From Planctomycetia bacterium (lineage in GTDB: Bacteria > Planctomycetota > Brocadiia > Brocadiales > Brocadiaceae): 64,000 nucleotides of DNA. The notes beneath the pieces are model-generated. The model did not search any database. It saw only the letters and a list, made by a program, of their open reading frames with translations, and was not told the origin of the DNA. Location: contig JABTVC010000002.1 in the NCBI GenBank assembly GCA_015075005.1, positions 434,001-498,000 on the forward strand, read 5' to 3'. Position 1 is the stretch's first letter. Each line of letters starts with the position of its first letter. Below, one piece after another: positions 1 to 64,000 of the stretch. The position numbers and the translations under genes are program-made.

Positions 1-1
1 G

Positions 2-847
2 TCACAGTTTGATATTCAGGGCAAATTGCACCACACCCGTGAGGGAATTGCATGGGTTGAGGGGGGCAGGGCCGGGATTGCACGATGGACCTTTTCCGGT
101 CTCCGGAAAAATCCCGCAAACAAAGCTATCTTTGAAGCAGAGTTTAACCTAAAGATAGAAAGTAGCCGGGGGTTTGCTGACACGATTCCGCTATTTGTGA
201 GTGTTGAGGATGCCAATCGCCACCAATGGAAAACTGAAGTTTTGCCGGCAAGGGCAGATAAACCATTCATAGTAAAGCTAGGCGCTGAAGGGGTTCAGGA
301 AAATAGTATCTTGCATATTACGGTTTTCCCTGTACATCCGGCTGACTACATTGGTGTAACAGCGAAGGATGTTAAGATGTTTTCGGTACAAAAAGGTTTT
401 GTGACAAATTATGCAAAGGCGGTTGTTGTAACCTTTTTAAAATTTTTGTTGATCGTAGTTATTGCTGTAATGGGATCCACCTATCTGTCTGCACCGGTTA
501 GTATAGTATCCGCCTTCGTAGTTTTCTTGTGTGGACACACATTAGAATATATCAAGGATTTCTCTTTGCTCATTCAGTGCCACGATATGCATGAACATGC
601 CTTGCCGGCTATGCTGAAAAAACCCAACACACTTCTTGTCTATATGGATTATCTTCTGAAAAAGCCCCTGGAATGGATTTCGTTTGTTTTGCCTGATTTT
701 AAAAGATTTGACAGTTTGAAATTTCTCCTGAAAGGCATAGATATCCCTTTAGAAACCGTTGGGGTTTCTTTCGGATATACCGCTCTATATGCCGGTATTT
801 GCCTCTTTATATCTGCGATCATATTTAAAAAAAGAGAGTTTTTCTAA
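2..847 (+). CDS. Integral membrane protein, probable ABC-2-type permease subunit (5' partial)
   Basis: The reading frame is open from base 2, so the gene begins before the window; the TTG at 26 is not a convincing start. The visible part has a soluble domain of about 130 residues rich in beta-type sequence. Hydrophobic segments follow near residues 135-175 and 245-267, counted from base 26. The C-terminus, with a final membrane helix and a short basic tail, resembles ABC-2 type permease subunits, but no diagnostic motif is visible. The next gene starts 3 bases downstream, so the two are probably co-translated. The family assignment is inference. Confidence 0.5.
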   Translation, partial: SQFDIQGKLHHTREGIAWVEGGRAGIARWTFSGLRKNPANKAIFEAEFNLKIESSRGFADTIPLFVSVEDANRHQWKTEVLPARADKPFIVKLGAEGVQENSILHITVFPVHPADYIGVTAKDVKMFSVQKGFVTNYAKAVVVTFLKFLLIVVIAVMGSTYLSAPVSIVSAFVVFLCGHTLEYIKDFSLLIQCHDMHEHALPAMLKKPNTLLVYMDYLLKKPLEWISFVLPDFKRFDSLKFLLKGIDIPLETVGVSFGYTALYAGICLFISAIIFKKREFF

Positions 848-850
848 CCA

Positions 851-1678
851 TTGAGAAACCGGAAGAAGAGGATTGGTTTTTTATTCATACTCCTGTGCGG
901 TATTTTTTTTATACAAACAAGGGTTATTTCGTTCCGCAATACACCGGGGACAGATGCATTACGCTATGACCCAACGGAAAGTATTCCGCTGCTTCTCCTG
1001 GGGGGATTCAGGGGGATTGCGGTAGATTTTCTCTGGGCAAGGGCCATTGCCCGATACGAAGAAAAAAAATATTATGAGCTGTTAACTATAAACAATCTTA
1101 TCGCTAAGTTACAACCGAACTTTCCGGCAGTTTGGATTTTCCAATCGTGGAATATGGCATATAATATTGCCCATGACTGGGATGCACCGCAGAACAAGTG
1201 GAAATGGATATATACGGGATTAAACTTTGCAAAGAAAGGGGCTATAAAAAATCCCGATAATGGCGATCTTTTCTTTGAGCTGGGATATATGTATTTGCAT
1301 CTATTCGACCAGCGTTTTTTTAAATACGCGCCTTATTATAGGGAACAATTAAAGAAAGATGCGGGAGAAGACAATTACGAGGAAGCACTCTCCTGGTTAA
1401 GGAAGTCTCTTTTCCATGCCCCTAAATTACATAATAGAATGGCCATAGAGAGAACAGTTTGCCACGCCTTATGGCATGCGGCGCTGTGTGCCGAAAAGGA
1501 AGGGAGCTTTGACAGGGCGCTCCACTATACAGAGTCAGCCTCGAAGGAATGGGAAACGTATCGTGCTAATCATCCGGAGGATACTTCAGCGCAGGTAAGT
1601 GAATTTGTCAGTATGCTTGAAAAGAAGAGGGAGTTTTTGCAAGTACGCCGTTTCCAGAAGGAAGACGTGTGGGAGTAA
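851..1678 (+). CDS. Membrane-anchored TPR-like protein of unknown function
   Basis: This is a 275-residue protein starting with TTG, 3 bases after the preceding stop. Residues 8-25 form a single N-terminal membrane anchor after a basic stretch, so the rest probably lies outside the cytoplasmic face. The body is helical, rich in Trp, Tyr and Leu, and has the paired-helix spacing of tetratricopeptide-like repeats, for example around residues 140-165 and 205-235. Tight spacing to the permease-like gene suggests a shared transport or envelope role. I recognise no enzymatic motif. The specific function is unknown. Confidence 0.55.
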   Translation: MRNRKKRIGFLFILLCGIFFIQTRVISFRNTPGTDALRYDPTESIPLLLLGGFRGIAVDFLWARAIARYEEKKYYELLTINNLIAKLQPNFPAVWIFQSWNMAYNIAHDWDAPQNKWKWIYTGLNFAKKGAIKNPDNGDLFFELGYMYLHLFDQRFFKYAPYYREQLKKDAGEDNYEEALSWLRKSLFHAPKLHNRMAIERTVCHALWHAALCAEKEGSFDRALHYTESASKEWETYRANHPEDTSAQVSEFVSMLEKKREFLQVRRFQKEDVWE

Positions 1679-1747
1679 AATTGCGGGTAATGTTCTGATA
1701 AATGCAATGAAATCGTTAGAAAACAGAAAGGAGAATGATGTAAGTTG

Positions 1748-4174
1748 ATGAATAAATTTTTGCGTAAACTTTTTTTTAGAAATAACCGTCTTAGCATTGT
1801 TATGATACTCTTGATGCTAACGACCCTGATCTTTGGGGTATCACGGTCGGGATTATTTTCTCACAACGTCCAGGCGCAGACTGCGCCAAAGACGAGTGAA
1901 GAGAAACCCGTGTTCGAGCTTGGAGAATCCACTCAAAAGGACAGGCCGTTGTTTGAACTGGAAGGTACTGTGCATACGGTAACGGGAGAGACATCGCATA
2001 CAATACCAAGATTGTGGTGGATTGCACCGATTGGCGCACTGTGCGCTCTTTTTTTTGCCCGAAAATTTTACAAGGAGGTCATGAAGGCGCCCGAATGTAA
2101 TGACAAAATGAAATCGATCGCCGGGCACGTCAGAGAGGGTGCTTACGCCTACTTGAAACAACAATACAAAGTTGTGAGTATATTTTTTGCCGGTGCCTTT
2201 CTTGTACTGCTTTTGATCTCCTTTGGATTACATGCCCAGTCTACCGTAGTTCCTTTTGCGTTCCTATCCAGTGGTTTCTTGTCTGGACTTGCTGGTTTTC
2301 TGGGAATGAAGACAGCCACCAGTGCGAGTTCAAGGACTGCAGAAGGTGCACGAAAATCGTTGAATCAGGGTCTCCAGGTTGCATTCAGAAGTGGTGCCGT
2401 AATGGGGTTAATCGTGGTAGGCGTGGGGCATTTAGACGTTTCTTTGTGGTTTTTTGTGTTCCGTAAATTTACCAATGTGTCGTTGCTTGATATGGCAATG
2501 ATGCTGCCGTGCTTTGGTATCGGCGCCAGTTCTCAGGCCTTGTTTGCGAGGGTGGGCGGCGGGATATTCACAAAGGCTGCCGATGTGGGGGCTGATTTGG
2601 TGGGTAAAGTAGAGGCGGGCATTCCCGAAGACGATCCAAGAAATCCTGCTACCATTGCAGATAACGTTGGAGACAACGTCGGCGACGTGGCAGGTATGGG
2701 CGCAGATTTATATGAATCGTATTATAATTCCATGCTGGCTTGCGCAGCGTTGGGGGTAACCGCTGGTCTTGGTATCGCCGGAATGGTTGTGCCAATGATT
2801 TTGGCAGGGCTGGGTATCTTCCTCTCCATTATAGGAATTTACGCGGTTAAGACAAAGGAAGAGGCCTCCCAAAAAGAACTCCTGAAGGCATTGGGAAAGG
2901 GAATCAACCTCAGTTCAATCCTGATCTTAATTACCTCCGCTGCAATTATTAAGTATATGCTGCCTCAAAACTTTGGCGTTTGGGGCTCGATCGTGACAGG
3001 ATTGATAGCAGGGGTTATCATCGGTAAGGGTACAGAATATTATACCTCTTCCAATTATTCTCCGACAAAGGGTATTGCTGCACAAGCAAAGACGGGTCCC
3101 GCAACGGTGATTATTGATGGCATTGCCACGGGTATGATGTCTACGATTATCCCCGTTATTACTATTTCTGTTGCGATCTTATTAAGTTATGTCTTTGCGG
3201 GCGGTTTTTCAAATATTTCACTTGGCCTTTACGGGATCGCCATTGCGGCAGTTGGTATGCTTTCTACCTTGGGGCTAACCCTGGCAACGGATGCTTATGG
3301 GCCCATTGCTGATAATGCCGGCGGTAATGCGGAAATGAGTGGTCTTGAGCCCTTCGTAAGGGAAAGAACGGATGCGCTCGATGCATTAGGAAATACAACG
3401 GCTGCAACAGGAAAGGGCTTTGCTATTGGTTCTGCCGCACTTACGGCGATGGCGTTGATTGCCTCATTTGTTGAACAAATAAAGGTAGGGTTAGAAAAGT
3501 CGGGGGTTACGGTCATTCAGGTTGCCGGAACCTCCATGGATTTAGCTAGTGCAAAATTATCAGATCTTATGTATTATTTAGATGTTACCTTGATTAATCC
3601 AAAGGTGTTAATAGGCTTGTTCGTAGGTGGCCTGTCATCGTTTATCTTCAGTGCTATGACAATGAAGGCCGTAGGCCGTGCCGCAGGAAGCATGGTAGAG
3701 GAAGTCAGGAGGCAATTCAGAGAAATTGCGGGAATTATGGATGGAACAGGAAAACCCGATTATGCTGCGTGTGTGGCGATTAGTACGAAAGGGGCACAGA
3801 GAGAAATGCTCCTTCCTTCTCTCCTGGCCTTATTGGTGCCTATTGTAACGGGTTTAATGCTGGGTGTACCAGGCGTCATAGGGCTTTTGGCCGGCAGCTT
3901 AACCACGGGGTTCCTGCTGGCGGTTTTTATGGCCAATGCGGGGGGAGCCTGGGATAATGCCAAAAAATATATTGAGAGCGGAGTGTATGGAGGAAAGGGT
4001 TCTCCGGCGCACAAGGCCGCTGTCGTGGGTGATACAGTAGGGGACCCCTTCAAAGATACATCCGGCCCTTCTTTGAACATACTGCTGAAACTTATGTCAA
4101 TTGTATCCGTTGTCTTTGCCGGAATTATTATTAAATTTTCACCAAAAATAGGCGCCCTTTTGCACCTTCAGTAA
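1748..4174 (+). CDS. hppA: Membrane-bound ion-translocating pyrophosphatase (V-type H+/Na+-PPase)
   Basis: It hydrolyses cytoplasmic pyrophosphate and pumps H+ (or Na+) across a membrane. The 808-residue protein has about 16 predicted membrane segments. The pyrophosphate site motif DVGADLVGKVE is followed by the Asp-rich stretch DNVGDNVGDVAG, and the C-terminal site GDTVGDPFKDT is intact. The motif GNTTAATGKG carries Ala where K+-independent enzymes have Lys, which points to the K+-dependent subclass. Before the core there is an extra segment of about 85 residues, with a signal-like hydrophobic stretch (residues 15-35) ending in VQAQ. ATG 1748 follows an AAAGGAG site; the preceding TTG codon is unlikely. 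In anammox bacteria such pumps are thought to act on the anammoxosome membrane; that location is inference here. Confidence 0.95.
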   Translation: MNKFLRKLFFRNNRLSIVMILLMLTTLIFGVSRSGLFSHNVQAQTAPKTSEEKPVFELGESTQKDRPLFELEGTVHTVTGETSHTIPRLWWIAPIGALCALFFARKFYKEVMKAPECNDKMKSIAGHVREGAYAYLKQQYKVVSIFFAGAFLVLLLISFGLHAQSTVVPFAFLSSGFLSGLAGFLGMKTATSASSRTAEGARKSLNQGLQVAFRSGAVMGLIVVGVGHLDVSLWFFVFRKFTNVSLLDMAMMLPCFGIGASSQALFARVGGGIFTKAADVGADLVGKVEAGIPEDDPRNPATIADNVGDNVGDVAGMGADLYESYYNSMLACAALGVTAGLGIAGMVVPMILAGLGIFLSIIGIYAVKTKEEASQKELLKALGKGINLSSILILITSAAIIKYMLPQNFGVWGSIVTGLIAGVIIGKGTEYYTSSNYSPTKGIAAQAKTGPATVIIDGIATGMMSTIIPVITISVAILLSYVFAGGFSNISLGLYGIAIAAVGMLSTLGLTLATDAYGPIADNAGGNAEMSGLEPFVRERTDALDALGNTTAATGKGFAIGSAALTAMALIASFVEQIKVGLEKSGVTVIQVAGTSMDLASAKLSDLMYYLDVTLINPKVLIGLFVGGLSSFIFSAMTMKAVGRAAGSMVEEVRRQFREIAGIMDGTGKPDYAACVAISTKGAQREMLLPSLLALLVPIVTGLMLGVPGVIGLLAGSLTTGFLLAVFMANAGGAWDNAKKYIESGVYGGKGSPAHKAAVVGDTVGDPFKDTSGPSLNILLKLMSIVSVVFAGIIIKFSPKIGALLHLQ

Positions 4175-4197
4175 AAGGGAAAAAAACACAGAGGATT

Positions 4198-4227
4198 TGT
4201 AAGGGCGAACGGTCGTTCGCCCTTACA
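4198..4227. repeat. Perfect 13-bp inverted repeat after hppA
   Basis: TGTAAGGGCGAAC is followed by four bases and then its exact reverse complement. It lies 24 bases after the hppA stop and could act as a transcription terminator, though no T-run follows. A degraded relative may lie near 19740, where a GGGC...GTTCGCCC arrangement recurs, so it may instead belong to a dispersed palindromic repeat family. Confidence 0.65.
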
Positions 4228-4276
4228 TGCAAGGCTGTGTCCAATCCGAAAGTACCCTTAAAAATGGGAGATAGGT

Positions 4277-4534
4277 ATGTCTGATATGATAATTACAGAT
4301 AGGGATGACAGAATATGCCCGAATACAAATTGTCAATACGACAATCATGTAAAAGGTGCAAATTTCTGTGTCCTCTGCGGCACGCTTTTGTATCACCGGT
4401 GTGAAAATTGCCTTGATGTAAACCCCCGATACGCAAGATTTTGTTACTATTGTGGAAGCAGTTTGTCAGAAGTAAAACCCGCAGTCCAATACGATGCCGA
4501 TTTTGGTGAAAATTTTGGCACAAAGCAGCGATAA
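4277..4534 (+). CDS. Small double zinc-ribbon protein
   Basis: This 85-residue protein carries cysteine pairs CPNTNC, CVLCG, CENC and CYYCG, which form two zinc-ribbon knuckles, as in the DZR family. A GGGAG site lies upstream of ATG 4277. The last 41 bases overlap the longest reading of the rsfS frame, so expression is likely coupled to it. Zinc ribbons of this kind bind nucleic acid or protein partners; no specific partner is evident. Confidence 0.7.
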   Translation: MSDMIITDRDDRICPNTNCQYDNHVKGANFCVLCGTLLYHRCENCLDVNPRYARFCYYCGSSLSEVKPAVQYDADFGENFGTKQR

Positions 4535-4907
4535 ACTTTCGGGAGGAATAACAACGTTAGATTCAAAAGAGATTGCAGGTCTTTGCGCGAGAATTGCAGA
4601 CGATAAGAAAGCGGAAGATATTCTCATATTTGATGTGAAGAATTTGACTTCTATTGCAGACTTCTTTGTTATTTGCAGCGGTTTAAATAAGCGACAATTA
4701 CAGAGTATCGCAGACGAGATAGAATTACAGTTGCATAGTTATGGTATCCATTGGGTAGGTACTGAAGGATATTCCGATGCCCGATGGATACTCATGGACT
4801 ATGGCGATGTGATTGTGCATCTTTTCGACAAAGATATGCGGCATTTTTACGATTTGGAATTCTTGTGGGGTGATGCACGAAAAGTGCCGTGGAAAGCCAA
4901 TACCTAA
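4494..4907 (+). CDS. rsfS: Ribosomal silencing factor RsfS (Iojap family)
   Basis: RsfS binds ribosomal protein uL14 and blocks joining of the ribosomal subunits in slow-growing cells. Family hallmarks are visible: DKKAEDILIFDV, the ADFFVICSG core and the motif YGDVIVHLF, followed by the Tyr-Asp-Leu-Glu and LWGDA region. The start is uncertain. ATG 4494 gives 137 residues, longer than usual. A strong GGGAGG at 4541-4546 points to initiation near 4554-4557, but only ACG or TTA codons stand there. GTG 4506 and TTG 4515 are alternatives. Confidence 0.9.
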   Translation: MPILVKILAQSSDKLSGGITTLDSKEIAGLCARIADDKKAEDILIFDVKNLTSIADFFVICSGLNKRQLQSIADEIELQLHSYGIHWVGTEGYSDARWILMDYGDVIVHLFDKDMRHFYDLEFLWGDARKVPWKANT

Positions 4908-5158
4908 AATGATGAATATTTAGAATACGTATTCTTTTGAGTGCGCGCAGGACTTGCCAGACCAGAAATACCTAATTTTTGGGATCTTTTAATATTTTTA
5001 ATCCTCCGGCTTTCTTCGCGTCGTTTTTTTTCCGAAGGTTTTTCAAAATACGCTATACGCTTTGCTTGATTGATAATACCTTCTTTATCGCACATTTTCT
5101 TAAATCTTCTTAATGCTTCTCGTATATTTTCGTCTGAGGTTATTTGCATTTTCGCCAT
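4904..5158 (-). CDS. rpsU: 30S ribosomal protein bS21
   Basis: This 84-residue basic protein has the S21 pattern: EALRRFKKMCDKEGI followed by AKRIAYFEKPSEKKR and a Lys/Arg-rich tail. S21 binds the 30S platform and helps start-site selection. It converges tail to tail with rsfS, overlapping by 4 bases. A near-consensus promoter lies upstream at 5212-5240 on the same strand. The tail after residue 60 is longer than in enterobacterial S21. Confidence 0.92.
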   Translation of the reverse strand: MAKMQITSDENIREALRRFKKMCDKEGIINQAKRIAYFEKPSEKKRREESRRIKNIKRSQKLGISGLASPARTQKNTYSKYSSF

Positions 5159-5211
5159 AAATAGACCACGAATCCTTTCTGTAAAGTATTTTTAGAATTT
5201 AGAAAAGTAGC

Positions 5212-5240
5212 ATTATAATTTATATCGTATTCTACGTCAA
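5212..5240 (-). promoter_or_regulatory. Sigma-70-type promoter for rpsU
   Basis: Read on the minus strand this is TTGACG, a 17-base spacer and TATAAT. It sits about 55 bases upstream of the rpsU start codon in the divergent gap between rpsU and trpD. Spacing and hexamers are close to consensus. Confidence 0.65.
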
Positions 5241-5266
5241 GCGAAAAACTTCTGTTTGCATCAGGC

Positions 5267-6280
5267 ATGTTGATAAAAGAAGCCATCTCCAGGTTAGTAA
5301 ACAACCAGCATCTCAGTCTTGAAGAAAGCCGGACTGTAATGACGCAAATCATGGAAGGCGCCGCCAGCGAAGCACAGATTGCCTCTTTCATTACAGCCTT
5401 GCGTATGAAGGGGGAAACTGTCGAAGAAATAACAGGATGTACTATAGCCATGCGAAAAAAGGCTATCAGGATAGATGCTGGTGAGGGCATTATCGTTGAT
5501 ACCTGTGGAACGGGTGGAGATGCCAGAAACACATTTAATATCTCTACTGCAACTGCCTTTGTCGCTGCTGGTGCTGGTCTGAAGGTGGCAAAACACGGTA
5601 ATAAGGCATCTTCCAGCCCGTGCGGAAGTGCAGACGTATTAAAACGGTTAGGCGTCAATATTGAAGCTGATGTCAAGACGGTAGAAAAATGCATTGCAAT
5701 AGCCAGTATTGGATTTCTCTTTGCTCCTTTGTTGCACCAGGCAATGAAATACGCTATTGGTACTCGAAAAGAAATCAGGATTCGCACCATATTCAACATC
5801 ATTGGTCCTTTAGCAAATCCTGCCGGGGCCATCCATCGTATCCTTGGTGTTTATAGTGAGCACATGACCCTCGTTATGGCGGAGGCATTGAAAATGCTGG
5901 GAGACACCCATGCATTTGTTGTGCATGGATTAGATGGTTTAGACGAAATAACAATAACGGACAAGACCAAGGTTTGTGAGCTCGCCGGGAATACCATAAA
6001 AAGTTATTATTTAAATCCGGAAGACTTTGGTATAAAAAAGGCAAGGCTTTCTGAATTGACGGTAAATACCCCGGATGAAAGTGCCATGGCCATCAGAGAG
6101 GTCTTGAATGGTATTCGCGGCCCGAAAAGAGACGTAGTACTTTTAAACGCAGCGGCTGCAATCATTGCTGGAGGACTGGCAGACGATTTTAAAGAAGGAC
6201 TGGAAATCGGTGCGCAATCTATCGATTCTGGTAATGCAAAAGGCACACTCAAAAAGTTAATGGAAATCAGCTGGCTATAA
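5267..6280 (+). CDS. trpD: Anthranilate phosphoribosyltransferase
   Basis: It transfers phosphoribose from PRPP to anthranilate, the second step of tryptophan synthesis, in the cytoplasm. The PRPP-binding glycine motif CGTGGDARNTFNIST is near residue 84. The conserved motif KHGNKASSSPCGSADVLKRL is near residue 109. The length of 337 residues is normal. No other trp gene is nearby, so the pathway is dispersed in this genome. The gene is divergent from rpsU. Confidence 0.96.
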   Translation: MLIKEAISRLVNNQHLSLEESRTVMTQIMEGAASEAQIASFITALRMKGETVEEITGCTIAMRKKAIRIDAGEGIIVDTCGTGGDARNTFNISTATAFVAAGAGLKVAKHGNKASSSPCGSADVLKRLGVNIEADVKTVEKCIAIASIGFLFAPLLHQAMKYAIGTRKEIRIRTIFNIIGPLANPAGAIHRILGVYSEHMTLVMAEALKMLGDTHAFVVHGLDGLDEITITDKTKVCELAGNTIKSYYLNPEDFGIKKARLSELTVNTPDESAMAIREVLNGIRGPKRDVVLLNAAAAIIAGGLADDFKEGLEIGAQSIDSGNAKGTLKKLMEISWL

Positions 6281-6502
6281 TGTGCCCCAAAAACAGCGAG
6301 AATTTAGGGCCAGGTCTTTACTCCTGACATAGGGTTGTGCGTGTGATAAATGGCTGTTTTTCATATTTAGTAATTAAAATACGAAGGTCTGACCCACCAG
6401 GCTCCATTCTGCATTCCGAACACGCCAGTCTAAACTCTTAATTCAGTATGTCGATTGTCTTTGGTGGCTTGCGCAAGGAGTCGTCTGAGAGTCAACTTGG
6501 AT

Positions 6503-6622
6503 TTAGTAGCGGCCCTCTATAACAAGCCTTTCATCTTCCGGCGATACTTCAACCGGTGAATCCTGTTCTATCCCTGCCTCATTAGCGAATGATTTTGGAA
6601 TTCGCAATGCAAGGTTAAATTG
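6503..6622 (-). pseudogene. Remnant of a MazE/AbrB-type antitoxin
   Basis: In the 462-base gap between trpD and the RluA gene, the minus strand reads NLALRIPKSFANEAGIE, followed by VEVSPEDERLVIEGRY and a stop. This matches the body of MazE-like SpoVT/AbrB antitoxins. The N-terminal strand and a start codon are absent; an in-frame TAA lies just upstream. No MazF-like partner is visible. The rest of the gap holds nothing I recognise. Confidence 0.6.
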
Positions 6623-6742
6623 AAAAAATAATTAAAGACAGACACTATTTGTTTGTGCTTTTCTTTCTATAGCAGCATAGTAAAGATGGGCGGTTTGTGT
6701 GTAATTGAAATCCGCTCAATCTGCAGATTATAGACAGGTTTT

Positions 6743-7441
6743 TCATACGTTATCAAAAAAACTTTTAAAGAAACCAGGTATCTCAGCCTCAAAGGTTAGT
6801 TCTTTGCCGCTGTGTGGATGCCGAAATGTTAGATAGTGTGAATGGAGGGCCAGGCGGCTCTTCAGCTCGCCTTTTTTACCATATTTCGTATCACCAACGA
6901 GGGGATGTCCTTTCTCAGAGAAATGAACCCGTATCTGGTTTTTTTTACCCGTTAATAATTCAATTTCAAGTAAACTAAATTTTTTCGCTTCTTTTAGCAC
7001 TTTATAACGGGTTTTCGCTAATTCCCCTTTTCTCGAATCCTTGACCGAAGAAACTTCATAATTATCGTTTTCGGCTAAATACGAAGTGATCGTGCCGGTT
7101 TTTTCAGGTAATATTCCATGAACTACTGCCACATATTTTTTCTTAACACCTTTCCATTGAAGTTTAAGGTTTTCTTTGGCTTCAAAACTCTTGGCAAACA
7201 CAAGCACACCAGAAGTATCACGGTCCAATCGATGCACAGCAAAGAGTTGTTTTTTTGATTTAAGGCTGCCCTTCCGTATATAGTTGGTTAAAATATGATG
7301 AGCTGTTTTTTCTTTTTCATACGTTGCTTCTACCGTCAATAAGCCAGAGCTCTTGTCGATAACGACAATATGCTGGTCTTCGTAGAGGATCGTTAGGCCC
7401 TTGGGTCTGTGTCTATAAGGTATAGGCTTCATTTCTTTCAT
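6743..7441 (-). CDS. RluA-family RNA pseudouridine synthase
   Basis: It isomerises uridine to pseudouridine in rRNA or tRNA. The catalytic motif HRLDRDTSGVLVFAKS contains the active-site Asp, and the C-terminal motifs KKNQIRVHF and LVGDTKYG are typical. At 232 residues it lacks an N-terminal S4 RNA-binding domain, so it resembles the short RluA/TruC-like subgroup. The modified position cannot be read from sequence. It stands alone between remnants. Confidence 0.88.
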   Translation of the reverse strand: MKEMKPIPYRHRPKGLTILYEDQHIVVIDKSSGLLTVEATYEKEKTAHHILTNYIRKGSLKSKKQLFAVHRLDRDTSGVLVFAKSFEAKENLKLQWKGVKKKYVAVVHGILPEKTGTITSYLAENDNYEVSSVKDSRKGELAKTRYKVLKEAKKFSLLEIELLTGKKNQIRVHFSEKGHPLVGDTKYGKKGELKSRLALHSHYLTFRHPHSGKELTFEAEIPGFFKSFFDNV

Positions 7442-7580
7442 AGTACGAATATAATCGGGTTAGCGGGACGTGTCAACGAAAATGATAAATCCGGTCCATG
7501 CGTTTGTTTATTTCCAAACGGAATATTCCATGTCTGGGTTGATTAATCCAGGGTGATATCGGCAATCTCCTTTGAAGCGG

Positions 7581-8669
7581 TTAGTTCAAATACCCGACCT
7601 CTCCGGTGCTGCCCTCCCGAACGCCCCTGTGAATAATCAGGTTTTTCCCTTGAAATACCCCTGAATTATAGGCATCCTGACATGTTTTGGAATACCTGGA
7701 AGTGGCCCGGGTACGCCGGGGATTTCTTTGGTGATAAAATTCCTTGAGCCGGGGGTCTCCCTTCCATACCAGTTTCCGGGATACATTTTCCGTCACCCTG
7801 CATTCCAGTTTGTGATAAAAACCTTCTAAAAGTCCGTAGATAAAAGTCCTTCGGTGCCTGTTCCCGTTGATAGTATTTTTCTCCTTGTACTCCATCCATA
7901 AAAATTCGGAGATGTTTTGAAGATAATAATAGACATATTCTGCCATTTCGACATTTTCCGGTGTCCCATAAATTTCCAAAATCCGGCCACGCTGGTTTCT
8001 ATGTTGGTCGTACCCGAACGTCCAGATGGCCTCTACAAAAAAATATTTGCAAAGTATCGCGCTGATTGTGGACTTCGCAGGGTCTCTCCGTCCCATTTCA
8101 CCAACGTGCTTATGAACGTAGTTCCATTTCGTCTGAGTATCCAGGAGCGACAGGTTATGTCTTAACAGCAACTCATGGGCCTTTGCCATGGCAGTCTGGG
8201 CCTCGTGTTCGTTGGGGCTTTGGGCTAATGCCAGCAGTTTATGAACCTTATCCAGGATCTGGTGGTTTTCCGAACTTGCGGTGAATCTGTTTTTGCGTTT
8301 CTCCATCCAGACTTGAATATCGCCCGTAGCCGTTGGATCAATTCCCTTTTCCCGGCAAACCCTCCTGAATGCCTCTCCGTGAGGAATTTCCTCACGGATC
8401 CCTAAGACCTCCTCCACGTACTGGTGCGCCATTTCATGGCAAAGAACCTCTTGTACGCATTCCCAGGCGTACGTCTTGATCAGGATAATGCTGATGGAAA
8501 GACACCGGTGACAACCGCCTTTCCACCTGCCCAATGCCACTGCTGAATACGATAGTTCATAGTTTGGGGGGCGCATAGAGTCTTTAAAGTAAAGGAAATT
8601 TGCCGTTTTCCAGTCTTCATTTAATTGTTTAATCCATGCGGTTTTTATCTTGTCGTTTATATCAGTCAT
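7581..8669 (-). CDS. SprT-like zinc metalloprotease domain protein with DUF2786 domain
   Basis: The 362-residue protein begins with a SprT-like segment holding the zinc motif HEMAHQYVEE near residue 80 and the later His of PHGEAF. A DUF2786-type helical segment (KVHKLLALAQSPNEHEAQTA) follows near residue 142. The remainder is rich in Tyr, Arg and Trp. SprT/Spartan domains cleave DNA-protein crosslinks in eukaryotes; the bacterial role is unproven. No operon partner is visible. Flanking gaps are 139 and 347 bases. Confidence 0.75.
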   Translation of the reverse strand: MTDINDKIKTAWIKQLNEDWKTANFLYFKDSMRPPNYELSYSAVALGRWKGGCHRCLSISIILIKTYAWECVQEVLCHEMAHQYVEEVLGIREEIPHGEAFRRVCREKGIDPTATGDIQVWMEKRKNRFTASSENHQILDKVHKLLALAQSPNEHEAQTAMAKAHELLLRHNLSLLDTQTKWNYVHKHVGEMGRRDPAKSTISAILCKYFFVEAIWTFGYDQHRNQRGRILEIYGTPENVEMAEYVYYYLQNISEFLWMEYKEKNTINGNRHRRTFIYGLLEGFYHKLECRVTENVSRKLVWKGDPRLKEFYHQRNPRRTRATSRYSKTCQDAYNSGVFQGKNLIIHRGVREGSTGEVGYLN

Positions 8670-9016
8670 GGGATAAAAAGAGGGAGGCTTTCTCTAGTAT
8701 TAAAAAAGGACACCTCTCTCATATTTCCCCGTTGAGTTATATGGCGGGGATGATCTATGGCACATATCCTTGGTATTCCGGGCATAAAGTGAGATTATCC
8801 CTATTATGGCTTGCATGTCAATGGAAATATAGGAATCTCCGGAATTACGTATCCTGGGTTATCCGTTATGTTAGAGAGTAATTCTGTAATGGGTGAAATG
8901 AATTTGAACAGTAGAGACAAATTTATAAAAGGGGTGGAGTTTATCAATGGGAACGGCAAGTTCAGTTATGATTATTGTAGGAAAAATCTCAGGCAAGTTC
9001 CGTTGTTCCATAAAGT
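8670..9016. other. 347-base gap, nothing recognised
   Basis: Reading frames here are short and show no family resemblance. The segment lies upstream of the SprT-like gene and downstream of the decarboxylase, both on the minus strand. No strong hairpin or promoter of consensus quality was found. Confidence 0.4.
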
Positions 9017-10411
9017 CTACCAGCCGAACTGCTTGCCAACCTCCTCTGCTGTTTCACGCTTTCTGGCAACGGTGATAACACCATTTTGAGCTACGATCTT
9101 GGCTGGCGAGGAGAGCAGGCAGTGGTGCGCGGCTAGTGCATCCTGGTAAGCCCCTGTATCGAAGAACGCAATGTAAAGTGATTGATCGTCTTCTCTTAGG
9201 TCTTCTAATCTTGGCAAAGGCACGTAATTGCAGTTGCCTGTATACTTATCATCTGAATCGCATGACGATCCGGCAAGCCATACGCGGGATAAACGCTCGG
9301 TATTAAGATAGTTTACGGGCACGACATGCCATTTTTGGTGGATTGCCCACGTATCGAGAAGATCGTTTATAAAGCTACCATCAATGATGTACCACGATGA
9401 AGCAGTTGACTTTGGTATGGGTTTTTGAGAGATGATCCTGTAAATAGTGATTTGTGCAGGTGCCACGATATACCTTCCCCACTCAACGATAATATTTGGG
9501 TGTGGAATTCCGCGTCGGTCTGCTATATCCTTCAGGGTTTTGAGAACGCGTTTGACAATACTCTCTGCTGAATACATTTTGCGCTTTACATAGGGAACGG
9601 CAAAACCACCGCCGAGGTTAATGGTATCGAGCGTGGGGCTCATAGCCTTAAGCTTAATATAAACATCCATTACCTTCTTTAAGGGGGAAATCATATCTTC
9701 TAACTTAATGATCTGCGATCCAATATGGTAATGGAGTATTTTGAGATTACGGATGCGCCCAAGGTCTAAAAGCTCCCGGCCGGGGAAACCGAAGCGGTCG
9801 ATACGTTTGTCCCAGTGTGATTGTACTTTGATCTCCGGGTCTATACGAATGCCAAGTTCCCCTTTGTATTCTTTCAGAGAGTCAAGCTCACGCCGGTCTT
9901 CAATGATAGGGACAATATCAAGCCCCTTTTGTTTCAACTCGTATATGAGCCCAAGGTACTTATTAGTCTTGGGGCCGTTGCAGATAACCTTTATTTGCCG
10001 CGAGAACTGTTCCTGCTCCCACATTCGTTTGACTATCCATAGCTCATTAACCGACCCTACCTCAATGTGGGCGCCTTCAGAAACAATTGGTAAGACAAAC
10101 TCCTTGTTTTGATTTACCTTCATGGGGTAATGGAAATAGAATTTGCCGCGGTATTTTTTGAGCCGGATGTAATATTTGAAGGTGTTGATGAGTTCGTTTA
10201 AACGTTCTTCAATCACAAAAGGAAACACAATCTCAAGTGGTGTACCAAATCGCTTCACAAGATCGTGGATATTGTACTGATAGTTACCCTCACGCACGAT
10301 GAGTTCTGAGTTTGAGGAGACATCGAAATGCTTCGTGGCAAGCTCATCAACGCCCAACTTCCATTTGTGTCGTATATTATGTTTTTTAGTTTTTGCTTTA
10401 CCTTTGGCCAT
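9017..10411 (-). CDS. SpeA-like PLP-dependent (fold III) decarboxylase, probable arginine decarboxylase
   Basis: The protein belongs to the alanine-racemase-fold decarboxylases. YPMKVNQNKEF holds the PLP lysine, HYHIGSQ and the GGGFAVPY loop bind PLP phosphate, and EWGRYIVAP and GSSCDSDD form the active site. The YPxKVNQ form is characteristic of biosynthetic arginine decarboxylase SpeA, which makes agmatine for polyamines. At 464 residues it is well short of typical SpeA (about 630), mainly lacking the middle and C-terminal insert domains, so substrate specificity could differ. Other diamino-acid decarboxylase roles are possible. Confidence 0.75.
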   Translation of the reverse strand: MAKGKAKTKKHNIRHKWKLGVDELATKHFDVSSNSELIVREGNYQYNIHDLVKRFGTPLEIVFPFVIEERLNELINTFKYYIRLKKYRGKFYFHYPMKVNQNKEFVLPIVSEGAHIEVGSVNELWIVKRMWEQEQFSRQIKVICNGPKTNKYLGLIYELKQKGLDIVPIIEDRRELDSLKEYKGELGIRIDPEIKVQSHWDKRIDRFGFPGRELLDLGRIRNLKILHYHIGSQIIKLEDMISPLKKVMDVYIKLKAMSPTLDTINLGGGFAVPYVKRKMYSAESIVKRVLKTLKDIADRRGIPHPNIIVEWGRYIVAPAQITIYRIISQKPIPKSTASSWYIIDGSFINDLLDTWAIHQKWHVVPVNYLNTERLSRVWLAGSSCDSDDKYTGNCNYVPLPRLEDLREDDQSLYIAFFDTGAYQDALAAHHCLLSSPAKIVAQNGVITVARKRETAEEVGKQFGW

Positions 10412-11075
10412 GTATAGTAAAAGGGCAATCTGCTCTTTTGATAGGGATTATGCATAAAGGCAAGCTGTATAATTGAGCGTGCTTTCGCGGTCTTAAAGTT
10501 AAGAGTCTCTCCGTAGCGAATCCTCTTAAAGAGTGCAATTTAGATTTGACCAAAATAGTTATGGCGACTAAATTACGGTATTTCTGCACGAGGCGTTTCT
10601 TTGACAATATAAATTGCTAAAGTGATATAGGAAAAAGTTTCTCAATATCATAATACCGTAAAAATATAATGTCATGTAATCTTAACAAATTTAAGGGATT
10701 AAATAACACAAAAATTTGACAAATACAAATATATTTTTTAAATTTTTACAAAACATAATTATCCCGCTCAATAAGTTTACATGCGAGTGTCATTTGAATG
10801 GTGCTAACCCAAAGCAATCTCAGCGGTTTTGTTTCATAATTCGGGTATTAAAATTCTATTGAAATCCTTGGGGCAATTTGGTTCACTAAGCAACCGGTAT
10901 TTGTCTATGTATTATGTTTTTTACACTTTTGCGGGGACAATCATGTATGATGATACCAAGGTTGGTATTTTTTACCAAAGGTGTTGGAAGGTACAAAGAC
11001 AAGGTTTTTATTGGTTTTGGATTTCATCGGCATGCCCCCTGCTGAGCTGGCATGCAGGAAAGGGGATATTGTGAC
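10412..11075. other. AT-rich gap of about 660 bases upstream of argJ
   Basis: No credible gene is present; a frame at 10829-11074 has no recognisable features. The part 10620-10760 is very AT-rich and contains TTGACA at 10716 with TAAATT after 17 bases. That could be a promoter, but it is weak evidence in such composition. No riboswitch or T-box motif was recognised. Confidence 0.4.
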
Positions 11076-12287
11076 GTGGAAGTGATAACGACAGGGTGCA
11101 TTGTTGCCCCGAAGGGATTTAAGGCGGGGACTACCTATTGTGGCATAAAAATCGCAAAAGATAGTCTCGACTTAGGAATTATATTTTCAGAATATCCGGC
11201 AACTGGCGCTGCTTTGTTCACAACGAACCAGATCTACGCAGCGCCGGTTGGGCTTAGCAGAAAAATCGTTCAAGGGGGACGCATACGGGCATTTATTATC
11301 AACAGCGGTAACGCCAATGCATGCACCGGCGAACAGGGTTATAAGGATGCCGGGGAAATGCTAAGGATTGCTGCAAAATGCCTGAAAATTTCCGAGGATG
11401 AACTCCTGGTCGCCTCCACGGGAATTATTGGAAGGACACTTCCCATGGATAAGATAGCTGCGGGCATCAAGGCCGCTGCGGCATCTCTGGGAAATGCCAC
11501 GGAGCATGGCAATGCCATGGCGCGGGCCATCATGACAACGGATACGAAACAAAAGGATATTGCCGTCAGGCTAAAGATAAACAACAAAGATGTAACGATT
11601 GGTGGAATTACGAAAGGGGCAGGGATGATTGCACCAAATCTTGCAACTATGCTGTGTTTTCTTACGACAGACGTCTCCATGCCAACCTCACTGTTGAATG
11701 AATGCCTCAGAAAATCCACAGAATCCTCTTTTAATCGCATTACTATCGATGGGCATATGAGCACCAATGATACCATTGCCATTATTGCAAATGGCGCATC
11801 AGGGATAAATATCTCTGCCAACAATACCGATTTGCAGGTCTTTCAACAAGGGCTGGATTATGTAACCAACTATCTGGCAAAGGCCATTGTGATGGATGGG
11901 GAAGGTGCAACAAAATTTGTACAGATTGATGTGGTTGGTGCGAGGTTGCGGAGTGATGCAGTAAAGATTGCCAGGTCAATCGCAGATTCACCCCTGGTAA
12001 AGACGGCACTTAACGGAGAAGACCCTAACTGGGGACGCATCGTCTCTGCCGCTGGTTATGCGGGTGTGGAACTGGATGAAACAAAGACCAGTCTTTATAT
12101 TAACGATATCCTGATCTTTGCGAAGGGAATGCCTACCCAGTGTGACCTCACTACCCTGAGCACCTCGATGAAGGGCAGGAATATTACGATCCGCCTGGAA
12201 CTGGGACAGGGAGACGGTAAAGACACCGTCTGGACGTGTGACCTCTCGCACGAATATGTTACCATTAATGCCGAGTACCATACGTAA
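11076..12287 (+). CDS. argJ: Glutamate N-acetyltransferase / amino-acid N-acetyltransferase
   Basis: ArgJ moves the acetyl group from N-acetylornithine to glutamate, the recycling step of arginine synthesis. The proenzyme cleaves itself between Ala and Thr in the motif GAGMIAPNLATML, freeing the catalytic Thr. SGNANACTG near the N-terminus and EDPNWGRI near the C-terminus are also typical. GTG 11076 is preceded by AGGAAAGGGGA at 11056-11066; an upstream ATG at 11052 in the same frame lacks a clear ribosome site. argG is in the same window at 48692 but not linked. Confidence 0.95.
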   Translation: MEVITTGCIVAPKGFKAGTTYCGIKIAKDSLDLGIIFSEYPATGAALFTTNQIYAAPVGLSRKIVQGGRIRAFIINSGNANACTGEQGYKDAGEMLRIAAKCLKISEDELLVASTGIIGRTLPMDKIAAGIKAAAASLGNATEHGNAMARAIMTTDTKQKDIAVRLKINNKDVTIGGITKGAGMIAPNLATMLCFLTTDVSMPTSLLNECLRKSTESSFNRITIDGHMSTNDTIAIIANGASGINISANNTDLQVFQQGLDYVTNYLAKAIVMDGEGATKFVQIDVVGARLRSDAVKIARSIADSPLVKTALNGEDPNWGRIVSAAGYAGVELDETKTSLYINDILIFAKGMPTQCDLTTLSTSMKGRNITIRLELGQGDGKDTVWTCDLSHEYVTINAEYHT

Positions 12288-12333
12288 GTTTGTATAATAT
12301 CTCGTACCAATAAAACCTCCGGAGGAAAAAAAC

Positions 12334-12927
12334 ATGAGAAAAACGATTTCAATCCTTTTTGTTTCCATAATTGGCTTAACTGGGGCTTGTTATGCCAAAG
12401 ACCCTCCAAAGGTAGTAATAGAGAAATACCTTAATGCGGTAAGGAACAACGACTACGATAGGGCCTATTCCTTCATCTCCAAAACCGATACTACCATCAT
12501 CGATTGGCTGGAACTTATCAAGTATATAAAAAAGATAACCCCGCCAAAGCTAACCAGGGTTATTGATCTTGCCCATAGGGCAGTCCGGCAGGAGATCGCA
12601 AGCACATCAGTAGGCGGTAACACCGCTATAGTAAAAATCCACTCCAGGATTCCGGATATGGAAGAAGCCCTGAAGGTTACCCAAAATCCTGAAGATATAA
12701 AATCCCTTTTAGATCGCGGTGAGTTACCTATGAAAGAACGGTTCGGGGAGTGCACGTTGGTGGTAGAGGATGATACCTGGAAGATTTCTAAGGTTAAGGG
12801 GATTTCTTCGGATCAGGCTGCAGAACTTGCCACGGACTTTGCCGAGCGCATTTTGGGCAAGGACGAGGCTAAGAGGTTAAGTAAGGAAATCAGCGAATTT
12901 GCGAAGAGGCAGGAAAGGGGCGTTTAA
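12334..12927 (+). CDS. Exported protein with NTF2-like (DUF4878-type) fold
   Basis: The 197-residue protein has a signal peptide (hydrophobic residues 6-18, cleavage probably after CYA). The motif VVIEKYLNAVRNNDYDRAYSFIS follows, in two parts, as in NTF2-like DUF4878 proteins. It probably sits in the periplasm or an equivalent compartment. A lipobox reading around LTGAC is possible but atypical. A GGAGG site precedes ATG 12334. The function is unknown. It follows argJ by 46 bases. Confidence 0.6.
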   Translation: MRKTISILFVSIIGLTGACYAKDPPKVVIEKYLNAVRNNDYDRAYSFISKTDTTIIDWLELIKYIKKITPPKLTRVIDLAHRAVRQEIASTSVGGNTAIVKIHSRIPDMEEALKVTQNPEDIKSLLDRGELPMKERFGECTLVVEDDTWKISKVKGISSDQAAELATDFAERILGKDEAKRLSKEISEFAKRQERGV

Positions 12928-13060
12928 CCTCTCCTCTGCCACAGTCATAACACCACGACCCTTCGTACCGTTTCCTGGCAAAATAACAAGCACCTTGGAG
13001 TCTGAGAGCGCATCTGCCCTATAGAACGCCTTCTTCTGCAGCAAATATTTGCTGTTTATG

Positions 13061-13130
13061 TAGCGCGACTTTCAAGTCGCTTATTTCTCACCATTCTTGC
13101 TGCTTCAGGCGAGATGAATCTCGCTTTAAA
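13061..13130. repeat. REP-like palindrome pair, downstream copy
   Basis: Two short palindromes, GCGACTTTCAAGTCGC at 13065-13080 and GCGAGATGAATCTCGC at 13109-13124, lie next to the transposase gene. They resemble REP/BIME units: a GTAGCGCGA-type head and an inverted partner. Related copies are at 13394, 13943, 14988 and 15022. Confidence 0.7.
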
Positions 13131-13146
13131 GTTATTTTTAACTCTT

Positions 13147-13821
13147 CTATTCCACATTTGCATAATAACTCCATTTCCAGTCCTCTGCATTTTTGACCAA
13201 CCCTGCCTTAACGGGATTGTTTATGGTATACCAAATAATACGATTCAGTTCCTTTTCATCACGAACCACACGATCATAGCTTTCGTGCTGCCAGAGTGTA
13301 CCAGTGCGGTTGAGAATTTTATTTGCTTCCCGCGCAGTCGATCCTTTTATTAAGCGCAGAATATCAGTCATAATATAGGGCGATGTTGTACTTGTAGCGC
13401 GAGATTCAGCTCGCATGGATGTAATAAAATCGTGTCTGACAGTAAACACCAGGTGAACATGATTGGGCATGATGCAGTATGAAAGCAAATCATATTCTTT
13501 TTTATCATGAAGACGTATTATATCTGCAACCACCCTTGCTATTCGTTCATCCTTCAACCAGTTCTGACCACTCGTGGCCTTGTCGAGTATTTCGTCAAAT
13601 TTGCCAAAATACAATTTACGCTGGTCGTCGATTTTCTTTTTTCGTTCCGTTACATCTTTTACTTTATAGAGGAGTCTTTCGTTCTTCGATTGTTCTTCTT
13701 TTAATCGAAGCACCACTTCTTTAGGGAGAGAACCTGCCAGGCGAAATGTTACAAAAAATGTTGCACCGCTTGGCAGTATATGAGGCATATTCCGTCGGTA
13801 ATATATCGTGTCGTTCTCCAT
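13147..13821 (-). CDS. rayT: REP-associated tyrosine transposase (IS200-like, TnpA_REP/RayT)
   Basis: Y1-transposases of this type cut single-stranded DNA at REP palindromes and are domesticated rather than part of a classic IS. The core reads LLSYCIMPNHVHLVF, where the HVH is the metal-binding HUH motif, and GTLWQHESYDRVVRDEKELN leads to the tyrosine region. The 224-residue length is typical. Palindromic repeats flank both ends and one copy lies inside the coding region (13394-13414), which supports the assignment. Several neighbouring genes are remnants. Confidence 0.88.
   Translation of the reverse strand: MENDTIYYRRNMPHILPSGATFFVTFRLAGSLPKEVVLRLKEEQSKNERLLYKVKDVTERKKKIDDQRKLYFGKFDEILDKATSGQNWLKDERIARVVADIIRLHDKKEYDLLSYCIMPNHVHLVFTVRHDFITSMRAESRATSTTSPYIMTDILRLIKGSTAREANKILNRTGTLWQHESYDRVVRDEKELNRIIWYTINNPVKAGLVKNAEDWKWSYYANVE
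13394..13414. repeat. REP-like palindrome inside the transposase gene
   Basis: GTAGCGCGAGATTCAGCTCGC lies within the coding region of the transposase, yet matches the flanking REP head sequence. It adds in-frame residues near the HUH region. It may be a target or regulatory site for the transposase itself. Confidence 0.6.
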
Positions 13822-13868
13822 AACTTTCGCATTCTCAAAAACGAAACTCTAAAGGCAAGAAGGATATC

Positions 13869-13963
13869 GTGTTACACACTTCCTGTAACACGCTTTTAAG
13901 TCGCCTATTTCTGTTGCCTGCTTACATTTTCTGATGTTACAGGCGAGATAAATCTCGCGCTAC
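13869..13963. repeat. REP-like palindromes upstream of the transposase
   Basis: A hairpin GTGTTACA/TGTAACAC at 13869-13891 is followed by TTTTAAGTCGCC and then GCGAGATAAATCTCGC at 13943-13958 with GCTAC. The layout mirrors the 13061-13130 copy, so the transposase is bracketed by similar units. Confidence 0.7.
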
Positions 13964-14846
13964 AAATACAACTCCCCGCGAAATGCACGCTGCATTAAAC
14001 TGTTGAATAGCGTTTCCAGTTCCTGCTCCGATTGACGCTGTCTGGTGCGCAACACCTCAACCTTCTCGACCAGTGCGGCAGATTTTTGCTGAAGGTCAAA
14101 TGGTGGACTTGGAACTTCCAAATTCATAAGAATTTCCAGATTAATGTTCTTTTGTGCGGACATTGGCGCAGTATCCTCAAGGTTTTTCTGAACGAAGAAA
14201 AACCACTGTTGAATGAATGCCGTATTTGTTCTGTGATTCGGTACAAAACCCACTATGCTATCTGGAAAACAAGCATCAAAAGTCAAAATACCTGTTTCTG
14301 CAATATTTGCGGCAATAGTAATGCATAATGTTCCCTTGGGCCACAACTTGCCTTGTTTTAAACCTACACTCGAATAGGTTTGTTTATATTCCTTGATATA
14401 TCCGAAAGAGTTTGCAACATCTCCAGTCTGAATCCTTCGTTGTTAAGTATTGGAACAACTGCTTGATTTGCCTTTTGGCTGAGTTTATACGAATTTTTAA
14501 CAAACCAATAAAAAGCATAGTTTACATCAATAAAATCTTTAAACTTAATTCCCGTGATTTGTTGATTAGCAGAACTATTCTGGCAGAGAATGCCTATTCG
14601 CCCAATATTTCCAATACATGTAATTAATAGAGTGCCTGATGGAAAGATTACAGCCGATCTGTCTTCTACCGCTTTGTTTGTTAAAGTACGAATTGATTTT
14701 TTGAGGTATTTATTCAAACCAATATCAGGAGGAGTAAACCATTGGACATTACCATTGAAGTAGTTTGCATTTTTTGTAGGCGGTGTTTTGCCTGTAATAA
14801 CAAACTCCGCGATCTCCCCAATTTTCAATTTTCTCCAGGTATTCAT
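13960..14846 (-). pseudogene. hsdS: Type I restriction specificity subunit HsdS, internally deleted and frameshifted
   Basis: The first fragment starts at ATG 14846 and encodes a target-recognition domain start (KIGEIAEFVITGKTPPTKNA, then GTLLITCIGNIGRIGIL). A second frame, ending at 13960, encodes the later GTLCITIAANIAETGIL region and the C-terminal coiled coil with LFNSLMQRAFRGEL. In the second frame the sequence can be read back to GDVANSFGYIKEYKQ, so the shift is near 14400-14450. Together they span about 290 residues, against about 400 in an intact HsdS, so DNA between the two recognition domains has been lost. No hsdR is present. The locus is not functional. Confidence 0.75.
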
Positions 14847-14879
14847 TTGAATATGTACTGAATTTCCACAACGTTACTT

Positions 14880-14945
14880 GTAATATCATTTTCCAGCTTG
14901 AATATCCTTTTGTAATTTTATTCGGCTTTTCGTATTCAACTTTAT
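14880..14945 (-). pseudogene. Second degenerate copy of the hsdM 3' end
   Basis: On the minus strand the sequence reads KVEYEKPNKI and, after a shift, KLQKDIQAGK. This parallels EIEYEKPDVI and KLEKEIAKDI of the hsdM fragment at 15045-15275. It lies just upstream of the hsdS start, where the true hsdM end would be expected. REP-like palindromes separate the two copies. Confidence 0.45.
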
Positions 14946-14952
14946 TATATTA

Positions 14953-15042
14953 TACTTGCGAGCTGAAGCTCACACCACATGAGTAGCGCGACATTCATGT
15001 CGCTGTTTTGTATCATTGCCAACGAGCTAAAGCTCGTGCTAC
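14953..15042. repeat. REP-like palindrome cluster between hsdM copies
   Basis: It contains GAGCTGAAGCTC near 14960, GCGACATTCATGTCGC at 14988-15003 and ACGAGCTAAAGCTCGT at 15022-15037, followed by GCTAC. The units share the GTAGCGCGA-type head with the copies around the transposase. Confidence 0.65.
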
Positions 15043-15044
15043 AG

Positions 15045-15275
15045 TTATAACATTGTCTGAATTTCTTCAATGTCCTTTGCGATTTCCTTTTCCAACTTCA
15101 ACATCTTTTTCATAATCACGTCGGGCTTCTCGTATTCAATCTCTTTATGCTCAATCGGTTTATAGCGCGAGATGGAGAGGTCGTACTTATTTGCCCGTAT
15201 CTCATCCACCGATACAAGTTGGGGGTCGATATAATTATATCGGGTTTTGGCCTCGCCTATTCTGAGAGGTGTCAT
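15045..15275 (-). pseudogene. hsdM: C-terminal fragment of type I methyltransferase HsdM
   Basis: The 76-residue frame reads IRANKYDLSISRYK, EIEYEKPDVIMKKM and a Lys/Glu-rich coiled coil. This is the usual C-terminus of type I HsdM N6-adenine methyltransferases. The SAM-binding and NPPF catalytic regions are absent. Together with the broken hsdS it marks a lost restriction-modification locus. Confidence 0.7.
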
Positions 15276-15470
15276 TTTGATTTATGCTTGCCAGGATTTC
15301 TCGATTCAGTTTACATAAATAAAATGCATGCTATACAATTATATTGGCAGTGAACAGATGATTCTTCTTACCCCCTGGTTTTTTCTTTTATAAATCTACC
15401 TTTTTCTCCGAGAAGACGTTTTATATCTTCCATGTCGTTTTGAATAATCTGGTAAGACTGTCGACGCAAC

Positions 15471-15662
15471 TTACAAAACAAAGTCTCTCTCCATCACTGT
15501 TTTGCGGCCATCCGTTTTTGCCTTCTCGATTGCCTGATCACACAAACGGCGAACGGCATCAGACAATACCTCCGCAACATTACCCGCTGTATTCATGCCA
15601 GAGGCAGAACGTATGTAGTTCTTGAGTTTAGATACAACTAACAATATTTCTTTTTCACTCAT
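15471..15662 (-). CDS. Small bacterial histone-fold protein (single histone fold)
   Basis: The 63-residue protein reads as one histone fold: a first helix from residue 4 to 17, a long central helix around NVAEVLSDAVRRLCDQAIEKA, then the RKTVMERDF signature. The RKTV segment and following Asp form the loop-2 and third-helix region found in archaeal histones and in bacterial Bd0055-like/DUF1931 histones. Such proteins dimerise and bind or bend DNA. An AAAGGA site precedes ATG 15662. It stands alone between the decayed restriction locus and ald. The assignment was made by eye; the central motif makes it fairly secure. Confidence 0.72.
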   Translation of the reverse strand: MSEKEILLVVSKLKNYIRSASGMNTAGNVAEVLSDAVRRLCDQAIEKAKTDGRKTVMERDFVL

Positions 15663-15787
15663 GGTGATTTTCCTTTCTGTTGTTTATCAATAAATGAAGT
15701 CCTTTTTTGGAATGTACACGATTCTATAAAATCTGTGATAAAATGTAACGCAATTCAACCAATATGTGCAACTAAAAAATTTTCAAA

Positions 15788-16891
15788 TTACTCAAATACG
15801 CTATACGCCCTTCCAAAGGCATCAGCAACGGCCTTGTTTGTGACCCTTCCCTTTACTATGTTTATGCCTCCCCCTATAGCAGGGTTTTCGCGGGCTGCAC
15901 GCTCATAGCCCTTACTGGCAATCTCCAGGGCATATGGCAGCGTCACATTAGTTAGGGCACGGGTTGACGTGCAGGCCACGGCGCCAGGAATATTAGTCAC
16001 GCAGTAATGGATAACACCATATTCCACATAGATAGGATTGCTGTGGGTTGTCGGTTTGCTGGTTTCCACACACCCCCCCTGGTCTATGGCCACGTCGATA
16101 ATCACCGATCCCGGCTTCATCGTTTGAACCATTTCCTGTGTCACAATACACGGTGCCCGTGCCCCTTCAATCAGCACGGCACCAATGAGTAAATCTGCAT
16201 GCCGGATATTTTCCCTGATGTTTTGTGCGTTAGACATGAGCGTAATTACATTTTTTGGCATGATATCATCCAAATATCGCAATCGATTTATATTGATATC
16301 AAGGATAGTGACTCGTGCCCCAAGCCCCGCAGCGACCTTGGCGGCATTGGTACCTACAACGCCGCCACCTACGATGACCACGTCGGCGGGGGCTACGCCC
16401 GGCACTCCTCCAAGAAGTATTCCACGTCCAAGCATGGGTTTTTCCAGATATTTTGCGCCCTCCTGTACAGACATCCGCCCTGCAACCTCGCTCATGGGTG
16501 TCAGGATAGGGTGTTGTCCGTGCTTATCCCGGATCGTTTCATAAGCAAGGGCTATTCCGCCCGCCTTTAATACAGCGTCCGTTAATATTTTGGAGGCAGC
16601 AAAGTGGAAAAATGTAAAAACGACCTGGTCGTCTTTCAGGAAGGGATATTCTTCGGGTAGTGGTTCTTTAACCTTTATCACGAGTTGTGCTCTATCATAA
16701 ATTTCCCCTGGATCATCGACGAGCCTGGCTCCCGCCTTTTTATATTCCTGGTCATAGATGCCGCTTCCTAAACCAGCGCCCTTTTCTACAAGCACATCGT
16801 TCCCGCGTTTCACCATCTCCTCTACCCCGACCGGCATAAGAGATACCCGATATTCGTCCGATTTGATTTCTTTAGGTACACCAACAATCAT
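15788..16891 (-). CDS. ald: Alanine dehydrogenase
   Basis: It interconverts L-alanine and pyruvate plus ammonia with NAD(H), in the cytoplasm. The N-terminus MIVGVPKEIKSDEYRVSLMP carries the substrate-binding Arg and the family start. The Rossmann motif VIVGGGVVGTNAAKVAAGLG is near residue 172, and the active-site His and Asp (DQGG) regions are present. Length 367 is normal. In an ammonium-rich niche it could assimilate or release ammonium; that is inference. Confidence 0.95.
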   Translation of the reverse strand: MIVGVPKEIKSDEYRVSLMPVGVEEMVKRGNDVLVEKGAGLGSGIYDQEYKKAGARLVDDPGEIYDRAQLVIKVKEPLPEEYPFLKDDQVVFTFFHFAASKILTDAVLKAGGIALAYETIRDKHGQHPILTPMSEVAGRMSVQEGAKYLEKPMLGRGILLGGVPGVAPADVVIVGGGVVGTNAAKVAAGLGARVTILDININRLRYLDDIMPKNVITLMSNAQNIRENIRHADLLIGAVLIEGARAPCIVTQEMVQTMKPGSVIIDVAIDQGGCVETSKPTTHSNPIYVEYGVIHYCVTNIPGAVACTSTRALTNVTLPYALEIASKGYERAARENPAIGGGINIVKGRVTNKAVADAFGRAYSVFE

Positions 16892-16978
16892 CTGGATTTT
16901 TTCTTCAAAAAGTTTGTATGGTTTGATAAAATCCCTTGTAGCTTATCTGTCGACAGTAGTGTACATCGACGGTAATAC

Positions 16979-17007
16979 TTGTCAAGTATTTTATATTTGG
17001 ATACTAT
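16979..17007 (+). promoter_or_regulatory. Sigma-70-type promoter for mtaB
   Basis: TTGTCA, a 17-base spacer and TACTAT lie 20 bases upstream of ATG 17027. The position implies a very short leader and supports the downstream ATG rather than earlier codons in the same frame. Confidence 0.5.
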
Positions 17008-17026
17008 TATAAATCCCGTTACAAAC

Positions 17027-18373
17027 ATGAAGACGTGCGCCTTTATCACGCTAGGATGCAAGGTCAATCAATATGAGACTCAGGCCATCCGGGAATCTCT
17101 CGCGGCTAAGGGGTTTTTAGAAACCGCGCCCGAACAAGCTGCCGACCTTTATGTAATCAACACGTGTACGGTCACTTCAGCCAGCGATGAGAAATCACGT
17201 CAACACATCAAAAAGGTGAGGCAAAAAAATCCAGGGGCAACAGTGGTTGTTACCGGGTGTTACGCAGGGGCGGATGCGGAAACCATTAAAAAAATGGAAG
17301 GGGTAGATTATGTGATTACCAAGGCAGAAGAGGGACGTCTGGCTGAAATCGTAAGCAGGGGCATGGCAATTTTCCCCGCTCGTGATGGGGCAGGTAAGGA
17401 GGAGGGCGAAAAGGGGTCTCCCGGGAGAATATCTGCCCCTGGTCTGAACGAGGAGACCATTTACAATCTCAAGATAAGTCGTTTTGCAGGTCACACGAGG
17501 GCATTCCTGAAAGTCGAAGATGGGTGTGACATGTACTGTTCTTATTGCATTATCCCCTACGTTCGGGGTGGTGTCAAAAGCCGCAGGCCGGAGGATATCT
17601 TAGAAGAAGCAAAACGACTGATCCAGAATGGCTACAAGGAAATCATTTTGACCGGTATTCATTTGGGGGCTTACGGCAGGGATAGTCGGGAAAATTACCA
17701 ATTATTGGATATTGTTCACACGTTAAGTACTTTGCCAGGTCTGGAGAGACTCCGATTGAGCTCAATTGAGATCAATGAAATAGCCCATGATTTAATCGAC
17801 CTTGCTGCGCACACAAAAAAAGTATGTCCGCACTTCCACATTCCTTTGCAAAGCGGAGATGATTTTATTCTGAAGCGGATGAACAGAAAGTATACCCCAT
17901 CACAATATTTAGAGATACTGGATAGTATCCGGTCAAGGATTGATTTACCATCAATTACCACAGATGTTATCGTGGGTTTTCCTGGAGAAAAGGATGTACA
18001 CTTTGAAAATACGGTTAATCTCTGCAAAATAGCTGGCTTTAGCCGGATGCATATATTCCCTTTTAGCGCACGGGAAGGTACGCCAGCGGCAAAGATGTCT
18101 GACCATTGTCAACCTCAAATTATTAAGCAAAGAAAAAAAATTCTGGAAGCTACAGCAGACATCATTGCTTTTAATTACAAAAAAAAATTTTTACATAGGC
18201 ATGCAGAGATACTCGTGGAGGCACAAAGGGATCTCGAAACGGGTAAATTGTGTGGTTACTCTGAACGCTATATCAAGGTTTTATTTGACGGCAAGGATAT
18301 GGTTAAAAATACGGTTGTTGCTGTACACATAGACGAACTTACCCCTTCCCGAGTAACAGGGACTTTACAATAA
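17027..18373 (+). CDS. mtaB: tRNA t6A37 methylthiotransferase MtaB
   Basis: This radical SAM enzyme adds a methylthio group to N6-threonylcarbamoyladenosine at tRNA position 37. The N-terminal UPF0004 domain begins FITLGCKVNQYETQ with its three cysteines, the radical SAM cluster motif is CDMYCSYC, and a TRAM-like tail closes the protein. The TLGCKVNQ form distinguishes MtaB from MiaB and RimO. ATG 17027 fits the family start and a promoter 20 bases upstream. The PLD-like gene follows closely. Confidence 0.93.
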   Translation: MKTCAFITLGCKVNQYETQAIRESLAAKGFLETAPEQAADLYVINTCTVTSASDEKSRQHIKKVRQKNPGATVVVTGCYAGADAETIKKMEGVDYVITKAEEGRLAEIVSRGMAIFPARDGAGKEEGEKGSPGRISAPGLNEETIYNLKISRFAGHTRAFLKVEDGCDMYCSYCIIPYVRGGVKSRRPEDILEEAKRLIQNGYKEIILTGIHLGAYGRDSRENYQLLDIVHTLSTLPGLERLRLSSIEINEIAHDLIDLAAHTKKVCPHFHIPLQSGDDFILKRMNRKYTPSQYLEILDSIRSRIDLPSITTDVIVGFPGEKDVHFENTVNLCKIAGFSRMHIFPFSAREGTPAAKMSDHCQPQIIKQRKKILEATADIIAFNYKKKFLHRHAEILVEAQRDLETGKLCGYSERYIKVLFDGKDMVKNTVVAVHIDELTPSRVTGTLQ

Positions 18374-18394
18374 ATCGAAATTTTGAACTATTTT

Positions 18395-18985
18395 ATGCAA
18401 TACCTTAAACACATACCAAAGAAATTATTCGTCGCGGTTGTTTTCGTTTTTTGTGTCTTTTTCAGCCCTTCTTCTTTCGGCCTGCCTGCCGAAGATGTCA
18501 TACCATTGGTGGACGGTGACTATTATCCACAGGTACATCAGGCGTTGAATACTGCAAAAAAATCCATCATGTGCGTAATGTATATGGCCGACATCAATCC
18601 TAAGTATAACCGGGGGTGGGAATATAATTTGGTCAACGATCTTATAAGTGCCCATCGGCGTGGGCTGGAAGTAATTGTTATCTTTGATCAAAATATCATG
18701 TTTTGGGAAACAGGGAAAAAGGGGAAAAAGCTGGAAAGGAAAAGCGACACTGCATACGAACTGCTGAGGAAAAGCGGTGTTCCGGTATATTATGATAGTG
18801 ATGACCGTGTTACCCATAGTAAGATAGTGGTCGTAGATGGTTATATCACCATTTTGGGCAGTACGAACTGGACATATAGCGCACTCAAGAAAAACCATGA
18901 GGCGTCGGTCTTGATAAAATCGCACCGTGTGGCAGAGGTATTCCTTGAGCGGCTTAAGACAATTTCAAAATATCAGCCAAAATAA
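18395..18985 (+). CDS. Exported phospholipase D-fold protein with one HKD motif
   Basis: The protein begins with a signal peptide or anchor (VAVVFVFCVFF). It carries a single HKD motif, HSKIVVVDGYITILGSTNWT, near residue 145. One-motif PLD proteins such as the Nuc/EndA endonucleases act as dimers on nucleic acids; others act on phospholipids. Substrate is unknown. Start choice: TTG 18383 is also possible in this frame; neither has a clear ribosome site. A strong hairpin follows the stop. Confidence 0.78.
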   Translation: MQYLKHIPKKLFVAVVFVFCVFFSPSSFGLPAEDVIPLVDGDYYPQVHQALNTAKKSIMCVMYMADINPKYNRGWEYNLVNDLISAHRRGLEVIVIFDQNIMFWETGKKGKKLERKSDTAYELLRKSGVPVYYDSDDRVTHSKIVVVDGYITILGSTNWTYSALKKNHEASVLIKSHRVAEVFLERLKTISKYQPK

Positions 18986-18992
18986 TGGGCAG

Positions 18993-19040
18993 AATAAATT
19001 AGGTTGGGTTTTAAAAGACAAAAACCCAACCTAATTTATT
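18993..19040. terminator. Perfect 20-bp inverted repeat after the PLD gene
   Basis: AATAAATTAGGTTGGGTTTT, an 8-base loop and the exact complementary arm form a very stable hairpin. It is well placed to end the mtaB-PLD transcript; the arm of A/T residues flanking a GGTTGGG core makes it bidirectional. The right arm abuts the -35 element of the next promoter. Confidence 0.7.
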
Positions 19041-19066
19041 GACAAACTGTTATTTAGACGTATAAT
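19039..19066 (+). promoter_or_regulatory. Consensus sigma-70 promoter for the CBS gene
   Basis: TTGACA, a 16-base spacer and TATAAT match both consensus hexamers exactly. It lies about 88 bases upstream of ATG 19154. The first two bases of the -35 hexamer are the end of the inverted repeat, so the hairpin and promoter share sequence. Confidence 0.75.
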
Positions 19067-19153
19067 GACGTAAAATTAATTGGTGCTGTACTAATTGCAA
19101 ATGAGCAATACTATTGGGTTATTCAAAGAAACTTTTTACAGGGAGGATGCATA

Positions 19154-19627
19154 ATGGCAGCAAGGGAGATTGTAGCAAAAGATATTATGACTAAAACTCT
19201 TACCGCAGCGAAAAGGGAGGCAACAGGCAGGCATCTGGCCGAAAAGATGTTATCCGGATCGTTTAGCGGGATGCCCGTGGTTGATGAAAATAACAAATTA
19301 ATTGGTGTTATTAGCGAGTTTGATCTTATCAAGGCTATGGATTTTGGAAAACCTCTGGATAAGGTATCGGCGGAAGAGATCATGACAAAGAAACCCATCT
19401 CCGTATCAGAGGATACACCTGTGGAAGATATCATTCGTGTCATGACAAAACAAAATATCATGCGGGTTCCTGTCGTAAAAAATGATATTCCAATAGGGAT
19501 AGTATCGAGGTGTGATGTTTTGAAATGTGTGTATGGTGTTTTAAAACCGGAATTTGTGACGATCAGCAGCGAACGTGGGGATGTCGAATTTTTTACAGAA
19601 ATTCCAACTTCGGAAAAGGATACTTAG
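19154..19627 (+). CDS. CBS-domain pair protein
   Basis: The 157-residue protein is two CBS motifs: VAKDIMTKTLTA... with GMPVVDENNKLIGVISEFDL, then AEEIMTKKPISVSEDT with IMRVPVVKNDIPIGIVSRCD. CBS pairs bind adenine nucleotides and act as energy or ligand sensors. There is no attached enzyme or channel domain, so its partner is unknown. A GGGAGG site (19141-19146) and a consensus promoter precede it, suggesting good expression. Confidence 0.88.
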   Translation: MAAREIVAKDIMTKTLTAAKREATGRHLAEKMLSGSFSGMPVVDENNKLIGVISEFDLIKAMDFGKPLDKVSAEEIMTKKPISVSEDTPVEDIIRVMTKQNIMRVPVVKNDIPIGIVSRCDVLKCVYGVLKPEFVTISSERGDVEFFTEIPTSEKDT

Positions 19628-19779
19628 GCATAAACTTCTGTAAAAGGAGTTATGCCTGCACAAGTGGTATTTTCAATCACTCAGGTATTTCATGCCTCAA
19701 GGCATGACACGACCTTTGAACAAGGTATAGATTAAAAAGGGCAAACTGCCGTTCGCCCAACGGTAAGGCAATCGCCGGC

Positions 19780-21924
19780 TTAATTATTTTGTAATGTTCC
19801 GACGATAATGTCAGTTGACCAGTCTTTTGTTTGAAACGGTTTTCCTTCTTCGTAAAAAGCTTGCCCAATATCATAAATTGAATTGTCGAATTTAAAAGGA
19901 ACCCTAAACCCTTCCTCATGAATATCCGTAACAACTATCTTGCAAATAGTCCCAAAAGCTCCAAATGCAAGGTTGTAACGGCTATCTGTTTTATCAGGAG
20001 ACGTCAGACTATACCAACCGTCAGTTTCTTTGTTTAACGTCCAATTCTGGCAAAGCCCCCCATCGTATGATGACGTAGGCACCACGTTATAAGGTTTGTC
20101 TGTGCCTATCCAAAAACGAAATTTATTAATGTATCTTGGCGCATGTTCACACCACATAAATATTTCAGCCTGATTGTACCTTATTTCGGAAGGAGCAGAA
20201 AACCGCACTACGCCCTCAATAGTTTTCCTGAAAATAGAAGATGGGTCTATTTCGCTGTAGAGTAAGGGTGTGCCGGTAACGCCCTTATACGTAATCTCGC
20301 TTTCCACGACAAAGCGGCCATCCTCTGGTTTTTTTGGGGTAATATACTTTATCTTATACTGACCTTTTACGTCTTTGATTATTTGTTTAAATCTTTCACG
20401 TAAGACGTTTATACTCTCTGCATAAACATACGTGCCTCCTGTTTGAAGAGCAATGGTTTCCAGCACTTTTTCCCCGCTGCCGTGCCCTATCCCCAGGACG
20501 TATATGTGAACGTCCCTTTCTTTCGCTAAAGCAATAACGTCATCCGGGGTGTTAAAACTGCTATTATCAAATCCGTCTGACAAGAATACGAGCGTCTTGA
20601 AAAGATTGGGGTCAGGCCTTTCGGGAAATTGCTTTAAACCCTTTTGCACGGCATCCCAACAGCTTGAAAAATCACGGTAAATCTTACCATAACTAAAATT
20701 ATCAATAGCCTCTTTTGCCGCATTTTTATACGTGGTGAACGGTTGTAAAATCGCTGGTGGTTCATCTGGACGATGGAATTCTACCACCCCGGTCTGATGT
20801 GTTTCGTTAAGACTGTCAATTAGGTCTTTAGCGCTCAATGTCATCTTATCACTGTCTTTGTTCGTCTCATACATTGACGCAGAAAAATCTAACACAAGCA
20901 TTACTTGCAACTGGAAATCATCCTGCGTATAGAGAAGCGCATGACTTTCCAAATAATCGATCTCGCTCTTATTTTCCCAAATTTTTATGTTTTTCCAGTC
21001 AACCTGATCAGAATCAAATAGAATAGCGTGATTATTCTGGTCTCTTAAAGAAAAAATAAATTGAACTGCGCTGGGGAACTGATGGTCCGTTGTCTGATTT
21101 AACACCTTAATTCCACGAAGTGGCTGGATAATCTTTATTGGGCTGATTACGTCAAACAATTTGGGATCATTCGCATCCTCAATCCTAATAGCATAGTCAT
21201 TTCCTTCCCTGATAAAATCATCTACTTCCCAGCTAAATGAGCCTTGGGCAGCCCCTTCTTTCTTGAAAATATAATTTTCTGCAATCGGTCCGATGTTTAC
21301 TTCATTCGAAAATAGAAAAATGTTTACACTTTCACTAACTCCGGCAGTCGCCGTCCATTCTATAGTCTTTTTATCGCCAACAAAAACTGACGTTCCCGTT
21401 GATGGAGATATCAGAGTCAATTTCTCCTCATCTTTTTGCACTAATATTCGGACAACGCCATTTTCTGCCTGAGTTAGAATCTTTAGTTCTTCAAGAGAAC
21501 TGCCATAAGGAAGGATGTCCCTGTTAACTTTCAGGCTAATTTTTACAGGTTCTTTTAATACAGATCCTGTGGTAGGTTTGACGATAAACCAGCCTGGGAG
21601 ACCTCTGGTATCAATCTCAAACTCTAAGTGTTTAACGCCGGGCCTGAAAAATCCCCCAGCCTTTGCCACATTTTTAAGGGTGAACTCCATCTCCGTCGCT
21701 TTATTTCCAAAATTCAAACTTGCCGGAGATATTTCAAGGATTGGCAAGGCATCCCTGCGCAGGAGAAAAATAATCAATATCGTTATAAAGAGGAGAATAA
21801 GAGGAATTATGATAATTTTTCTCTTCTTCTTTTCTGGAACATAACCAGCCTTTTTGCTCTGGTCTGTTTCCTTATTTACATTTTTCCCGGTATTTTCAGG
21901 TGAATCCTCATCCTTAAGTGACAT
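19780..21924 (-). CDS. Membrane-anchored von Willebrand factor A protein with Ig-like domains
   Basis: The 714-residue protein has a charged N-terminus, one membrane helix at residues 36-56 and a large outer part. An Ig-like segment follows (residues 60-165), then a Kre9/KNH1-like domain (about 170-268, SPSTGTSVFVGDKKTIEWT). A VWA domain spans about 340-525 with the metal site DFSASM (Asp346) and LSDGFDN. The last 190 residues are beta-type and unassigned. VWA domains bind protein ligands through a metal ion. It is the last of three large minus-strand envelope genes and may assemble with them. Confidence 0.82.
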   Translation of the reverse strand: MSLKDEDSPENTGKNVNKETDQSKKAGYVPEKKKRKIIIIPLILLFITILIIFLLRRDALPILEISPASLNFGNKATEMEFTLKNVAKAGGFFRPGVKHLEFEIDTRGLPGWFIVKPTTGSVLKEPVKISLKVNRDILPYGSSLEELKILTQAENGVVRILVQKDEEKLTLISPSTGTSVFVGDKKTIEWTATAGVSESVNIFLFSNEVNIGPIAENYIFKKEGAAQGSFSWEVDDFIREGNDYAIRIEDANDPKLFDVISPIKIIQPLRGIKVLNQTTDHQFPSAVQFIFSLRDQNNHAILFDSDQVDWKNIKIWENKSEIDYLESHALLYTQDDFQLQVMLVLDFSASMYETNKDSDKMTLSAKDLIDSLNETHQTGVVEFHRPDEPPAILQPFTTYKNAAKEAIDNFSYGKIYRDFSSCWDAVQKGLKQFPERPDPNLFKTLVFLSDGFDNSSFNTPDDVIALAKERDVHIYVLGIGHGSGEKVLETIALQTGGTYVYAESINVLRERFKQIIKDVKGQYKIKYITPKKPEDGRFVVESEITYKGVTGTPLLYSEIDPSSIFRKTIEGVVRFSAPSEIRYNQAEIFMWCEHAPRYINKFRFWIGTDKPYNVVPTSSYDGGLCQNWTLNKETDGWYSLTSPDKTDSRYNLAFGAFGTICKIVVTDIHEEGFRVPFKFDNSIYDIGQAFYEEGKPFQTKDWSTDIIVGTLQNN

Positions 21925-22081
21925 TTTTTCAGACTCCTAATTTCTTGTATCGTTTGCCAAAAACAACCAGTCGGTTGAAATATACTCAGAATATTATATA
22001 TTTATTTCAACGATAAAACAACTTTTTATCCGTTAACAAGAAATTTTCAAGCCTGCCTCTCCTGGTAAAAACTTCTCATTT

Positions 22082-22315
22082 TCCACCTATCTTGCAGATG
22101 GATATTCTCAGACAACAGTTACTCTTCTGAGTGATCACTTCTATATTTATTTGATGCAGTGCTGCGCACCAGATCATCGAACAATCAGTGATTTCTGTAA
22201 AAATAATCTCAAAGCTCAAAGGCAATGCATCAGCAAAGCGGAGTTTAAGCTGATGTGTATTGGCTGGAACTTAAAAAAGATGCTGGAAATGGGAATAAAA
22301 CCTGTCAGGATATAA
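22082..22315 (+). pseudogene. IS1182-type transposase remnant with internal deletion
   Basis: In the 573-base gap between the VWA and PPC genes, the plus strand reads DHFYIYLMQCCAPDHRTISD, an N-terminal transposase motif. After a short linker comes EFKLMCIGWNLKKML, a C-terminal motif, then a stop. The catalytic middle is missing, so the ends were joined by deletion. Elsewhere in the gap I see only short palindromic C/G-rich stretches near 22360-22420. Confidence 0.65.
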
Positions 22316-22497
22316 GAACGAAATGGTAAAGAAGTCCTATGTGCCGCCTGAACTTATAGCCGTCCCCCTTCCCCCTTCTTCGCAAGGAGAAGAAAGAGGG
22401 ACAGTGCCTTCCATAGACTATTTATCATAGTGGTTATGGACACGAAAACCGTATAAATAAAATAAAAATTCTATACAACCTTGATACAAAACGTCTT

Positions 22498-23382
22498 CTA
22501 TTTACTTACCCTGATTCTGTATGAACCGGTACCACCGACGCTATTGTAGTGGCGTACCTGGACATAGTAAGTACCGGGCGTAAGGTCAGTGGCAATTTTC
22601 GCGTTCCGGTCAGTGCCGCTGTCATCATCTTCGGTAATAAGCTTCGTTTGACTATCAGGGCTGTAAAGCGACATCACAATATCCGTTGGACCTTCGGTCT
22701 CAATCGTATAACGACCGGCAGTACTTGCAGTGAATTTAAAGAGGTCTTGCTCCCCAGGCTGACCAATTCCGGCCTCAGTAGCCTTCGCCTCTATAACGGA
22801 AAGTTCTACAGCGCCACCACCCTGAAACGGATAATTTGCCGGAGCCCCAATAAACGTCTTATCGGTTCCCGACAGTACCTCATTCGGCTGAGATTGGAAG
22901 CCATCCAGTGTCCATGTTACTGGGATGGCGTAAAGCATTATAGATTTCTTGTCAAGCGAAGTTCCATTTATCAGTTCCTGATCATATTTTTTGAACATAT
23001 TGTGTTCAATTGTTACCGGGTCCCAGTTGTTCGGTGGACCTGAGAGATCCCGAATTACATTGGGTTTGTTCCACTTTATCCCTCCTGGCGGGTTATAGTT
23101 ATTTTGATCCCAGACGTCAATGCCATACGGGTCAGGATATATCTTTTGTTTCATAACGCCCCCGGCACCAAGGCCCATCGATTGCGCCATCATAGAACCC
23201 GGTTCTGGTCTGGCAAAACGGACTGAACCGGTCTCCTGCTCTACCGGCGGTTTTTCTGGAAACAGTGGGAACATACCGAGACCCGGAGGCAAAGGGTATG
23301 TCCGGCCATCGTCGGGAATGCGAAGCGTGCGATGGAAGGGAGACAGCGAAGCGCTGTCCGATCCGTATCGCATACTCCTCAA
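22498..23382 (-). CDS. Exported-type protein with metalloprotease remnant and PPC domain
   Basis: The 294-residue protein ends in a pre-peptidase C-terminal (PPC) beta-sandwich (about 205-294, DLFKFTASTAGRYTIETEG). Before it lies the distal half of a matrixin/astacin-like zinc protease: PPGGIKWNKPNVIRDLSGPP and SIMLYAIP, the Met-turn region. The zinc motif HExxHxxGxxHE that should precede it is absent; DVWDQNNYNP stands there instead. The N-terminal 100 residues are Pro/Gly-rich with no clear signal peptide. It is likely a non-catalytic binding protein or a gene rebuilt by deletion. Confidence 0.6.
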   Translation of the reverse strand: MRSMRYGSDSASLSPFHRTLRIPDDGRTYPLPPGLGMFPLFPEKPPVEQETGSVRFARPEPGSMMAQSMGLGAGGVMKQKIYPDPYGIDVWDQNNYNPPGGIKWNKPNVIRDLSGPPNNWDPVTIEHNMFKKYDQELINGTSLDKKSIMLYAIPVTWTLDGFQSQPNEVLSGTDKTFIGAPANYPFQGGGAVELSVIEAKATEAGIGQPGEQDLFKFTASTAGRYTIETEGPTDIVMSLYSPDSQTKLITEDDDSGTDRNAKIATDLTPGTYYVQVRHYNSVGGTGSYRIRVSK

Positions 23383-23491
23383 TGATTACAGCAAGCATTA
23401 TCTGTCCTCCCCGATAAAGATAGTATGAATTTTCTTTATTTGACTCTCAATTACCCGCAGAGGCCAGACACTATTATCTTTCCTCCTTAAC

Positions 23492-26400
23492 TTAATCAGG
23501 TTTTCCTTTCTGAAACAACCCAAGGAGTTTAAAGACCGCAGGGAGTGCCGCAGTAAATGCCGAAACAATTGCTATTGTTGAATTAAATACTTCCCGTTGT
23601 GTTATAAATATGAATAATGCTATGCCGATCAGTATGGTCAAGAAGGGAGTTTTTGTCGTATTCCAGGTACTCCGTGCCTCCTTCTTCCAGGCAACAATAT
23701 CTATCGATGTGCTTTTCGCAAGAATGAATTTATGAAAAGTGACGTTCATAACACGAAGTTCTGGATTTCGTACTATAATGTTTCGCATCATCAGGTGTAG
23801 AATATCTGGATTCTCGGAGCTAATAAATCCATCTTTTACAACATAATAGAGGGCAAATTTTTCGCTCTGAGAAAACGTATTCCACAGGGCATGATAATAT
23901 CGCTGCGCTCTATCAGATAGTATTTGCATGATCTGTCCTGAAGCATACTTTTCAAGAGTATCGTTTTTACCCATCTCTCTTTGAAAGGCCTCCGGGTCAC
24001 CTGGTTCCTGTGAATAAACAACCGGCAATGATTTAAAGATACCTTCCCACCGCTCCGTAACAGGGAAAGATAAAACATGCCCATGTTCACCCTTACTCAC
24101 CTTAGATTGAGCTTCGGTGGAATTTTCTGCAGAAAATTCAAGATTGAAATTATCAGGATGAACGTGTGAAACAATAATGACCGCCTTATTATCCATAAAT
24201 AGTCTCTCAAGAAACTGCAATTTTTCTTCATTATGTTGCGGATTATTCCATTGGTAATCAAAATTATCAATTACCACAATCTCGCGGTTACGCAGATATT
24301 CTTCAGACATAAATTTCGTATACCATTTCTCTGTTTTTGCCTCCTCTCTTAAGTCAATGGGATGATGGTTTGGAGGGAACTCTTTTTTTGCATAAGATGT
24401 GCCCAGTATCAGATACGAGAAACCCTCTTCCAATCCCTCAACATAAAGCGGAGAAGGCACTTTTACATCGAAGAGAAAAACTCGTTGAAACACAAATCTC
24501 ACCATAAAAAACAGGGCAAGAAAAAGAAATATCAACAAAATCCATATCCACCAAAAATGGGTTAGGGGAATTTCTAAGGTAGGCACAAGAGAACTGACGT
24601 GCAGAACTCCCTCTTTTTTCCCCACATGTTTATATCCATTTTTGTGAAAGACTAATTTTCCAGAGCCGTCTTTTTCCCAATGCCATACGTTATCATCCGA
24701 TATATTGTTCACCAAACCATTGATTTCAGTACATACTGGTTTATAATGTGGTCTGAGTATGGTAAGAAATTGATTAAGAAATCTGTTGCCGACGCTTGAA
24801 GTACAGGTAACGTCGTATTTAACACCTGTGTCTGTATCAAAGAAAAAAGAATCATAAACATCCCAATTCCTGAAATCCAGTCTCTTAGCTAAAAATTCTT
24901 TCTTTTCGTCTTCACTCCCGAAGTTTATTTTTAAATATTGCAATTTTACCTTCTCTTCCCGTGCCTCTAAAGATGAAGCAAGTTTTATTTGTCCATGTTT
25001 GACAAAGAGCTCCATTTCTTTATTATATGCAAATTTAAAAAATGCACAGGAAGGGAGGACTACAAGAAGTATCACAGAAGATACTATTACCAGTAGATAT
25101 CCTGTACGGTATCGATCCTTAAAAATCCCTGGAAACATGCCTGCCTTTAGAAATTTCAGGTCTTTTTTTAGCCCTGGGTAAATCAAAAATACCCCCAAAA
25201 GATATAAAGGAACAGTACTTCGGATAAGATCCCAACCCTGGAAATATATAATTCCACAAGAGAAATCAACGCATAAGAAAAGGTGACAAAATATTATTTG
25301 GCCGTATTTTTCACCCCATGACTCATTCGGCCATAGCCAATAGATTCGACCATGATAAATGGAGGAAGCGGGCATTCGTCTGGACATCATCCGCCAGGTA
25401 AACCTTCCCAGGTAGTACAAACCGAAAATAACTAACGGTACAAAAAAAAGGAACATGAGGAATATTGAAGAAACCGTAAGCATCTCAAGATTGGCAGTAC
25501 GGGAGAGTTCCTTATTGCTAAATACTATAAGATACCCCAGGAAAGTATCATAATTGAATGGGCTAACATAAAGCCGGTGTCCTTTCCCTTCGTATTGTGC
25601 GTTAAGAAAAGCACATACGTGCCCAAAGACTGCCGAACGAAGCGTATGATTGTTGTCGCATTCTTCAAAGAAATTTTCTCGTAGATTCTTTGTTTCATCT
25701 GAATGAAACAGTACCTTTCCGGTTTCATTGATAACACAATAACCAAAACCCGGCGGCAACACGGTTTGATAAAACGTCAAAAGTCGTGTTTCAATGCTTG
25801 TCACCCATTTTGTATGGGTATCTGTTATCAGCTTGGAAGAAATAAAAGAGGTGTTTTCTCCCGTATTCCACGAATATACAGGGTCTAACCAAACCATGGA
25901 TTTGCCTGCTTCTTTATCAAAAGGCCAATCCTCATGGGGTTTTTTGAAGTATTCCCTCATTGATACATTTATAAAAGGGGTTGTGCGATCCTTAACCGTC
26001 CACTTAATGCGCTGTTGTCCAATATCATCAATCCAGATTGCCATAGTAAAGTAAGGATACGGGTCATGGTACTTAACCAAATCCTCCTTGAAGATATCTG
26101 CCTTTTCTTGTGTCTTTTTTTCTTCTTTTTCTCCGTTGCTTAGCTCCCTGATGGCACGTTTCAGCTTTTCATCCTTATTTAACGTATCTAATTCATGGCG
26201 AATGCATTTTATTTCTTCCTGAAAATTCTTACCTATTTTTTCGGAAAATGACTTAAGTTGACCATCCAGCGTATCTCTCGCTTTAAAATATGAATAGGTA
26301 TCTATAAGTACAATAGTCAAAATCGCACTTACCGTAACAAGGGAAAAAACCAGAAAACAAACATCTGATATCTCCAGCCTGTCTCTCTGGCCCATCAGCA

Positions 26401-27247
26401 ACAACTTAAAGATTGGCCAACTGAAGGCTATAATAAGGACAAGGAGTATAACCTTTATCAAAAAATTGGTGGAAATAGTCCTGCAATCAGAGTTAAAACG
26501 ATTAGACTTCACCATTCCACAAACGACCCATTTTGCAAATATTTGATCATCAGGTTTATCGTCTTTGGATGGTATCAATATAGGAATTTGAATGGGCTGT
26601 AAATATATATGGTAATAAGTGTCAGCCAGATGTATGTTCAATGTGCTTGCGGGCGGGTTGATAGAGTCTAATTTAATCTCCTTGCCGTCTTTATCTGTCA
26701 GCGTTTTAAGTGATGTAATTTTTAATATTGATGGTGTACCTTGGAAAATCACCCTTCCGTCTTGTTGTTGAACTACCAGAATTTCGTCAAAATCCTTCTG
26801 GTTGACAAACGGTTTAATAAGTTCATTCAAATCACTTTTTGCCCGGATTTTTGCATATGAACCGGTATAATCAAAATGTAACCAAAAGGTATTCCAATCC
26901 TGCCGGATATCCAGACGAATCTTTGGGGCAAGATCACCACCATCATAAGAACTATCTTTTAACTCGAAACCTATTAACTCAAGATTTGGAATATGGCCTA
27001 AGACGCTAGGTTCCCGCCCTGTTTCTCCATCTTTTTTTGCAATATTTGCTGCATTGTGCAAGGCATTACTCAGATTCTCAATCTTTAAACTAATCTGCTC
27101 ACTCATACCCGCAAGCAAGCGAAAATTACGAGTTGTGAGGTATTTCTTCTGAGCAGAAACGTACAAAAGGTAATATGCACAAAAAGGTATGAGCGCTATA
27201 AGTACGGTAATTATCAAAATTTGGAATTGCTTTGATTGAGGACGCAT
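23492..27247 (-). CDS. Large multi-pass membrane protein with two Cache-type sensor regions and a P-loop-like C-terminal domain
   Basis: This 1251-residue protein has membrane helices near 9-31, 262-285, 292-318, 588-612, 645-695, 715-740, 895-920 and 1205-1245. Extracytoplasmic regions at 35-255 and 325-585 look like Cache-type ligand sensors; the second contains FGYCVINETGKVLFHSDET. The C-terminal cytoplasmic part resembles a P-loop NTPase: NREIVVIDNFDYQW is like a Walker B strand and KAVIIVSHVHP like a sensor strand. The expected GxxxxGKS is replaced by LILGTSYAKKEF, so ATP binding is doubtful. I know no named family for the whole protein. Confidence 0.6.
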   Translation of the reverse strand: MRPQSKQFQILIITVLIALIPFCAYYLLYVSAQKKYLTTRNFRLLAGMSEQISLKIENLSNALHNAANIAKKDGETGREPSVLGHIPNLELIGFELKDSSYDGGDLAPKIRLDIRQDWNTFWLHFDYTGSYAKIRAKSDLNELIKPFVNQKDFDEILVVQQQDGRVIFQGTPSILKITSLKTLTDKDGKEIKLDSINPPASTLNIHLADTYYHIYLQPIQIPILIPSKDDKPDDQIFAKWVVCGMVKSNRFNSDCRTISTNFLIKVILLVLIIAFSWPIFKLLLMGQRDRLEISDVCFLVFSLVTVSAILTIVLIDTYSYFKARDTLDGQLKSFSEKIGKNFQEEIKCIRHELDTLNKDEKLKRAIRELSNGEKEEKKTQEKADIFKEDLVKYHDPYPYFTMAIWIDDIGQQRIKWTVKDRTTPFINVSMREYFKKPHEDWPFDKEAGKSMVWLDPVYSWNTGENTSFISSKLITDTHTKWVTSIETRLLTFYQTVLPPGFGYCVINETGKVLFHSDETKNLRENFFEECDNNHTLRSAVFGHVCAFLNAQYEGKGHRLYVSPFNYDTFLGYLIVFSNKELSRTANLEMLTVSSIFLMFLFFVPLVIFGLYYLGRFTWRMMSRRMPASSIYHGRIYWLWPNESWGEKYGQIIFCHLFLCVDFSCGIIYFQGWDLIRSTVPLYLLGVFLIYPGLKKDLKFLKAGMFPGIFKDRYRTGYLLVIVSSVILLVVLPSCAFFKFAYNKEMELFVKHGQIKLASSLEAREEKVKLQYLKINFGSEDEKKEFLAKRLDFRNWDVYDSFFFDTDTGVKYDVTCTSSVGNRFLNQFLTILRPHYKPVCTEINGLVNNISDDNVWHWEKDGSGKLVFHKNGYKHVGKKEGVLHVSSLVPTLEIPLTHFWWIWILLIFLFLALFFMVRFVFQRVFLFDVKVPSPLYVEGLEEGFSYLILGTSYAKKEFPPNHHPIDLREEAKTEKWYTKFMSEEYLRNREIVVIDNFDYQWNNPQHNEEKLQFLERLFMDNKAVIIVSHVHPDNFNLEFSAENSTEAQSKVSKGEHGHVLSFPVTERWEGIFKSLPVVYSQEPGDPEAFQREMGKNDTLEKYASGQIMQILSDRAQRYYHALWNTFSQSEKFALYYVVKDGFISSENPDILHLMMRNIIVRNPELRVMNVTFHKFILAKSTSIDIVAWKKEARSTWNTTKTPFLTILIGIALFIFITQREVFNSTIAIVSAFTAALPAVFKLLGLFQKGKPD

Positions 27248-27269
27248 ATTTCGTTTTTTCCTATAAAAT

Positions 27270-27422
27270 ACGACACCGGTAAGTCCGTTTATCGTGAGTA
27301 ACGCGCATCCATAAACAAGACCAAGTCTCGATCATTAGTAAGAATATCCCTTCTCTTATTACGCCACACCATAAGACGTGGTAGCAAGCACCTTCAAATT
27401 CTATGCGCCATTGCCTTGCCAT
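27270..27422 (-). pseudogene. Truncated REP-type transposase start
   Basis: From ATG 27422 the minus strand reads MARQWRIEFEGACYHVL, the start of IS200-like REP transposases. A frameshift follows; the other frame continues ILTNDRDLVLFMDARYSR and stops. The HUH and tyrosine regions are absent. Confidence 0.6.
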
Positions 27423-27480
27423 ACAAGGAGGGCAGCAGTAATCTTTGCTTGACGTACAATGGGCGTCCCCTTCCTTCCCA

Positions 27481-27560
27481 TGGTATTTTATTGACAAATT
27501 TTCCACCTTACCGTATTGTCTTATTGTAAGGAATGCAGTATAGCACAAATTATTAAATGT
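27481..27560 (+). repeat. Promoter-bearing direct repeat, copy 1
   Basis: This segment is repeated with changes at 28115-28194. It carries TTGACA at 27491, a 17-base spacer and TATTGT at 27514, then AAGGAATGCAGTA. It drives the antitoxin gene at 27574. Confidence 0.7.
27491..27519 (+). promoter_or_regulatory. Promoter of the AbrB-type antitoxin gene
   Basis: TTGACA-N17-TATTGT lies 55 bases upstream of ATG 27574. The TATTGT sequences nearby (27514, 27522) could be operator half-sites for antitoxin autoregulation; this is inference. Confidence 0.6.
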
Positions 27561-27573
27561 AGGGAGAAGTCTT

Positions 27574-27807
27574 ATGAAGTCTAAAATTACCTCAAAATTC
27601 CAAATTACCATACCAAGAGAAATTCGTGATAGACTTAATTTGCGTGTTTCAGATGCAATCGAATGGAAAATTAAGAAAAACAGGATATTCGTTGAGCCAG
27701 TAAACAGGCCATTTCTCAAGTATAAAGGATCCATTAAAATCGATGCCGGCGATATTAAAGAGGATATCCTGAAGGCAAGAAGAATGTGGATATTGAAGAA
27801 CAAATGA
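27574..27807 (+). CDS. AbrB/SpoVT-type antitoxin
   Basis: The 77-residue protein begins KITSKFQITIPREIRDRLNL, the swapped-hairpin DNA-binding fold of SpoVT/AbrB antitoxins, with a helical tail for toxin binding. An AGGGAGAAG site precedes ATG 27574. The stop codon overlaps the ATG of a PIN-domain toxin remnant (ATGA), as in intact toxin-antitoxin pairs. With the toxin broken it may persist only as a regulator. Confidence 0.82.
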   Translation: MKSKITSKFQITIPREIRDRLNLRVSDAIEWKIKKNRIFVEPVNRPFLKYKGSIKIDAGDIKEDILKARRMWILKNK

Positions 27808-27929
27808 ACTCCTTTCTTATAGATACAAATTGTCTGATTTCTTATACCACAACCAGGAATAAGATTCAATTTGATAAACCATTTTCTAAACAGCTATCAC
27901 TTATAAACATACCACACAAACTTCTGTAA
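27804..27929 (+). pseudogene. PIN-domain toxin, truncated after 41 residues
   Basis: It reads MNSFLIDTNCLISYTTTRNK, the first strand of a PIN ribonuclease with the first active-site Asp in FLIDTN. It then diverges and stops at 27927-27929. Intact VapC-like toxins have about 130 residues, so the nuclease is lost. Confidence 0.7.
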
Positions 27930-27964
27930 TAATTTTCAATATTTACAATAATTTTTAAAAATAT

Positions 27965-28102
27965 TACCGCGTCTACGTCAAGACCGGGCAGAGCAATTTG
28001 CCCGCCATGCCAGAAGAAGTCGGTACGATGGTCGGTGAATCCTTACCCGGTGAAAATTTTGGAGTTGGCGACGCCATCTTCGTCACTCCACAAAAGGCAT
28101 AG
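27965..28102 (+). pseudogene. Unidentified 45-residue reading-frame remnant
   Basis: An open stretch with codon use unlike the AT-rich surroundings reads RVYVKTGQSNLPAMPEEVG and ENFGVGDAIFVTPQKA before a stop. It has no start codon of its own at the 5' end. It looks like the tail of a lost gene; I cannot name the family. It lies between the two promoter repeats in an otherwise empty gap of 323 bases. Confidence 0.3.
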
Positions 28103-28114
28103 AGTTTTACTCTG

Positions 28115-28194
28115 GTATTTTATTGACAAATTTTTCACCTATCTTTATTGTATTGTTGCAAGGAATACAGTATGGTACAAAGTATTAAATAACG
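28115..28194 (+). repeat. Promoter-bearing direct repeat, copy 2, upstream of the polysaccharide locus
   Basis: This copy of the 27481 repeat keeps TTGACA at 28123, a 17-base spacer and TATTGT at 28146, then AAGGAATACAGTA. No antitoxin gene follows; the next gene is the aminotransferase at 28253. The promoter may therefore drive the glycan locus and could still be bound by the antitoxin. Confidence 0.65.
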
Positions 28195-28252
28195 CGTATA
28201 ATTAATGCAAAAAAGAAGTTTTTACAGGGCGATATTATAACAGGGAGCGCTT

Positions 28253-29368
28253 TTGAATTTCAAGAAACCCGTTTATGTCACACAACCATATATGCCTCCT
28301 TTGGAGGAATTCGTTCCTTACCTTGAGCAGATATGGGACAGTAAGTGGTTGACCAACAATGGGCCTTATCACCGGCAACTGGAGAAAGAGTTGTGCGAAT
28401 ACCTGGAGGTGCCTTATGTTTCTCTCTTCTGCAATGGCACGCTTGCCCTGATGGTGGCGCTGCAAGTCCTGCGCATCACAGACGAGGTTATAACTACACC
28501 TTACAGCTTTGTTGCTACGGCCCATTCCCTGCATTGGAGCAATATTCAGCCTGTTTTTGTGGATATAGAGCCGGTTACCTTCGCCATTGATCCCCAAAAG
28601 ATAGAGGCGGCTATTACCCCCAGAACTACTGCAATAGTACCGGTTCATGTCTATGGCAACCCATGCTACGTGGACGAGATTCAGCGCATTGCTGATACTC
28701 ACAGCCTCAAGGTGATTTACGATGCCGCTCACGCCTTCGGGGTTCAATGCAATGGAAAGTCGGTACTTAACTACGGCGATCTGTCCGTTCTAAGCTTTCA
28801 CGCCACAAAGATTTTCACCACCATTGAGGGTGGCGCCATTGTCTGCCATGATGAGGAGATGAAACGCCGCATCGATTCCCTAAAGAATTTCGGTTTTGCT
28901 GACGAGGTCACCGTTGTCGTTCCTGGTATTAATGCCAAGATGAATGAATTTCAGGCTGCATTTGGATTGCTACAACTCAAGCATATTAATCACATCCTTT
29001 CGCGCTCTGCAGAGATCGACTGTCGCTATCGTGAAGAACTCAAAGGTATACCGGGTATTCGCCTGCTGCATCGACCCGCAGAGAGCCATCAGAATTACTC
29101 GTATTTTCCCATACTCGTAGAACCGGATTACCCTCTGAGCCGGGATGCGTTGTATCAGTATTTTCGTGATCAAGGTATTTACGCCCGCCGCTACTTTTAC
29201 CCCATCATCAGCGACTTTCCGATGTATCGTGGGCTTCCTTCGGCAGCGGCTGCCAATTTGCCGGTCGCGAAGTCGGTATCGGAGCGGGTGCTTTGTTTGC
29301 CGATTTATCCAGATTTGGCAAAAGATGATCAAAGCAAAATCATAGAAATTATAAAGAGTAACTTATGA
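28253..29368 (+). CDS. DegT/DnrJ/EryC1/StrS-type sugar aminotransferase
   Basis: It transfers an amino group to a keto-sugar nucleotide, using PLP. The internal aldimine lysine is in SFHATKIFTTIEGGAIV and the PLP-stacking region reads IYDAAHAFG. Length 371 is typical. The start is TTG 28253 after an AGGGAG site. Its stop overlaps the wbqC start, so the two are co-translated. The product sugar cannot be read from sequence; a 3- or 4-amino deoxyhexose is likely. Confidence 0.9.
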   Translation: MNFKKPVYVTQPYMPPLEEFVPYLEQIWDSKWLTNNGPYHRQLEKELCEYLEVPYVSLFCNGTLALMVALQVLRITDEVITTPYSFVATAHSLHWSNIQPVFVDIEPVTFAIDPQKIEAAITPRTTAIVPVHVYGNPCYVDEIQRIADTHSLKVIYDAAHAFGVQCNGKSVLNYGDLSVLSFHATKIFTTIEGGAIVCHDEEMKRRIDSLKNFGFADEVTVVVPGINAKMNEFQAAFGLLQLKHINHILSRSAEIDCRYREELKGIPGIRLLHRPAESHQNYSYFPILVEPDYPLSRDALYQYFRDQGIYARRYFYPIISDFPMYRGLPSAAAANLPVAKSVSERVLCLPIYPDLAKDDQSKIIEIIKSNL

Positions 29369-30093
29369 TGACCATTGCCATAATGCAACCCTATTTCTTC
29401 CCCTATATCGGCTACTGGCAATTAATCCATGCCGTGGACCGCTTCATCATGTGCGACGATGTGAATTACATCAAGGGAGGATGGATCAACCGTAATCGCA
29501 TACTGATCAATGGCGAGCCTGCCTATATCACGGTGCCGCTGCAGCAGTCCTCCCAAAACAGGCGTATTTGTGACATAGCCTTGCAACCTTCGCCTGCCTG
29601 GCGCGGCAAACTAGTCAAAATGGTTGAAACCACCTACCGAAAAGCCCCCTGTTTTGCCGAGGTGTTTCCAGTAGTAGAAAGGTTAATTCGACATGAAGCT
29701 GAGAATCTGTCGGATTATCTGGCGCACCAAGTGCAAACGATGGCCGCATTCATGGGCATCAACGCCGAATTCGTGGTGACCAGTCGTTGTTATAAAAATG
29801 ACCACTTATCCGGTCAGGCACGAGTATTAGACACCTGCAAACGAGAAGGAGCGACTACATATATCAACCCGCAAGGCGGACAAGCTCTGTACGATACCGA
29901 AACCTTCCGCAGCGCAGGCTTAGATCTGCGTTTCATCGTTATGCGCCCTTTGCCTTACAAACAAAGAGTCTCCGGGTTTGTTCCTTATCTTTCGATCATT
30001 GACGCACTGATGGAGATCGGGCCGGTTGAGATCAAGCAACACCTTGATGAGTTTGATTTGATTGAAACAGCCTTTCCTGTTTCATCGATCTAA
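29365..30093 (+). CDS. wbqC: WbqC-like family protein
   Basis: The start IAIMQPYFFPYIGYWQLIHA and the DDVNYIKGGWINRNRIL motif define the WbqC family. Members occur in O-antigen and glycan loci and are proposed to act on amino sugars; the biochemical reaction is not established in general. Length 242 is normal. It overlaps the aminotransferase gene by 4 bases, which fits joint work on one sugar. Confidence 0.9.
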   Translation: MMTIAIMQPYFFPYIGYWQLIHAVDRFIMCDDVNYIKGGWINRNRILINGEPAYITVPLQQSSQNRRICDIALQPSPAWRGKLVKMVETTYRKAPCFAEVFPVVERLIRHEAENLSDYLAHQVQTMAAFMGINAEFVVTSRCYKNDHLSGQARVLDTCKREGATTYINPQGGQALYDTETFRSAGLDLRFIVMRPLPYKQRVSGFVPYLSIIDALMEIGPVEIKQHLDEFDLIETAFPVSSI

Positions 30094-30247
30094 TTTGCTC
30101 ATGAGTTTGGAAATTAAGCATATCAACGACGACACCCACAATCAAACTATTGGTGGATATTTAAAATTGGAGCTGTAGCTGACGAGCCCGGTGGTCAAAT
30201 GGAATGTTTCAGACGAGGGCTAAGTCTGTCTTGAAAGGAGGCATATA

Positions 30248-31143
30248 ATGACCAGGAGAGTTATAGTGAATTTTACGCCTACGGGTATGATCCCGACGAA
30301 GCAGATGACGCCACATGTACCCATTTCCGTTCAGGAGATTGTAGAGGATGTGCATAGGGCAGTTGAAATAGGTATCACAATGGTTCACCTGCATGCACGC
30401 GATGAAGACACGGGTGTTCCGGCCTTCAAGGCCACTGTTTATGAGAAAATCATTACCGGCATACGTGCCTTTTCAAAAGACGTAATTATTTGCGCATCTC
30501 TTAGCGGTCGAGACTTTAGCGAATTTGAGAAACGAAGTGAAGCACTCAGGCTCGACGGGAATGCCAAACCAGACATGGGCAGTCTCACTCTTAGCTCGCT
30601 GAATTTCAATCAACAGGCGAGCATCAATAGTCCGGATATGATCAAAGCCCTTGCTTCAGAGATGTTATCACGCGGAATAATGCCGGAACTGGAGGTGTTT
30701 GACGCCGGGATGATTAATTACGCCCGGTATCTCAGTCACAAGGGCTGTTACGCCCCCCTTTCTATTTTAATTTGATTATTGGCAACATCGCCTGTGCCCA
30801 GGCGGATCTGTTGCATGTGGGGGTAATGCTCCGGGATCTGCCGGACGACTCCCTGTGGAGCATCGGAGGAGTGGGCAATGCCCAGTTGTCTATGAACACT
30901 CTGGCTATCGCAATGGGAGGGGGTGTACGCGTAGGACTTGAGGATAACATTTGGTTTGACATGCAGCGGACTAAACTCGCCAGCAATGCAGATTTGTTGA
31001 GGCGCATACACAATATTATTGCGGCAAGCGATCGTGAACTGATGCTCGCATCAGAAATGCGAAAGATACTGCACATGGAGCCGGGTAACGGGCGATACGG
31101 ACGCATTATGGGCTACGGGCAGCGAAAGGACAACATACAATGA
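30248..31143 (+). CDS. BKACE family beta-keto acid cleavage enzyme, frameshifted
   Basis: BKACE (DUF849) enzymes split a beta-keto acid with acetyl-CoA, as in 3-keto-5-aminohexanoate cleavage. The N-terminal frame has IVNFTPTGMIPTK and the metal-binding MVHLHARDE. The C-terminal frame (from about 30751) has GGVGNAQLSMNTLAIAMGGG and VGLEDNIW. The frames meet at a run of six C at 30753-30758; one extra C would join them into a normal protein of about 298 residues. AAAGGAGG precedes ATG 30248. This is a homopolymer frameshift or a sequencing error. Placement in a glycan locus is unusual. Confidence 0.85.
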
Positions 31144-31808
31144 ATACAAACCAAGTTATAATCTTCGGAAATCAACCTCTTGCCAGTTTGGCCTGGTATT
31201 GCCTGACCCACGATAGTCCCTGGCAGGTGGTTGCCTTCACGGTGGATAGGGCATATATAAATGCCAAAATCCATGAAGGGCTGCCCATGCTGCCGTTTGA
31301 ACGGTTAGAAGAGACACACGACCCGGCGCGCATACGGCTACTGATTCCGTTGGGCTATCGCCATATCAACGGCCTGCGTATGCAGAAATTCAATGAGGCG
31401 CGGCAGCGCGGATACCAATTCGTCTCCTATATCTCATCCCGTGCCAGCGTATGGCCTGATTTGCAGATTGGTGAGAACTGCATGGTATATGAACATGCTA
31501 TTATACAACCATTTGCTCATATAGGGGACAATGTTATTATACGAAGTGGTGTGCATGTTGGACATCATAACGTAGTTGATGATCACTGCTTTATCGGAGC
31601 TGAAGCCACGCTGGCCGGCAACGTACAGTTAGGGGAACGTTGCTTTGTTGGTGTGAATGCGACGGTGATAGACAACTTGCGTATAGCGGAACGTACCTTC
31701 GTCGGGGCCGGGGCGGTCGTGATAAAGAATACGGAGCCAGATGGCGTCTATGCGGGCAATCCGGCGCGAAAGCTGGAGCATTCTTCGCTTGAAGCGACAT
31801 CTCGTTAG
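31140..31808 (+). CDS. NeuD-like sugar O/N-acyltransferase (hexapeptide repeat)
   Basis: The N-terminal part is a PglD/NeuD-type Rossmann-like domain (VIIFGNQPLASLAWYCL). The C-terminal half is a left-handed beta helix with repeats such as IGDNVIIRSGVHVGHHNVV, containing the likely catalytic His. The family acylates amino sugars or sialic acids using acyl-CoA. It overlaps the BKACE stop by 4 bases, which suggests that BKACE supplies or edits the acyl donor; that is inference. Confidence 0.88.
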   Translation: MNTNQVIIFGNQPLASLAWYCLTHDSPWQVVAFTVDRAYINAKIHEGLPMLPFERLEETHDPARIRLLIPLGYRHINGLRMQKFNEARQRGYQFVSYISSRASVWPDLQIGENCMVYEHAIIQPFAHIGDNVIIRSGVHVGHHNVVDDHCFIGAEATLAGNVQLGERCFVGVNATVIDNLRIAERTFVGAGAVVIKNTEPDGVYAGNPARKLEHSSLEATSR

Positions 31809-31847
31809 CCAAAGAGACATATAATTTCCGGAGGATCCGACACTTTA

Positions 31848-33296
31848 ATGGCTTCACTGAGAAGTAAAGCGGGAAAAGCTTTAGGCTGGGACCTGATTGG
31901 TAATTACTCAGGCCAAATAACAGGCCTTATAATATCCATATTGCTGGCGCGATTACTGGATCCTTCAGAGTTTGGCATTGTGGGTATGTCATTGGTGTTT
32001 ATTAATGTACTGAATATTTTCGTAGATTTAGGTTTTGCCTCTGCTTTAGTACAAAATAAAAATAACACCTCACTCACGTATTCCTCCGTATTTTATATCA
32101 ACATCCTGGCTGGTTTTGCGCTGGCAGGAGCTATTTTTCTTGCTGCTCCCCTGGTTGGTAAGTTTTATGGAAATGAGCAAGTAACTACGTTAGTACGCTT
32201 TTTCTCCATCACTTTTGTAGTGAATTCCTTTGACATCGTTCAGCGTACCATTCTGAGGCGAAAGCTCGATTTTAGAGCATTAAGCATCCGGGCGTTAACT
32301 TCCCAGATTATCGCTGGTATTGCTGCTATTACTTTTGCTTTCAAAGGGTTTGGTGTATATGCCCTGGTTATTCAAAATATTTTGGCGGCTGTTATTAATA
32401 CTCTCATTCTTTGGAAGGTGACGGAGTGGTATCCGAAACTGGAATTCTCCTGGAAGGAAGTGAAAAAGCTCACTTCTTTTTCAGCCTATGTTTTTGCTGA
32501 AAGTTCTTTAAGCCAGTTAATACAGCAGGCGGATACTTTAGTGGTTGGGAAACTCTTTAGTCCGGCTACCTTGGGATTTTTTAGCCGGGCCAATAGCCTC
32601 AATTCCCTGATCAATAAAAATAGTGCACAAAGCATTACCAAAGTATTTTTCCCTGTACTCAGCGCCATTCAGGATGATGATGTAAGGTTTAAGCAGGTTT
32701 ATTTAAAAGCCGTAAATATTATAGCAGGAATTTCCATCTTTCTGACGGGCATATTCTTTTTATGTGGCGAAGAAGTGATCATTACCTTGTTCGGAGAAAA
32801 GTGGGAACCTTCGGTTTTCATTTTTAAGTTGTTAATTATAACGGGATTTGCCTATCCCATTAGTTTGATGATCGTCAATGCCTTTTTGGCCAAAGGGAAA
32901 TCTAAGGAGAATTTTAAATACGGGAATATTCGCAAAATATTACGGTTAATGCCTTTTATTCCAGCATTTTTATATGGTTTTGAGGAGTATTTGTATGCTT
33001 TAGTAGGAATAAGTTTTATTAATTGGCTGTTAAATAATTACTTTGTAACCCGCTCGCTAGGTGTTTCTTTCGTGGAACAGGCCAAAGCCGTGCTGCCCTA
33101 TCTATTGACGGCAGGGGCTATAGTATCAGGAATTCATCTGATTGTTCCTCGAGAAAGATCAATCATTTTCGCCTGTATTCGTATAAGCTTATTTGTGACT
33201 TCGTTCTCTTTGTACTGTTACTTGTTTAATACATTGATGTATAGCGAATTTATGCTGTATAGGAGTAAATTATGGGAAAAATTAAAGCGGGCTTAA
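31848..33296 (+). CDS. Polysaccharide flippase of the MOP superfamily (Wzx/WzxC-like)
   Basis: The 482-residue protein has about 12-14 membrane helices and begins SKAGKALGWDLIGNYSGQ, with ILLARLLDPSEFGIVGMSLV, the usual opening of the WzxC/TuaB branch. It moves lipid-linked glycan units across the membrane. A CCGGAGG site precedes ATG 31848. The 3' end overlaps the sulfotransferase gene by 25 bases. Confidence 0.9.
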   Translation: MASLRSKAGKALGWDLIGNYSGQITGLIISILLARLLDPSEFGIVGMSLVFINVLNIFVDLGFASALVQNKNNTSLTYSSVFYINILAGFALAGAIFLAAPLVGKFYGNEQVTTLVRFFSITFVVNSFDIVQRTILRRKLDFRALSIRALTSQIIAGIAAITFAFKGFGVYALVIQNILAAVINTLILWKVTEWYPKLEFSWKEVKKLTSFSAYVFAESSLSQLIQQADTLVVGKLFSPATLGFFSRANSLNSLINKNSAQSITKVFFPVLSAIQDDDVRFKQVYLKAVNIIAGISIFLTGIFFLCGEEVIITLFGEKWEPSVFIFKLLIITGFAYPISLMIVNAFLAKGKSKENFKYGNIRKILRLMPFIPAFLYGFEEYLYALVGISFINWLLNNYFVTRSLGVSFVEQAKAVLPYLLTAGAIVSGIHLIVPRERSIIFACIRISLFVTSFSLYCYLFNTLMYSEFMLYRSKLWEKLKRA

Positions 33297-33982
33297 AATT
33301 CGAGAGAGGCGTTCGTAAGTTCGTAGTTAATAACATATTCAATAAAATCAGGGCTTACAATAAACAGAAGATATTCTGTATTGGCAGAAATAAAACCGGC
33401 ACCACTTCTTTAAATAAGGCTTTTTCAGACTTGGGCTTTATTGTTGGAGATCAGAGGACGGCGGAGCAGATGACTCCTCATTATTTCGAAGGAAATTTTC
33501 AGCCGATAATCCGATATTGTCGGACTGCGCAAGTCTTTCAGGATGTTCCCTTTAGTTACCCGGAAACTTTCAAACATTTGGACAGAGCTTTTCCAGGGAG
33601 CAAATTCATCCTGACTATAAGAAATAGTTCTGAGCAGTGGTATGAATCACTTATTAGGTTCCATTCAAAAAAATTTGGTAATGGTGGTATTCCAACTGCA
33701 GAGCAATTAAAAAACGCAGATTATGTGTGGAAAGGCTGGGTGTATCAACTCCTTAAGCTATATAACACGACTGAAGATAACCCTTACGATAAAAACACAT
33801 TAATAAATCATTACAATGAACATAATAATGCAATTCTTAAATACTTCGAAAAAAGACCAAACGATTTACTTTTTATTAACTTGGCCGAGAAAGGATCATA
33901 CTATAAATTCTGCAAATTTTTAGGAATTGACTCGCCATATGATGAGTTTCCCTGGGAAAACAGAACGAGCAAAATTAAATAA
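33272..33982 (+). CDS. Sulfotransferase family protein
   Basis: The 236-residue protein contains the 5'-phosphosulfate-binding loop FCIGRNKTGTTSLNKAF near residue 32 and a 3'-phosphate site around FILTIRNSSEQWYES, with the catalytic and PAPS-contact residues. It would transfer sulfate from PAPS to a sugar or other acceptor. Its place between flippase and GT2 suggests a sulfated glycan. No PAPS synthesis genes are in the window. Composition is more AT-rich than the upstream genes. Confidence 0.8.
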   Translation: MGKIKAGLKFERGVRKFVVNNIFNKIRAYNKQKIFCIGRNKTGTTSLNKAFSDLGFIVGDQRTAEQMTPHYFEGNFQPIIRYCRTAQVFQDVPFSYPETFKHLDRAFPGSKFILTIRNSSEQWYESLIRFHSKKFGNGGIPTAEQLKNADYVWKGWVYQLLKLYNTTEDNPYDKNTLINHYNEHNNAILKYFEKRPNDLLFINLAEKGSYYKFCKFLGIDSPYDEFPWENRTSKIK

Positions 33983-34075
33983 TGTATCCTTAAACAGACC
34001 ATACTGCTCTATTTTCTTGGAAGACTCAAAAGTGTAGCCGTGATATAATAGAGAGCACTTTTGGAAAGGACTGAG

Positions 34076-35053
34076 ATGATAAGAGAGGAACCACTTGTAA
34101 GTATTTGCTGCATTACCTATAATCACGAACCATACATAAGGGATGCCATAGAAGGCTTTTTAATGCAGGAAGCTGGCTTCCCGTTTGAAATAATTATTCA
34201 CGACGATGCCTCTACAGATAAAACGGCAGAAATCATCAGAGAATACGAACAAAAGCATCCAGATATTATTAAGCCTATATATCAGACAGAAAATCAGTAT
34301 TCTAAAGGTGTTAAGCCTAATCCGGCCTACAATTTCCCAAGGGCACGTGGCAAATATATTGCGCTCTGTGAAGGGGATGATTATTGGACTGATCCGAAGA
34401 AGTTGCAGAAGCAAGTGGACGTAATGGAAGCTAACCCTGAATGCACTATGTCTTCTCACGCGTCTAAATTAAAATATGAAGGCAGGAATATATCTGAAGG
34501 TTTATTGAGGCCAAAATGGAAAAGCAGTGTATTTACTACAGATGAAATAATATTGGGTGGGGGAGGTTTTTTCGCTACTAACTCCATGGTATTTAAAAAA
34601 AATATTATAAAAAATCTACCGCGATTCTATTTAGAAGCACCGGTGGGAGATACTCCACTTGTTTTGCTTTGTGCTACAGAAGGTTCTGTTTTTTATATTG
34701 ATGAATGCATGTCGGTATATCGAAAAAATGTGCCTGGATCGTGGAATGAAAGAGTCCTACATGATAGAGATAAATCGAAAGAGCATCTGATAAAAATGCT
34801 TCAAATGTATGAACAATTTGATGTATATACAATACAAAAATACTCACCTTCTATTCGTCATCAAATAAGTAAAAGAATAAGGTACCATTTGACATATTAT
34901 AGCGATTGCCATGGATTTAGTAGAGTCCAATTGAATAATATGTTAGACAAATTGACAATTAAAGATAAGATGTCTGTTCTTATTAAAATGTATTTACCAA
35001 TTATAGATATATCCTTAAAGAAATTAAAAAACTGGTTCTTCTCCCAATTATAG
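34076..35053 (+). CDS. Family 2 glycosyltransferase
   Basis: The GT-A domain starts PLVSICCITYNHEPYIRDAI, with IIHDDASTDKTAEII and the metal motif CEGDDYW. It adds a sugar from a nucleotide donor to a growing glycan at the cytoplasmic membrane face. ATG 34076 follows GGAAAGGA; the TTG at 34061 is less likely. It is the last gene of the glycan locus before an IS relic. The sugar is unknown. Confidence 0.9.
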   Translation: MIREEPLVSICCITYNHEPYIRDAIEGFLMQEAGFPFEIIIHDDASTDKTAEIIREYEQKHPDIIKPIYQTENQYSKGVKPNPAYNFPRARGKYIALCEGDDYWTDPKKLQKQVDVMEANPECTMSSHASKLKYEGRNISEGLLRPKWKSSVFTTDEIILGGGGFFATNSMVFKKNIIKNLPRFYLEAPVGDTPLVLLCATEGSVFYIDECMSVYRKNVPGSWNERVLHDRDKSKEHLIKMLQMYEQFDVYTIQKYSPSIRHQISKRIRYHLTYYSDCHGFSRVQLNNMLDKLTIKDKMSVLIKMYLPIIDISLKKLKNWFFSQL

Positions 35054-35116
35054 CCCTATTCATAAAATTTGCAATATACGATGGAATATTGCTGATAAAC
35101 GTGTATACCGGACACT

Positions 35117-35629
35117 GTGGAGCCAGCAAAATATTCAACATACGATGTTCGTATTAGAGCCGTCAAAGCTATTCTCGCAGGCCAACGAAAAATAGATGTG
35201 GCTAAGGCGTATCAAATTGATTATGCGACACTCTGCAAATGGTGCAAGCGTCATAACAACAGTGAAAATTTTTCTGGTGGTGCAAGCGTCATAACAACAG
35301 TGAAAATTTTTCTGGTTTACAGCGCCAATCTGGTAGCGGCCGTTCTCATATACTAGGCTTAGAGAGCCGCGATCGATTAATGGATATTGTTATGCAACCA
35401 GCATCACATTTTGGATACGAGACTGATTTTTGGACATGTTTTTTATTTACCACCCTATTCACCGGATTTTAATCCCGATGAACAAGTCTGGAATTATCTC
35501 AAACATGAGGAACTCAAAAGTCATCAAGCAAGAACGAAAGATCAGCTCAATACACAAGTGTGCCATGACACACTTGTTATCGCGAATTTAGAATTCACTA
35601 TTCTTCTTCAAAATATTCCTAGAATTTGA
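35117..35629 (+). pseudogene. IS630-family transposase relic
   Basis: The N-terminal helix-turn-helix part reads DVRIRAVKAILAGQRK and TLCKWCKRHNNSEN. A 38-bp tandem duplication (35241-35316) shifts the frame. A third frame continues QPASHFGYETDFWT, and after a large deletion FYLPPYSPDFNPDEQVWNYL, the C-terminal DDE-region motif, is present. At least two disruptions and missing catalytic residues make it inactive. Confidence 0.8.
35241..35316 (+). repeat. 38-bp tandem duplication inside the IS630 relic
   Basis: GGTGCAAGCGTCATAACAAC... occurs at 35241-35278 and again, identically, at 35279-35316. The unit is 38 bases, so it shifts the reading frame. The exactness suggests it is recent or favoured by replication slippage. 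Confidence 0.85.
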
Positions 35630-35818
35630 CGAAAGATACTGCTAAACTAGATAACCGATCTGCCAATGCCTTGTTTTTTAAATTCTGGTAAAAATATTTA
35701 TCAAAGGAACTTTCCCGGGCATCTGATAAGCAGTAAATTCCAAGCATCAAAATTAAAACAGTTATTAAAATTTCCATAACCATTTTTTCTTCTAGTACGG
35801 GGGGATTAAAAAGGTCGC

Positions 35819-36052
35819 GTGTCTGAAGAAAAGACTCAAAAGCGAAAAGGGATCGTGCATATTAATCATGAATATTGCAAACGCTGCGGTATCTGTGTAA
35901 ACTTCTGCCCGGTTAAAAATCTGGAAATTCGGCAACAGAAGTTAATGGAATTAGAAAGATGTATCGCTTGCAGGATGTGCCAGCGATATTGTCCGGATAT
36001 GGCTATTGAAATTGAGGCGATAGATGCCAAAGAAGTTACTACAGGGAAATGA
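35819..36052 (+). CDS. korD: 2[4Fe-4S] ferredoxin-like delta subunit of 2-oxoacid oxidoreductase
   Basis: Two cluster motifs are present: CKRCGICVNFCP and CIACRMCQRYCP. The protein begins with GTG 35819 after a GGGGGGATTAAAAAGG region and is 77 residues. Its last 29 bases overlap the alpha subunit gene. In this context it carries electrons between the oxidoreductase and ferredoxin. Confidence 0.85.
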   Translation: MSEEKTQKRKGIVHINHEYCKRCGICVNFCPVKNLEIRQQKLMELERCIACRMCQRYCPDMAIEIEAIDAKEVTTGK

Positions 36053-37040
36053 GGCCATCGTAATGGCGGCTGAAGTTGCCGGATTAAAGTTCTTCGCGGG
36101 TTATCCCATTACGCCGGCATCTGAGATTATTCATGCGCTGGTCAACAAGAAGCATATAAAGGTACTGCAAATGGAGGACGAGATTGCCTCCATTAACGCT
36201 ATTATCGGCGCATCGCTGGCTGGGCTCAAGGCAATGACAGCGACCTCGGGACCGGGGTTTTCCCTGATGCAGGAAAGTATCGGACTTGCCCACATGATGG
36301 AAGTGCCTCTCGTTATTGTCAATGTTCAAAGGGTGGGACCAAGTACCGGCATGCCCACCTTGCCGGCCCAGGGGGATATTCTCCAATGCATACACGGCAG
36401 TCACGGCGATTACTTTCCCATCGTATTCTATCCCAACTCTGTTTCTGAACTCTATCAATACACTATTGCGGCATTTAATGCAGCTGAAGAATCCATGAGT
36501 CCGGTTATCCTCCTGAGTGATGGATATATCAGCCACCTTTATGAAACCATTATTCCCCACAGGGATTTTACCATCAAAGCAAGAAGCCGCCCGCCTTTAG
36601 GCACAGGGAATCGGCATTTTACCGGATTATCTCACGAGGACTCTGTGCCAAAGACTTCGGATGTTGATAATTACCGGCGACTGATCACCCGCTTTCGCGA
36701 AAAACAACAAGTGACCGCCCAACGATATAACTTCTATGAATATATGGAATGCAGTAAGGAGACTGACACGCTTCTTATATCTTGCGGGGCGCTCTCCCGC
36801 ATCGCCTATTATTTTAAAAATGATTTCGCACTGTACCGCCCCATACGCATGTTCCCTCTTGTTGAAGAGATCAAAATTATCGCCGCCCGATATAAACGAA
36901 TACTCATTATGGAGATGAATATGGGACAATATGCCCAGGAGATTGAGCGCATACTGCATCGTGAAGTAGAGTTTATACCAATCCTGGGCGGCCGTATCGA
37001 CCTGAAAGAGATAAAGCAAAAAATATATGGACAAAAATAG
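36024..37040 (+). CDS. korA: 2-oxoacid:ferredoxin oxidoreductase alpha subunit
   Basis: KLLQGNEAIVMAAEVAGLKF and GYPITPASEI are the pyrimidine-binding TPP-domain start of the alpha subunits; MEDEIASINAIIGAS and TATSGPGFSLM follow. The enzyme oxidises or forms 2-oxoglutarate (or another 2-oxoacid) with ferredoxin and CoA. Length 338 lacks a fused gamma domain. The gene overlaps korD by 29 and korB by 14 bases. Substrate is not certain; Kor is the best guess. Confidence 0.88.
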   Translation: MPKKLLQGNEAIVMAAEVAGLKFFAGYPITPASEIIHALVNKKHIKVLQMEDEIASINAIIGASLAGLKAMTATSGPGFSLMQESIGLAHMMEVPLVIVNVQRVGPSTGMPTLPAQGDILQCIHGSHGDYFPIVFYPNSVSELYQYTIAAFNAAEESMSPVILLSDGYISHLYETIIPHRDFTIKARSRPPLGTGNRHFTGLSHEDSVPKTSDVDNYRRLITRFREKQQVTAQRYNFYEYMECSKETDTLLISCGALSRIAYYFKNDFALYRPIRMFPLVEEIKIIAARYKRILIMEMNMGQYAQEIERILHREVEFIPILGGRIDLKEIKQKIYGQK

Positions 37041-37773
37041 CCATTTTAAACGTTACCTAAAACTTGATTTACTGCCGACAGCCTGGTGTCCCGGCTGTGG
37101 AAACGGGATTGCCCTGAAAACCATATGCCAGGCATTTGACGAACTTGACTTGCCGAAGCAAGGGACCGTGGTCGTTTCGGGAATTGGCTGCTCAGGCAGG
37201 AGCGCCGGATTTTTTGACTTAGATTCAGTCCACTCAGTTCATGGCAGGGCGATTCCTGTAGCCGAAGGCATTAAGTATGCTAACGATGCGCTTAACGTTG
37301 TTGTGGTAAGCGGCGATGGTGACCTGCTTGGCATCGGAGGCAACCACTTGTTACACGCCATACGCCGAAACACGAATATAACCGTTATATGCTACGCAAA
37401 TGAAATTTATGGTATGACGGGCGGTCAGGTCTCCCCTATTACACCTCACAGCACAAAGACCCTTACAACACCCAATGGCAATCCGGATTACCCAGCCGAT
37501 GTGCAGTCTCTCTTTAAACATCATAATAGCTTTTTTGCCCGTACTACGGCTTATCACCTGGATCACATGAAGAAGTGTTTTCTGGAGGCGTTGAAATTCA
37601 AGGGCTTTTCTTTTGTAGAGGCACGAACAATGTGTATCGTCAATTACGGTCGACGCCTGGGTTACAAGAACTCCAATGAGATGCTCATGCACTACAAGGA
37701 GTTTTATAAAATTAATGACTACACAGAAGAGTTGGCGCAAAATGAGATTGGAATCATAAACCGATGTCTGTAG
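37027..37773 (+). CDS. korB: 2-oxoacid:ferredoxin oxidoreductase beta subunit
   Basis: The TPP-pyrophosphate motif GDGDLLGIGGNHLLHAIRRN is intact, and LPTAWCPGCGNGI near the start is the family cysteine motif. A further Cys is in CSGRSAGFF. Length 248 fits the short beta subunits. No gamma subunit gene follows; the next 250 bases are noncoding palindromes. In reductive TCA-type chemistry this enzyme fixes CO2; here that is only a possibility. Confidence 0.88.
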   Translation: MDKNSHFKRYLKLDLLPTAWCPGCGNGIALKTICQAFDELDLPKQGTVVVSGIGCSGRSAGFFDLDSVHSVHGRAIPVAEGIKYANDALNVVVVSGDGDLLGIGGNHLLHAIRRNTNITVICYANEIYGMTGGQVSPITPHSTKTLTTPNGNPDYPADVQSLFKHHNSFFARTTAYHLDHMKKCFLEALKFKGFSFVEARTMCIVNYGRRLGYKNSNEMLMHYKEFYKINDYTEELAQNEIGIINRCL

Positions 37774-37926
37774 GCTGCATACTAAACAGGGTGGTTCCGT
37801 AGGCGTCTGCTGGAGCGCTTTGTTAGACGAGAATCTCGCCGATTTAGCCATTTCTTATCAGACAAGCCAGAATTTTGCAATCTTGTCGTCACGTTTAACA
37901 GGTAGATGGATCGGTTCGCGTGCATG

Positions 37927-38000
37927 CCCGATTTTTGTAAATCGGGTTAACTGGGTAGAGTGGGCATCGCCCACTCTACTCCATATGGCAAGGCGCGTCT
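37927..38000. repeat. Cluster of three palindromes after korB
   Basis: CCCGATTTTTGTAAATCGGG at 37927-37946, GTAGAGTGGGC with its inverted arm at 37954-37978, and GGCAAGGCGCGTCTTGCC near 37987 follow each other. They fill most of the gap between korB and the methylase fragment. Some may end transcription. They resemble a REP-type repeat family distinct from the one near 13000. Confidence 0.6.
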
Positions 38001-38026
38001 TGCCGTTACAATTTTATAAGAGGTAT

Positions 38027-38419
38027 TCAGTCATACCGCTCGTTCATTTTTCGGCAAAGATCAACATAGTGGGCCCGAAGATCAAAACCGACTGCATTTC
38101 TATTTAAGTCCCTTGCAGCAATAAGAGTTGTGCCGCTTCCTACAAACGGGTCCAAAACGAGCTCTCCTTCATGTGTAAATAACTCAATTATTTTCCTCGC
38201 AAGAGAAATTGGGAATGTCGCAGGATGAACCTTTTTATCTCTTACATCTCTGCCTTTATAATAAAACTGCCATACCCCAACCTGACTTTTTAACCACTCT
38301 TTTGCGGTCACGCAATTTATATGGCTATTTTGACAATTACATATTCTCCTAAACCCAATATCTAGCTTTTTGGTGGGAGATGTGGTTGCATCTGGCACAA
38401 TTCTGCAGAATTGCGGCAA
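38027..38419 (-). pseudogene. C-terminal fragment of a DNA N6/N4-methyltransferase
   Basis: The 130-residue frame contains HPATFPISLARKIIELFT and the SAM-binding motif DPFVGSGTTLIAA. These are the later half of a beta-class adenine/cytosine-N4 methyltransferase. The catalytic DPPY motif, which comes first in this class, is absent. The first 30 or so residues look unrelated. A functional full-length gene is not visible. Confidence 0.7.
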
Positions 38420-38502
38420 AATTTATATTGTCTCTTTGATCAACATACGTTTTAAATATCCATAAACGTTTGTTATCTGTATGCTTTTTCAGAAGCAATC
38501 TT

Positions 38503-39690
38503 CTAACTGCCCAAAAATTTCTCAAACCGGTCTATCCCTTTTTCAATATTCGCCATAGATGTTGCATAGGAAATCCTGATGTAATCATCGGCCCCAAAAG
38601 GGGCGCCTGGGACAAAGGCGACAAAGGCCTTTTCGAGCAAAAGGTTTACCAGGTCGAAAGAATTTGTCACTGCCTGACCAGCGATCTTTCTCTGATAAAG
38701 ATCGGACACCCTGGGGAATGCGTAAAATGCGCCATGCGGAAGCAAGCAGGAAACTCCTTTGATCTTGTTCAGCCGTTCAACGATATACCTGCGCCGTTTA
38801 TCAAATTCTTTTACCATAAAATTCACCGAGTCCTGATTGCCTTTTAATGCCTCGACGCCGGCCTTTTGTGTAACGGAATTTGCTCCGGATGTTGTGTGGT
38901 CCTGGATATTCGTTGCCGCCTTGATGATCTCTGCAGCGCCGGCTGCATAACCAAGACGCCAACCCGTCATGGCGTATACCTTTGAAAAACCATTTACCGT
39001 AATTACCTTTTTATAGCATTCGTCACTAAAGGTAGCGGGACTGACGTGCTTTACCCCGTCATACAAAATCTTTTCATAGATCTCATCGGAGATAACGTAA
39101 AGTCCTTTTTCAACCGCAAAACATACAATTTCCCTTAGCTCTTTTTCCGTATAGACCATACCCGTCGGGTTGGCCGGACTGTTCATGAAGAGCAATTTCG
39201 TCCTGGGTGTGACCGTTTTGGCAAGAGATTCTTTGGTTATCTTGAAATTTTCTTTGTCTGTGGTATCCAGAAATACCGGTTTTGCTCCGGCCATGATGAC
39301 CATTTCAGGGTAGCTTACCCAGTACGGTGAGGGGATAATGGCCTCATCTCCTGTGTCACAAAGGACAAGGACAACATTAAGGATGGATTGTTTCGCTCCC
39401 GCAGACACCAGGATTTGGGAAGGGGTATATTTCAACTGATTGTCCTTAAGAAGCTTTTCACAAATAGCCTCTTTTAGTTCCGGTGAACCAGATGTGGGTG
39501 TATATTTGTTGTAGCCGTCTTTGATGGCCTTGATTGCAGCATTTTTTACGTTTTCTGGTACGTCAAAATCGGGTTCTCCTGCGCCAAAACCGATTACATC
39601 AACACCTTTTGCCGCTAGTTGTTTTGCCTTTGCCGTAATGGCAAGCGTTGCCGATGTCTTTACCTCCCGAGCAATTCTTGATAACGACAT
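38503..39690 (-). CDS. aspC: Aspartate aminotransferase (class I)
   Basis: It exchanges the amino group between aspartate and 2-oxoglutarate using PLP. The PLP lysine is in NGFSKVYAMTGWRLGYAAG; NSPANPTG and the N-terminal GFGAGEPDFDVPENV are conserved. ATG 39690 follows AAAAAAGGAG by a suitable distance; a TTG two codons upstream is less likely. Length 395 is typical of the I-gamma subgroup. It stands alone. Confidence 0.93.
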   Translation of the reverse strand: MSLSRIAREVKTSATLAITAKAKQLAAKGVDVIGFGAGEPDFDVPENVKNAAIKAIKDGYNKYTPTSGSPELKEAICEKLLKDNQLKYTPSQILVSAGAKQSILNVVLVLCDTGDEAIIPSPYWVSYPEMVIMAGAKPVFLDTTDKENFKITKESLAKTVTPRTKLLFMNSPANPTGMVYTEKELREIVCFAVEKGLYVISDEIYEKILYDGVKHVSPATFSDECYKKVITVNGFSKVYAMTGWRLGYAAGAAEIIKAATNIQDHTTSGANSVTQKAGVEALKGNQDSVNFMVKEFDKRRRYIVERLNKIKGVSCLLPHGAFYAFPRVSDLYQRKIAGQAVTNSFDLVNLLLEKAFVAFVPGAPFGADDYIRISYATSMANIEKGIDRFEKFLGS

Positions 39691-39927
39691 ATACAAACAT
39701 CTCCTTTTTTAGTTATAAATTAAAACAGCAGGAATTGGATAAAAAAATGCAACACAGGTAAAATACTTTATTTTAAAAAGTATTTTACCTTAAATGCTTG
39801 AGAACGGGTCTTTACAAATTTCAAATAGATAAATCCTTTCTTTAAACATAGCTTTAGCTAAAGTTAATGAACCTTTTCTTTGGATGCTTGAAAGAGTTAT
39901 ATAAAACCGTTATACGAGCACTCCTAT

Positions 39928-42900
39928 TTACTGCTCATCAGTTTCGTTTTTATTCTCAATATCCTCCCGTATTTTCTTCTTCTTGCGTTCTGGTTGCTGC
40001 ACAAGATTAATCTCTCGCCGAATCCACCGCCAAGCGAATGCTTGTTGATCAGGCAAGAATCCGCACATGTCCATCTCTGCTTGCACCTTAGTAGTTTCCA
40101 CTTGTTCAAAGCGTGACACGAAAATCCAGCGCATACGATCAAACAAAGAAATTTTACCCATTTTGATATCCTCAATCGGGCTTGTTTTGATTATCTGTAA
40201 AAGGTCTTTCCGTTGACCCGCTTCCAACATTGCAGCGAATAAAGCAAAAATGCCAAAAAGGGTATCATTATCTAAGTCCGATGGTTCTTCCACTTTCTCA
40301 CTGCTAAATTGATTTTTGATGTATAAAGGTGGGAAAAGAAAATGTTTTTCTTTAATCCACGGTGGTGGATAAGAAAGCAAAATATGACTTACCTCTTTTA
40401 ATGGTATGATGTAATTCCAAAGGCGTTTCTCTACCTTCGGTAGATACGAGGCCCGAAAGACACTATGTAGAATTAATTCAGCAGGAGCTGCAAACAACAT
40501 ATTTGGAAACAAACTAAATCCACAGTGACGGAAGAGACCTTCGAAACTGTACCATTTTATAAGGTTGCCAATCGAAACTTTTCCAAGCCGAAAAGCTTCA
40601 AGGCAAAGTCTAAAATACTTCGGGCACAATGTCTCTATTCGGAGTAAACAGGCATCATAAATGCGGTCTTGAGCATTTGTCCAGAATTCTAATTTTTCTT
40701 GCTGTGGTGATCGCTCAGCTGCCCAGTGACAAAGAGTTCCCAAATTGAGACCAATTTCTAGGAACAGAAGTGCTTCTGGTTCGTTCGCACTATTGATTAG
40801 TTCAACAAGTCGTTTTTCAAGACTGTCTGCTATTGGTGCACGATTTTCAGTTGCAGCATTGAGCAGAGCATAGAAAATTTCCGCTGGTTCGCTATACAAT
40901 CGACGCCTATAGCTGCGAGGGGAGAATTCCTCTTTATTAATTTGCTTAAGACCCCAAGACGGGCAGTGTTCAATAATTGTCGTAGTAATATTCCGAGTCA
41001 CTTTTGGGCTTGGAACCATAAATTCCAAACATCGTGACACGAAGGATAACAAGTTCCACACCTTTCCATTTTTAGCTTTTCGAGCTTGATCTATAAGTGT
41101 GGCAAGCAATTCGTCTCCTGCACCTTCAACATTCTTGTTTTGAAGTTGAAACGCCAATTGTGCAACGACATCCCATTCCCTCTTTTCGATCTTAGGTAAC
41201 AGAATTTCTCCTAATTTATTAGGAATAGGATGCGTTCTGACCAAATGGGCAGCTGTAAAATATTCCAGAAAAGTCCTGTGTGTAAACTGGTAAAGCCTCT
41301 CTCCTTCCTTTGTTGTTCCTGTATCGGTAAATACCCACGCACGGCCTCGACAGAATTCGATGAACTCATGCGCCGCTTTTTCAGCCTCGTCACGATCCTC
41401 AAAACGTCTTGGGCATAAATATTCTGTAGCTTTAGCAACAAGATTCTCTTCTGTTGCACCACCTTGTAACTTCTCGTCAGAATAAATCCAGTGTGCCAGA
41501 TATTTCATCGCTGGGCTAATATGGGCTTCAATTGGGAGGGTAACATGGATACCTCGAGTTTTGTCCCATCGTTCAAAAAGCATCACGGCACACTTTTCAT
41601 ACACGTCTGGACGGTTTCCAGGTATGTAGTTTTCTCCGCGATAGAGGTTGCACATCAACGCCAGCATGAGAGGGTTGGAACGGAGATCCGATACAATTCG
41701 GCTTTCAACGAGGAATGCTTCGGCTTTTTGCTTTTGTTGATCTGATGTCAAGTCTGTATCTGCTGCGAACCATTTTGTCACGTACTCCTTAACTTGGTTC
41801 TCATCAAATGGAGATAAACGAAAGTTTTCAAACTTCTTTTCATCAAGGGGCGCTTGCTCATATCCTACCTCTCGGGATGTAACCAATACTGGAACAGATG
41901 GATAGCGAGTACAGAAAGATTCTATATCACTACTAATTTCTCGACGGTAACTGGTGTCAAGCAGTTCATCCAAACCATCGAAAATAACCACAGCACGGCT
42001 GTTCAAGAGCATATATTCAAATGCGCCGGCTGGCGGTTGAACCTGATATTTAGAGTTTGCAATTATCTCGATGAATTTGAGGATTGAGTAATTATGTGTT
42101 TTCTTCTCAGCCCCATAGTCACGCAGAACTACAAGGATAGGAGTAACCAATCTTCCTGCAAAGAGTCGTGCTGAGTATTGAGTCACGAGATCATTGCATA
42201 GTTTGGATGCAAAAGTTGATTTTCCACCGCCAGGGTTACCTAGAAGTACAGCGCGATAGATGACAAAAAGAAATTCTAACGTATTCAGTAATTGTGCCTC
42301 TTCACCCTTTTCCTTAGGAGTAGTCACGAAATTGGGGCTCACGTAGAGCGTGTCAATAGGCAGCTTGCGAGCCGTATCAAAATGGGGAGGAGTAATGTAT
42401 CCATGACGAGCTGCAACCTGATTGCGGTATTGTTTCTCGAATTCAAGAATTTGTTGAATACTTTGTTTCTGTTGACAAGTAAGAAAATCAAGATTTCTTT
42501 GGATAGTCACGAGTTCATCGAGAATCATCTGGTGCCGGAATGCAGCTTTGGCTTCATGAGCCGAGAGTATTCCATCATCAATAGCCATATTAAAAGCATG
42601 TTCGCATCCCTCTATTAGGGCATCGAAGAGGAGACTTGCTGAATTTACAAGTTTGTTTTCATCTATTCCAACGTAGAGTGAAAAAGAGGTGAGAAATTCT
42701 TTTTTGATTTGTTCAAAACTGCGCTGATGTCTCCCTTCAGAGTGTTTTACTGAATATATTTGTCGAACAACTGCTTCAACTTCAGGTGAAGTTAGAAACA
42801 AGCAAACTTCTTCCAATCTTGAAGGGCCATTCCATTCTATCTTTTCAGCTACTTCATCAGCAGCGTTTTTGAGAAGTGACAGAAAATCAGTATTTTTTTG

Positions 42901-43014
42901 GCCTATTTTTTCACCAAAAAGAAACTTTCTCCCCTTATGGCCTAAATGTGCAATAATTGCAGTGAGACCATTTGCGATTACACCTAAAATGATGTTTTCT
43001 ATGCCAGAGTTCAT
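39928..43014 (-). CDS. NACHT-domain STAND NTPase (bacterial NLR-like)
   Basis: The 1028-residue protein has an N-terminal helical region with a hydrophobic stretch (residues 5-24), a linker, then a NACHT domain. Walker A GNPGGGKST is at 259-267, Walker B AVVIFDGLDELLD at 341-353, and the sensor strand VLVTSREVGY at 376-385. The helical part contains FTHRTFLEYFTAAHL. The C-terminal 400 residues are helical and Trp-rich without leucine-rich, WD or TPR repeats. STAND NTPases oligomerise on sensing a ligand. Related bacterial NACHT proteins defend against phage; no nuclease or toxin effector domain is obvious here. It is a single-gene unit. Confidence 0.8.
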   Translation of the reverse strand: MNSGIENIILGVIANGLTAIIAHLGHKGRKFLFGEKIGQKNTDFLSLLKNAADEVAEKIEWNGPSRLEEVCLFLTSPEVEAVVRQIYSVKHSEGRHQRSFEQIKKEFLTSFSLYVGIDENKLVNSASLLFDALIEGCEHAFNMAIDDGILSAHEAKAAFRHQMILDELVTIQRNLDFLTCQQKQSIQQILEFEKQYRNQVAARHGYITPPHFDTARKLPIDTLYVSPNFVTTPKEKGEEAQLLNTLEFLFVIYRAVLLGNPGGGKSTFASKLCNDLVTQYSARLFAGRLVTPILVVLRDYGAEKKTHNYSILKFIEIIANSKYQVQPPAGAFEYMLLNSRAVVIFDGLDELLDTSYRREISSDIESFCTRYPSVPVLVTSREVGYEQAPLDEKKFENFRLSPFDENQVKEYVTKWFAADTDLTSDQQKQKAEAFLVESRIVSDLRSNPLMLALMCNLYRGENYIPGNRPDVYEKCAVMLFERWDKTRGIHVTLPIEAHISPAMKYLAHWIYSDEKLQGGATEENLVAKATEYLCPRRFEDRDEAEKAAHEFIEFCRGRAWVFTDTGTTKEGERLYQFTHRTFLEYFTAAHLVRTHPIPNKLGEILLPKIEKREWDVVAQLAFQLQNKNVEGAGDELLATLIDQARKAKNGKVWNLLSFVSRCLEFMVPSPKVTRNITTTIIEHCPSWGLKQINKEEFSPRSYRRRLYSEPAEIFYALLNAATENRAPIADSLEKRLVELINSANEPEALLFLEIGLNLGTLCHWAAERSPQQEKLEFWTNAQDRIYDACLLRIETLCPKYFRLCLEAFRLGKVSIGNLIKWYSFEGLFRHCGFSLFPNMLFAAPAELILHSVFRASYLPKVEKRLWNYIIPLKEVSHILLSYPPPWIKEKHFLFPPLYIKNQFSSEKVEEPSDLDNDTLFGIFALFAAMLEAGQRKDLLQIIKTSPIEDIKMGKISLFDRMRWIFVSRFEQVETTKVQAEMDMCGFLPDQQAFAWRWIRREINLVQQPERKKKKIREDIENKNETDEQ

Positions 43015-43091
43015 ATTATTTACCTTCGAGTAAAATATTTTTGTGAATTTCTTTGTGCTACTATGTCTCGGTGGTTTAAAAAGTTTTTTTA

Positions 43092-44495
43092 TTACAAAAA
43101 CATTTTCCCGGGATTCAATATGCCCTTGGGGTCCAACAGGTGTTTAATATCCTTCATAATTTCCAATTCTCTTGGTGGAATTTCAAGGGACAGAAAGGCC
43201 GATTTAACATTCCCAATACCGTGTTCTCCGGAAAGTGTTCCACCCACTTCCACGGTGTTGCGGAGGATTTCATCAATCATCCTCTCTGCCAATGCCCTTT
43301 GCTGTTCCCCCTTATCATACATGACATTTACATGGATATTGCCATCGCCGATATGCCCAAAGCTGGCAACCTTTAAGGAAGGATACCGTTTGTGAATGTT
43401 GGAGATCCTGTCTAATATCTCTAATATCCTGCTCCGTGGAACGCAGATGTCTTCGTTGATTTTATAAGGGGCTATATTATAGAGTGCAGGGGAAATGGCG
43501 CGTCTTACCTCCCAGAGTGCGTCGCGTTCTTTAGGGCTTTTTGCAGGGATAACGGTGAGTGCGCAGTTTTCTAAAACTATTTTTTCAATCAGAGACGCTT
43601 CCGCTTTAACGCTGGTCTCTCTTCCATCAATATCTATAAGCAGCACGGCATTCACCTCTGCGGGAATTTGAATCTCCTGATTGTATCCTTTCATACAGGT
43701 GATGCTGGATTTGTCAATAAATTCAAGCGCACGGGGCAAGATGTTGTTGAAAATAATCTGACTCGCCGATTTTACGGCATCCTGAGGTGTTGCAAAAAAG
43801 ACCAGAAGGGTTTCGATCTTTTCCGGGAGTGGCAGCAGTTTTGTGGTGATCTGTGTGAAGACGCCCAGTGTGCCCTCGGACCCAACAAGCAGACGCGTAA
43901 GGTCGTAGCCCGTGACACTCTTCAACGTCTTGCGACCGGTGTGGATGATACTTCCGTCGGCAAGGACAACTTCCAGCGACAGGATATAATCTCGCGTAAC
44001 CCCGTATTTCAAACCCGTGATCCCGCCAGAACATTCAGCTACATTGCCGCCTATCGTAGAGAATGGGGCGCTGGCAGGGTCTGGTGGATAAAACAGCTTG
44101 TGTTTTGCAACCTCAATTTGTAGTGTTTGGGTGACAACTCCTGGTTCAACCGTGGCTGTAAGGTCTTCCGGAATGATCTCTCGTATGCGATTCATTTGGG
44201 TGAAATCTAATACGATGCCACCTTTTACCGGTACAGCGCCACCGGTAAGTCCAGAACCTGCGCCTCGGGGATAGACGGGTATTTCATGCTCGTGTGCAAA
44301 CTGTAATATGGTGGAGACATGCTGCGTAGATTGTGGTCGTACAACAACATCCGGCAGGTATTTTTGTTTAGAGCCATCATATGAATAACATATCCGGTCC
44401 TCGAGTATGTGGAGCACGTTTTCTTTCCCGATGAGACGACTCAATTCACGGGCCAATCCGTCTGTTTTTGATTTTTTGTTGACAGTAGTATTCAT
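43092..44495 (-). CDS. glcD: FAD-linked oxidase, glycolate oxidase GlcD / D-lactate dehydrogenase type
   Basis: The FAD_binding_4 domain shows YPRGAGSGLTGGAVPVKGGI and SAPFSTIGGNVAECSGG. The C-terminal cap ends with LSGEHGIGNVKSAF and the usual metal-binding His residues HIGDGNIHVN. The enzyme oxidises a 2-hydroxy acid, such as glycolate or D-lactate, with an unidentified acceptor. No glcE/glcF partners adjoin. Length 467 is typical. Confidence 0.88.
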   Translation of the reverse strand: MNTTVNKKSKTDGLARELSRLIGKENVLHILEDRICYSYDGSKQKYLPDVVVRPQSTQHVSTILQFAHEHEIPVYPRGAGSGLTGGAVPVKGGIVLDFTQMNRIREIIPEDLTATVEPGVVTQTLQIEVAKHKLFYPPDPASAPFSTIGGNVAECSGGITGLKYGVTRDYILSLEVVLADGSIIHTGRKTLKSVTGYDLTRLLVGSEGTLGVFTQITTKLLPLPEKIETLLVFFATPQDAVKSASQIIFNNILPRALEFIDKSSITCMKGYNQEIQIPAEVNAVLLIDIDGRETSVKAEASLIEKIVLENCALTVIPAKSPKERDALWEVRRAISPALYNIAPYKINEDICVPRSRILEILDRISNIHKRYPSLKVASFGHIGDGNIHVNVMYDKGEQQRALAERMIDEILRNTVEVGGTLSGEHGIGNVKSAFLSLEIPPRELEIMKDIKHLLDPKGILNPGKMFL

Positions 44496-44594
44496 AGTGC
44501 AACGTAGCCGCGGATAAACTAACCCTCTCCTTACCTCACCTGTAATGGAAAATATAGTAACACTTTAGCTTTTTGAAAATATCTTTACATTGCT

Positions 44595-44678
44595 CACTCC
44601 CAAACTCCTGTTTGGGAGTGTAATGGACGAGAAACTCAGTTTCTCTGCAATTGTGTTCCCAAACGCCTGTTTGGGAAC
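44595..44678. repeat. Three palindromes in the gap upstream of glcD
   Basis: CACTCCCAAAC with its inverted arm (44595-44620), GAGAAACTCAGTTTCTC (44629-44645) and GTTCCCAAAC with GTTTGGGAAC (44655-44678) follow in order. The first and third share the core CCCAAACNCCTGTTTGGG. The rest of the 455-base gap between mnmA and glcD holds nothing recognisable. Confidence 0.75.
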
Positions 44679-44950
44679 AAGCTGTGGTGGTTTATTTAAA
44701 GGCAATTTTTCAAACAGCTAAAATGTTACAAAATATGTAATTTCCTATTTTATTAAAATTTTTTCCGTGAAAGCTAAAGGCTTAGGGACGATTACTTTAG
44801 TAAATTGTGATAGAGAAGTCAAATCCTTTTCCACTCCGCCGGGAATGTCTTCGTGATGTTTTTAGGCGGGAATCAACTTTGTCGGTTTTCAGGTTGTCCG
44901 GTGACTTAAAAATTGATTTGAGGGTATGATAAGGGAGGTTTCGGGTGAGG

Positions 44951-46036
44951 CTAGAAAGTTTTCCCGTTTTTTCTCTCAATCCATCCCCCTCCTACGACAG
45001 TGTCGTTATCATAAAAAACGACTGCCTGCCCCGGAGTAATAGCCCTTTGTGGCTCATGGAATACGACACGCACGTTGTGTATTCCGCAGGGATATATAGT
45101 AGCGGGTGTCGGAATATGGTTATATCGAATCTTTGCCTGCACTTCTATTGGTGAGTGTATGGTATCGAGAGAAATCCAATTGAGTGTGGATGCTACCAAT
45201 TCGTCTTCCATGAGTTCGCTGTCTGTGCCGATAACGACGGTATTTTCCTGTGGGCTTATATCAACCACATATCTTGGTGTACCCAGCGCAACGCCAAGTC
45301 CTTTGCGCTGTCCAATGGTAAAGAAAGGCACCCCGGGATGTCTCCCTAAAATATTCCCCTGTGTGTCTTTGAGAATGCCCGGTGTTATCAAATTTCCGAA
45401 CCTTTCGTGTAAAAGAGAGTGATAATTGTTGTCGAGCACAAAACAAATGTCCTGGCTTTCTGGTTTATCCTTGGTTTTTAAATTTAAGTTCCTGGCCACT
45501 TCGCGGACAGTCTCCTTGTCTGTTGTACCTAAGGGAAAGAGTGTTCTTGAGAGTTGATCCTGATTTAATGAGAACAACACATAAGATTGATCTTTACGCG
45601 AATCAGCACCTTTTTTAAGGAGATACCGCTCCTTTGACTTTTCCACCCTTGCGTAGTGTCCGGTTGCGATAAAATCAGCGTTCAGCATCCTGGCAAAATC
45701 CAGTAACCGGCCAAATTTTAATTCCTGATTACAGAGGATGCAGGGATTAGGTGTTCTGCCATTGAGGTACTCAGTGCAAAAGGTGTCAATAATACTATTA
45801 AATGCCTCTTTGAAGTTTAAAACATGGAACTGGATGCCAAGCTGATCTGCTACCGTGCGGGCATCGTTCGCATCCTCCAGGCTGCAGCAGACTTTTGTCC
45901 TGGTTGTCGAGTCGGCTTTGTCGATACCCAGACGCATGAATAAACCAATGACTTCATAGCCCTGTTCTACGAGCAAATGTGCGGCAACACTACTATCAAC
46001 GCCGCCGCTCATGGCAATAACAACTTTGGTCTTCAT
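44951..46036 (-). CDS. mnmA: tRNA-specific 2-thiouridylase MnmA
   Basis: MnmA thiolates U34 of Lys, Glu and Gln tRNAs using a persulfide sulfur. The ATP PP-loop is AMSGGVDSSVAAHLL, the first catalytic cysteine is in NPCILCNQELKFG, and the second is in the ESQDICFV motif. Length 361 is normal. It is followed on the minus strand by noncoding repeats and preceded by the M50 gene 155 bases away. Confidence 0.96.
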   Translation of the reverse strand: MKTKVVIAMSGGVDSSVAAHLLVEQGYEVIGLFMRLGIDKADSTTRTKVCCSLEDANDARTVADQLGIQFHVLNFKEAFNSIIDTFCTEYLNGRTPNPCILCNQELKFGRLLDFARMLNADFIATGHYARVEKSKERYLLKKGADSRKDQSYVLFSLNQDQLSRTLFPLGTTDKETVREVARNLNLKTKDKPESQDICFVLDNNYHSLLHERFGNLITPGILKDTQGNILGRHPGVPFFTIGQRKGLGVALGTPRYVVDISPQENTVVIGTDSELMEDELVASTLNWISLDTIHSPIEVQAKIRYNHIPTPATIYPCGIHNVRVVFHEPQRAITPGQAVVFYDNDTVVGGGWIERKNGKTF

Positions 46037-46191
46037 AAGATTAAAGATAACTTTTAGCCATAGGGGATCGCAATGGTATAAAGAAATTCGTTTCGTTCCC
46101 TCAATGAGCTTGTCTTCTGCAAAATTAATAAACAGTGCTCATTGAAGTCCTGTACTTTTAAGATACGATGGTGGCCAGGCGTTTATTGCAA

Positions 46192-47001
46192 TTAAAGTTT
46201 AAGTGGTACGGGGGTAAAGGATATTAAAAATATGATAAAGAGGATAACGCCCAGTATCCTGCGCTTGCGGTCGAGTCTGATTGCTTCGTCTATTGGGGCA
46301 GGGTGTTTGAATCCAAAAATGAGGAGCAATATGGCAAATACCATCCAGCCTGGATACAAGAGAATCGCAATTGCACAAAAGACAAAAATGCCTATCCGAT
46401 ATACAATACTACTTTTTTTACCTAGTAATGCATACAATATGTGTCCGCCATCGAGCTGTCCAATGGGAAGCAGATTGAGTGCGGTTACAAAGAGTCCTGC
46501 CCAGCCTGCAAAGGCAACCGGGTGGAGATAGATATCCATACCATCGGGTAGTTGTCCGACTACGAGTTTGGAGATACATGAAAATAGTATAGGCTCTCCA
46601 AGCCCCAGGTATTGGGACGTATCGCTGGGTACAGGACGCACGTCTGAGAGAATTAAGCCGATAATGATAGCGGGAATGGCAAAAACGAGTCCCATGATCG
46701 GGCCTGTGGCACCTATATCAAATAAAGCCCTTTTGTCCGGTATGTGTCCCTTCATCTTGATCACTGCGCCAAAGGTGCCAAAGGGGGGAAAGGGAAGAGG
46801 AAGAAAGTAGGGCATAGTGGCTGCAACGTGATACTTTCGGCACATAAAAAAGTGTCCTAATTCATGAGCAAGCAGAATCATCATTATGGTAATGGCGTAC
46901 CACGGCCCATTAACATAGTAAGTGGTCAAAAACGTTGCAATAAAAAGCAAGATATGGATGCGTGCCTTGCTAAGGAAATTTAATGAATGAAAAGATTCCA
47001 T
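46192..47001 (-). CDS. Site-2 protease family M50 metallopeptidase
   Basis: A multi-pass membrane protein of 269 residues. The zinc motif is HELGHFF in the second or third helix and the third ligand is in PIGQLDGGHILYALLG. Such proteases cut membrane-anchored substrates, often anti-sigma factors. It has no PDZ or CBS domain, so it belongs to the minimal group. It lies 3 bases after ugd and is likely co-transcribed; the functional link is unclear. Confidence 0.88.
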   Translation of the reverse strand: MESFHSLNFLSKARIHILLFIATFLTTYYVNGPWYAITIMMILLAHELGHFFMCRKYHVAATMPYFLPLPFPPFGTFGAVIKMKGHIPDKRALFDIGATGPIMGLVFAIPAIIIGLILSDVRPVPSDTSQYLGLGEPILFSCISKLVVGQLPDGMDIYLHPVAFAGWAGLFVTALNLLPIGQLDGGHILYALLGKKSSIVYRIGIFVFCAIAILLYPGWMVFAILLLIFGFKHPAPIDEAIRLDRKRRILGVILFIIFLISFTPVPLKL

Positions 47002-47004
47002 AGT

Positions 47005-48390
47005 TTAAAAATGGGTAAGAATTGGTTTTCCTATCGGATAAACGTTAAAACCAATTTCATGGATTTTCTGATGATCTAAAATGTTGCGACCGTCAAAAAG
47101 AAAGGCCGGTTTTTCCATGTTCTCAAAAATCTTCTTATAATCCAATGTCTTATACAACTCCCATTCCGTCATAATCGCAATAGCATGTGCATGCTGCGCT
47201 GCCTTATACGGGTCGGCTTCGAACTCAATATATTCCCGCAGGTCTTTTAAGTCTTGCTCTGCATTGTGTAATGCTTCAGGATCGCTTATAACAACATGGG
47301 CATGTTCTTCAACTAATTTCCTGACAACATAAATAGCTGGTGATTCCCGCGTATCACCAGTATTTGCTTTAAAGGCGAAACCAAAAAGAGTGATACGCTT
47401 ATGAGCAATGGTATTGAACATTGCATGGAGCATTTTTTGCACAAAGCGGTCCTCCTGGTACTCATTAATCTTTACGACATTTTCCCAATATTGTGCAACT
47501 TCGTGAAGGCCATAACGCTCACAAATATAAACTAAATTGAGGATGTCCTTCCGGAAACAAGACCCGCCGAACCCAACACTCGCGTTAAGAAATTTCGATC
47601 CAATCCGGGAATCCATGCCAATCGCATGGGCTACTTTTTTGATGTCTGCCTCTGTCCTTTCGCATAGGGCGGAGATGCTGTTAATGGAGGAGATTCTTTG
47701 CGCTAAAAATGCATTTGCTACCAGCTTTGAGAGTTCTGCACTCCAGACATCGCAAGTGAGAATCCGGTCTCTTTGAACCCAATTGGCATAGATTTCAACA
47801 AGCTCATTCCTTGCCTTACGTCCTTTTTCTGTTTCCCGAGATCCGATAAGTACACGATCTGGATTTTCCAGATCAGCAATGGCGGTTCCTTCGGCTAAAA
47901 ATTCCGGGTTAGAGAGCACATCGAAATGGATTCCTTTGTTCTTTGCATTGAGAATTCGTTCCATAGCCTCGGCAGTCCGAACAGGCAATGTGCTTTTCTC
48001 AACAATGATTTTGTCTGACTCTGCAATACGGACAATGTCTCTTGCGGTTTTTTCCCAATACTGCAGGTCGGCGGTTTTGCCGGCCCCCCCACCATACGTT
48101 TTCGTTGGTGTGTTGATAGAAACAAAAATAATATCAGCCTTTTTTATGCCTTCTTCGATATTGGTAGAAAAGAACAAATTCCTGCCCAGAGATTTCTTGA
48201 CAACCTCCAATAAACCCGGCTCATAAATGGGCAAATTTTCCGTTTGCCATGCCATAATCTTTTGTGCGTTTATATCAGCCACTGTCACTTTATATTGTGG
48301 ACATTTAGCTGCAATCATGGCCATTGTAGGCCCGCCGACATATCCTGCACCAATGCAAAGGATATTTTTGTTGAATTTTTTATCAGACAT
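47005..48390 (-). CDS. ugd: UDP-glucose 6-dehydrogenase
   Basis: It oxidises UDP-glucose to UDP-glucuronate with NAD+, feeding polysaccharide synthesis. The NAD fold starts ILCIGAGYVGGPTMAMIA and the catalytic Cys is in GFGGSCFRKDILNLVYICE. Length (461 residues) and several motifs resemble the eukaryotic UGDH type more than short bacterial Ugd. ATG 48390 is preferred to a TTG 6 codons upstream; GGGAG lies upstream. Confidence 0.92.
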   Translation of the reverse strand: MSDKKFNKNILCIGAGYVGGPTMAMIAAKCPQYKVTVADINAQKIMAWQTENLPIYEPGLLEVVKKSLGRNLFFSTNIEEGIKKADIIFVSINTPTKTYGGGAGKTADLQYWEKTARDIVRIAESDKIIVEKSTLPVRTAEAMERILNAKNKGIHFDVLSNPEFLAEGTAIADLENPDRVLIGSRETEKGRKARNELVEIYANWVQRDRILTCDVWSAELSKLVANAFLAQRISSINSISALCERTEADIKKVAHAIGMDSRIGSKFLNASVGFGGSCFRKDILNLVYICERYGLHEVAQYWENVVKINEYQEDRFVQKMLHAMFNTIAHKRITLFGFAFKANTGDTRESPAIYVVRKLVEEHAHVVISDPEALHNAEQDLKDLREYIEFEADPYKAAQHAHAIAIMTEWELYKTLDYKKIFENMEKPAFLFDGRNILDHQKIHEIGFNVYPIGKPILTHF

Positions 48391-48619
48391 ATCTTTGAGT
48401 TCTCCCAATGTACCTCAGAGAATATTTAAAACATTGCAACAGCTCCACCCTTATGGCTTCGCTCATTAAAGGAGAGGAGACGTTTTCCCCCGACTCTAAC
48501 CTGCGCCCTGGCCGAGTGTTGTCATTAAACTAAATATTATAGTATTTTTATCGAAGATTTCAAAGTTATATTTATTTTACAGGGAGTATTTGCGCCAGTC
48601 ATTGCATTTTGAAAATCAT

Positions 48620-48647
48620 TTGATTGTTACCTCCTGTCTGATATAAT
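48620..48647 (+). promoter_or_regulatory. Sigma-70-type promoter for argG
   Basis: TTGATT, a 16-base spacer and TATAAT lie about 45 bases upstream of ATG 48692. The 283-base gap between ugd and argG has no other notable feature. Confidence 0.6.
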
Positions 48648-48691
48648 TTCATTTTGAAATAGTACGAATAAACCTTGGGGGATTTATATTC

Positions 48692-49990
48692 ATGTCAGAG
48701 CAACGGAAAAAGGTGGTATTGGCCTATTCGGGCGGCTTGGATACCTCTGTGGCAATTAAGTGGATTTCCGAAAAATATAATATGGACGTCATTACCGTGA
48801 CCATTGACCTCGGTGCGGTAAAGGATTTGGATGCTATTCGGGAGAAGGCTTTAAAGATCGGGGCGAAAAAGGCGATTGTTGTTGATGCAAAGGATACTTT
48901 TGTTAATTATTTTATATTCCCTGCTTTGCAGGCAGGGGCATTGTATGAAGGGGTTTACCCGCTGGCGACGGCCCTGGGCCGGCCGCTGATTGCAAAATTA
49001 TTAGCAGATGTTGCGCATGAGGAGAAGGCAGATGCTGTGGCTCACGGATGCACAGGGAAAGGAAACGACCAGGTGCGCCTGGACGTATCCTTGCAGGTAC
49101 TGAATCCCAGGCTTCAGATTATTGCGCCCGTAAGGGAGTGGAAGATGGCACGCGACGAAGAGATTCGATATGCTGAGGAGCATAATATCCCGGTAGAAGC
49201 AAAGATCAAGAGTCCATACAGTACGGATGAAAATCTCTGGGGCAGAAGTATTGAGTGCGGGATATTAGAAGATCCCTGGGTTGAACCGCCAGAGGAGGTC
49301 TACAAGTGGACAAAAAACGCACAGGACGCTCCGGATGAACCTGAATACCTTGAGATTCATTTTGAAAAGGGTATCCCCGTTGCTATGAACGACGAAGAGA
49401 TGGATGGGGTTACCCTTATTAATACCTTAAATGCGAGGGGCGGAAAGCATGGTGTTGGTCGCATTGACCACCTGGAGAATCGCCTTATAGGCATTAAGTC
49501 CAGGGAAATTTATGAGTCCCCTGCCGCCGTCATGTTGCATACTGCTCACAGGGCACTGGAAGGTATGATTATGACAAAAGATGCCCTGCGTTTTAAAGAT
49601 ATCGTTTCGGTACACTATGCCGATTTGATTTACAATGGGCTTTGGTTTTCTGCCTTTCATCAGGACCTGGTAGCATACATATTGAGTAGTCAGCGTCTTA
49701 TGAAGGGGACGATACGCGTAAAATTATCAAAAGGGACGTGTACGGTAGTGGGGCGCAAATCACCCCTATCCCTCTATAGTGAAAAATTGGCAACCTATCA
49801 AAAGGAAGACTCCTTTGATCACAGCGCATCCCTTGGGTTTATCAAGATATACGGTTTGCCTGTAAAGATACAAGCCCAAAAGCAAATGGATGTACTGGCG
49901 GGAAGGGATGTGTTGCATCTGGACTCGATCATGCCTCCGAAGGTTAAATCTCTTGGGCAAGCAGAGGGAGGACAAAAAAAGGTGAAGTAA
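48692..49990 (+). CDS. argG: Argininosuccinate synthase
   Basis: It joins citrulline and aspartate with ATP to form argininosuccinate in arginine synthesis. The nucleotide motif LAYSGGLDTSVAIKW and the motif AHGCTGKGNDQVR are intact. Length 432 is slightly long. The TAA stop shares one base with the ATG of the radical SAM gene, so they are translationally coupled. A clear promoter lies upstream. Confidence 0.96.
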   Translation: MSEQRKKVVLAYSGGLDTSVAIKWISEKYNMDVITVTIDLGAVKDLDAIREKALKIGAKKAIVVDAKDTFVNYFIFPALQAGALYEGVYPLATALGRPLIAKLLADVAHEEKADAVAHGCTGKGNDQVRLDVSLQVLNPRLQIIAPVREWKMARDEEIRYAEEHNIPVEAKIKSPYSTDENLWGRSIECGILEDPWVEPPEEVYKWTKNAQDAPDEPEYLEIHFEKGIPVAMNDEEMDGVTLINTLNARGGKHGVGRIDHLENRLIGIKSREIYESPAAVMLHTAHRALEGMIMTKDALRFKDIVSVHYADLIYNGLWFSAFHQDLVAYILSSQRLMKGTIRVKLSKGTCTVVGRKSPLSLYSEKLATYQKEDSFDHSASLGFIKIYGLPVKIQAQKQMDVLAGRDVLHLDSIMPPKVKSLGQAEGGQKKVK

Positions 49991-51783
49991 TGAAAGTGCT
50001 CTTGCTATTCCCACCATCGTGGCACCCTTCGCAACCCTACCTCAGCCTGCCTTCTTTGACGGCATTTTTGCGACAAAATGGTGTTCGCGATGTCGTACAG
50101 AGAGACGTAAATATTGAGTTGCTGGACATACTCCTGACGAAAAAGACATGCGGTGAATTTTATCAAAGGATTGTCGATACATTAAGGTCTGTGGATATGC
50201 CAGGAGAGGCGTCCCGCCGGGGTGCTTCCCGTGATTATCAGGAAAAACGCCAGGCATTGATGAATGCACTGGAACTGATTCCTTCAGTAATTGATAAGGT
50301 GGAACCCGCAAAAAACACCTTGAGGTCGGAAGGTTTTTATGACCTCGAAAGATACATGGAGAGTGTCAATACGGTAAACGAGACACTTGGAATCCTGTCT
50401 GCCGTGTATTATCCATCGTCGATGACGGCGCTGAATAATGACATGAGGTATTCTGTATATTCCTCCCGGGAGATTTTTAAAGCGCTGGACGATGCGGAAG
50501 AAAACATCTTCCTCGAACTGTATAAAGACCACATTCTTTCTTCCATCCTGGAATTTTCCCCAAAGGTGTTGGGTATCTCCATAACCAGTACTTCTCAGAT
50601 CATCCCAGGGCTTACCCTTGCAAAATTGATAAAGGATCGAAACAAAGAGATTCATATTACCATCGGCGGAAGTGTTTTTACCAAGCTTATTGAAAATGTA
50701 AAAAAAGCGGATGGGTTGTTTTCGGTTGTTGATAGTGTTGTTGTTTTTGAAGGTGAGCATGCCCTACTGAGACTTGTAGAACAGGTGGGGGGGAAGAGGG
50801 ATTTTGCAAAAGTGCCAAACCTGATTTATCGGGAGAACAATGTTACCAGGATGAATGAGCCGTTTTTTGCAGAGGATTTGAACAGGTTGCCTACGCCTGA
50901 CTTTGATGGGTTTCCCCTCGGGCTATACCTCTCTCCTGCATCCGTCTTGCCAGTGCAGACATCCAGGGGATGTTATTACAGGAAATGTGCCTTTTGCAAC
51001 TTACATCTGGACCACAGGAATTTTCGTTTGCGTCAGCCGGAATTGATCCTGGAGGACATTCATAAGCTTTCTCAAAAATATAATACCCCGTATTTTTTCT
51101 TTACCGACGAGTCTGTTCCCATGAATCAGTTACGGAAGATATCACAGGGTATATTAAAAAACCAATGGGATATAAAATGGATGGGTGGGGTGCGATTTGA
51201 GAGTGCCCTTACGGGTGACGTGCTTGGGATGCTACATGCATCCGGATGTCAAAAATTGGTTTTTGGTCTAGAATCGTACAACCAGCGGATGCTGGATTTG
51301 ATGAAAAAGGGGACGAAGGTAGATGTCGTGAAAAAGGTATTGGATGAATGCTTGCAAGCAGGCATATCGTTTCATCTCTATATAATCATTGGGTTTCCCA
51401 CAGAGACTGAAAATGAAGCATTAGAGACAATCGGTTTTGTACTGAATAAAGAATATCTGGATTCCCCTGGCTTTTCCTGTTTGCCGTCCCTTTTTGGAAT
51501 GGAGAAGGATTCCCCGATTACCCAAAATCCTTCAGAATATGGGTTAAGAAGTATAATGTCACCCAAAGGTGAGGACCTGGGCTTAGGGTATTTTTATGAG
51601 GTGGAACAGGGGATGTCCCCGGAAGAAGCCGGGAGGATGTATCATTACGCCATAAGTCAATTAAGTGAGAAATTGTGCCCGTTCCCCTATAATTATTCAA
51701 TGTCTGACGGATTGTTGTATATTGCACATATGAAAAAAGCGATAAGTCAGAAACTTAACACGTATGGGGTACAGGGGGGGTAA
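49990..51783 (+). CDS. B12-binding-type radical SAM protein
   Basis: The 597-residue protein has a cobalamin-binding-like N-terminal half (KVLLLFPPSW at the start). The DxHxxG cobalamin ligand motif was not found. The radical SAM cluster is at CYYRKCAFC near residue 325, and the SAM-binding glycines follow. The family modifies unactivated carbons, as in BchE or HpnP. It is coupled to argG and followed 6 bases later by a sensor kinase, an unusual neighbourhood. The substrate is unknown. Confidence 0.82.
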   Translation: MKVLLLFPPSWHPSQPYLSLPSLTAFLRQNGVRDVVQRDVNIELLDILLTKKTCGEFYQRIVDTLRSVDMPGEASRRGASRDYQEKRQALMNALELIPSVIDKVEPAKNTLRSEGFYDLERYMESVNTVNETLGILSAVYYPSSMTALNNDMRYSVYSSREIFKALDDAEENIFLELYKDHILSSILEFSPKVLGISITSTSQIIPGLTLAKLIKDRNKEIHITIGGSVFTKLIENVKKADGLFSVVDSVVVFEGEHALLRLVEQVGGKRDFAKVPNLIYRENNVTRMNEPFFAEDLNRLPTPDFDGFPLGLYLSPASVLPVQTSRGCYYRKCAFCNLHLDHRNFRLRQPELILEDIHKLSQKYNTPYFFFTDESVPMNQLRKISQGILKNQWDIKWMGGVRFESALTGDVLGMLHASGCQKLVFGLESYNQRMLDLMKKGTKVDVVKKVLDECLQAGISFHLYIIIGFPTETENEALETIGFVLNKEYLDSPGFSCLPSLFGMEKDSPITQNPSEYGLRSIMSPKGEDLGLGYFYEVEQGMSPEEAGRMYHYAISQLSEKLCPFPYNYSMSDGLLYIAHMKKAISQKLNTYGVQGG

Positions 51784-51789
51784 AGAAAA

Positions 51790-54700
51790 ATGGTTTTATT
51801 CAGATCTATTAAAAACAGGCTCGTCCTGATACTTTTGCTCTGTTCATTTCTGCCATTGTTGTTGTTGCGTTTTGTGGCGTTTCCCAAGGCGCAAATGGAT
51901 TTGGAAGAAGCTTTAATACGAAATCTGGAGGGCGTGAAGCAAAAACAGGCAGAAATTGTAAAGATGTGGTTTAATGAAAGGCGGCATGACGCAAAGGTTG
52001 TCAGCAGGAATATCTCTGGCTTAATGGAGCGTAGTGTGGATGATAAGCTTAAGGGTTACCCAAGATTGTACGATTATATTGATATGGTCAGGACAGAATA
52101 TGGATATAAAACGGTATATATAATTTCATGCGATGGAACGGTGCTTGTGGCCACAGAACGGCAACTGACAGGGTCCAATATGCTGAGTTACGATTATTGC
52201 AGAGAGGGGTTAAATGGAAGTATTTGTATATCAGAGATTCAATGTCTTGATCAGGGTGAAGGTAAGAGCAAGAAGAGCGATAGTGACGGCCCGATGATGC
52301 ATATATCTGCCCCACTCATTGATTCTGATAATCGTACGATAGGGGCTGTCGTTCTCAAGGTAAATACCTTGCCCCTCAGCGAGATTATGAAGAGTACAAA
52401 ACTGGGAAAAACCGGGGAAACTTTTCTTATCAACCGGGAGGGCTTTATGCTGACGGAGTCACGGTTTGCCGATGAGATGAGAAAGGCCGGGTTGATTCAG
52501 CAAAGGACAGCACTGGTGTTAAAGGTGATAAATCCACATACAGGAAAGCTTACTGTTGGGGCACAAAAATGTCTGAGCGGCAAGGATGGTTACGATTCAG
52601 ATGGCTACAAGAATTACGACGGCAGGAAGGTCCTGGGTGCGTGGTGCTGGATTTCTGAGCATGACTGCGGTTTGCTTGCACAGATTGCTATCCAGGAAGG
52701 GTATGGGGCGGCATACAGTTTGAAAAATTTCGTTCTTTCAATGTTGCTGGTATTGGCCTTTCCTTTAGCATTGGCTGCATTCTATTTTGGGAAACGAATT
52801 TCCGCACCCATTTTAAATATAACAGAGGTAACGAGAAAGATTACCGGCGGCGACCTGGGGCAACGAGTGAATGACAGTGGTAAAAAAGATGAAATTAGCG
52901 AACTGGCGCAGGCGTTCAACGTTATGGCTGAATCCCTGGAGGAAAAAACGGTTGCCTTGAGAAATTATACGGCCGATTTAGAGAATATTGTTAAAGAGAG
53001 AACCCTTAAACTCCAGGAAATGACGAATTTTTTACATAGTATTTTGGCGGGTTCTACGGAATATTCGATCATTGCAGAAGATTTGAATGGCAATATCCTC
53101 GCATTTAATAAGGGGGCAAGCCTGATCTATGGCTACCGGCAAGAAGAGGTGACTGGCGTGGCGAATGTACGGATACTGCATACCGAGGAAGATGTAAAAT
53201 CGGGGAAGGTCGATCGTATTTTAGAGTTGGCGCGCAAAACGGGTCGATATGAGGGAGAAGTAACAAGAAAGAAGAAGAGTGGCGAAATCTTTCCCGTTCA
53301 TGTTACGTTTACCTTGCGACGCGACGAAAAAGGACAACCCATTGGTTTTGTGGTGATCTCCAAAGACATCACAGAAGAGAAATTAGTGACACTCGAAAAA
53401 GAGATTGTAAATAATATCAACAAGATTATTGCATCTGGTCTTGACATTAAAGAAGTGTACAAGAATATTTATCACGAATTGAAACGCAGAATTGACTTTA
53501 CCTGGTTAGGTGTGGCATGTCTCATCGATGGGACAGAAATTGCTGAAGATTCTCATATTGTTGATGGGGTATTGTTATCCACTGATTGGTTACATTGCTA
53601 CCGGTCTCTCTTGCATGAAACGGCACAGAATGTCTCTGTTAAAAAGGGTGTTCCCGTTTTTGTTATGGATACCCATAAAGGAGGTTATCAGTTTGACCGG
53701 CAATTACATGAGAAGGGCATACGTTCTTATATCTGCTTTCCCTTGAAATCGAAAGGAATTACCATTGGAACTATAACACTCGGGAGTCGGCAGAAAGATG
53801 CTTTTGCCGATGCGCATTTTGGATTGTTAAATCAAATCATTCCTCAACTGGCCATTGCTATTGAGAATGCGAGGCTTTTTATGTCAATAAGGGAATCGGA
53901 AAAAAAATATCGGGATCTCGTGGAAAATGCCCCGGAAATGATTCACGAGATCAGTCTTAAAGGAAATTTTATTAATGTAAACAAGACAGAATTATATAAA
54001 TTAGGCTATTCCCTCGAAGAAATGAGGCGAATGATGCTTGAAGACATCGTGCCAGGCGGATATCGGGAGGAAATAAAGAGACATATTAAACGGATTAAAG
54101 AAACCGGATGCAGTGAGCTGGAAACCGTGTTTCTGACAAAGGCAGGAAAGGAAATCAACGTCGAGATTAACGGAACAGGTCTTTGTAATGTCAAAACGGG
54201 GGAATGTGTTTGTGTGAGGGCGTTTGTGAGGGACATCACAGAAAGAAAAAGGATGGAGGAGCAAGTGCGGCGGTCTGAAAAATTGGCCTCGATGGGTGAG
54301 CTCGCTGCTGCGATTGCGCATGAGATTCGAAATCCCCTGGGCGCAATATGCAATTCCGTGGGTATTTTGGACGCCCATCTGAAATTAACAGGTCAGGACA
54401 AAGATTTATTGGAAATGATTGTAGATCAGTCCGAAAGGTTAGACAGGATTATCAGTAATTTTTTGACTTTTGCACATCCCCGGGAGCCTTCCTTTTCTTT
54501 GCAGGATATCCGGGAGGTGATTAAAAATACCCTCTTTCTGCTGGAACAGGATAGCCGTTTTACCGATCAGGTAGAGCTGAAAGAGGTATACGAGAGTATA
54601 TTGCCGAAAGTTTACATTGATACAGATCTTATTCACCAGGTGTTATGGAACCTATTGATAAATTCCCTCGAAGCAATGCCTCATGGCGGACAAATTAAGG

Positions 54701-54987
54701 TAATGGTAAGAAAAACCAATCTTTTTTTACGAGACGCTGTGGAAATAGTGATATCAGATTCGGGATTAGGTATACCAGATCACGAACTGTACAAGATATT
54801 TGAACCTTTTTATACGACAAAAACAGAAGGAACGGGATTGGGTCTCTCGGTAGTTCAGCGTATTATTGATGACCATGGGGGGACAATTGATGCTAAAAGC
54901 AAAAAAGACAAAGGTGTGGCCTTTTATATTAAGCTCCCTGTCGGGAATGAGAAATTAGCAATCCAGGATAATCTTTTCGTGGGATAA
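51790..54987 (+). CDS. Multidomain sensor histidine kinase (dCache-HAMP-PAS-GAF-PAS-HisKA-HATPase)
   Basis: The 1065-residue kinase has membrane helices near 10-30 and 315-338 enclosing a double-Cache sensor. A HAMP domain follows (339-392), then PAS (about 412-530), GAF (540-690) and PAS (700-825). The phospho-acceptor is in LAAAIAHEIRNPLGA and the ATPase motifs are NLLINSLEA, DSGLGIP and GTGLGLSVVQRI. It starts 6 bases after the radical SAM gene and precedes its regulator by 10 bases. The Cache region resembles that of the 57400 protein closely, so they share a ligand type. The ligand is unknown. Confidence 0.92.
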   Translation: MVLFRSIKNRLVLILLLCSFLPLLLLRFVAFPKAQMDLEEALIRNLEGVKQKQAEIVKMWFNERRHDAKVVSRNISGLMERSVDDKLKGYPRLYDYIDMVRTEYGYKTVYIISCDGTVLVATERQLTGSNMLSYDYCREGLNGSICISEIQCLDQGEGKSKKSDSDGPMMHISAPLIDSDNRTIGAVVLKVNTLPLSEIMKSTKLGKTGETFLINREGFMLTESRFADEMRKAGLIQQRTALVLKVINPHTGKLTVGAQKCLSGKDGYDSDGYKNYDGRKVLGAWCWISEHDCGLLAQIAIQEGYGAAYSLKNFVLSMLLVLAFPLALAAFYFGKRISAPILNITEVTRKITGGDLGQRVNDSGKKDEISELAQAFNVMAESLEEKTVALRNYTADLENIVKERTLKLQEMTNFLHSILAGSTEYSIIAEDLNGNILAFNKGASLIYGYRQEEVTGVANVRILHTEEDVKSGKVDRILELARKTGRYEGEVTRKKKSGEIFPVHVTFTLRRDEKGQPIGFVVISKDITEEKLVTLEKEIVNNINKIIASGLDIKEVYKNIYHELKRRIDFTWLGVACLIDGTEIAEDSHIVDGVLLSTDWLHCYRSLLHETAQNVSVKKGVPVFVMDTHKGGYQFDRQLHEKGIRSYICFPLKSKGITIGTITLGSRQKDAFADAHFGLLNQIIPQLAIAIENARLFMSIRESEKKYRDLVENAPEMIHEISLKGNFINVNKTELYKLGYSLEEMRRMMLEDIVPGGYREEIKRHIKRIKETGCSELETVFLTKAGKEINVEINGTGLCNVKTGECVCVRAFVRDITERKRMEEQVRRSEKLASMGELAAAIAHEIRNPLGAICNSVGILDAHLKLTGQDKDLLEMIVDQSERLDRIISNFLTFAHPREPSFSLQDIREVIKNTLFLLEQDSRFTDQVELKEVYESILPKVYIDTDLIHQVLWNLLINSLEAMPHGGQIKVMVRKTNLFLRDAVEIVISDSGLGIPDHELYKIFEPFYTTKTEGTGLGLSVVQRIIDDHGGTIDAKSKKDKGVAFYIKLPVGNEKLAIQDNLFVG

Positions 54988-54997
54988 TGTAAGAATT

Positions 54998-56404
54998 ATG
55001 GAAAACGGCAAAATACTTGTTGTGGAGGATCAAGACGCCATGAGAGAATCCCTCATGATTGCTTTTAAGGATGAGGGATATCAGGTTGAGGGCGCTGTGA
55101 GTGGCGAAGAAGCCATGCACAAATTCGATAATCAAAATGGGTACGACCTGGTGGTTACAGATTTAAAGATGAAAAAAGTCGATGGTTTGGAGGTGCTCAG
55201 GGCTGTGAAGTCTGCGAATCCATCCGCCGAGGTTGTTCTGATTACGGCGTATGGCACCATTAGTACGGCAGTTCAGGCAATTCGGGATGGGGCATATGAC
55301 TATGTGACCAAACCTTTCCGCCATCAGGAAATCCTGAAAGTTGCAAAAAAGGCGCTTGAAAAAAAAAGCCTGAGAGACAGAGTCAGGTATCTCGAAGGGG
55401 AAATTAGAGATAAATACAGATTTGAAGGCATTGTGGGTAATTCTAATGCCATGCTGGAGGTACTAAAAATAACGTCACATGTATGCCGTACCGAAAGCAC
55501 CGTTCTGATTACAGGGGAGAGTGGAACAGGAAAAGAGCTGATTGCGCGGGCTATCCATTATAATAGTCTTCGAAAAGATGGGCCATTCGTTGTGATTAAT
55601 TGTGGCGCATTGCCTGAAAATTTGCAGGAAAGCGAACTGTTCGGGCACATGAGGGGTGCATTTACCGGGGCCATTAAGGACAAGATTGGGTTGTTCCAGC
55701 AGGCGCAAAAAGGAACGATTTTACTGGATGAAATCGGCGAAACTGCGCAATCTACGCAAGTAAAACTCTTGCGGTTTTTGCAGGATGGTGAGATTCGTCC
55801 GGTTGGTGGGAACAAGACGATATGCGTCGATGCGAGAATCATTGCTGCTACAAATGAAAATCTGGAAAAAGCCGTTGAGTTTGGAAAATTCAGAAAAGAT
55901 CTTTTTTACCGAATTAATGTAATCCGTATTCATCTTCCTCCCTTAAGAGAACGAAGGGAAGATATTCCGCTTTTAGTGGAATATTTTTTGGAAAAGATTT
56001 TGGAAAAGGTAAGGAAGGGAAAACGGGTATTTTCCAAAGAATCGATGAAGGCATTAATGAATTACCATTGGCCTGGCAATATTAGAGAGATTCAGAATGC
56101 AATAGAGAGTGCAGTCACCTTGTCTAAGAACGAGACCATTTCTGCGGAAGAACTTCCGCTTTCTGTGGAGAAATTTTCCGAGTTTAACGAGGATATGCGC
56201 GAAGATCAGAAGAGGAAATCGTTTATTGTGACATCTCTTGCAGAACAGGAAAAGAATGCAATTGTTGAGGCTTTAAATAAATATGGCGGTAATCAAACAA
56301 AGGTTGCTCAGGTACTTGGGATATCCACAACAACCCTTTGGAGGAAGATAAAGAAATACGGGATTAGACCACAACACGAAATTTCAGATAAGGGTGAGAA
56401 ATAA
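54998..56404 (+). CDS. NtrC-family sigma-54-dependent response regulator
   Basis: A receiver domain with VEDQDAM, phospho-Asp in VTDLKMKK and KPF leads to an AAA+ domain with GESGTGKELIARAIH, the sigma-54 contact motif GAFTGA and the Fis-type HTH near the C-terminus (NQTKVAQVLGISTTTLWR). It activates sigma-54 promoters when phosphorylated, presumably by the adjacent kinase. Targets are unknown; no convincing sigma-54 promoter was found in the window. Confidence 0.94.
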   Translation: MENGKILVVEDQDAMRESLMIAFKDEGYQVEGAVSGEEAMHKFDNQNGYDLVVTDLKMKKVDGLEVLRAVKSANPSAEVVLITAYGTISTAVQAIRDGAYDYVTKPFRHQEILKVAKKALEKKSLRDRVRYLEGEIRDKYRFEGIVGNSNAMLEVLKITSHVCRTESTVLITGESGTGKELIARAIHYNSLRKDGPFVVINCGALPENLQESELFGHMRGAFTGAIKDKIGLFQQAQKGTILLDEIGETAQSTQVKLLRFLQDGEIRPVGGNKTICVDARIIAATNENLEKAVEFGKFRKDLFYRINVIRIHLPPLRERREDIPLLVEYFLEKILEKVRKGKRVFSKESMKALMNYHWPGNIREIQNAIESAVTLSKNETISAEELPLSVEKFSEFNEDMREDQKRKSFIVTSLAEQEKNAIVEALNKYGGNQTKVAQVLGISTTTLWRKIKKYGIRPQHEISDKGEK

Positions 56405-56641
56405 TTTCATACTGAAACCACTGTTGCATAATGGAATGTATTCGTGAATGAATAAGCCCCGGTGTGTAATGATATAAAAATACGTTGGTTTTTAATAAGA
56501 TGTTGATTCAGTGCCACTTATGTGAAACATATGTGGCATTTTGTTTTTTGGCTGTGGTTGGTATATCTTTCGTTAAGCTGATATGAGTAATTGGAAAGAG
56601 TTTATTCTGTGCGGTTGCGGAGAGAAAACGGATGCCTGTCG

Positions 56642-57325
56642 ATGTTTAAAAGGAGAAAAGTCGCTGAGGTTAAAAAAGTTATCGATGTTAAGTTTGAGGT
56701 AAAAGAAGATTTTGAGACAGATAAAGAGAGTTTTTCTGCTCGTTTAATAGGAGGTTTTAAAAGGGCTTCTACAGGGGGGAATAGAAAAATGCCGGTATTG
56801 GAAGGGATAAATAAGATTAGTGCGTATGTTAAAAAGTTGCCCAGAGCGCCACAACCCGTACTTACTACAAGGGAGACGTGGCTTTCTCTCTGGGGAACGC
56901 TTCTTGGGATAGGGGTAACGGCGTTGCTGGCCTTTACATGGAAGTGCCCGATGTTATTAGGATCTTTAGGATCTACCGCACCATTGCTTTATTGTGCGTA
57001 TAAGGCGCCCCTGGCACAGCCAAGGAATGTCATGCTGGGGCATTTTCTTGGCGCAAGTATCGGGGTGGTTGTCCATGATTTCTTTGGCGTGACGTGGTGG
57101 TCGCTTGCGCTTGGCGTTTCCCTTGCTGTTGTTCTTATGTTTGTGACGTACTCGATCCATCCCCCTGCGGGCGCTACGGCATATGTAGCTATTCAAACGG
57201 GAGGGTTGGGTGTCGGGTATCTTTTTATGCTGAATCCCACCGTTCTGGGAGTGTTTATCATGCTAGTGATAGCGGTTATCTTTAATAAGGCTACGAAAAG
57301 GGATTATCCAACGCACTGGTGGTAA
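56642..57325 (+). CDS. HPP family membrane protein
   Basis: The transmembrane HPP domain holds SLGSTAPLLYCAY, the family Pro-Pro motif HPPAGATAY and about five helices. Some plant and cyanobacterial HPP proteins are reported nitrite transporters, so nitrite is a candidate substrate here; that is inference. Start is ambiguous: ATG 56642 gives a 49-residue charged head, while ATG 56789 has an AGGGGGGAA site and fits the compact domain. TTG 56591 also opens this frame. It lies between the NtrC gene and a second sensor. Confidence 0.82.
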   Translation: MFKRRKVAEVKKVIDVKFEVKEDFETDKESFSARLIGGFKRASTGGNRKMPVLEGINKISAYVKKLPRAPQPVLTTRETWLSLWGTLLGIGVTALLAFTWKCPMLLGSLGSTAPLLYCAYKAPLAQPRNVMLGHFLGASIGVVVHDFFGVTWWSLALGVSLAVVLMFVTYSIHPPAGATAYVAIQTGGLGVGYLFMLNPTVLGVFIMLVIAVIFNKATKRDYPTHWW

Positions 57326-57399
57326 ACGAGTATCGCAATCGTAAAAGAGTTCCTTGTTCTTGGATTTGGTTGAGCATTTGTTAAATTACGGAGAAAATT

Positions 57400-59688
57400 A
57401 TGTATATCTCGATTAAAAATCGAATTGTTTTTTTGCTGATAGTGTTTACGTTACTGCCATTTGTCTTGTTACGAATTGTTGCTTATCCGAGGATACAGGC
57501 CGACCTTCAGGAGGTACTCATAAGGGACCTCGATGGTATTGGGCATAAACAGGCGGATCTGGTCAATAATTGGGTGCATGAGCGGATAAGGAATGCCCGT
57601 GTAGTTGCAAATAATCCCTTGATGATCAGGAGCACAAAAGTTACAGGGAGTGATAAGGATTACCCTGATATTGTCCAATATTTGGAGGTGGTAAAAAGTG
57701 TGTATGGTTATAAAGGCGTCTTCGTATGTAATGACAGCGGTATGATAACCGTTGGCACCGTTGGAGAGGCCGTGGGAGCCGACGTTTCGCAAATGGATTA
57801 TTTCAAGAAGTCTATAGAGGGGAGTACTTATGCGTCAAATGTGATTCCATCAGAAATCCCGTTAATAAATGAATTCGGAGAGAAAGAATTGGGTTTGCCT
57901 ACCATGTTTGTTTCGGCACCGCTTAAGAGTCGGGACGGGGCTGCGGTAGGTGTTGTTGCCCTTCGGGTAGACGCGAACGCCTTGAACGACTTGATGTTGA
58001 GCCTTAATTTGGGTAAGACAGGAGAAACATATCTCGTAAACAAGGATGGCTTCATGGTTACGGAGTCAAGATTTGCTGCACACCTTAAAGAAATGGGGTT
58101 GGTAAAAAGGAGGTGCGCGCTAAGCCTGAAATTGGTTAATCCGGAAACTGGCGAATTGACCGATGGGGTTAAGCAGTGTGTTGCCGGAGAAAATGGGTTT
58201 GATGCGAAAGGCTATAAAGATTACAGCGGCCTGTTGGTGTTGGGCGTATGGCGTTGGTTGCCAGAGTTTAATTGGGGTGTTATTGCAGAAATCGACAGAG
58301 ATGAAGGGTATGGGCCTGCTTATAATCTTAATTATATTGTGAGTTCTGTGTTGCTGGTGATGGCCTTTCCTATTGTAATAGTTGCGTACTTTATTGGGAG
58401 AAGGACTTCAGTACCGATTCTTAAATTAACTGAAGTGACCAAAAAGATGGCCTCTGGGGATTTGACTCAAAGAGTAGGTATAAAGAGGGAAGATGAGATT
58501 GGCGAATTGGCAAACTCCGTTAATGCAATGGCTAAGTCTTTGGATGAGAAAACAAAACAGGTAGTAGAGTCGGAGAAGCGCTACAGAGGATTGTTTGAAT
58601 CCTTAAAGGAAGGGGTGTATCAATCGGAGCCAGGCGCTGAGGGGGTGTTTACCTTTATTAACAAGGCTGGGGCTGAGATGTTCGGGTACAGTACTCCGGA
58701 AGAGGTAATAGGAACAAAAGTGAAAAACATCTACATAGATCCTGAAGACAGAAGACGTCTCTGTGAGAAACTTGAAAAGGATGGGATATGGAGGGAATTT
58801 GTATCTCTCTGCAAGAAAAAGGGTGGGGAAGCCTTTTATGCAGAACGTACAAGTAGTTTAGTTCGGGATGAGAAGGGAAACCCGGGTGCTATCTATGGGG
58901 TTATAAGAGATATTTCGGAGAGGAAAAAAACAGAACATGCAATTGCCGAATCGGAAAAGAGATATCGATTGTTGTTCGATTCGCTAAAAGACGGCGTTTA
59001 TCAATCTGAGCCAGAGGAGGAAGGTTCCTTTATATGGATTAATAGTGCAGGCGCTGAAATCCTCGGTTATAAATCTCCTGAAGAAGTAATTGGAATGAAA
59101 GTAAAGGATATTTATGTGAATCCGGATGATCGCATACAAATTACTGAAAAACTTTCCAAGGAAGGGGTCTGGAAAGGTTTTGTATCTTTTTGTAAGAGGA
59201 AAAATGGTGAACGTTTTTATATGGAGCGGACGTCCAATCTGGTGTCTGATGAGAATGGGAAGTCTGTCCGTATAGATGGAATATTCAGGGATATTACTGA
59301 ACGGAAGAAATTTGAGGATGAATTACATGAGTCAGAAAGACACCACAGGCAGTTATTGGATTCATTAAAAGAAGGTATATATCAGTGTGAGCCTACTGAA
59401 GAAGGAGTGTTTACCTGGATTAATCAGGCGGGTGCTGAAATACTTGGTTACAATTCTCCGGAAGAAGTTATTGGGACACGGGTAAAAGACGTGTATGTGA
59501 ATCCGGATGATAGAAAGGAGCTCGTTGAAAAATTGGAGAAAGAGGAGGTATGGCGGGATTTTACATCATATTGTAAGAGGAAAAACGGGGAACGGTTTAT
59601 TTCAGAGCGGACATGTAACCTTGTGCGGGATGAAAACGGTAAGTCGATACGGATTGAAGGTGTATTTAGGGATATAACAGAAAGATAA
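57400..59688 (+). CDS. dCache-HAMP sensor with three tandem PAS domains and no kinase
   Basis: The 762-residue protein has membrane helices near 8-28 and 312-333 around a double-Cache domain, a HAMP segment (KMASGDLTQRVGI) and three PAS units of about 120 residues that are near copies (each with GVYQSEP or GIYQCEP and GAEMFGY/GAEILGY). It ends with RDITER and a stop right where a kinase would normally start. It cannot signal by phosphotransfer alone. It is a paralogue of the 51790 kinase in its sensory half. An ACGGAG site precedes ATG 57400. Confidence 0.88.
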   Translation: MYISIKNRIVFLLIVFTLLPFVLLRIVAYPRIQADLQEVLIRDLDGIGHKQADLVNNWVHERIRNARVVANNPLMIRSTKVTGSDKDYPDIVQYLEVVKSVYGYKGVFVCNDSGMITVGTVGEAVGADVSQMDYFKKSIEGSTYASNVIPSEIPLINEFGEKELGLPTMFVSAPLKSRDGAAVGVVALRVDANALNDLMLSLNLGKTGETYLVNKDGFMVTESRFAAHLKEMGLVKRRCALSLKLVNPETGELTDGVKQCVAGENGFDAKGYKDYSGLLVLGVWRWLPEFNWGVIAEIDRDEGYGPAYNLNYIVSSVLLVMAFPIVIVAYFIGRRTSVPILKLTEVTKKMASGDLTQRVGIKREDEIGELANSVNAMAKSLDEKTKQVVESEKRYRGLFESLKEGVYQSEPGAEGVFTFINKAGAEMFGYSTPEEVIGTKVKNIYIDPEDRRRLCEKLEKDGIWREFVSLCKKKGGEAFYAERTSSLVRDEKGNPGAIYGVIRDISERKKTEHAIAESEKRYRLLFDSLKDGVYQSEPEEEGSFIWINSAGAEILGYKSPEEVIGMKVKDIYVNPDDRIQITEKLSKEGVWKGFVSFCKRKNGERFYMERTSNLVSDENGKSVRIDGIFRDITERKKFEDELHESERHHRQLLDSLKEGIYQCEPTEEGVFTWINQAGAEILGYNSPEEVIGTRVKDVYVNPDDRKELVEKLEKEEVWRDFTSYCKRKNGERFISERTCNLVRDENGKSIRIEGVFRDITER

Positions 59689-59740
59689 AGGGTATATTTT
59701 AAAAAGAATTCAAATACACTGAAATTTAGGAGTGGAAATT

Positions 59741-60274
59741 ATGGGAAATGGCGATGTAAAGGGTTTATCGGTAAATGCAAAGACCCTTATTATGATATTG
59801 TTGTTTGTAAATGTTGGATTTGCGTCCAAGATGATAAATAAATACTATGCTATGAAGGAAGCGGGATACATTAGGGAAAAGACATTTCATGGCCAACTCG
59901 AGAAAAGGGTAATGAAGGCCTTTGGTTCTATGGAAGAGTTGAACAAGATGGTTGATGACATTACGCGACAAAAGGCGGACGCAGAAAAGATGGCGGATTC
60001 TTTTAAGGTGCAAGGTGAACAATTGAAGAATGTGAATAAAAACCTTGAGGATGCAAAGGCAAAGCTGGAGGAGGAGAAGGCGCGGTTACAAAAACAAATA
60101 TGGGAATTAGAAGACTCGCTGTCGCTTGCAAAGAAGACGTTGAACAATAAAGATTTAGCTATTCAAGAACTCATGAATAATGCTGAAATACTTGAAAAGG
60201 AAAGGGATGTACTGAAAAAACAAGTTGAAGAGACTTTGAAGTCACCAGGGGCGTGGAGTATCCCCAAGCAGTAA
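59741..60274 (+). CDS. Membrane-anchored coiled-coil protein
   Basis: One hydrophobic helix near residues 12-28 is followed by a long heptad-rich region (about 60-165) with many Lys, Glu and Leu. No enzymatic domain is visible. AGGAG at 59728-59732 supports ATG 59741 rather than the GTG at 59732. It lies between the kinase-less sensor and the degenerate receiver, where it may act as a scaffold or coupling protein; that is inference. Confidence 0.7.
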   Translation: MGNGDVKGLSVNAKTLIMILLFVNVGFASKMINKYYAMKEAGYIREKTFHGQLEKRVMKAFGSMEELNKMVDDITRQKADAEKMADSFKVQGEQLKNVNKNLEDAKAKLEEEKARLQKQIWELEDSLSLAKKTLNNKDLAIQELMNNAEILEKERDVLKKQVEETLKSPGAWSIPKQ

Positions 60275-60304
60275 ACCTTGTATGTAATATGTGTGAAAGA
60301 TTTT

Positions 60305-60730
60305 ATGGCACGGATTTTAATTGTAGAAGAGCAGGTGAAGGTATGCAGGTCATTGGTGAGTATCTTAGAGAAAGAGGGTTTGGGAACATGTGACGGAATA
60401 GGATGGGAGGGTGTGGCGCAGGTATGTGGGGAAAATGTCTATGACCTTATCATTGCCGATTTAGATGTAAAGCCTTCTCTGGGTTATGAAATACTAAAGA
60501 AGATTAATTTTTCCAGTTTGAATACTGAAATTGTGGTAATCGCCAATCCGAATACGTATGATACTGCTCGAATGAATAGCTATGGGGTGTATGATTGTAT
60601 AATGAGACCATTCAGGTTGAAAGAGATAGTTGATATGGTAAAGAAGGCGCTAGAGAAAAAAAAGTTGGTTGATAAGGTTCGCAATTTGGAGCAAATTATG
60701 GATATGAATAAAATAACTTTTAAAAAATAA
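60305..60730 (+). CDS. Degenerate receiver-domain protein
   Basis: A single receiver-like domain begins ARILIVEEQVKVCRSLV. The phospho-acceptor Asp is still present in IIADLDVKP, but the conserved Thr position is replaced (VVIANPN) and the conserved Lys is Arg (MRPFRL). Its tail, ALEKKKLVDKVRNLE, closely matches the linker of the NtrC-type regulator at 54998 (ALEKKSLRDRVRYLE). It is probably a truncated paralogue that lost AAA+ and HTH domains. The upstream TTG 60278 frame start is less likely than ATG 60305. Confidence 0.82.
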   Translation: MARILIVEEQVKVCRSLVSILEKEGLGTCDGIGWEGVAQVCGENVYDLIIADLDVKPSLGYEILKKINFSSLNTEIVVIANPNTYDTARMNSYGVYDCIMRPFRLKEIVDMVKKALEKKKLVDKVRNLEQIMDMNKITFKK

Positions 60731-60879
60731 GGGAAGGAGGTGTTATTAAAATAAGTATAGAAAAGTATATGGGATGTTAGATGTTGGAAGTGTTTATTCG
60801 GGAGTATGGGTGTAATAAAAATAAAAGGGGTGTTGTTTTGAGATAATATTCACAACAACATTTTAGAGGAGAACAATTA

Positions 60880-61770
60880 ATGTTATATACTGCAAACGTA
60901 GATGCAATTGCTGCGGTGTCTTTAAAGAAAGCCACTGCAATGAAGCACAGCCTGACGGGCTTTTTGACACTTTCTGTGATGGCTGGTTTTTTTATTGGAT
61001 TCGGTGTTCTCATGATGGTTATTTGTGCTGCGCCTATTGCAGCGCTAAATCCTGGAATCGGTAAAATAGTTGGAGGTGCAGCATTTGGTGTTGCATTGGT
61101 ATTTGTAGTTATCGGTGGAGCTGAGTTGTTTACCGGATATAACCTCCTGATGTTGAAGGGAACACTTAGGGGTACGGTACCGCTTGGCGATTGCCTGGTG
61201 GGTTGGTTTTGGACATACTTAGGCAACTTGGGCGGGTCGATGATTTTTGCGCTTTTAATTTATATGGCTGGAGTATTTGCCCCTGATCCATGGCATACCT
61301 TTCTGAACAAGGTGGCAACCTACAAGATGAATGCGCCATGGTGGGAACTATTCTTCAGAGGTATCTTTTGTAACTGGCTTGTCTGTCTGGGAATATGGTG
61401 CGCTTTTAGAGTCACAAGTGATACGGCCAAGATAATTATGTGTTGGTGGGTTTTATTCATTTTCGTTACAACGGGCATGGAGCACAGTATAGCGAATATG
61501 ACGTTTTTAACGATTGCGAATTTATTACCTCATGACCCGGCAGTGATTTCATGGGGCAAGATGTTTGGCCACAACCTTGTCCCTGTTACCCTTGGCAACA
61601 TGGTGGGTGGTGGCTTTTTTGTTGCATTCCTCTATTGGTTTGCAAGTGCCATGGATGAACGAGGAGCCAGGACGATGGATGCTTTGAAAGGGGGTTCTGG
61701 AAGTGCAGGTCTTCCTCGGGCTGGTGGGTCACCTGAAGAGATTAGAGATATTAAGGTGAAGATGAAATAG
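60880..61770 (+). CDS. focA: Formate/nitrite transporter family channel (FocA/NirC)
   Basis: The 296-residue protein has six membrane helices with the FNT features: GAAFGVALVFVVIGGAELFT, then FRGIFCNWLVCLGIWCA and EHSIANM. FNT channels carry formate, nitrite or hydrosulfide. In an anammox organism nitrite uptake is the likely role, but the substrate cannot be read from sequence. AGAGGAG precedes ATG 60880. The C-terminal tail (about 40 residues) is longer than usual. A strong terminator follows. Confidence 0.92.
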   Translation: MLYTANVDAIAAVSLKKATAMKHSLTGFLTLSVMAGFFIGFGVLMMVICAAPIAALNPGIGKIVGGAAFGVALVFVVIGGAELFTGYNLLMLKGTLRGTVPLGDCLVGWFWTYLGNLGGSMIFALLIYMAGVFAPDPWHTFLNKVATYKMNAPWWELFFRGIFCNWLVCLGIWCAFRVTSDTAKIIMCWWVLFIFVTTGMEHSIANMTFLTIANLLPHDPAVISWGKMFGHNLVPVTLGNMVGGGFFVAFLYWFASAMDERGARTMDALKGGSGSAGLPRAGGSPEEIRDIKVKMK

Positions 61771-61808
61771 AAGTCAGACAATAAAAAGTTTCAGGAGTAA
61801 TTAACTAT

Positions 61809-61836
61809 AAAGGGCCAGTTTTTATACTGGCCCTTT
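61809..61836 (+). terminator. Rho-independent terminator after focA
   Basis: AAAGGGCCAGT, a 6-base loop and ACTGGCCCTTT are followed by more T residues. It lies 39 bases after the focA stop and closes the sensory/transport block. Confidence 0.88.
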
Positions 61837-61991
61837 TTTATTAGCGTGCAATTAAAAGGAAAGTTGAATTTTCAAATGGTTTGTTACGGTGTGAGGTTTT
61901 AAAACTAATCGTTGATGGATACTTCTCCTATGGCGTAAAGTTTTCCGTCGTTAGAACCGATGTAAAGGGTGCCTTTGGCATCAATAGAAGG

Positions 61992-63050
61992 TTATGATTC
62001 TATAGCATCGCCTGTTTCAAATACCCACTTCAAACTTCCGTCAGAATTTAAGGCATACACTTTTTTGTCTCTGGAACCAACATAGATGGTGCCGTCTGCC
62101 CCAATAGCAGGAGAAGAGATAACGGAGCCGCCAGTTTCAAAACGCCACTTCAGTTTCCCCGTGGATGTACAGGCATAAATACTATTGTTCCCTGAACAAA
62201 AGTACACGGTTCCGTCCGTATCTATAGCAGCAGAAGAATCAATATCATATACGGTATCAAACGTCCATTTTGCCTGTCCGTCAGGCTGCAAGGCGTAGAA
62301 TTTGGCATCCTCAGAACCAATGTAGATATCCCCATTGGATGCAATTAAAGGCGACGCATCGAGAAGATATCTGGTGCCAAAACTCCATATGGCCTTACCT
62401 TCTGGTTTCATAGCAAACAAATAGTAGTCTCCGGAGCCGAAATAGATTATGCCATCTGGTGCTATGGCAGGAGACGAGACAATGTGATCGGCGGTCTTTT
62501 GTGTCCATTTTAAGTTACCATCCTGTGTAATAGCGTGGAGTTTTTTATCCCAGGATCCAACATAAATCGTACCATCATTCGCAACAGCAGGAGAAGAAAT
62601 AATTCCGCCTTCAGTTTTATATTTCCATCGTATACTGCCATCAGGATTTACTGCATATAGGTGGCTATCCCACGACCCAAAAAGGATGGTGCCGTCCTTT
62701 CTGATGGCGGGCGACGAATCAACTTCCCCTTGTGTCTCAAATGCCCATTTAAGGCTGCCGTTACGATTAATGGCGTATAGTTTTGTATCTTTTGAGCCAA
62801 AGTAAATTGTGCCATCTTCCCCAATAGCAGGAGAGGAAAAGATGGGTCCCTGCGTTTGAAAAGCCCACTTGAGAACAGGTTTTTGAATGCTCAGATATGG
62901 ACTTCTTCCCGTATGTTGTATGTCGTGTCTGAACATAGGCCATGGGGTGTCGGCGAGTTGGGCATAAAGTGTGGTTGACAGGAAGATAATAAAAGGTACG
63001 AAAAGGGCGAACATCGGGAGAGCGAAATATTTAAAGAACTGCTTTATCAT
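61992..63050 (-). CDS. Exported PQQ-type beta-propeller protein with premature stop
   Basis: A signal peptide or anchor (residues 5-30) is followed by repeats of about 38 residues, each with SSPAI, DGTIYxGS and LYA-type motifs ending in LKW or similar, as in PQQ-like propellers. The frame ends with a TAA at 61992-61994 inside the last repeat. Beyond it the same frame goes on for 28 residues to 61905: PSIDAKGTLYIGSNDGKLYA, then IGEVSIND. So a blade edge is lost by one nonsense change, or this is a read-through or sequence error. Function unknown; such proteins can be scaffolds of surface or redox complexes. Confidence 0.82.
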   Translation of the reverse strand: MIKQFFKYFALPMFALFVPFIIFLSTTLYAQLADTPWPMFRHDIQHTGRSPYLSIQKPVLKWAFQTQGPIFSSPAIGEDGTIYFGSKDTKLYAINRNGSLKWAFETQGEVDSSPAIRKDGTILFGSWDSHLYAVNPDGSIRWKYKTEGGIISSPAVANDGTIYVGSWDKKLHAITQDGNLKWTQKTADHIVSSPAIAPDGIIYFGSGDYYLFAMKPEGKAIWSFGTRYLLDASPLIASNGDIYIGSEDAKFYALQPDGQAKWTFDTVYDIDSSAAIDTDGTVYFCSGNNSIYACTSTGKLKWRFETGGSVISSPAIGADGTIYVGSRDKKVYALNSDGSLKWVFETGDAIES

Positions 63051-63098
63051 GCGGAAATCCTCTTCTAAAATAATGTTTGGGCTTTTCAGGCGGATGCA

Positions 63099-63689
63099 TT
63101 AGAGCACCCCCTTCGTTGATGGGACATCTTTTACGCGCTCATCTGTCCTAACAGCATCATTCAAGGCCTTGGCCAGTCCCTTAAATATTGCTTCTGCTAT
63201 ATGATGTGCGTTGTTGCCGTATGGAACGTTCACGTGCAAGTTTATCCCTGCATTTGCACTGAAGGCCTCTAAAAATTCTTCTATAAGTTCTACATCGAAA
63301 TTTCCAATCTTCTCTGTGTGGAAGGTAACATTAAATACCAAGGCAGGCCTGCCACTGATGTCTATGGCGATATTGGCAAGGGCTTCCTGCATCGGGACGC
63401 TTGAATTTGAAAAGCGCCGTATCCCCTTTTTATTACCCAATGCATCTTTTATTCCCTGTCCAAAGCATATTCCCACATCTTCGACTGTGTGATGGTCATC
63501 CACCCTGTGATCTCCAATTGCCTTAATATCCAAGTCAAACAGGCCATGTTTGGCAAGTATATCGAGCATATGATCTAAGAAGCCCACACCTGTACAAATG
63601 TGGCTATTTCCTTCTCCGTCGATATTAACGGCCAGATCGATCTCTGTTTCTTTTGTCTTCCTCTGAATTGTGGCTATTCTTTTGTTCAT
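63099..63689 (-). CDS. hisB: Imidazoleglycerol-phosphate dehydratase
   Basis: It makes imidazole acetol phosphate, the sixth step of histidine synthesis. The metal-binding motifs GFLDHMLDILAKHG and DHRVDDHHTVEDVGI, and the second pair in NNAHHIAEAIFKGLAKAL, are intact. ATG 63689 (MNKRIATIQRKTKETEI) fits the family; ATG 63740 in the same frame would add 17 residues and overlap hisC. The overlap suggests a his operon (hisC-hisB). Confidence 0.93.
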   Translation of the reverse strand: MNKRIATIQRKTKETEIDLAVNIDGEGNSHICTGVGFLDHMLDILAKHGLFDLDIKAIGDHRVDDHHTVEDVGICFGQGIKDALGNKKGIRRFSNSSVPMQEALANIAIDISGRPALVFNVTFHTEKIGNFDVELIEEFLEAFSANAGINLHVNVPYGNNAHHIAEAIFKGLAKALNDAVRTDERVKDVPSTKGVL

Positions 63690-63723
63690 ATAGATTGATA
63701 CCCGGGGCATTGTCGCGCCGTTG

Positions 63724-64000
63724 TTAAAGACAGCAGGCATCTCTTTTTTTTGAATGTCTGGTCTCTATAAACTCTTTAAGATTTTTTAGTAAAATATCGA
63801 CTTCTTCCCTTGTGCCAATAGTGATACGCAGGCAATCGTCTAGTCGTCTCAGATTAAAATACCGTACGAGTACCTTTCGTGATTTTAACGTCTGATATAA
63901 CGTGTGTGCAGAGACTCCATTCATACATTGGACCAGTACAAAGTTGGTTTGAGAGGGATAAACGAAAAACCCCATATCCCGTAAAGACTCTGTAAGATAG
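63724..64000 (-). CDS. hisC: Histidinol-phosphate aminotransferase, C-terminal part (5' partial)
   Basis: The frame is open through the window end, so the gene starts outside. The sequence VYPSQTNFVLVQC, KVLVRYFN and LRITIGTREEVDILL is the C-terminal domain of HisC, whose full length is about 360 residues. HisC transaminates imidazole acetol phosphate, the step after HisB. Its stop codon lies in front of hisB. Confidence 0.9.
   Translation of the reverse strand, partial: YLTESLRDMGFFVYPSQTNFVLVQCMNGVSAHTLYQTLKSRKVLVRYFNLRRLDDCLRITIGTREEVDILLKNLKEFIETRHSKKRDACCL

Follow-up and report, generated by a model that had tools for sequence, protein, structure and literature searches.

The window analysed here, a stretch of 64,000 nucleotides from a Planctomycetia bacterium of the family Brocadiaceae (contig JABTVC010000002.1), carries on its forward strand a gene block in the order K-N-HPP-S-CC-R2-FNT. 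K (51790..54987) encodes a sensor histidine kinase of 1065 aa with the Pfam architecture dCache_1-HAMP-PAS-GAF-PAS-HisKA-HATPase and has orthologues in the window's family (f1). It is followed by N (54998..56404, 468 aa; Pfam and NCBIfam), which unites a receiver (REC), a σ54 AAA+ domain and a Fis-type DNA-binding domain (Pfam REC-Sigma54_activat-HTH_8) and is thus an NtrC-type σ54 activator. HPP (56642..57325) is a putative nitrite transporter of the TM_HPP family (PF04982), whose start was fixed from orthologues of 227 aa, the ORF caller having placed it at 56591. The sensor S (57400..59688) has a dCache_1-HAMP-PAS-PAS-PAS organisation in Pfam and terminates without output domain just past its third PAS, at 'FRDITER'. 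CC (59741..60274, 177 aa) consists of an N-terminal membrane helix and a coiled coil, as judged by sequence and orthologue comparison; its start was also fixed from orthologues, the query sequences having begun at 59735. R2 (60305..60730, ATG at 60305, 141 aa) is a stand-alone degenerate receiver with an NtrC-type linker helix, and FNT (60880..61770, 296 aa; PF01226) a FocA/NirC-family formate/nitrite channel. A sequence-only reading had correctly located K, N, S and R2, at 51790, 54998, 57400 and 60305, respectively. It had overlooked CC (59741) and the transporter genes HPP (56642) and FNT (60880). A strong Shine-Dalgarno-like sequence (GGGAAGGAGGTG, 60731..60742, forward strand) lies in the FNT leader with no evident gene after it, and an Rfam search over the block returned nothing at gathering scores. 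Elsewhere, the genome contains rpoN and a second K-N-like pair, K'-N' (C1:158-163 kb), in which the start of K' appears interrupted and the linker of N' resembles that of N.

Searching other Brocadiales genomes for the arrangement, as the sequence-only reading had proposed, showed that the same gene order is found repeatedly across f1. The K-N pair usually adjoins the HPP-S-CC module in this family; in three genomes (G025, G028 and G021) the module lies away from K-N and the promoter-like element described below is still present. S accompanies the CC, HPP and FNT genes in two families, even at loci without a matched orthologue of K or N. In six loci of another family (f4), the CC orthologue has a PAS domain resembling those of S, and a search of viral contigs gave no relative of CC.

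K and S have a homologous Cache-HAMP front (43% identity over residues 2-385, E 8e-107), and N and R2 a homologous receiver and linker (38% identity over residues 3-130, E 5e-19), which supports the paralogy of the paired domains put forward earlier. Pfam also confirms that S carries dCache_1, HAMP and three PAS domains only; with HisKA and HATPase absent, it falls outside the definition of a histidine kinase. The front of S is far nearer to another kinase-less sensor of its own genome (C1:600860, 71%) than to K. Inside this genome the nearest kinase front to S is that of K, and order-wide the top-scoring kinase fronts are those of 819-828-aa kinases of f4, not K. Outside f1, the K front reaches at most 44% identity among the matches listed. 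In the Cache tree, S belongs to a kinase-less clade of 62 rows (SH-aLRT 99), in which a second family of the order is also represented, and K sequences form a separate 27-row clade (support 100), adjacent to the S clade except for one long-branch group. K' was left out of the first Cache tree, its match falling short of 300 residues, and 8 long or off-family rows were omitted from the second. The S-clade proteins have a dCache sensor front (PF02743 in 62/62, HAMP in 59/62), and neither HisKA nor HATPase appears among the 25 of 27 domain families listed for them. Since this clade spans two families and the K clade stands apart, S already had no kinase when those families diverged. A recent origin of S as a kinase-stripped copy of K was rejected in view of the trees, the two-family S clade and the f4 kinases scoring above K. 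The model of S, of moderate confidence (pLDDT 74), matches dCache structures; the sequence search for a Cache relative with known ligand gave matches at E 0.13 and 0.28 only. In unsplit f1 locus copies, the last PAS of S is 87-96% identical to that of the window, above the rest of S, and in split copies the figure is 77-79%; in Kuenenia-type genomes and in G018, the S gene is split ahead of the PAS part.

R2 is recognised as a Response_reg fold (PF00072, E 1.4e-11) and has N as its best match elsewhere in the genome. As the sequence-only reading held, AAA+ and DNA-binding domains are missing: Pfam finds Response_reg alone, and a protein made of REC and linker helix only is not an NtrC-type response regulator by definition. 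The claim of impaired receiver chemistry was also borne out, the window R2 having Ala80 in place of the switch Thr and Arg101 in place of the Lys, with E8, E9 and D52 retained. Lacking at least one of the five conserved phosphotransfer residues, R2 is a candidate pseudo-receiver. Among its orthologues (n=28), the Asp is kept in 25/28, the Lys in 27/28, the first acidic residue in 26/28 and a Thr/Ser in 1/28, and the second acidic position is non-acidic in 5/28; the Lys-to-Arg change of the window is therefore the exception and the Thr loss the rule. The residue after the lost Thr is mostly larger than Ala/Gly. The best-kept segment is the linker (mean identity 0.89 between R2 sequences and 0.68 between R2 and N), and R2-N identity is also 0.68 in β5 and 0.17-0.37 in the other segments. 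The 28 sequences have 20 invariant columns, with ten in the linker (114-128) and three in β5 and its end (Y96, D97 and P102). At β2/α2, residues C29 (28/28), G31 (27/27) and W34 (25/28) are conserved in R2 and not found in N, which hints at a partner other than N. A one-residue deletion in α4 (28/28) and a diverged α5 proper (R2-N identity 0.17) may spoil the canonical dimer face. In the AlphaFold model (pLDDT 87.3), R2 is a receiver whose last helix forms one rod (105-140), and its best structural matches are receivers, NtrC1 (4l4u), at TMq 0.80, being near the top of the 50 matches listed.

R2 is present in 28/33 f1 genomes, adjoining CC in 28/28 and with FNT on the same contig in 27/28. It was not found in f4, in five f1 genomes or beside CC in second copies, where the S-CC module occurs without it, and this distribution led us to reject R2 as part of an ancient S-CC module. 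It is missing from L082, L120 and L121, each of which has S, CC, K and N, and from the Kuenenia genus-code genomes examined (G020, G025 and G028), in which S is split. In the receiver tree, R2 forms a single clade (100/100) nested in an R2+N+N' group (99/97), with one row assigned to N' (from G034) placed outside. The R2+N grouping has a support of 95/60, and forcing R2+N' or N+N' without R2 gave p 0.229 and 0.224, respectively. As to a single origin of R2, its distribution takes 2 changes on the tree, and one clade is not rejected (AU 0.399). Judged by these sequence comparisons, R2 is derived from N-type (N/N') receivers and is younger than S. Confined to part of one family and grouping with N/N', it shows that the two halves of the supposed second pair differ in age.

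Between N and HPP, a dyad (TGCCAC...GTGGCA followed by a T-run; 56512..56549, forward strand) is a candidate terminator of K-N and/or operator. Its fold has a z of -1.82, with 11/200 shuffles equally good, and it recurs with paired changes in most of the relatives listed. Just downstream (56558..56573, forward strand) lies a conserved σ54-like element, TTGGTATATCTTTCGT, with GG at -24 and CGT at -12. The pattern TTGGTAYRTNTTTCGT, derived from the same loci as those counted, is exact in 31/32 f1 genomes and has one mismatch in the 32nd, G031 being left out as its contig ends. In the window's own genome, its single exact match stands before HPP; with at most two mismatches there are 64 matches versus 66 for the reversed pattern, which is chance level, so that no wider regulon could be named. 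σ54 promoters have a GG at -24 and a GC at -12 at fixed spacing. The element before HPP matches this consensus in its GG, its -12 G and its spacing, with a -12 box of CGT instead of GC, and a strict scan requiring GC at -12 gave nothing consistent ahead of HPP or FNT. Kuenenia-type genomes carry the same element.

The anatomy of the block, its conservation, the relative ages of its parts and the promoter-like element are established; the components are already known and their arrangement is new. How they work together can only be proposed, and the locus could well be, at somewhat less than even chances, a nitrite-transport control block of three layers differing in age. In the ancient layer, S and CC would sense alongside HPP and FNT, with or without a nearby two-component system. 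In the second, belonging to f1, N would switch on HPP-S-CC-R2 and perhaps FNT, as the σ54-like element before HPP suggests. The youngest would be R2, whose receiver was copied within the N/N' lineage, lost its Thr switch and kept the NtrC-type dimerisation helix. As R2 retains the regulator's dimer-forming tail, it may serve as a brake on N built into the block: it would contact N directly, in mixed dimers or with its receiver and linker docked on the AAA+ domain of N, and as the operon is turned on, accumulating R2 would damp N without R2 phosphorylation. Four steps of this scheme are inferred: the action of N on the HPP promoter, the joint transcription of HPP-S-CC-R2, the binding of R2 to N and the damping effect. 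The chances given above apply to the scheme as a whole, the direct contact between R2 and N and the feedback brake included. The similarity of the N' and N linkers means that the partner of R2 could also be N'.

The sequence-only reading had instead seen one duplicated pair that had lost its output: K-N would have been duplicated locally, and the copy, stripped of its kinase, AAA+ and DNA-binding domains, would now serve to buffer the signal. Homology of both fronts and both receivers, K as the nearest kinase front to S within the genome and the neighbouring K and S clades (the long-branch group aside) speak for it. Local duplicates of equal age would pair S with K and R2 with N; the trees placed R2 with the N/N' receivers, joined to N at 95/60 only, and S in a kinase-less clade apart from K. 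Moreover, this clade occurs in two families with no kinase domain among the families listed for its 62 members, f4 kinases outscore K against S, R2 is missing beside S, CC, K and N at three loci and another K-N-like pair exists elsewhere, so that a single duplication is highly improbable. The phosphorylation-independent role suggested for R2 is plausible, with R2 as an interaction partner and not as the output side of a pair that decayed. It is also very unlikely that S tunes K directly as a kinase-less subunit in mixed Cache-HAMP dimers: their fronts are homologous (43%) and their genes are neighbours, but S, CC and the transporters occur where no K orthologue matched and the S gene is split before its PAS part in Kuenenia-type genomes and G018.

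Other explanations concern R2 itself. It might serve the S-CC complex, or the transporters, as an adaptor, docking through its new conserved surface and helix on the CC coiled coil or the last S PAS. The invariable proximity of R2 to CC (28/28), the C29/G31/W34 residues not found in N and the better conservation of the last PAS (87-96% in unsplit, 77-79% in split copies) fit this possibility, which we hold to be rather unlikely because S-CC occurs without R2 in f4, five f1 genomes and second copies, and because the best-kept stretch of R2 is the one common to N. Phosphorylation by K, with R2 as a phosphate sink or competitor, would agree with the retained Asp (25/28), Lys (27/28) and first acidic residue (26/28), but Thr/Ser is lost in 27/28, the following residue is mostly larger than Ala/Gly and three orthologues have no Asp; we regard it as improbable. 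Finally, R2 outpaces the other genes of the block in evolutionary rate in almost all pairs, the window's own lineage looks relaxed (dN/dS 0.53, Lys lost) and a different contig of G005 has another R2 match, which is partial and contains two stops. A decaying leftover is nonetheless hardly credible, and a pseudogene was rejected, given a reading frame of at least 134 aa in 28/28, mostly purifying selection (dN/dS 0.11-0.34 in 14/15 close pairs) and new invariant residues.

Nitrite is a substrate of the anammox reaction, and for its transport the block brings together a sensor and a regulator with a promoter-like element and a candidate brake; the literature surveyed yielded nothing on the regulation of anammox nitrite transporters. 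By gene content and numbering, Kuenenia stuttgartiensis kuste3051-3055/KSMBR1_1075-1070 (HPP ... focA_2) is the same transporter block, and focA_2 and HPP are reported to rise under nitrite limitation (PMC7438415). The three genomes of this genus code examined (G020, G025 and G028) differ from the window in the absence of R2 and the split S. With the same σ54-like element and, according to the literature, a nitrite-regulated focA, Kuenenia-type genomes indicate that regulation as such does not require R2.

The proposed feedback brake has a precedent. A construct of the LuxO receiver and linker (residues 1-146) inhibits the AAA+ domain of LuxO in trans, an effect that is weaker when the linker is missing; in NtrC1 that is not phosphorylated, α5 and linker make a single long helix in an inactive dimer (PMC4878744). 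The LuxO construct has the composition of R2, a receiver with a linker of about 20 residues, and its target is an NtrC-family AAA+ domain (PMC4878744); it is laboratory-made, whereas R2 occurs naturally as a gene of its own. N may follow either the LuxO or the NtrC1 mode. In the BldM-WhiI heterodimer, an atypical response regulator acts by pairing with a related one, as proposed for R2, but this heterodimer controls its own promoters and R2 has no DNA-binding domain (PMC4125116). R2 may even be a bacterial 'microProtein', a possible though doubtful view in which a natural receiver-plus-linker gene from an NtrC-family activator lineage, inside a transporter block beside the activator, would bind its dimer helix or AAA+ domain and close a phosphorylation-independent negative feedback on anammox nitrite transport. 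MicroProteins as described in plants and animals (PMC4807768) are eukaryotic. Also close in kind are the pseudo-receivers or atypical response regulators, which share with R2 a receiver fold missing key phosphotransfer residues; the relevant sections of a recent review (Bourret et al. 2025, PMC12632262) name protein contacts as one proposed class of action, call their switching a mystery and offer a parallel in CmrT, next to an otherwise normal CmrS-CmrR system. Unlike the pseudo-receivers in those sections, R2 has no output domain, keeps the NtrC linker helix, and has lost Thr with D and K mostly kept. It represents a minimal case, in which receiver and linker alone remain and conservation centres on the linker.

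The sequence-only reading had recognized a sensor kinase at 51790 (K; dCache_1-HAMP-PAS-GAF-PAS-HisKA-HATPase), an NtrC-type regulator at 54998 (N; REC-AAA+-Fis HTH), a kinase-less sensor at 57400 (S; dCache_1-HAMP and three PAS domains, with a stop directly after the third 'FRDITER') and a small receiver at 60305 (R2), and all four genes are present there. It had left unnamed HPP at 56642 (PF04982), a gene for a membrane-anchored coiled-coil protein at 59741 (CC) and a FocA/NirC-type channel gene at 60880 (FNT; PF01226). The likenesses on which it relied lie far beyond chance, both for the Cache-HAMP fronts of K and S (43%, E 8e-107) and for the receivers of N and R2 (38%, E 5e-19), and the kinase domain is indeed gone from S, as are the AAA+ and DNA-binding domains from R2, which is a receiver alone. 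Elsewhere in its genome, R2 is best matched by the N receiver and then by N', another NtrC regulator (C1:161380, 35%). What is not supported is the suggestion that S and R2 are a duplicated K-N pair, since trees and distribution make the two halves unequal in age.

In a Cache-HAMP tree of 107 rows, the S clade holds 62 rows from the window's family (f1) and another family of the order, f4 (SH-aLRT 99), and the K clade 27 rows, all from f1 (SH-aLRT 100). A further tree (100 rows), which omitted eight long or off-family rows and included K' (the kinase beside N'), returned clades of 61 (99) and 27 rows (100), respectively. Pfam assigns Cache to all 62 S-clade proteins, HAMP to 59 and PAS_9 to 58, and no kinase domain is among the 25 of 27 families listed for them. 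As this clade spans both families, S was kinase-less before f1 and f4 split; R2 occurs in part of f1, hence the unequal ages. Against the other receivers of its genome, R2 forms a single clade (100/100) within an R2+N+N' clade (99/97). It is joined to N rather than N' weakly (95/60; forced R2+N' p 0.229, forced N+N' p 0.224). Mapped onto a tree built from five concatenated domains, R2 presence takes two changes; a test did not reject one origin (p 0.399).

Loci were taken from 33 f1 genomes (own included), from f4 and from further families in the order. The f1 gene order, incomplete at contig ends and in broken-up blocks, runs from a gene we take to be argG through rSAM-K-N-HPP-S-CC-R2-FNT to an opposite-strand PQQ-repeat gene. 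R2 is found in 28 of the 33, always adjoining CC and with FNT in view in 27. The remaining five (G012, G018, G020, G025, G028) all have HPP, S, CC and FNT, and tblastn of their loci with the 28 R2 queries hit nothing but the N receiver in three and nothing at all in two. Nor was R2 found in any of the 26 other relatives covered by the search; hits there at E 1e-12 or better all fall in frames of at least 454 aa. Second HPP-S-CC-FNT copies in G004 and G009, and one seen in part in G003, show no R2 match beside CC; a weak receiver match lies ~8 kb off in G004. Beyond f1 the arrangement recurs in part: HPP-S-CC stands in 10 of 13 fetched f4 loci (FNT in view in eight of these ten), but K, N and R2 orthologues in none of them, more distant sensor/receiver genes being near in L122 and L127. 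CC, present in 45 of 59 genomes, has a PAS domain in six of the ten f4 loci that resembles one of those in the window's S (60-66% identity). PAS domains have therefore passed between S and CC, a sign that these proteins belong together.

Several observations concern individual genes. The third PAS of S (59320-59688) shows 87-96% identity in unsplit f1 locus orthologues, the highest of any S part. In Kuenenia-type loci (L082, L136, L137; genus g11) and in L121 (G018), S is divided between two genes, one for the Cache-membrane part and one for two PAS domains. The window's genome has a second S-type protein (L075 10861-18854; C1:601-609 kb), 71% identical to the S front and with two PAS domains; its gene lies upstream of one with a protein-kinase domain, two for ABC ATPases and one for a molybdopterin oxidoreductase. 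In L077, L078, L100, L133 and L138, a separate family of Cache proteins (~470 aa) matches neither PAS nor kinase domains; in four of these five loci the next gene is small and has a weak PAS hit. K in G026 (L117 263-3461) and FNT in G007 (L085 13691-14579) are read in two frames, which may reflect sequencing errors. A strong Shine-Dalgarno-like sequence (60731-60742) lies ~140 bases 5' of FNT with no evident gene after it. Of 37 FNT leaders aligned, 35 share its AAGG(A/G)GG core and 29 have GAAAGG(A/G)GGTG, R2 present or not; the two that lack the core belong to a split-FNT fragment (L085) and to an additional FNT gene (L086). The sequence is reminiscent of the STAB-SD element of cry mRNA.

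The receiver chemistry of R2 had been called impaired, and the Thr/Ser is indeed kept in 1/28 sequences, but the phospho-Asp stands in 25 and the Lys in 27, with the first acidic residue in 26 and the second (D/E) in 23. Compared with 27 N sequences, the 28 R2 share Cys29 (28/28), Gly31 (27/27) and Trp34 (25/28), conserved residues absent from N, and all lack one alpha-4 residue. Mean linker identity is 0.89 within R2, 0.87 within N and 0.68 between them; beta-5 also reaches 0.68 between them, the six remaining segments 0.17-0.37 with the minimum at alpha-5, and the linker holds 10 of the 20 invariant R2 columns. The frame is at least 134 aa in all 28, and R2 dN/dS lies between 0.11 and 0.34 for 14 of the 15 close pairs, which are not independent, and is 0.53 for the window versus G003 (S 0.03-0.24, N 0.01-0.10). 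On a separate contig, G005 carries an additional, incomplete match interrupted by two stops. In the predicted structure, alpha-5 and linker form a single helix (105-140), and the model fits NtrC1 over near-full length (4l4u TMq 0.80, 1ny5 0.75), some non-NtrC receivers also scoring 0.79-0.80 against it.

K'-N', a further K-N-like pair of the window's genome, lies at C1:158-164 kb (L076 8084-14354), adjoined by MoaA- and MoaC-type genes. K' has Cache, HAMP, PAS and GAF domains and a HisKA part 54% identical to K; the beginning of its Cache is encoded in a short frame of its own that contains a TGA, and its start looks frameshifted. N' matches N at 57% in the receiver and 62% in AAA+.

An element, TTGGTAYRTNTTTCGT, stands 5' of HPP, exact in 31 of the 32 f1 genomes covering the stretch (one mismatch in G010), a count that measures conservation rather than independent prediction because the pattern was drawn up from the same loci. 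Set against the sigma-54 consensus, its GG and -12 G are at sigma-54 spacing, but the -12 box departs from it, reading CGT. Its distance to the HPP start varies, the called start preceding it in two loci. It is exact in R2-less genomes too, and versions with one or two mismatches stand 5' of the additional copies of the block in G009 and G004. In its own genome it is the only exact match, those with up to two mismatches being at chance level. A dyad with a T-run just 5' of it may end the K-N transcript. From sequence, this conserved sigma-54-like element and rpoN (single copy in the genome) make N the likely driver of HPP-S-CC-R2.

According to PMC7438415, nitrite limitation raises focA_2 (kuste3055) and an HPP gene whose number is a few genes away (kuste3051) in Kuenenia stuttgartiensis; the paper also cites another study for a 36-fold drop of kuste3055 without nitrite. 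The kuste3051-kuste3055 numbering gap fits HPP, two S parts, CC and FNT, as in L137. Since R2 is missing from the Kuenenia-type genomes examined, it would modulate nitrite control, not create it.

As described in PMC4878744, a LuxO fragment made of receiver and linker acts in trans to inhibit the AAA+ domain of LuxO, less so without the linker, and unphosphorylated NtrC1 forms inactive dimers in which alpha-5 and linker are one helix. R2 would similarly pair with N or dock on its AAA+ domain and, encoded beside N's presumed target genes, would damp N as those genes are expressed. That R2 is instead an adaptor of S-CC seems to us rather unlikely, an alternative we keep because its new conserved residues sit at beta-2/alpha-2. 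The titles and abstract openings searched, from a collection with few subscription papers, contain no report of the block's sensor, CC or R2. Each part of the block is of a known kind, and R2, the proposed brake on N, has the make-up of the LuxO receiver+linker construct; what is new is a natural stand-alone receiver+linker beside a parent-type activator, within a transporter gene block.
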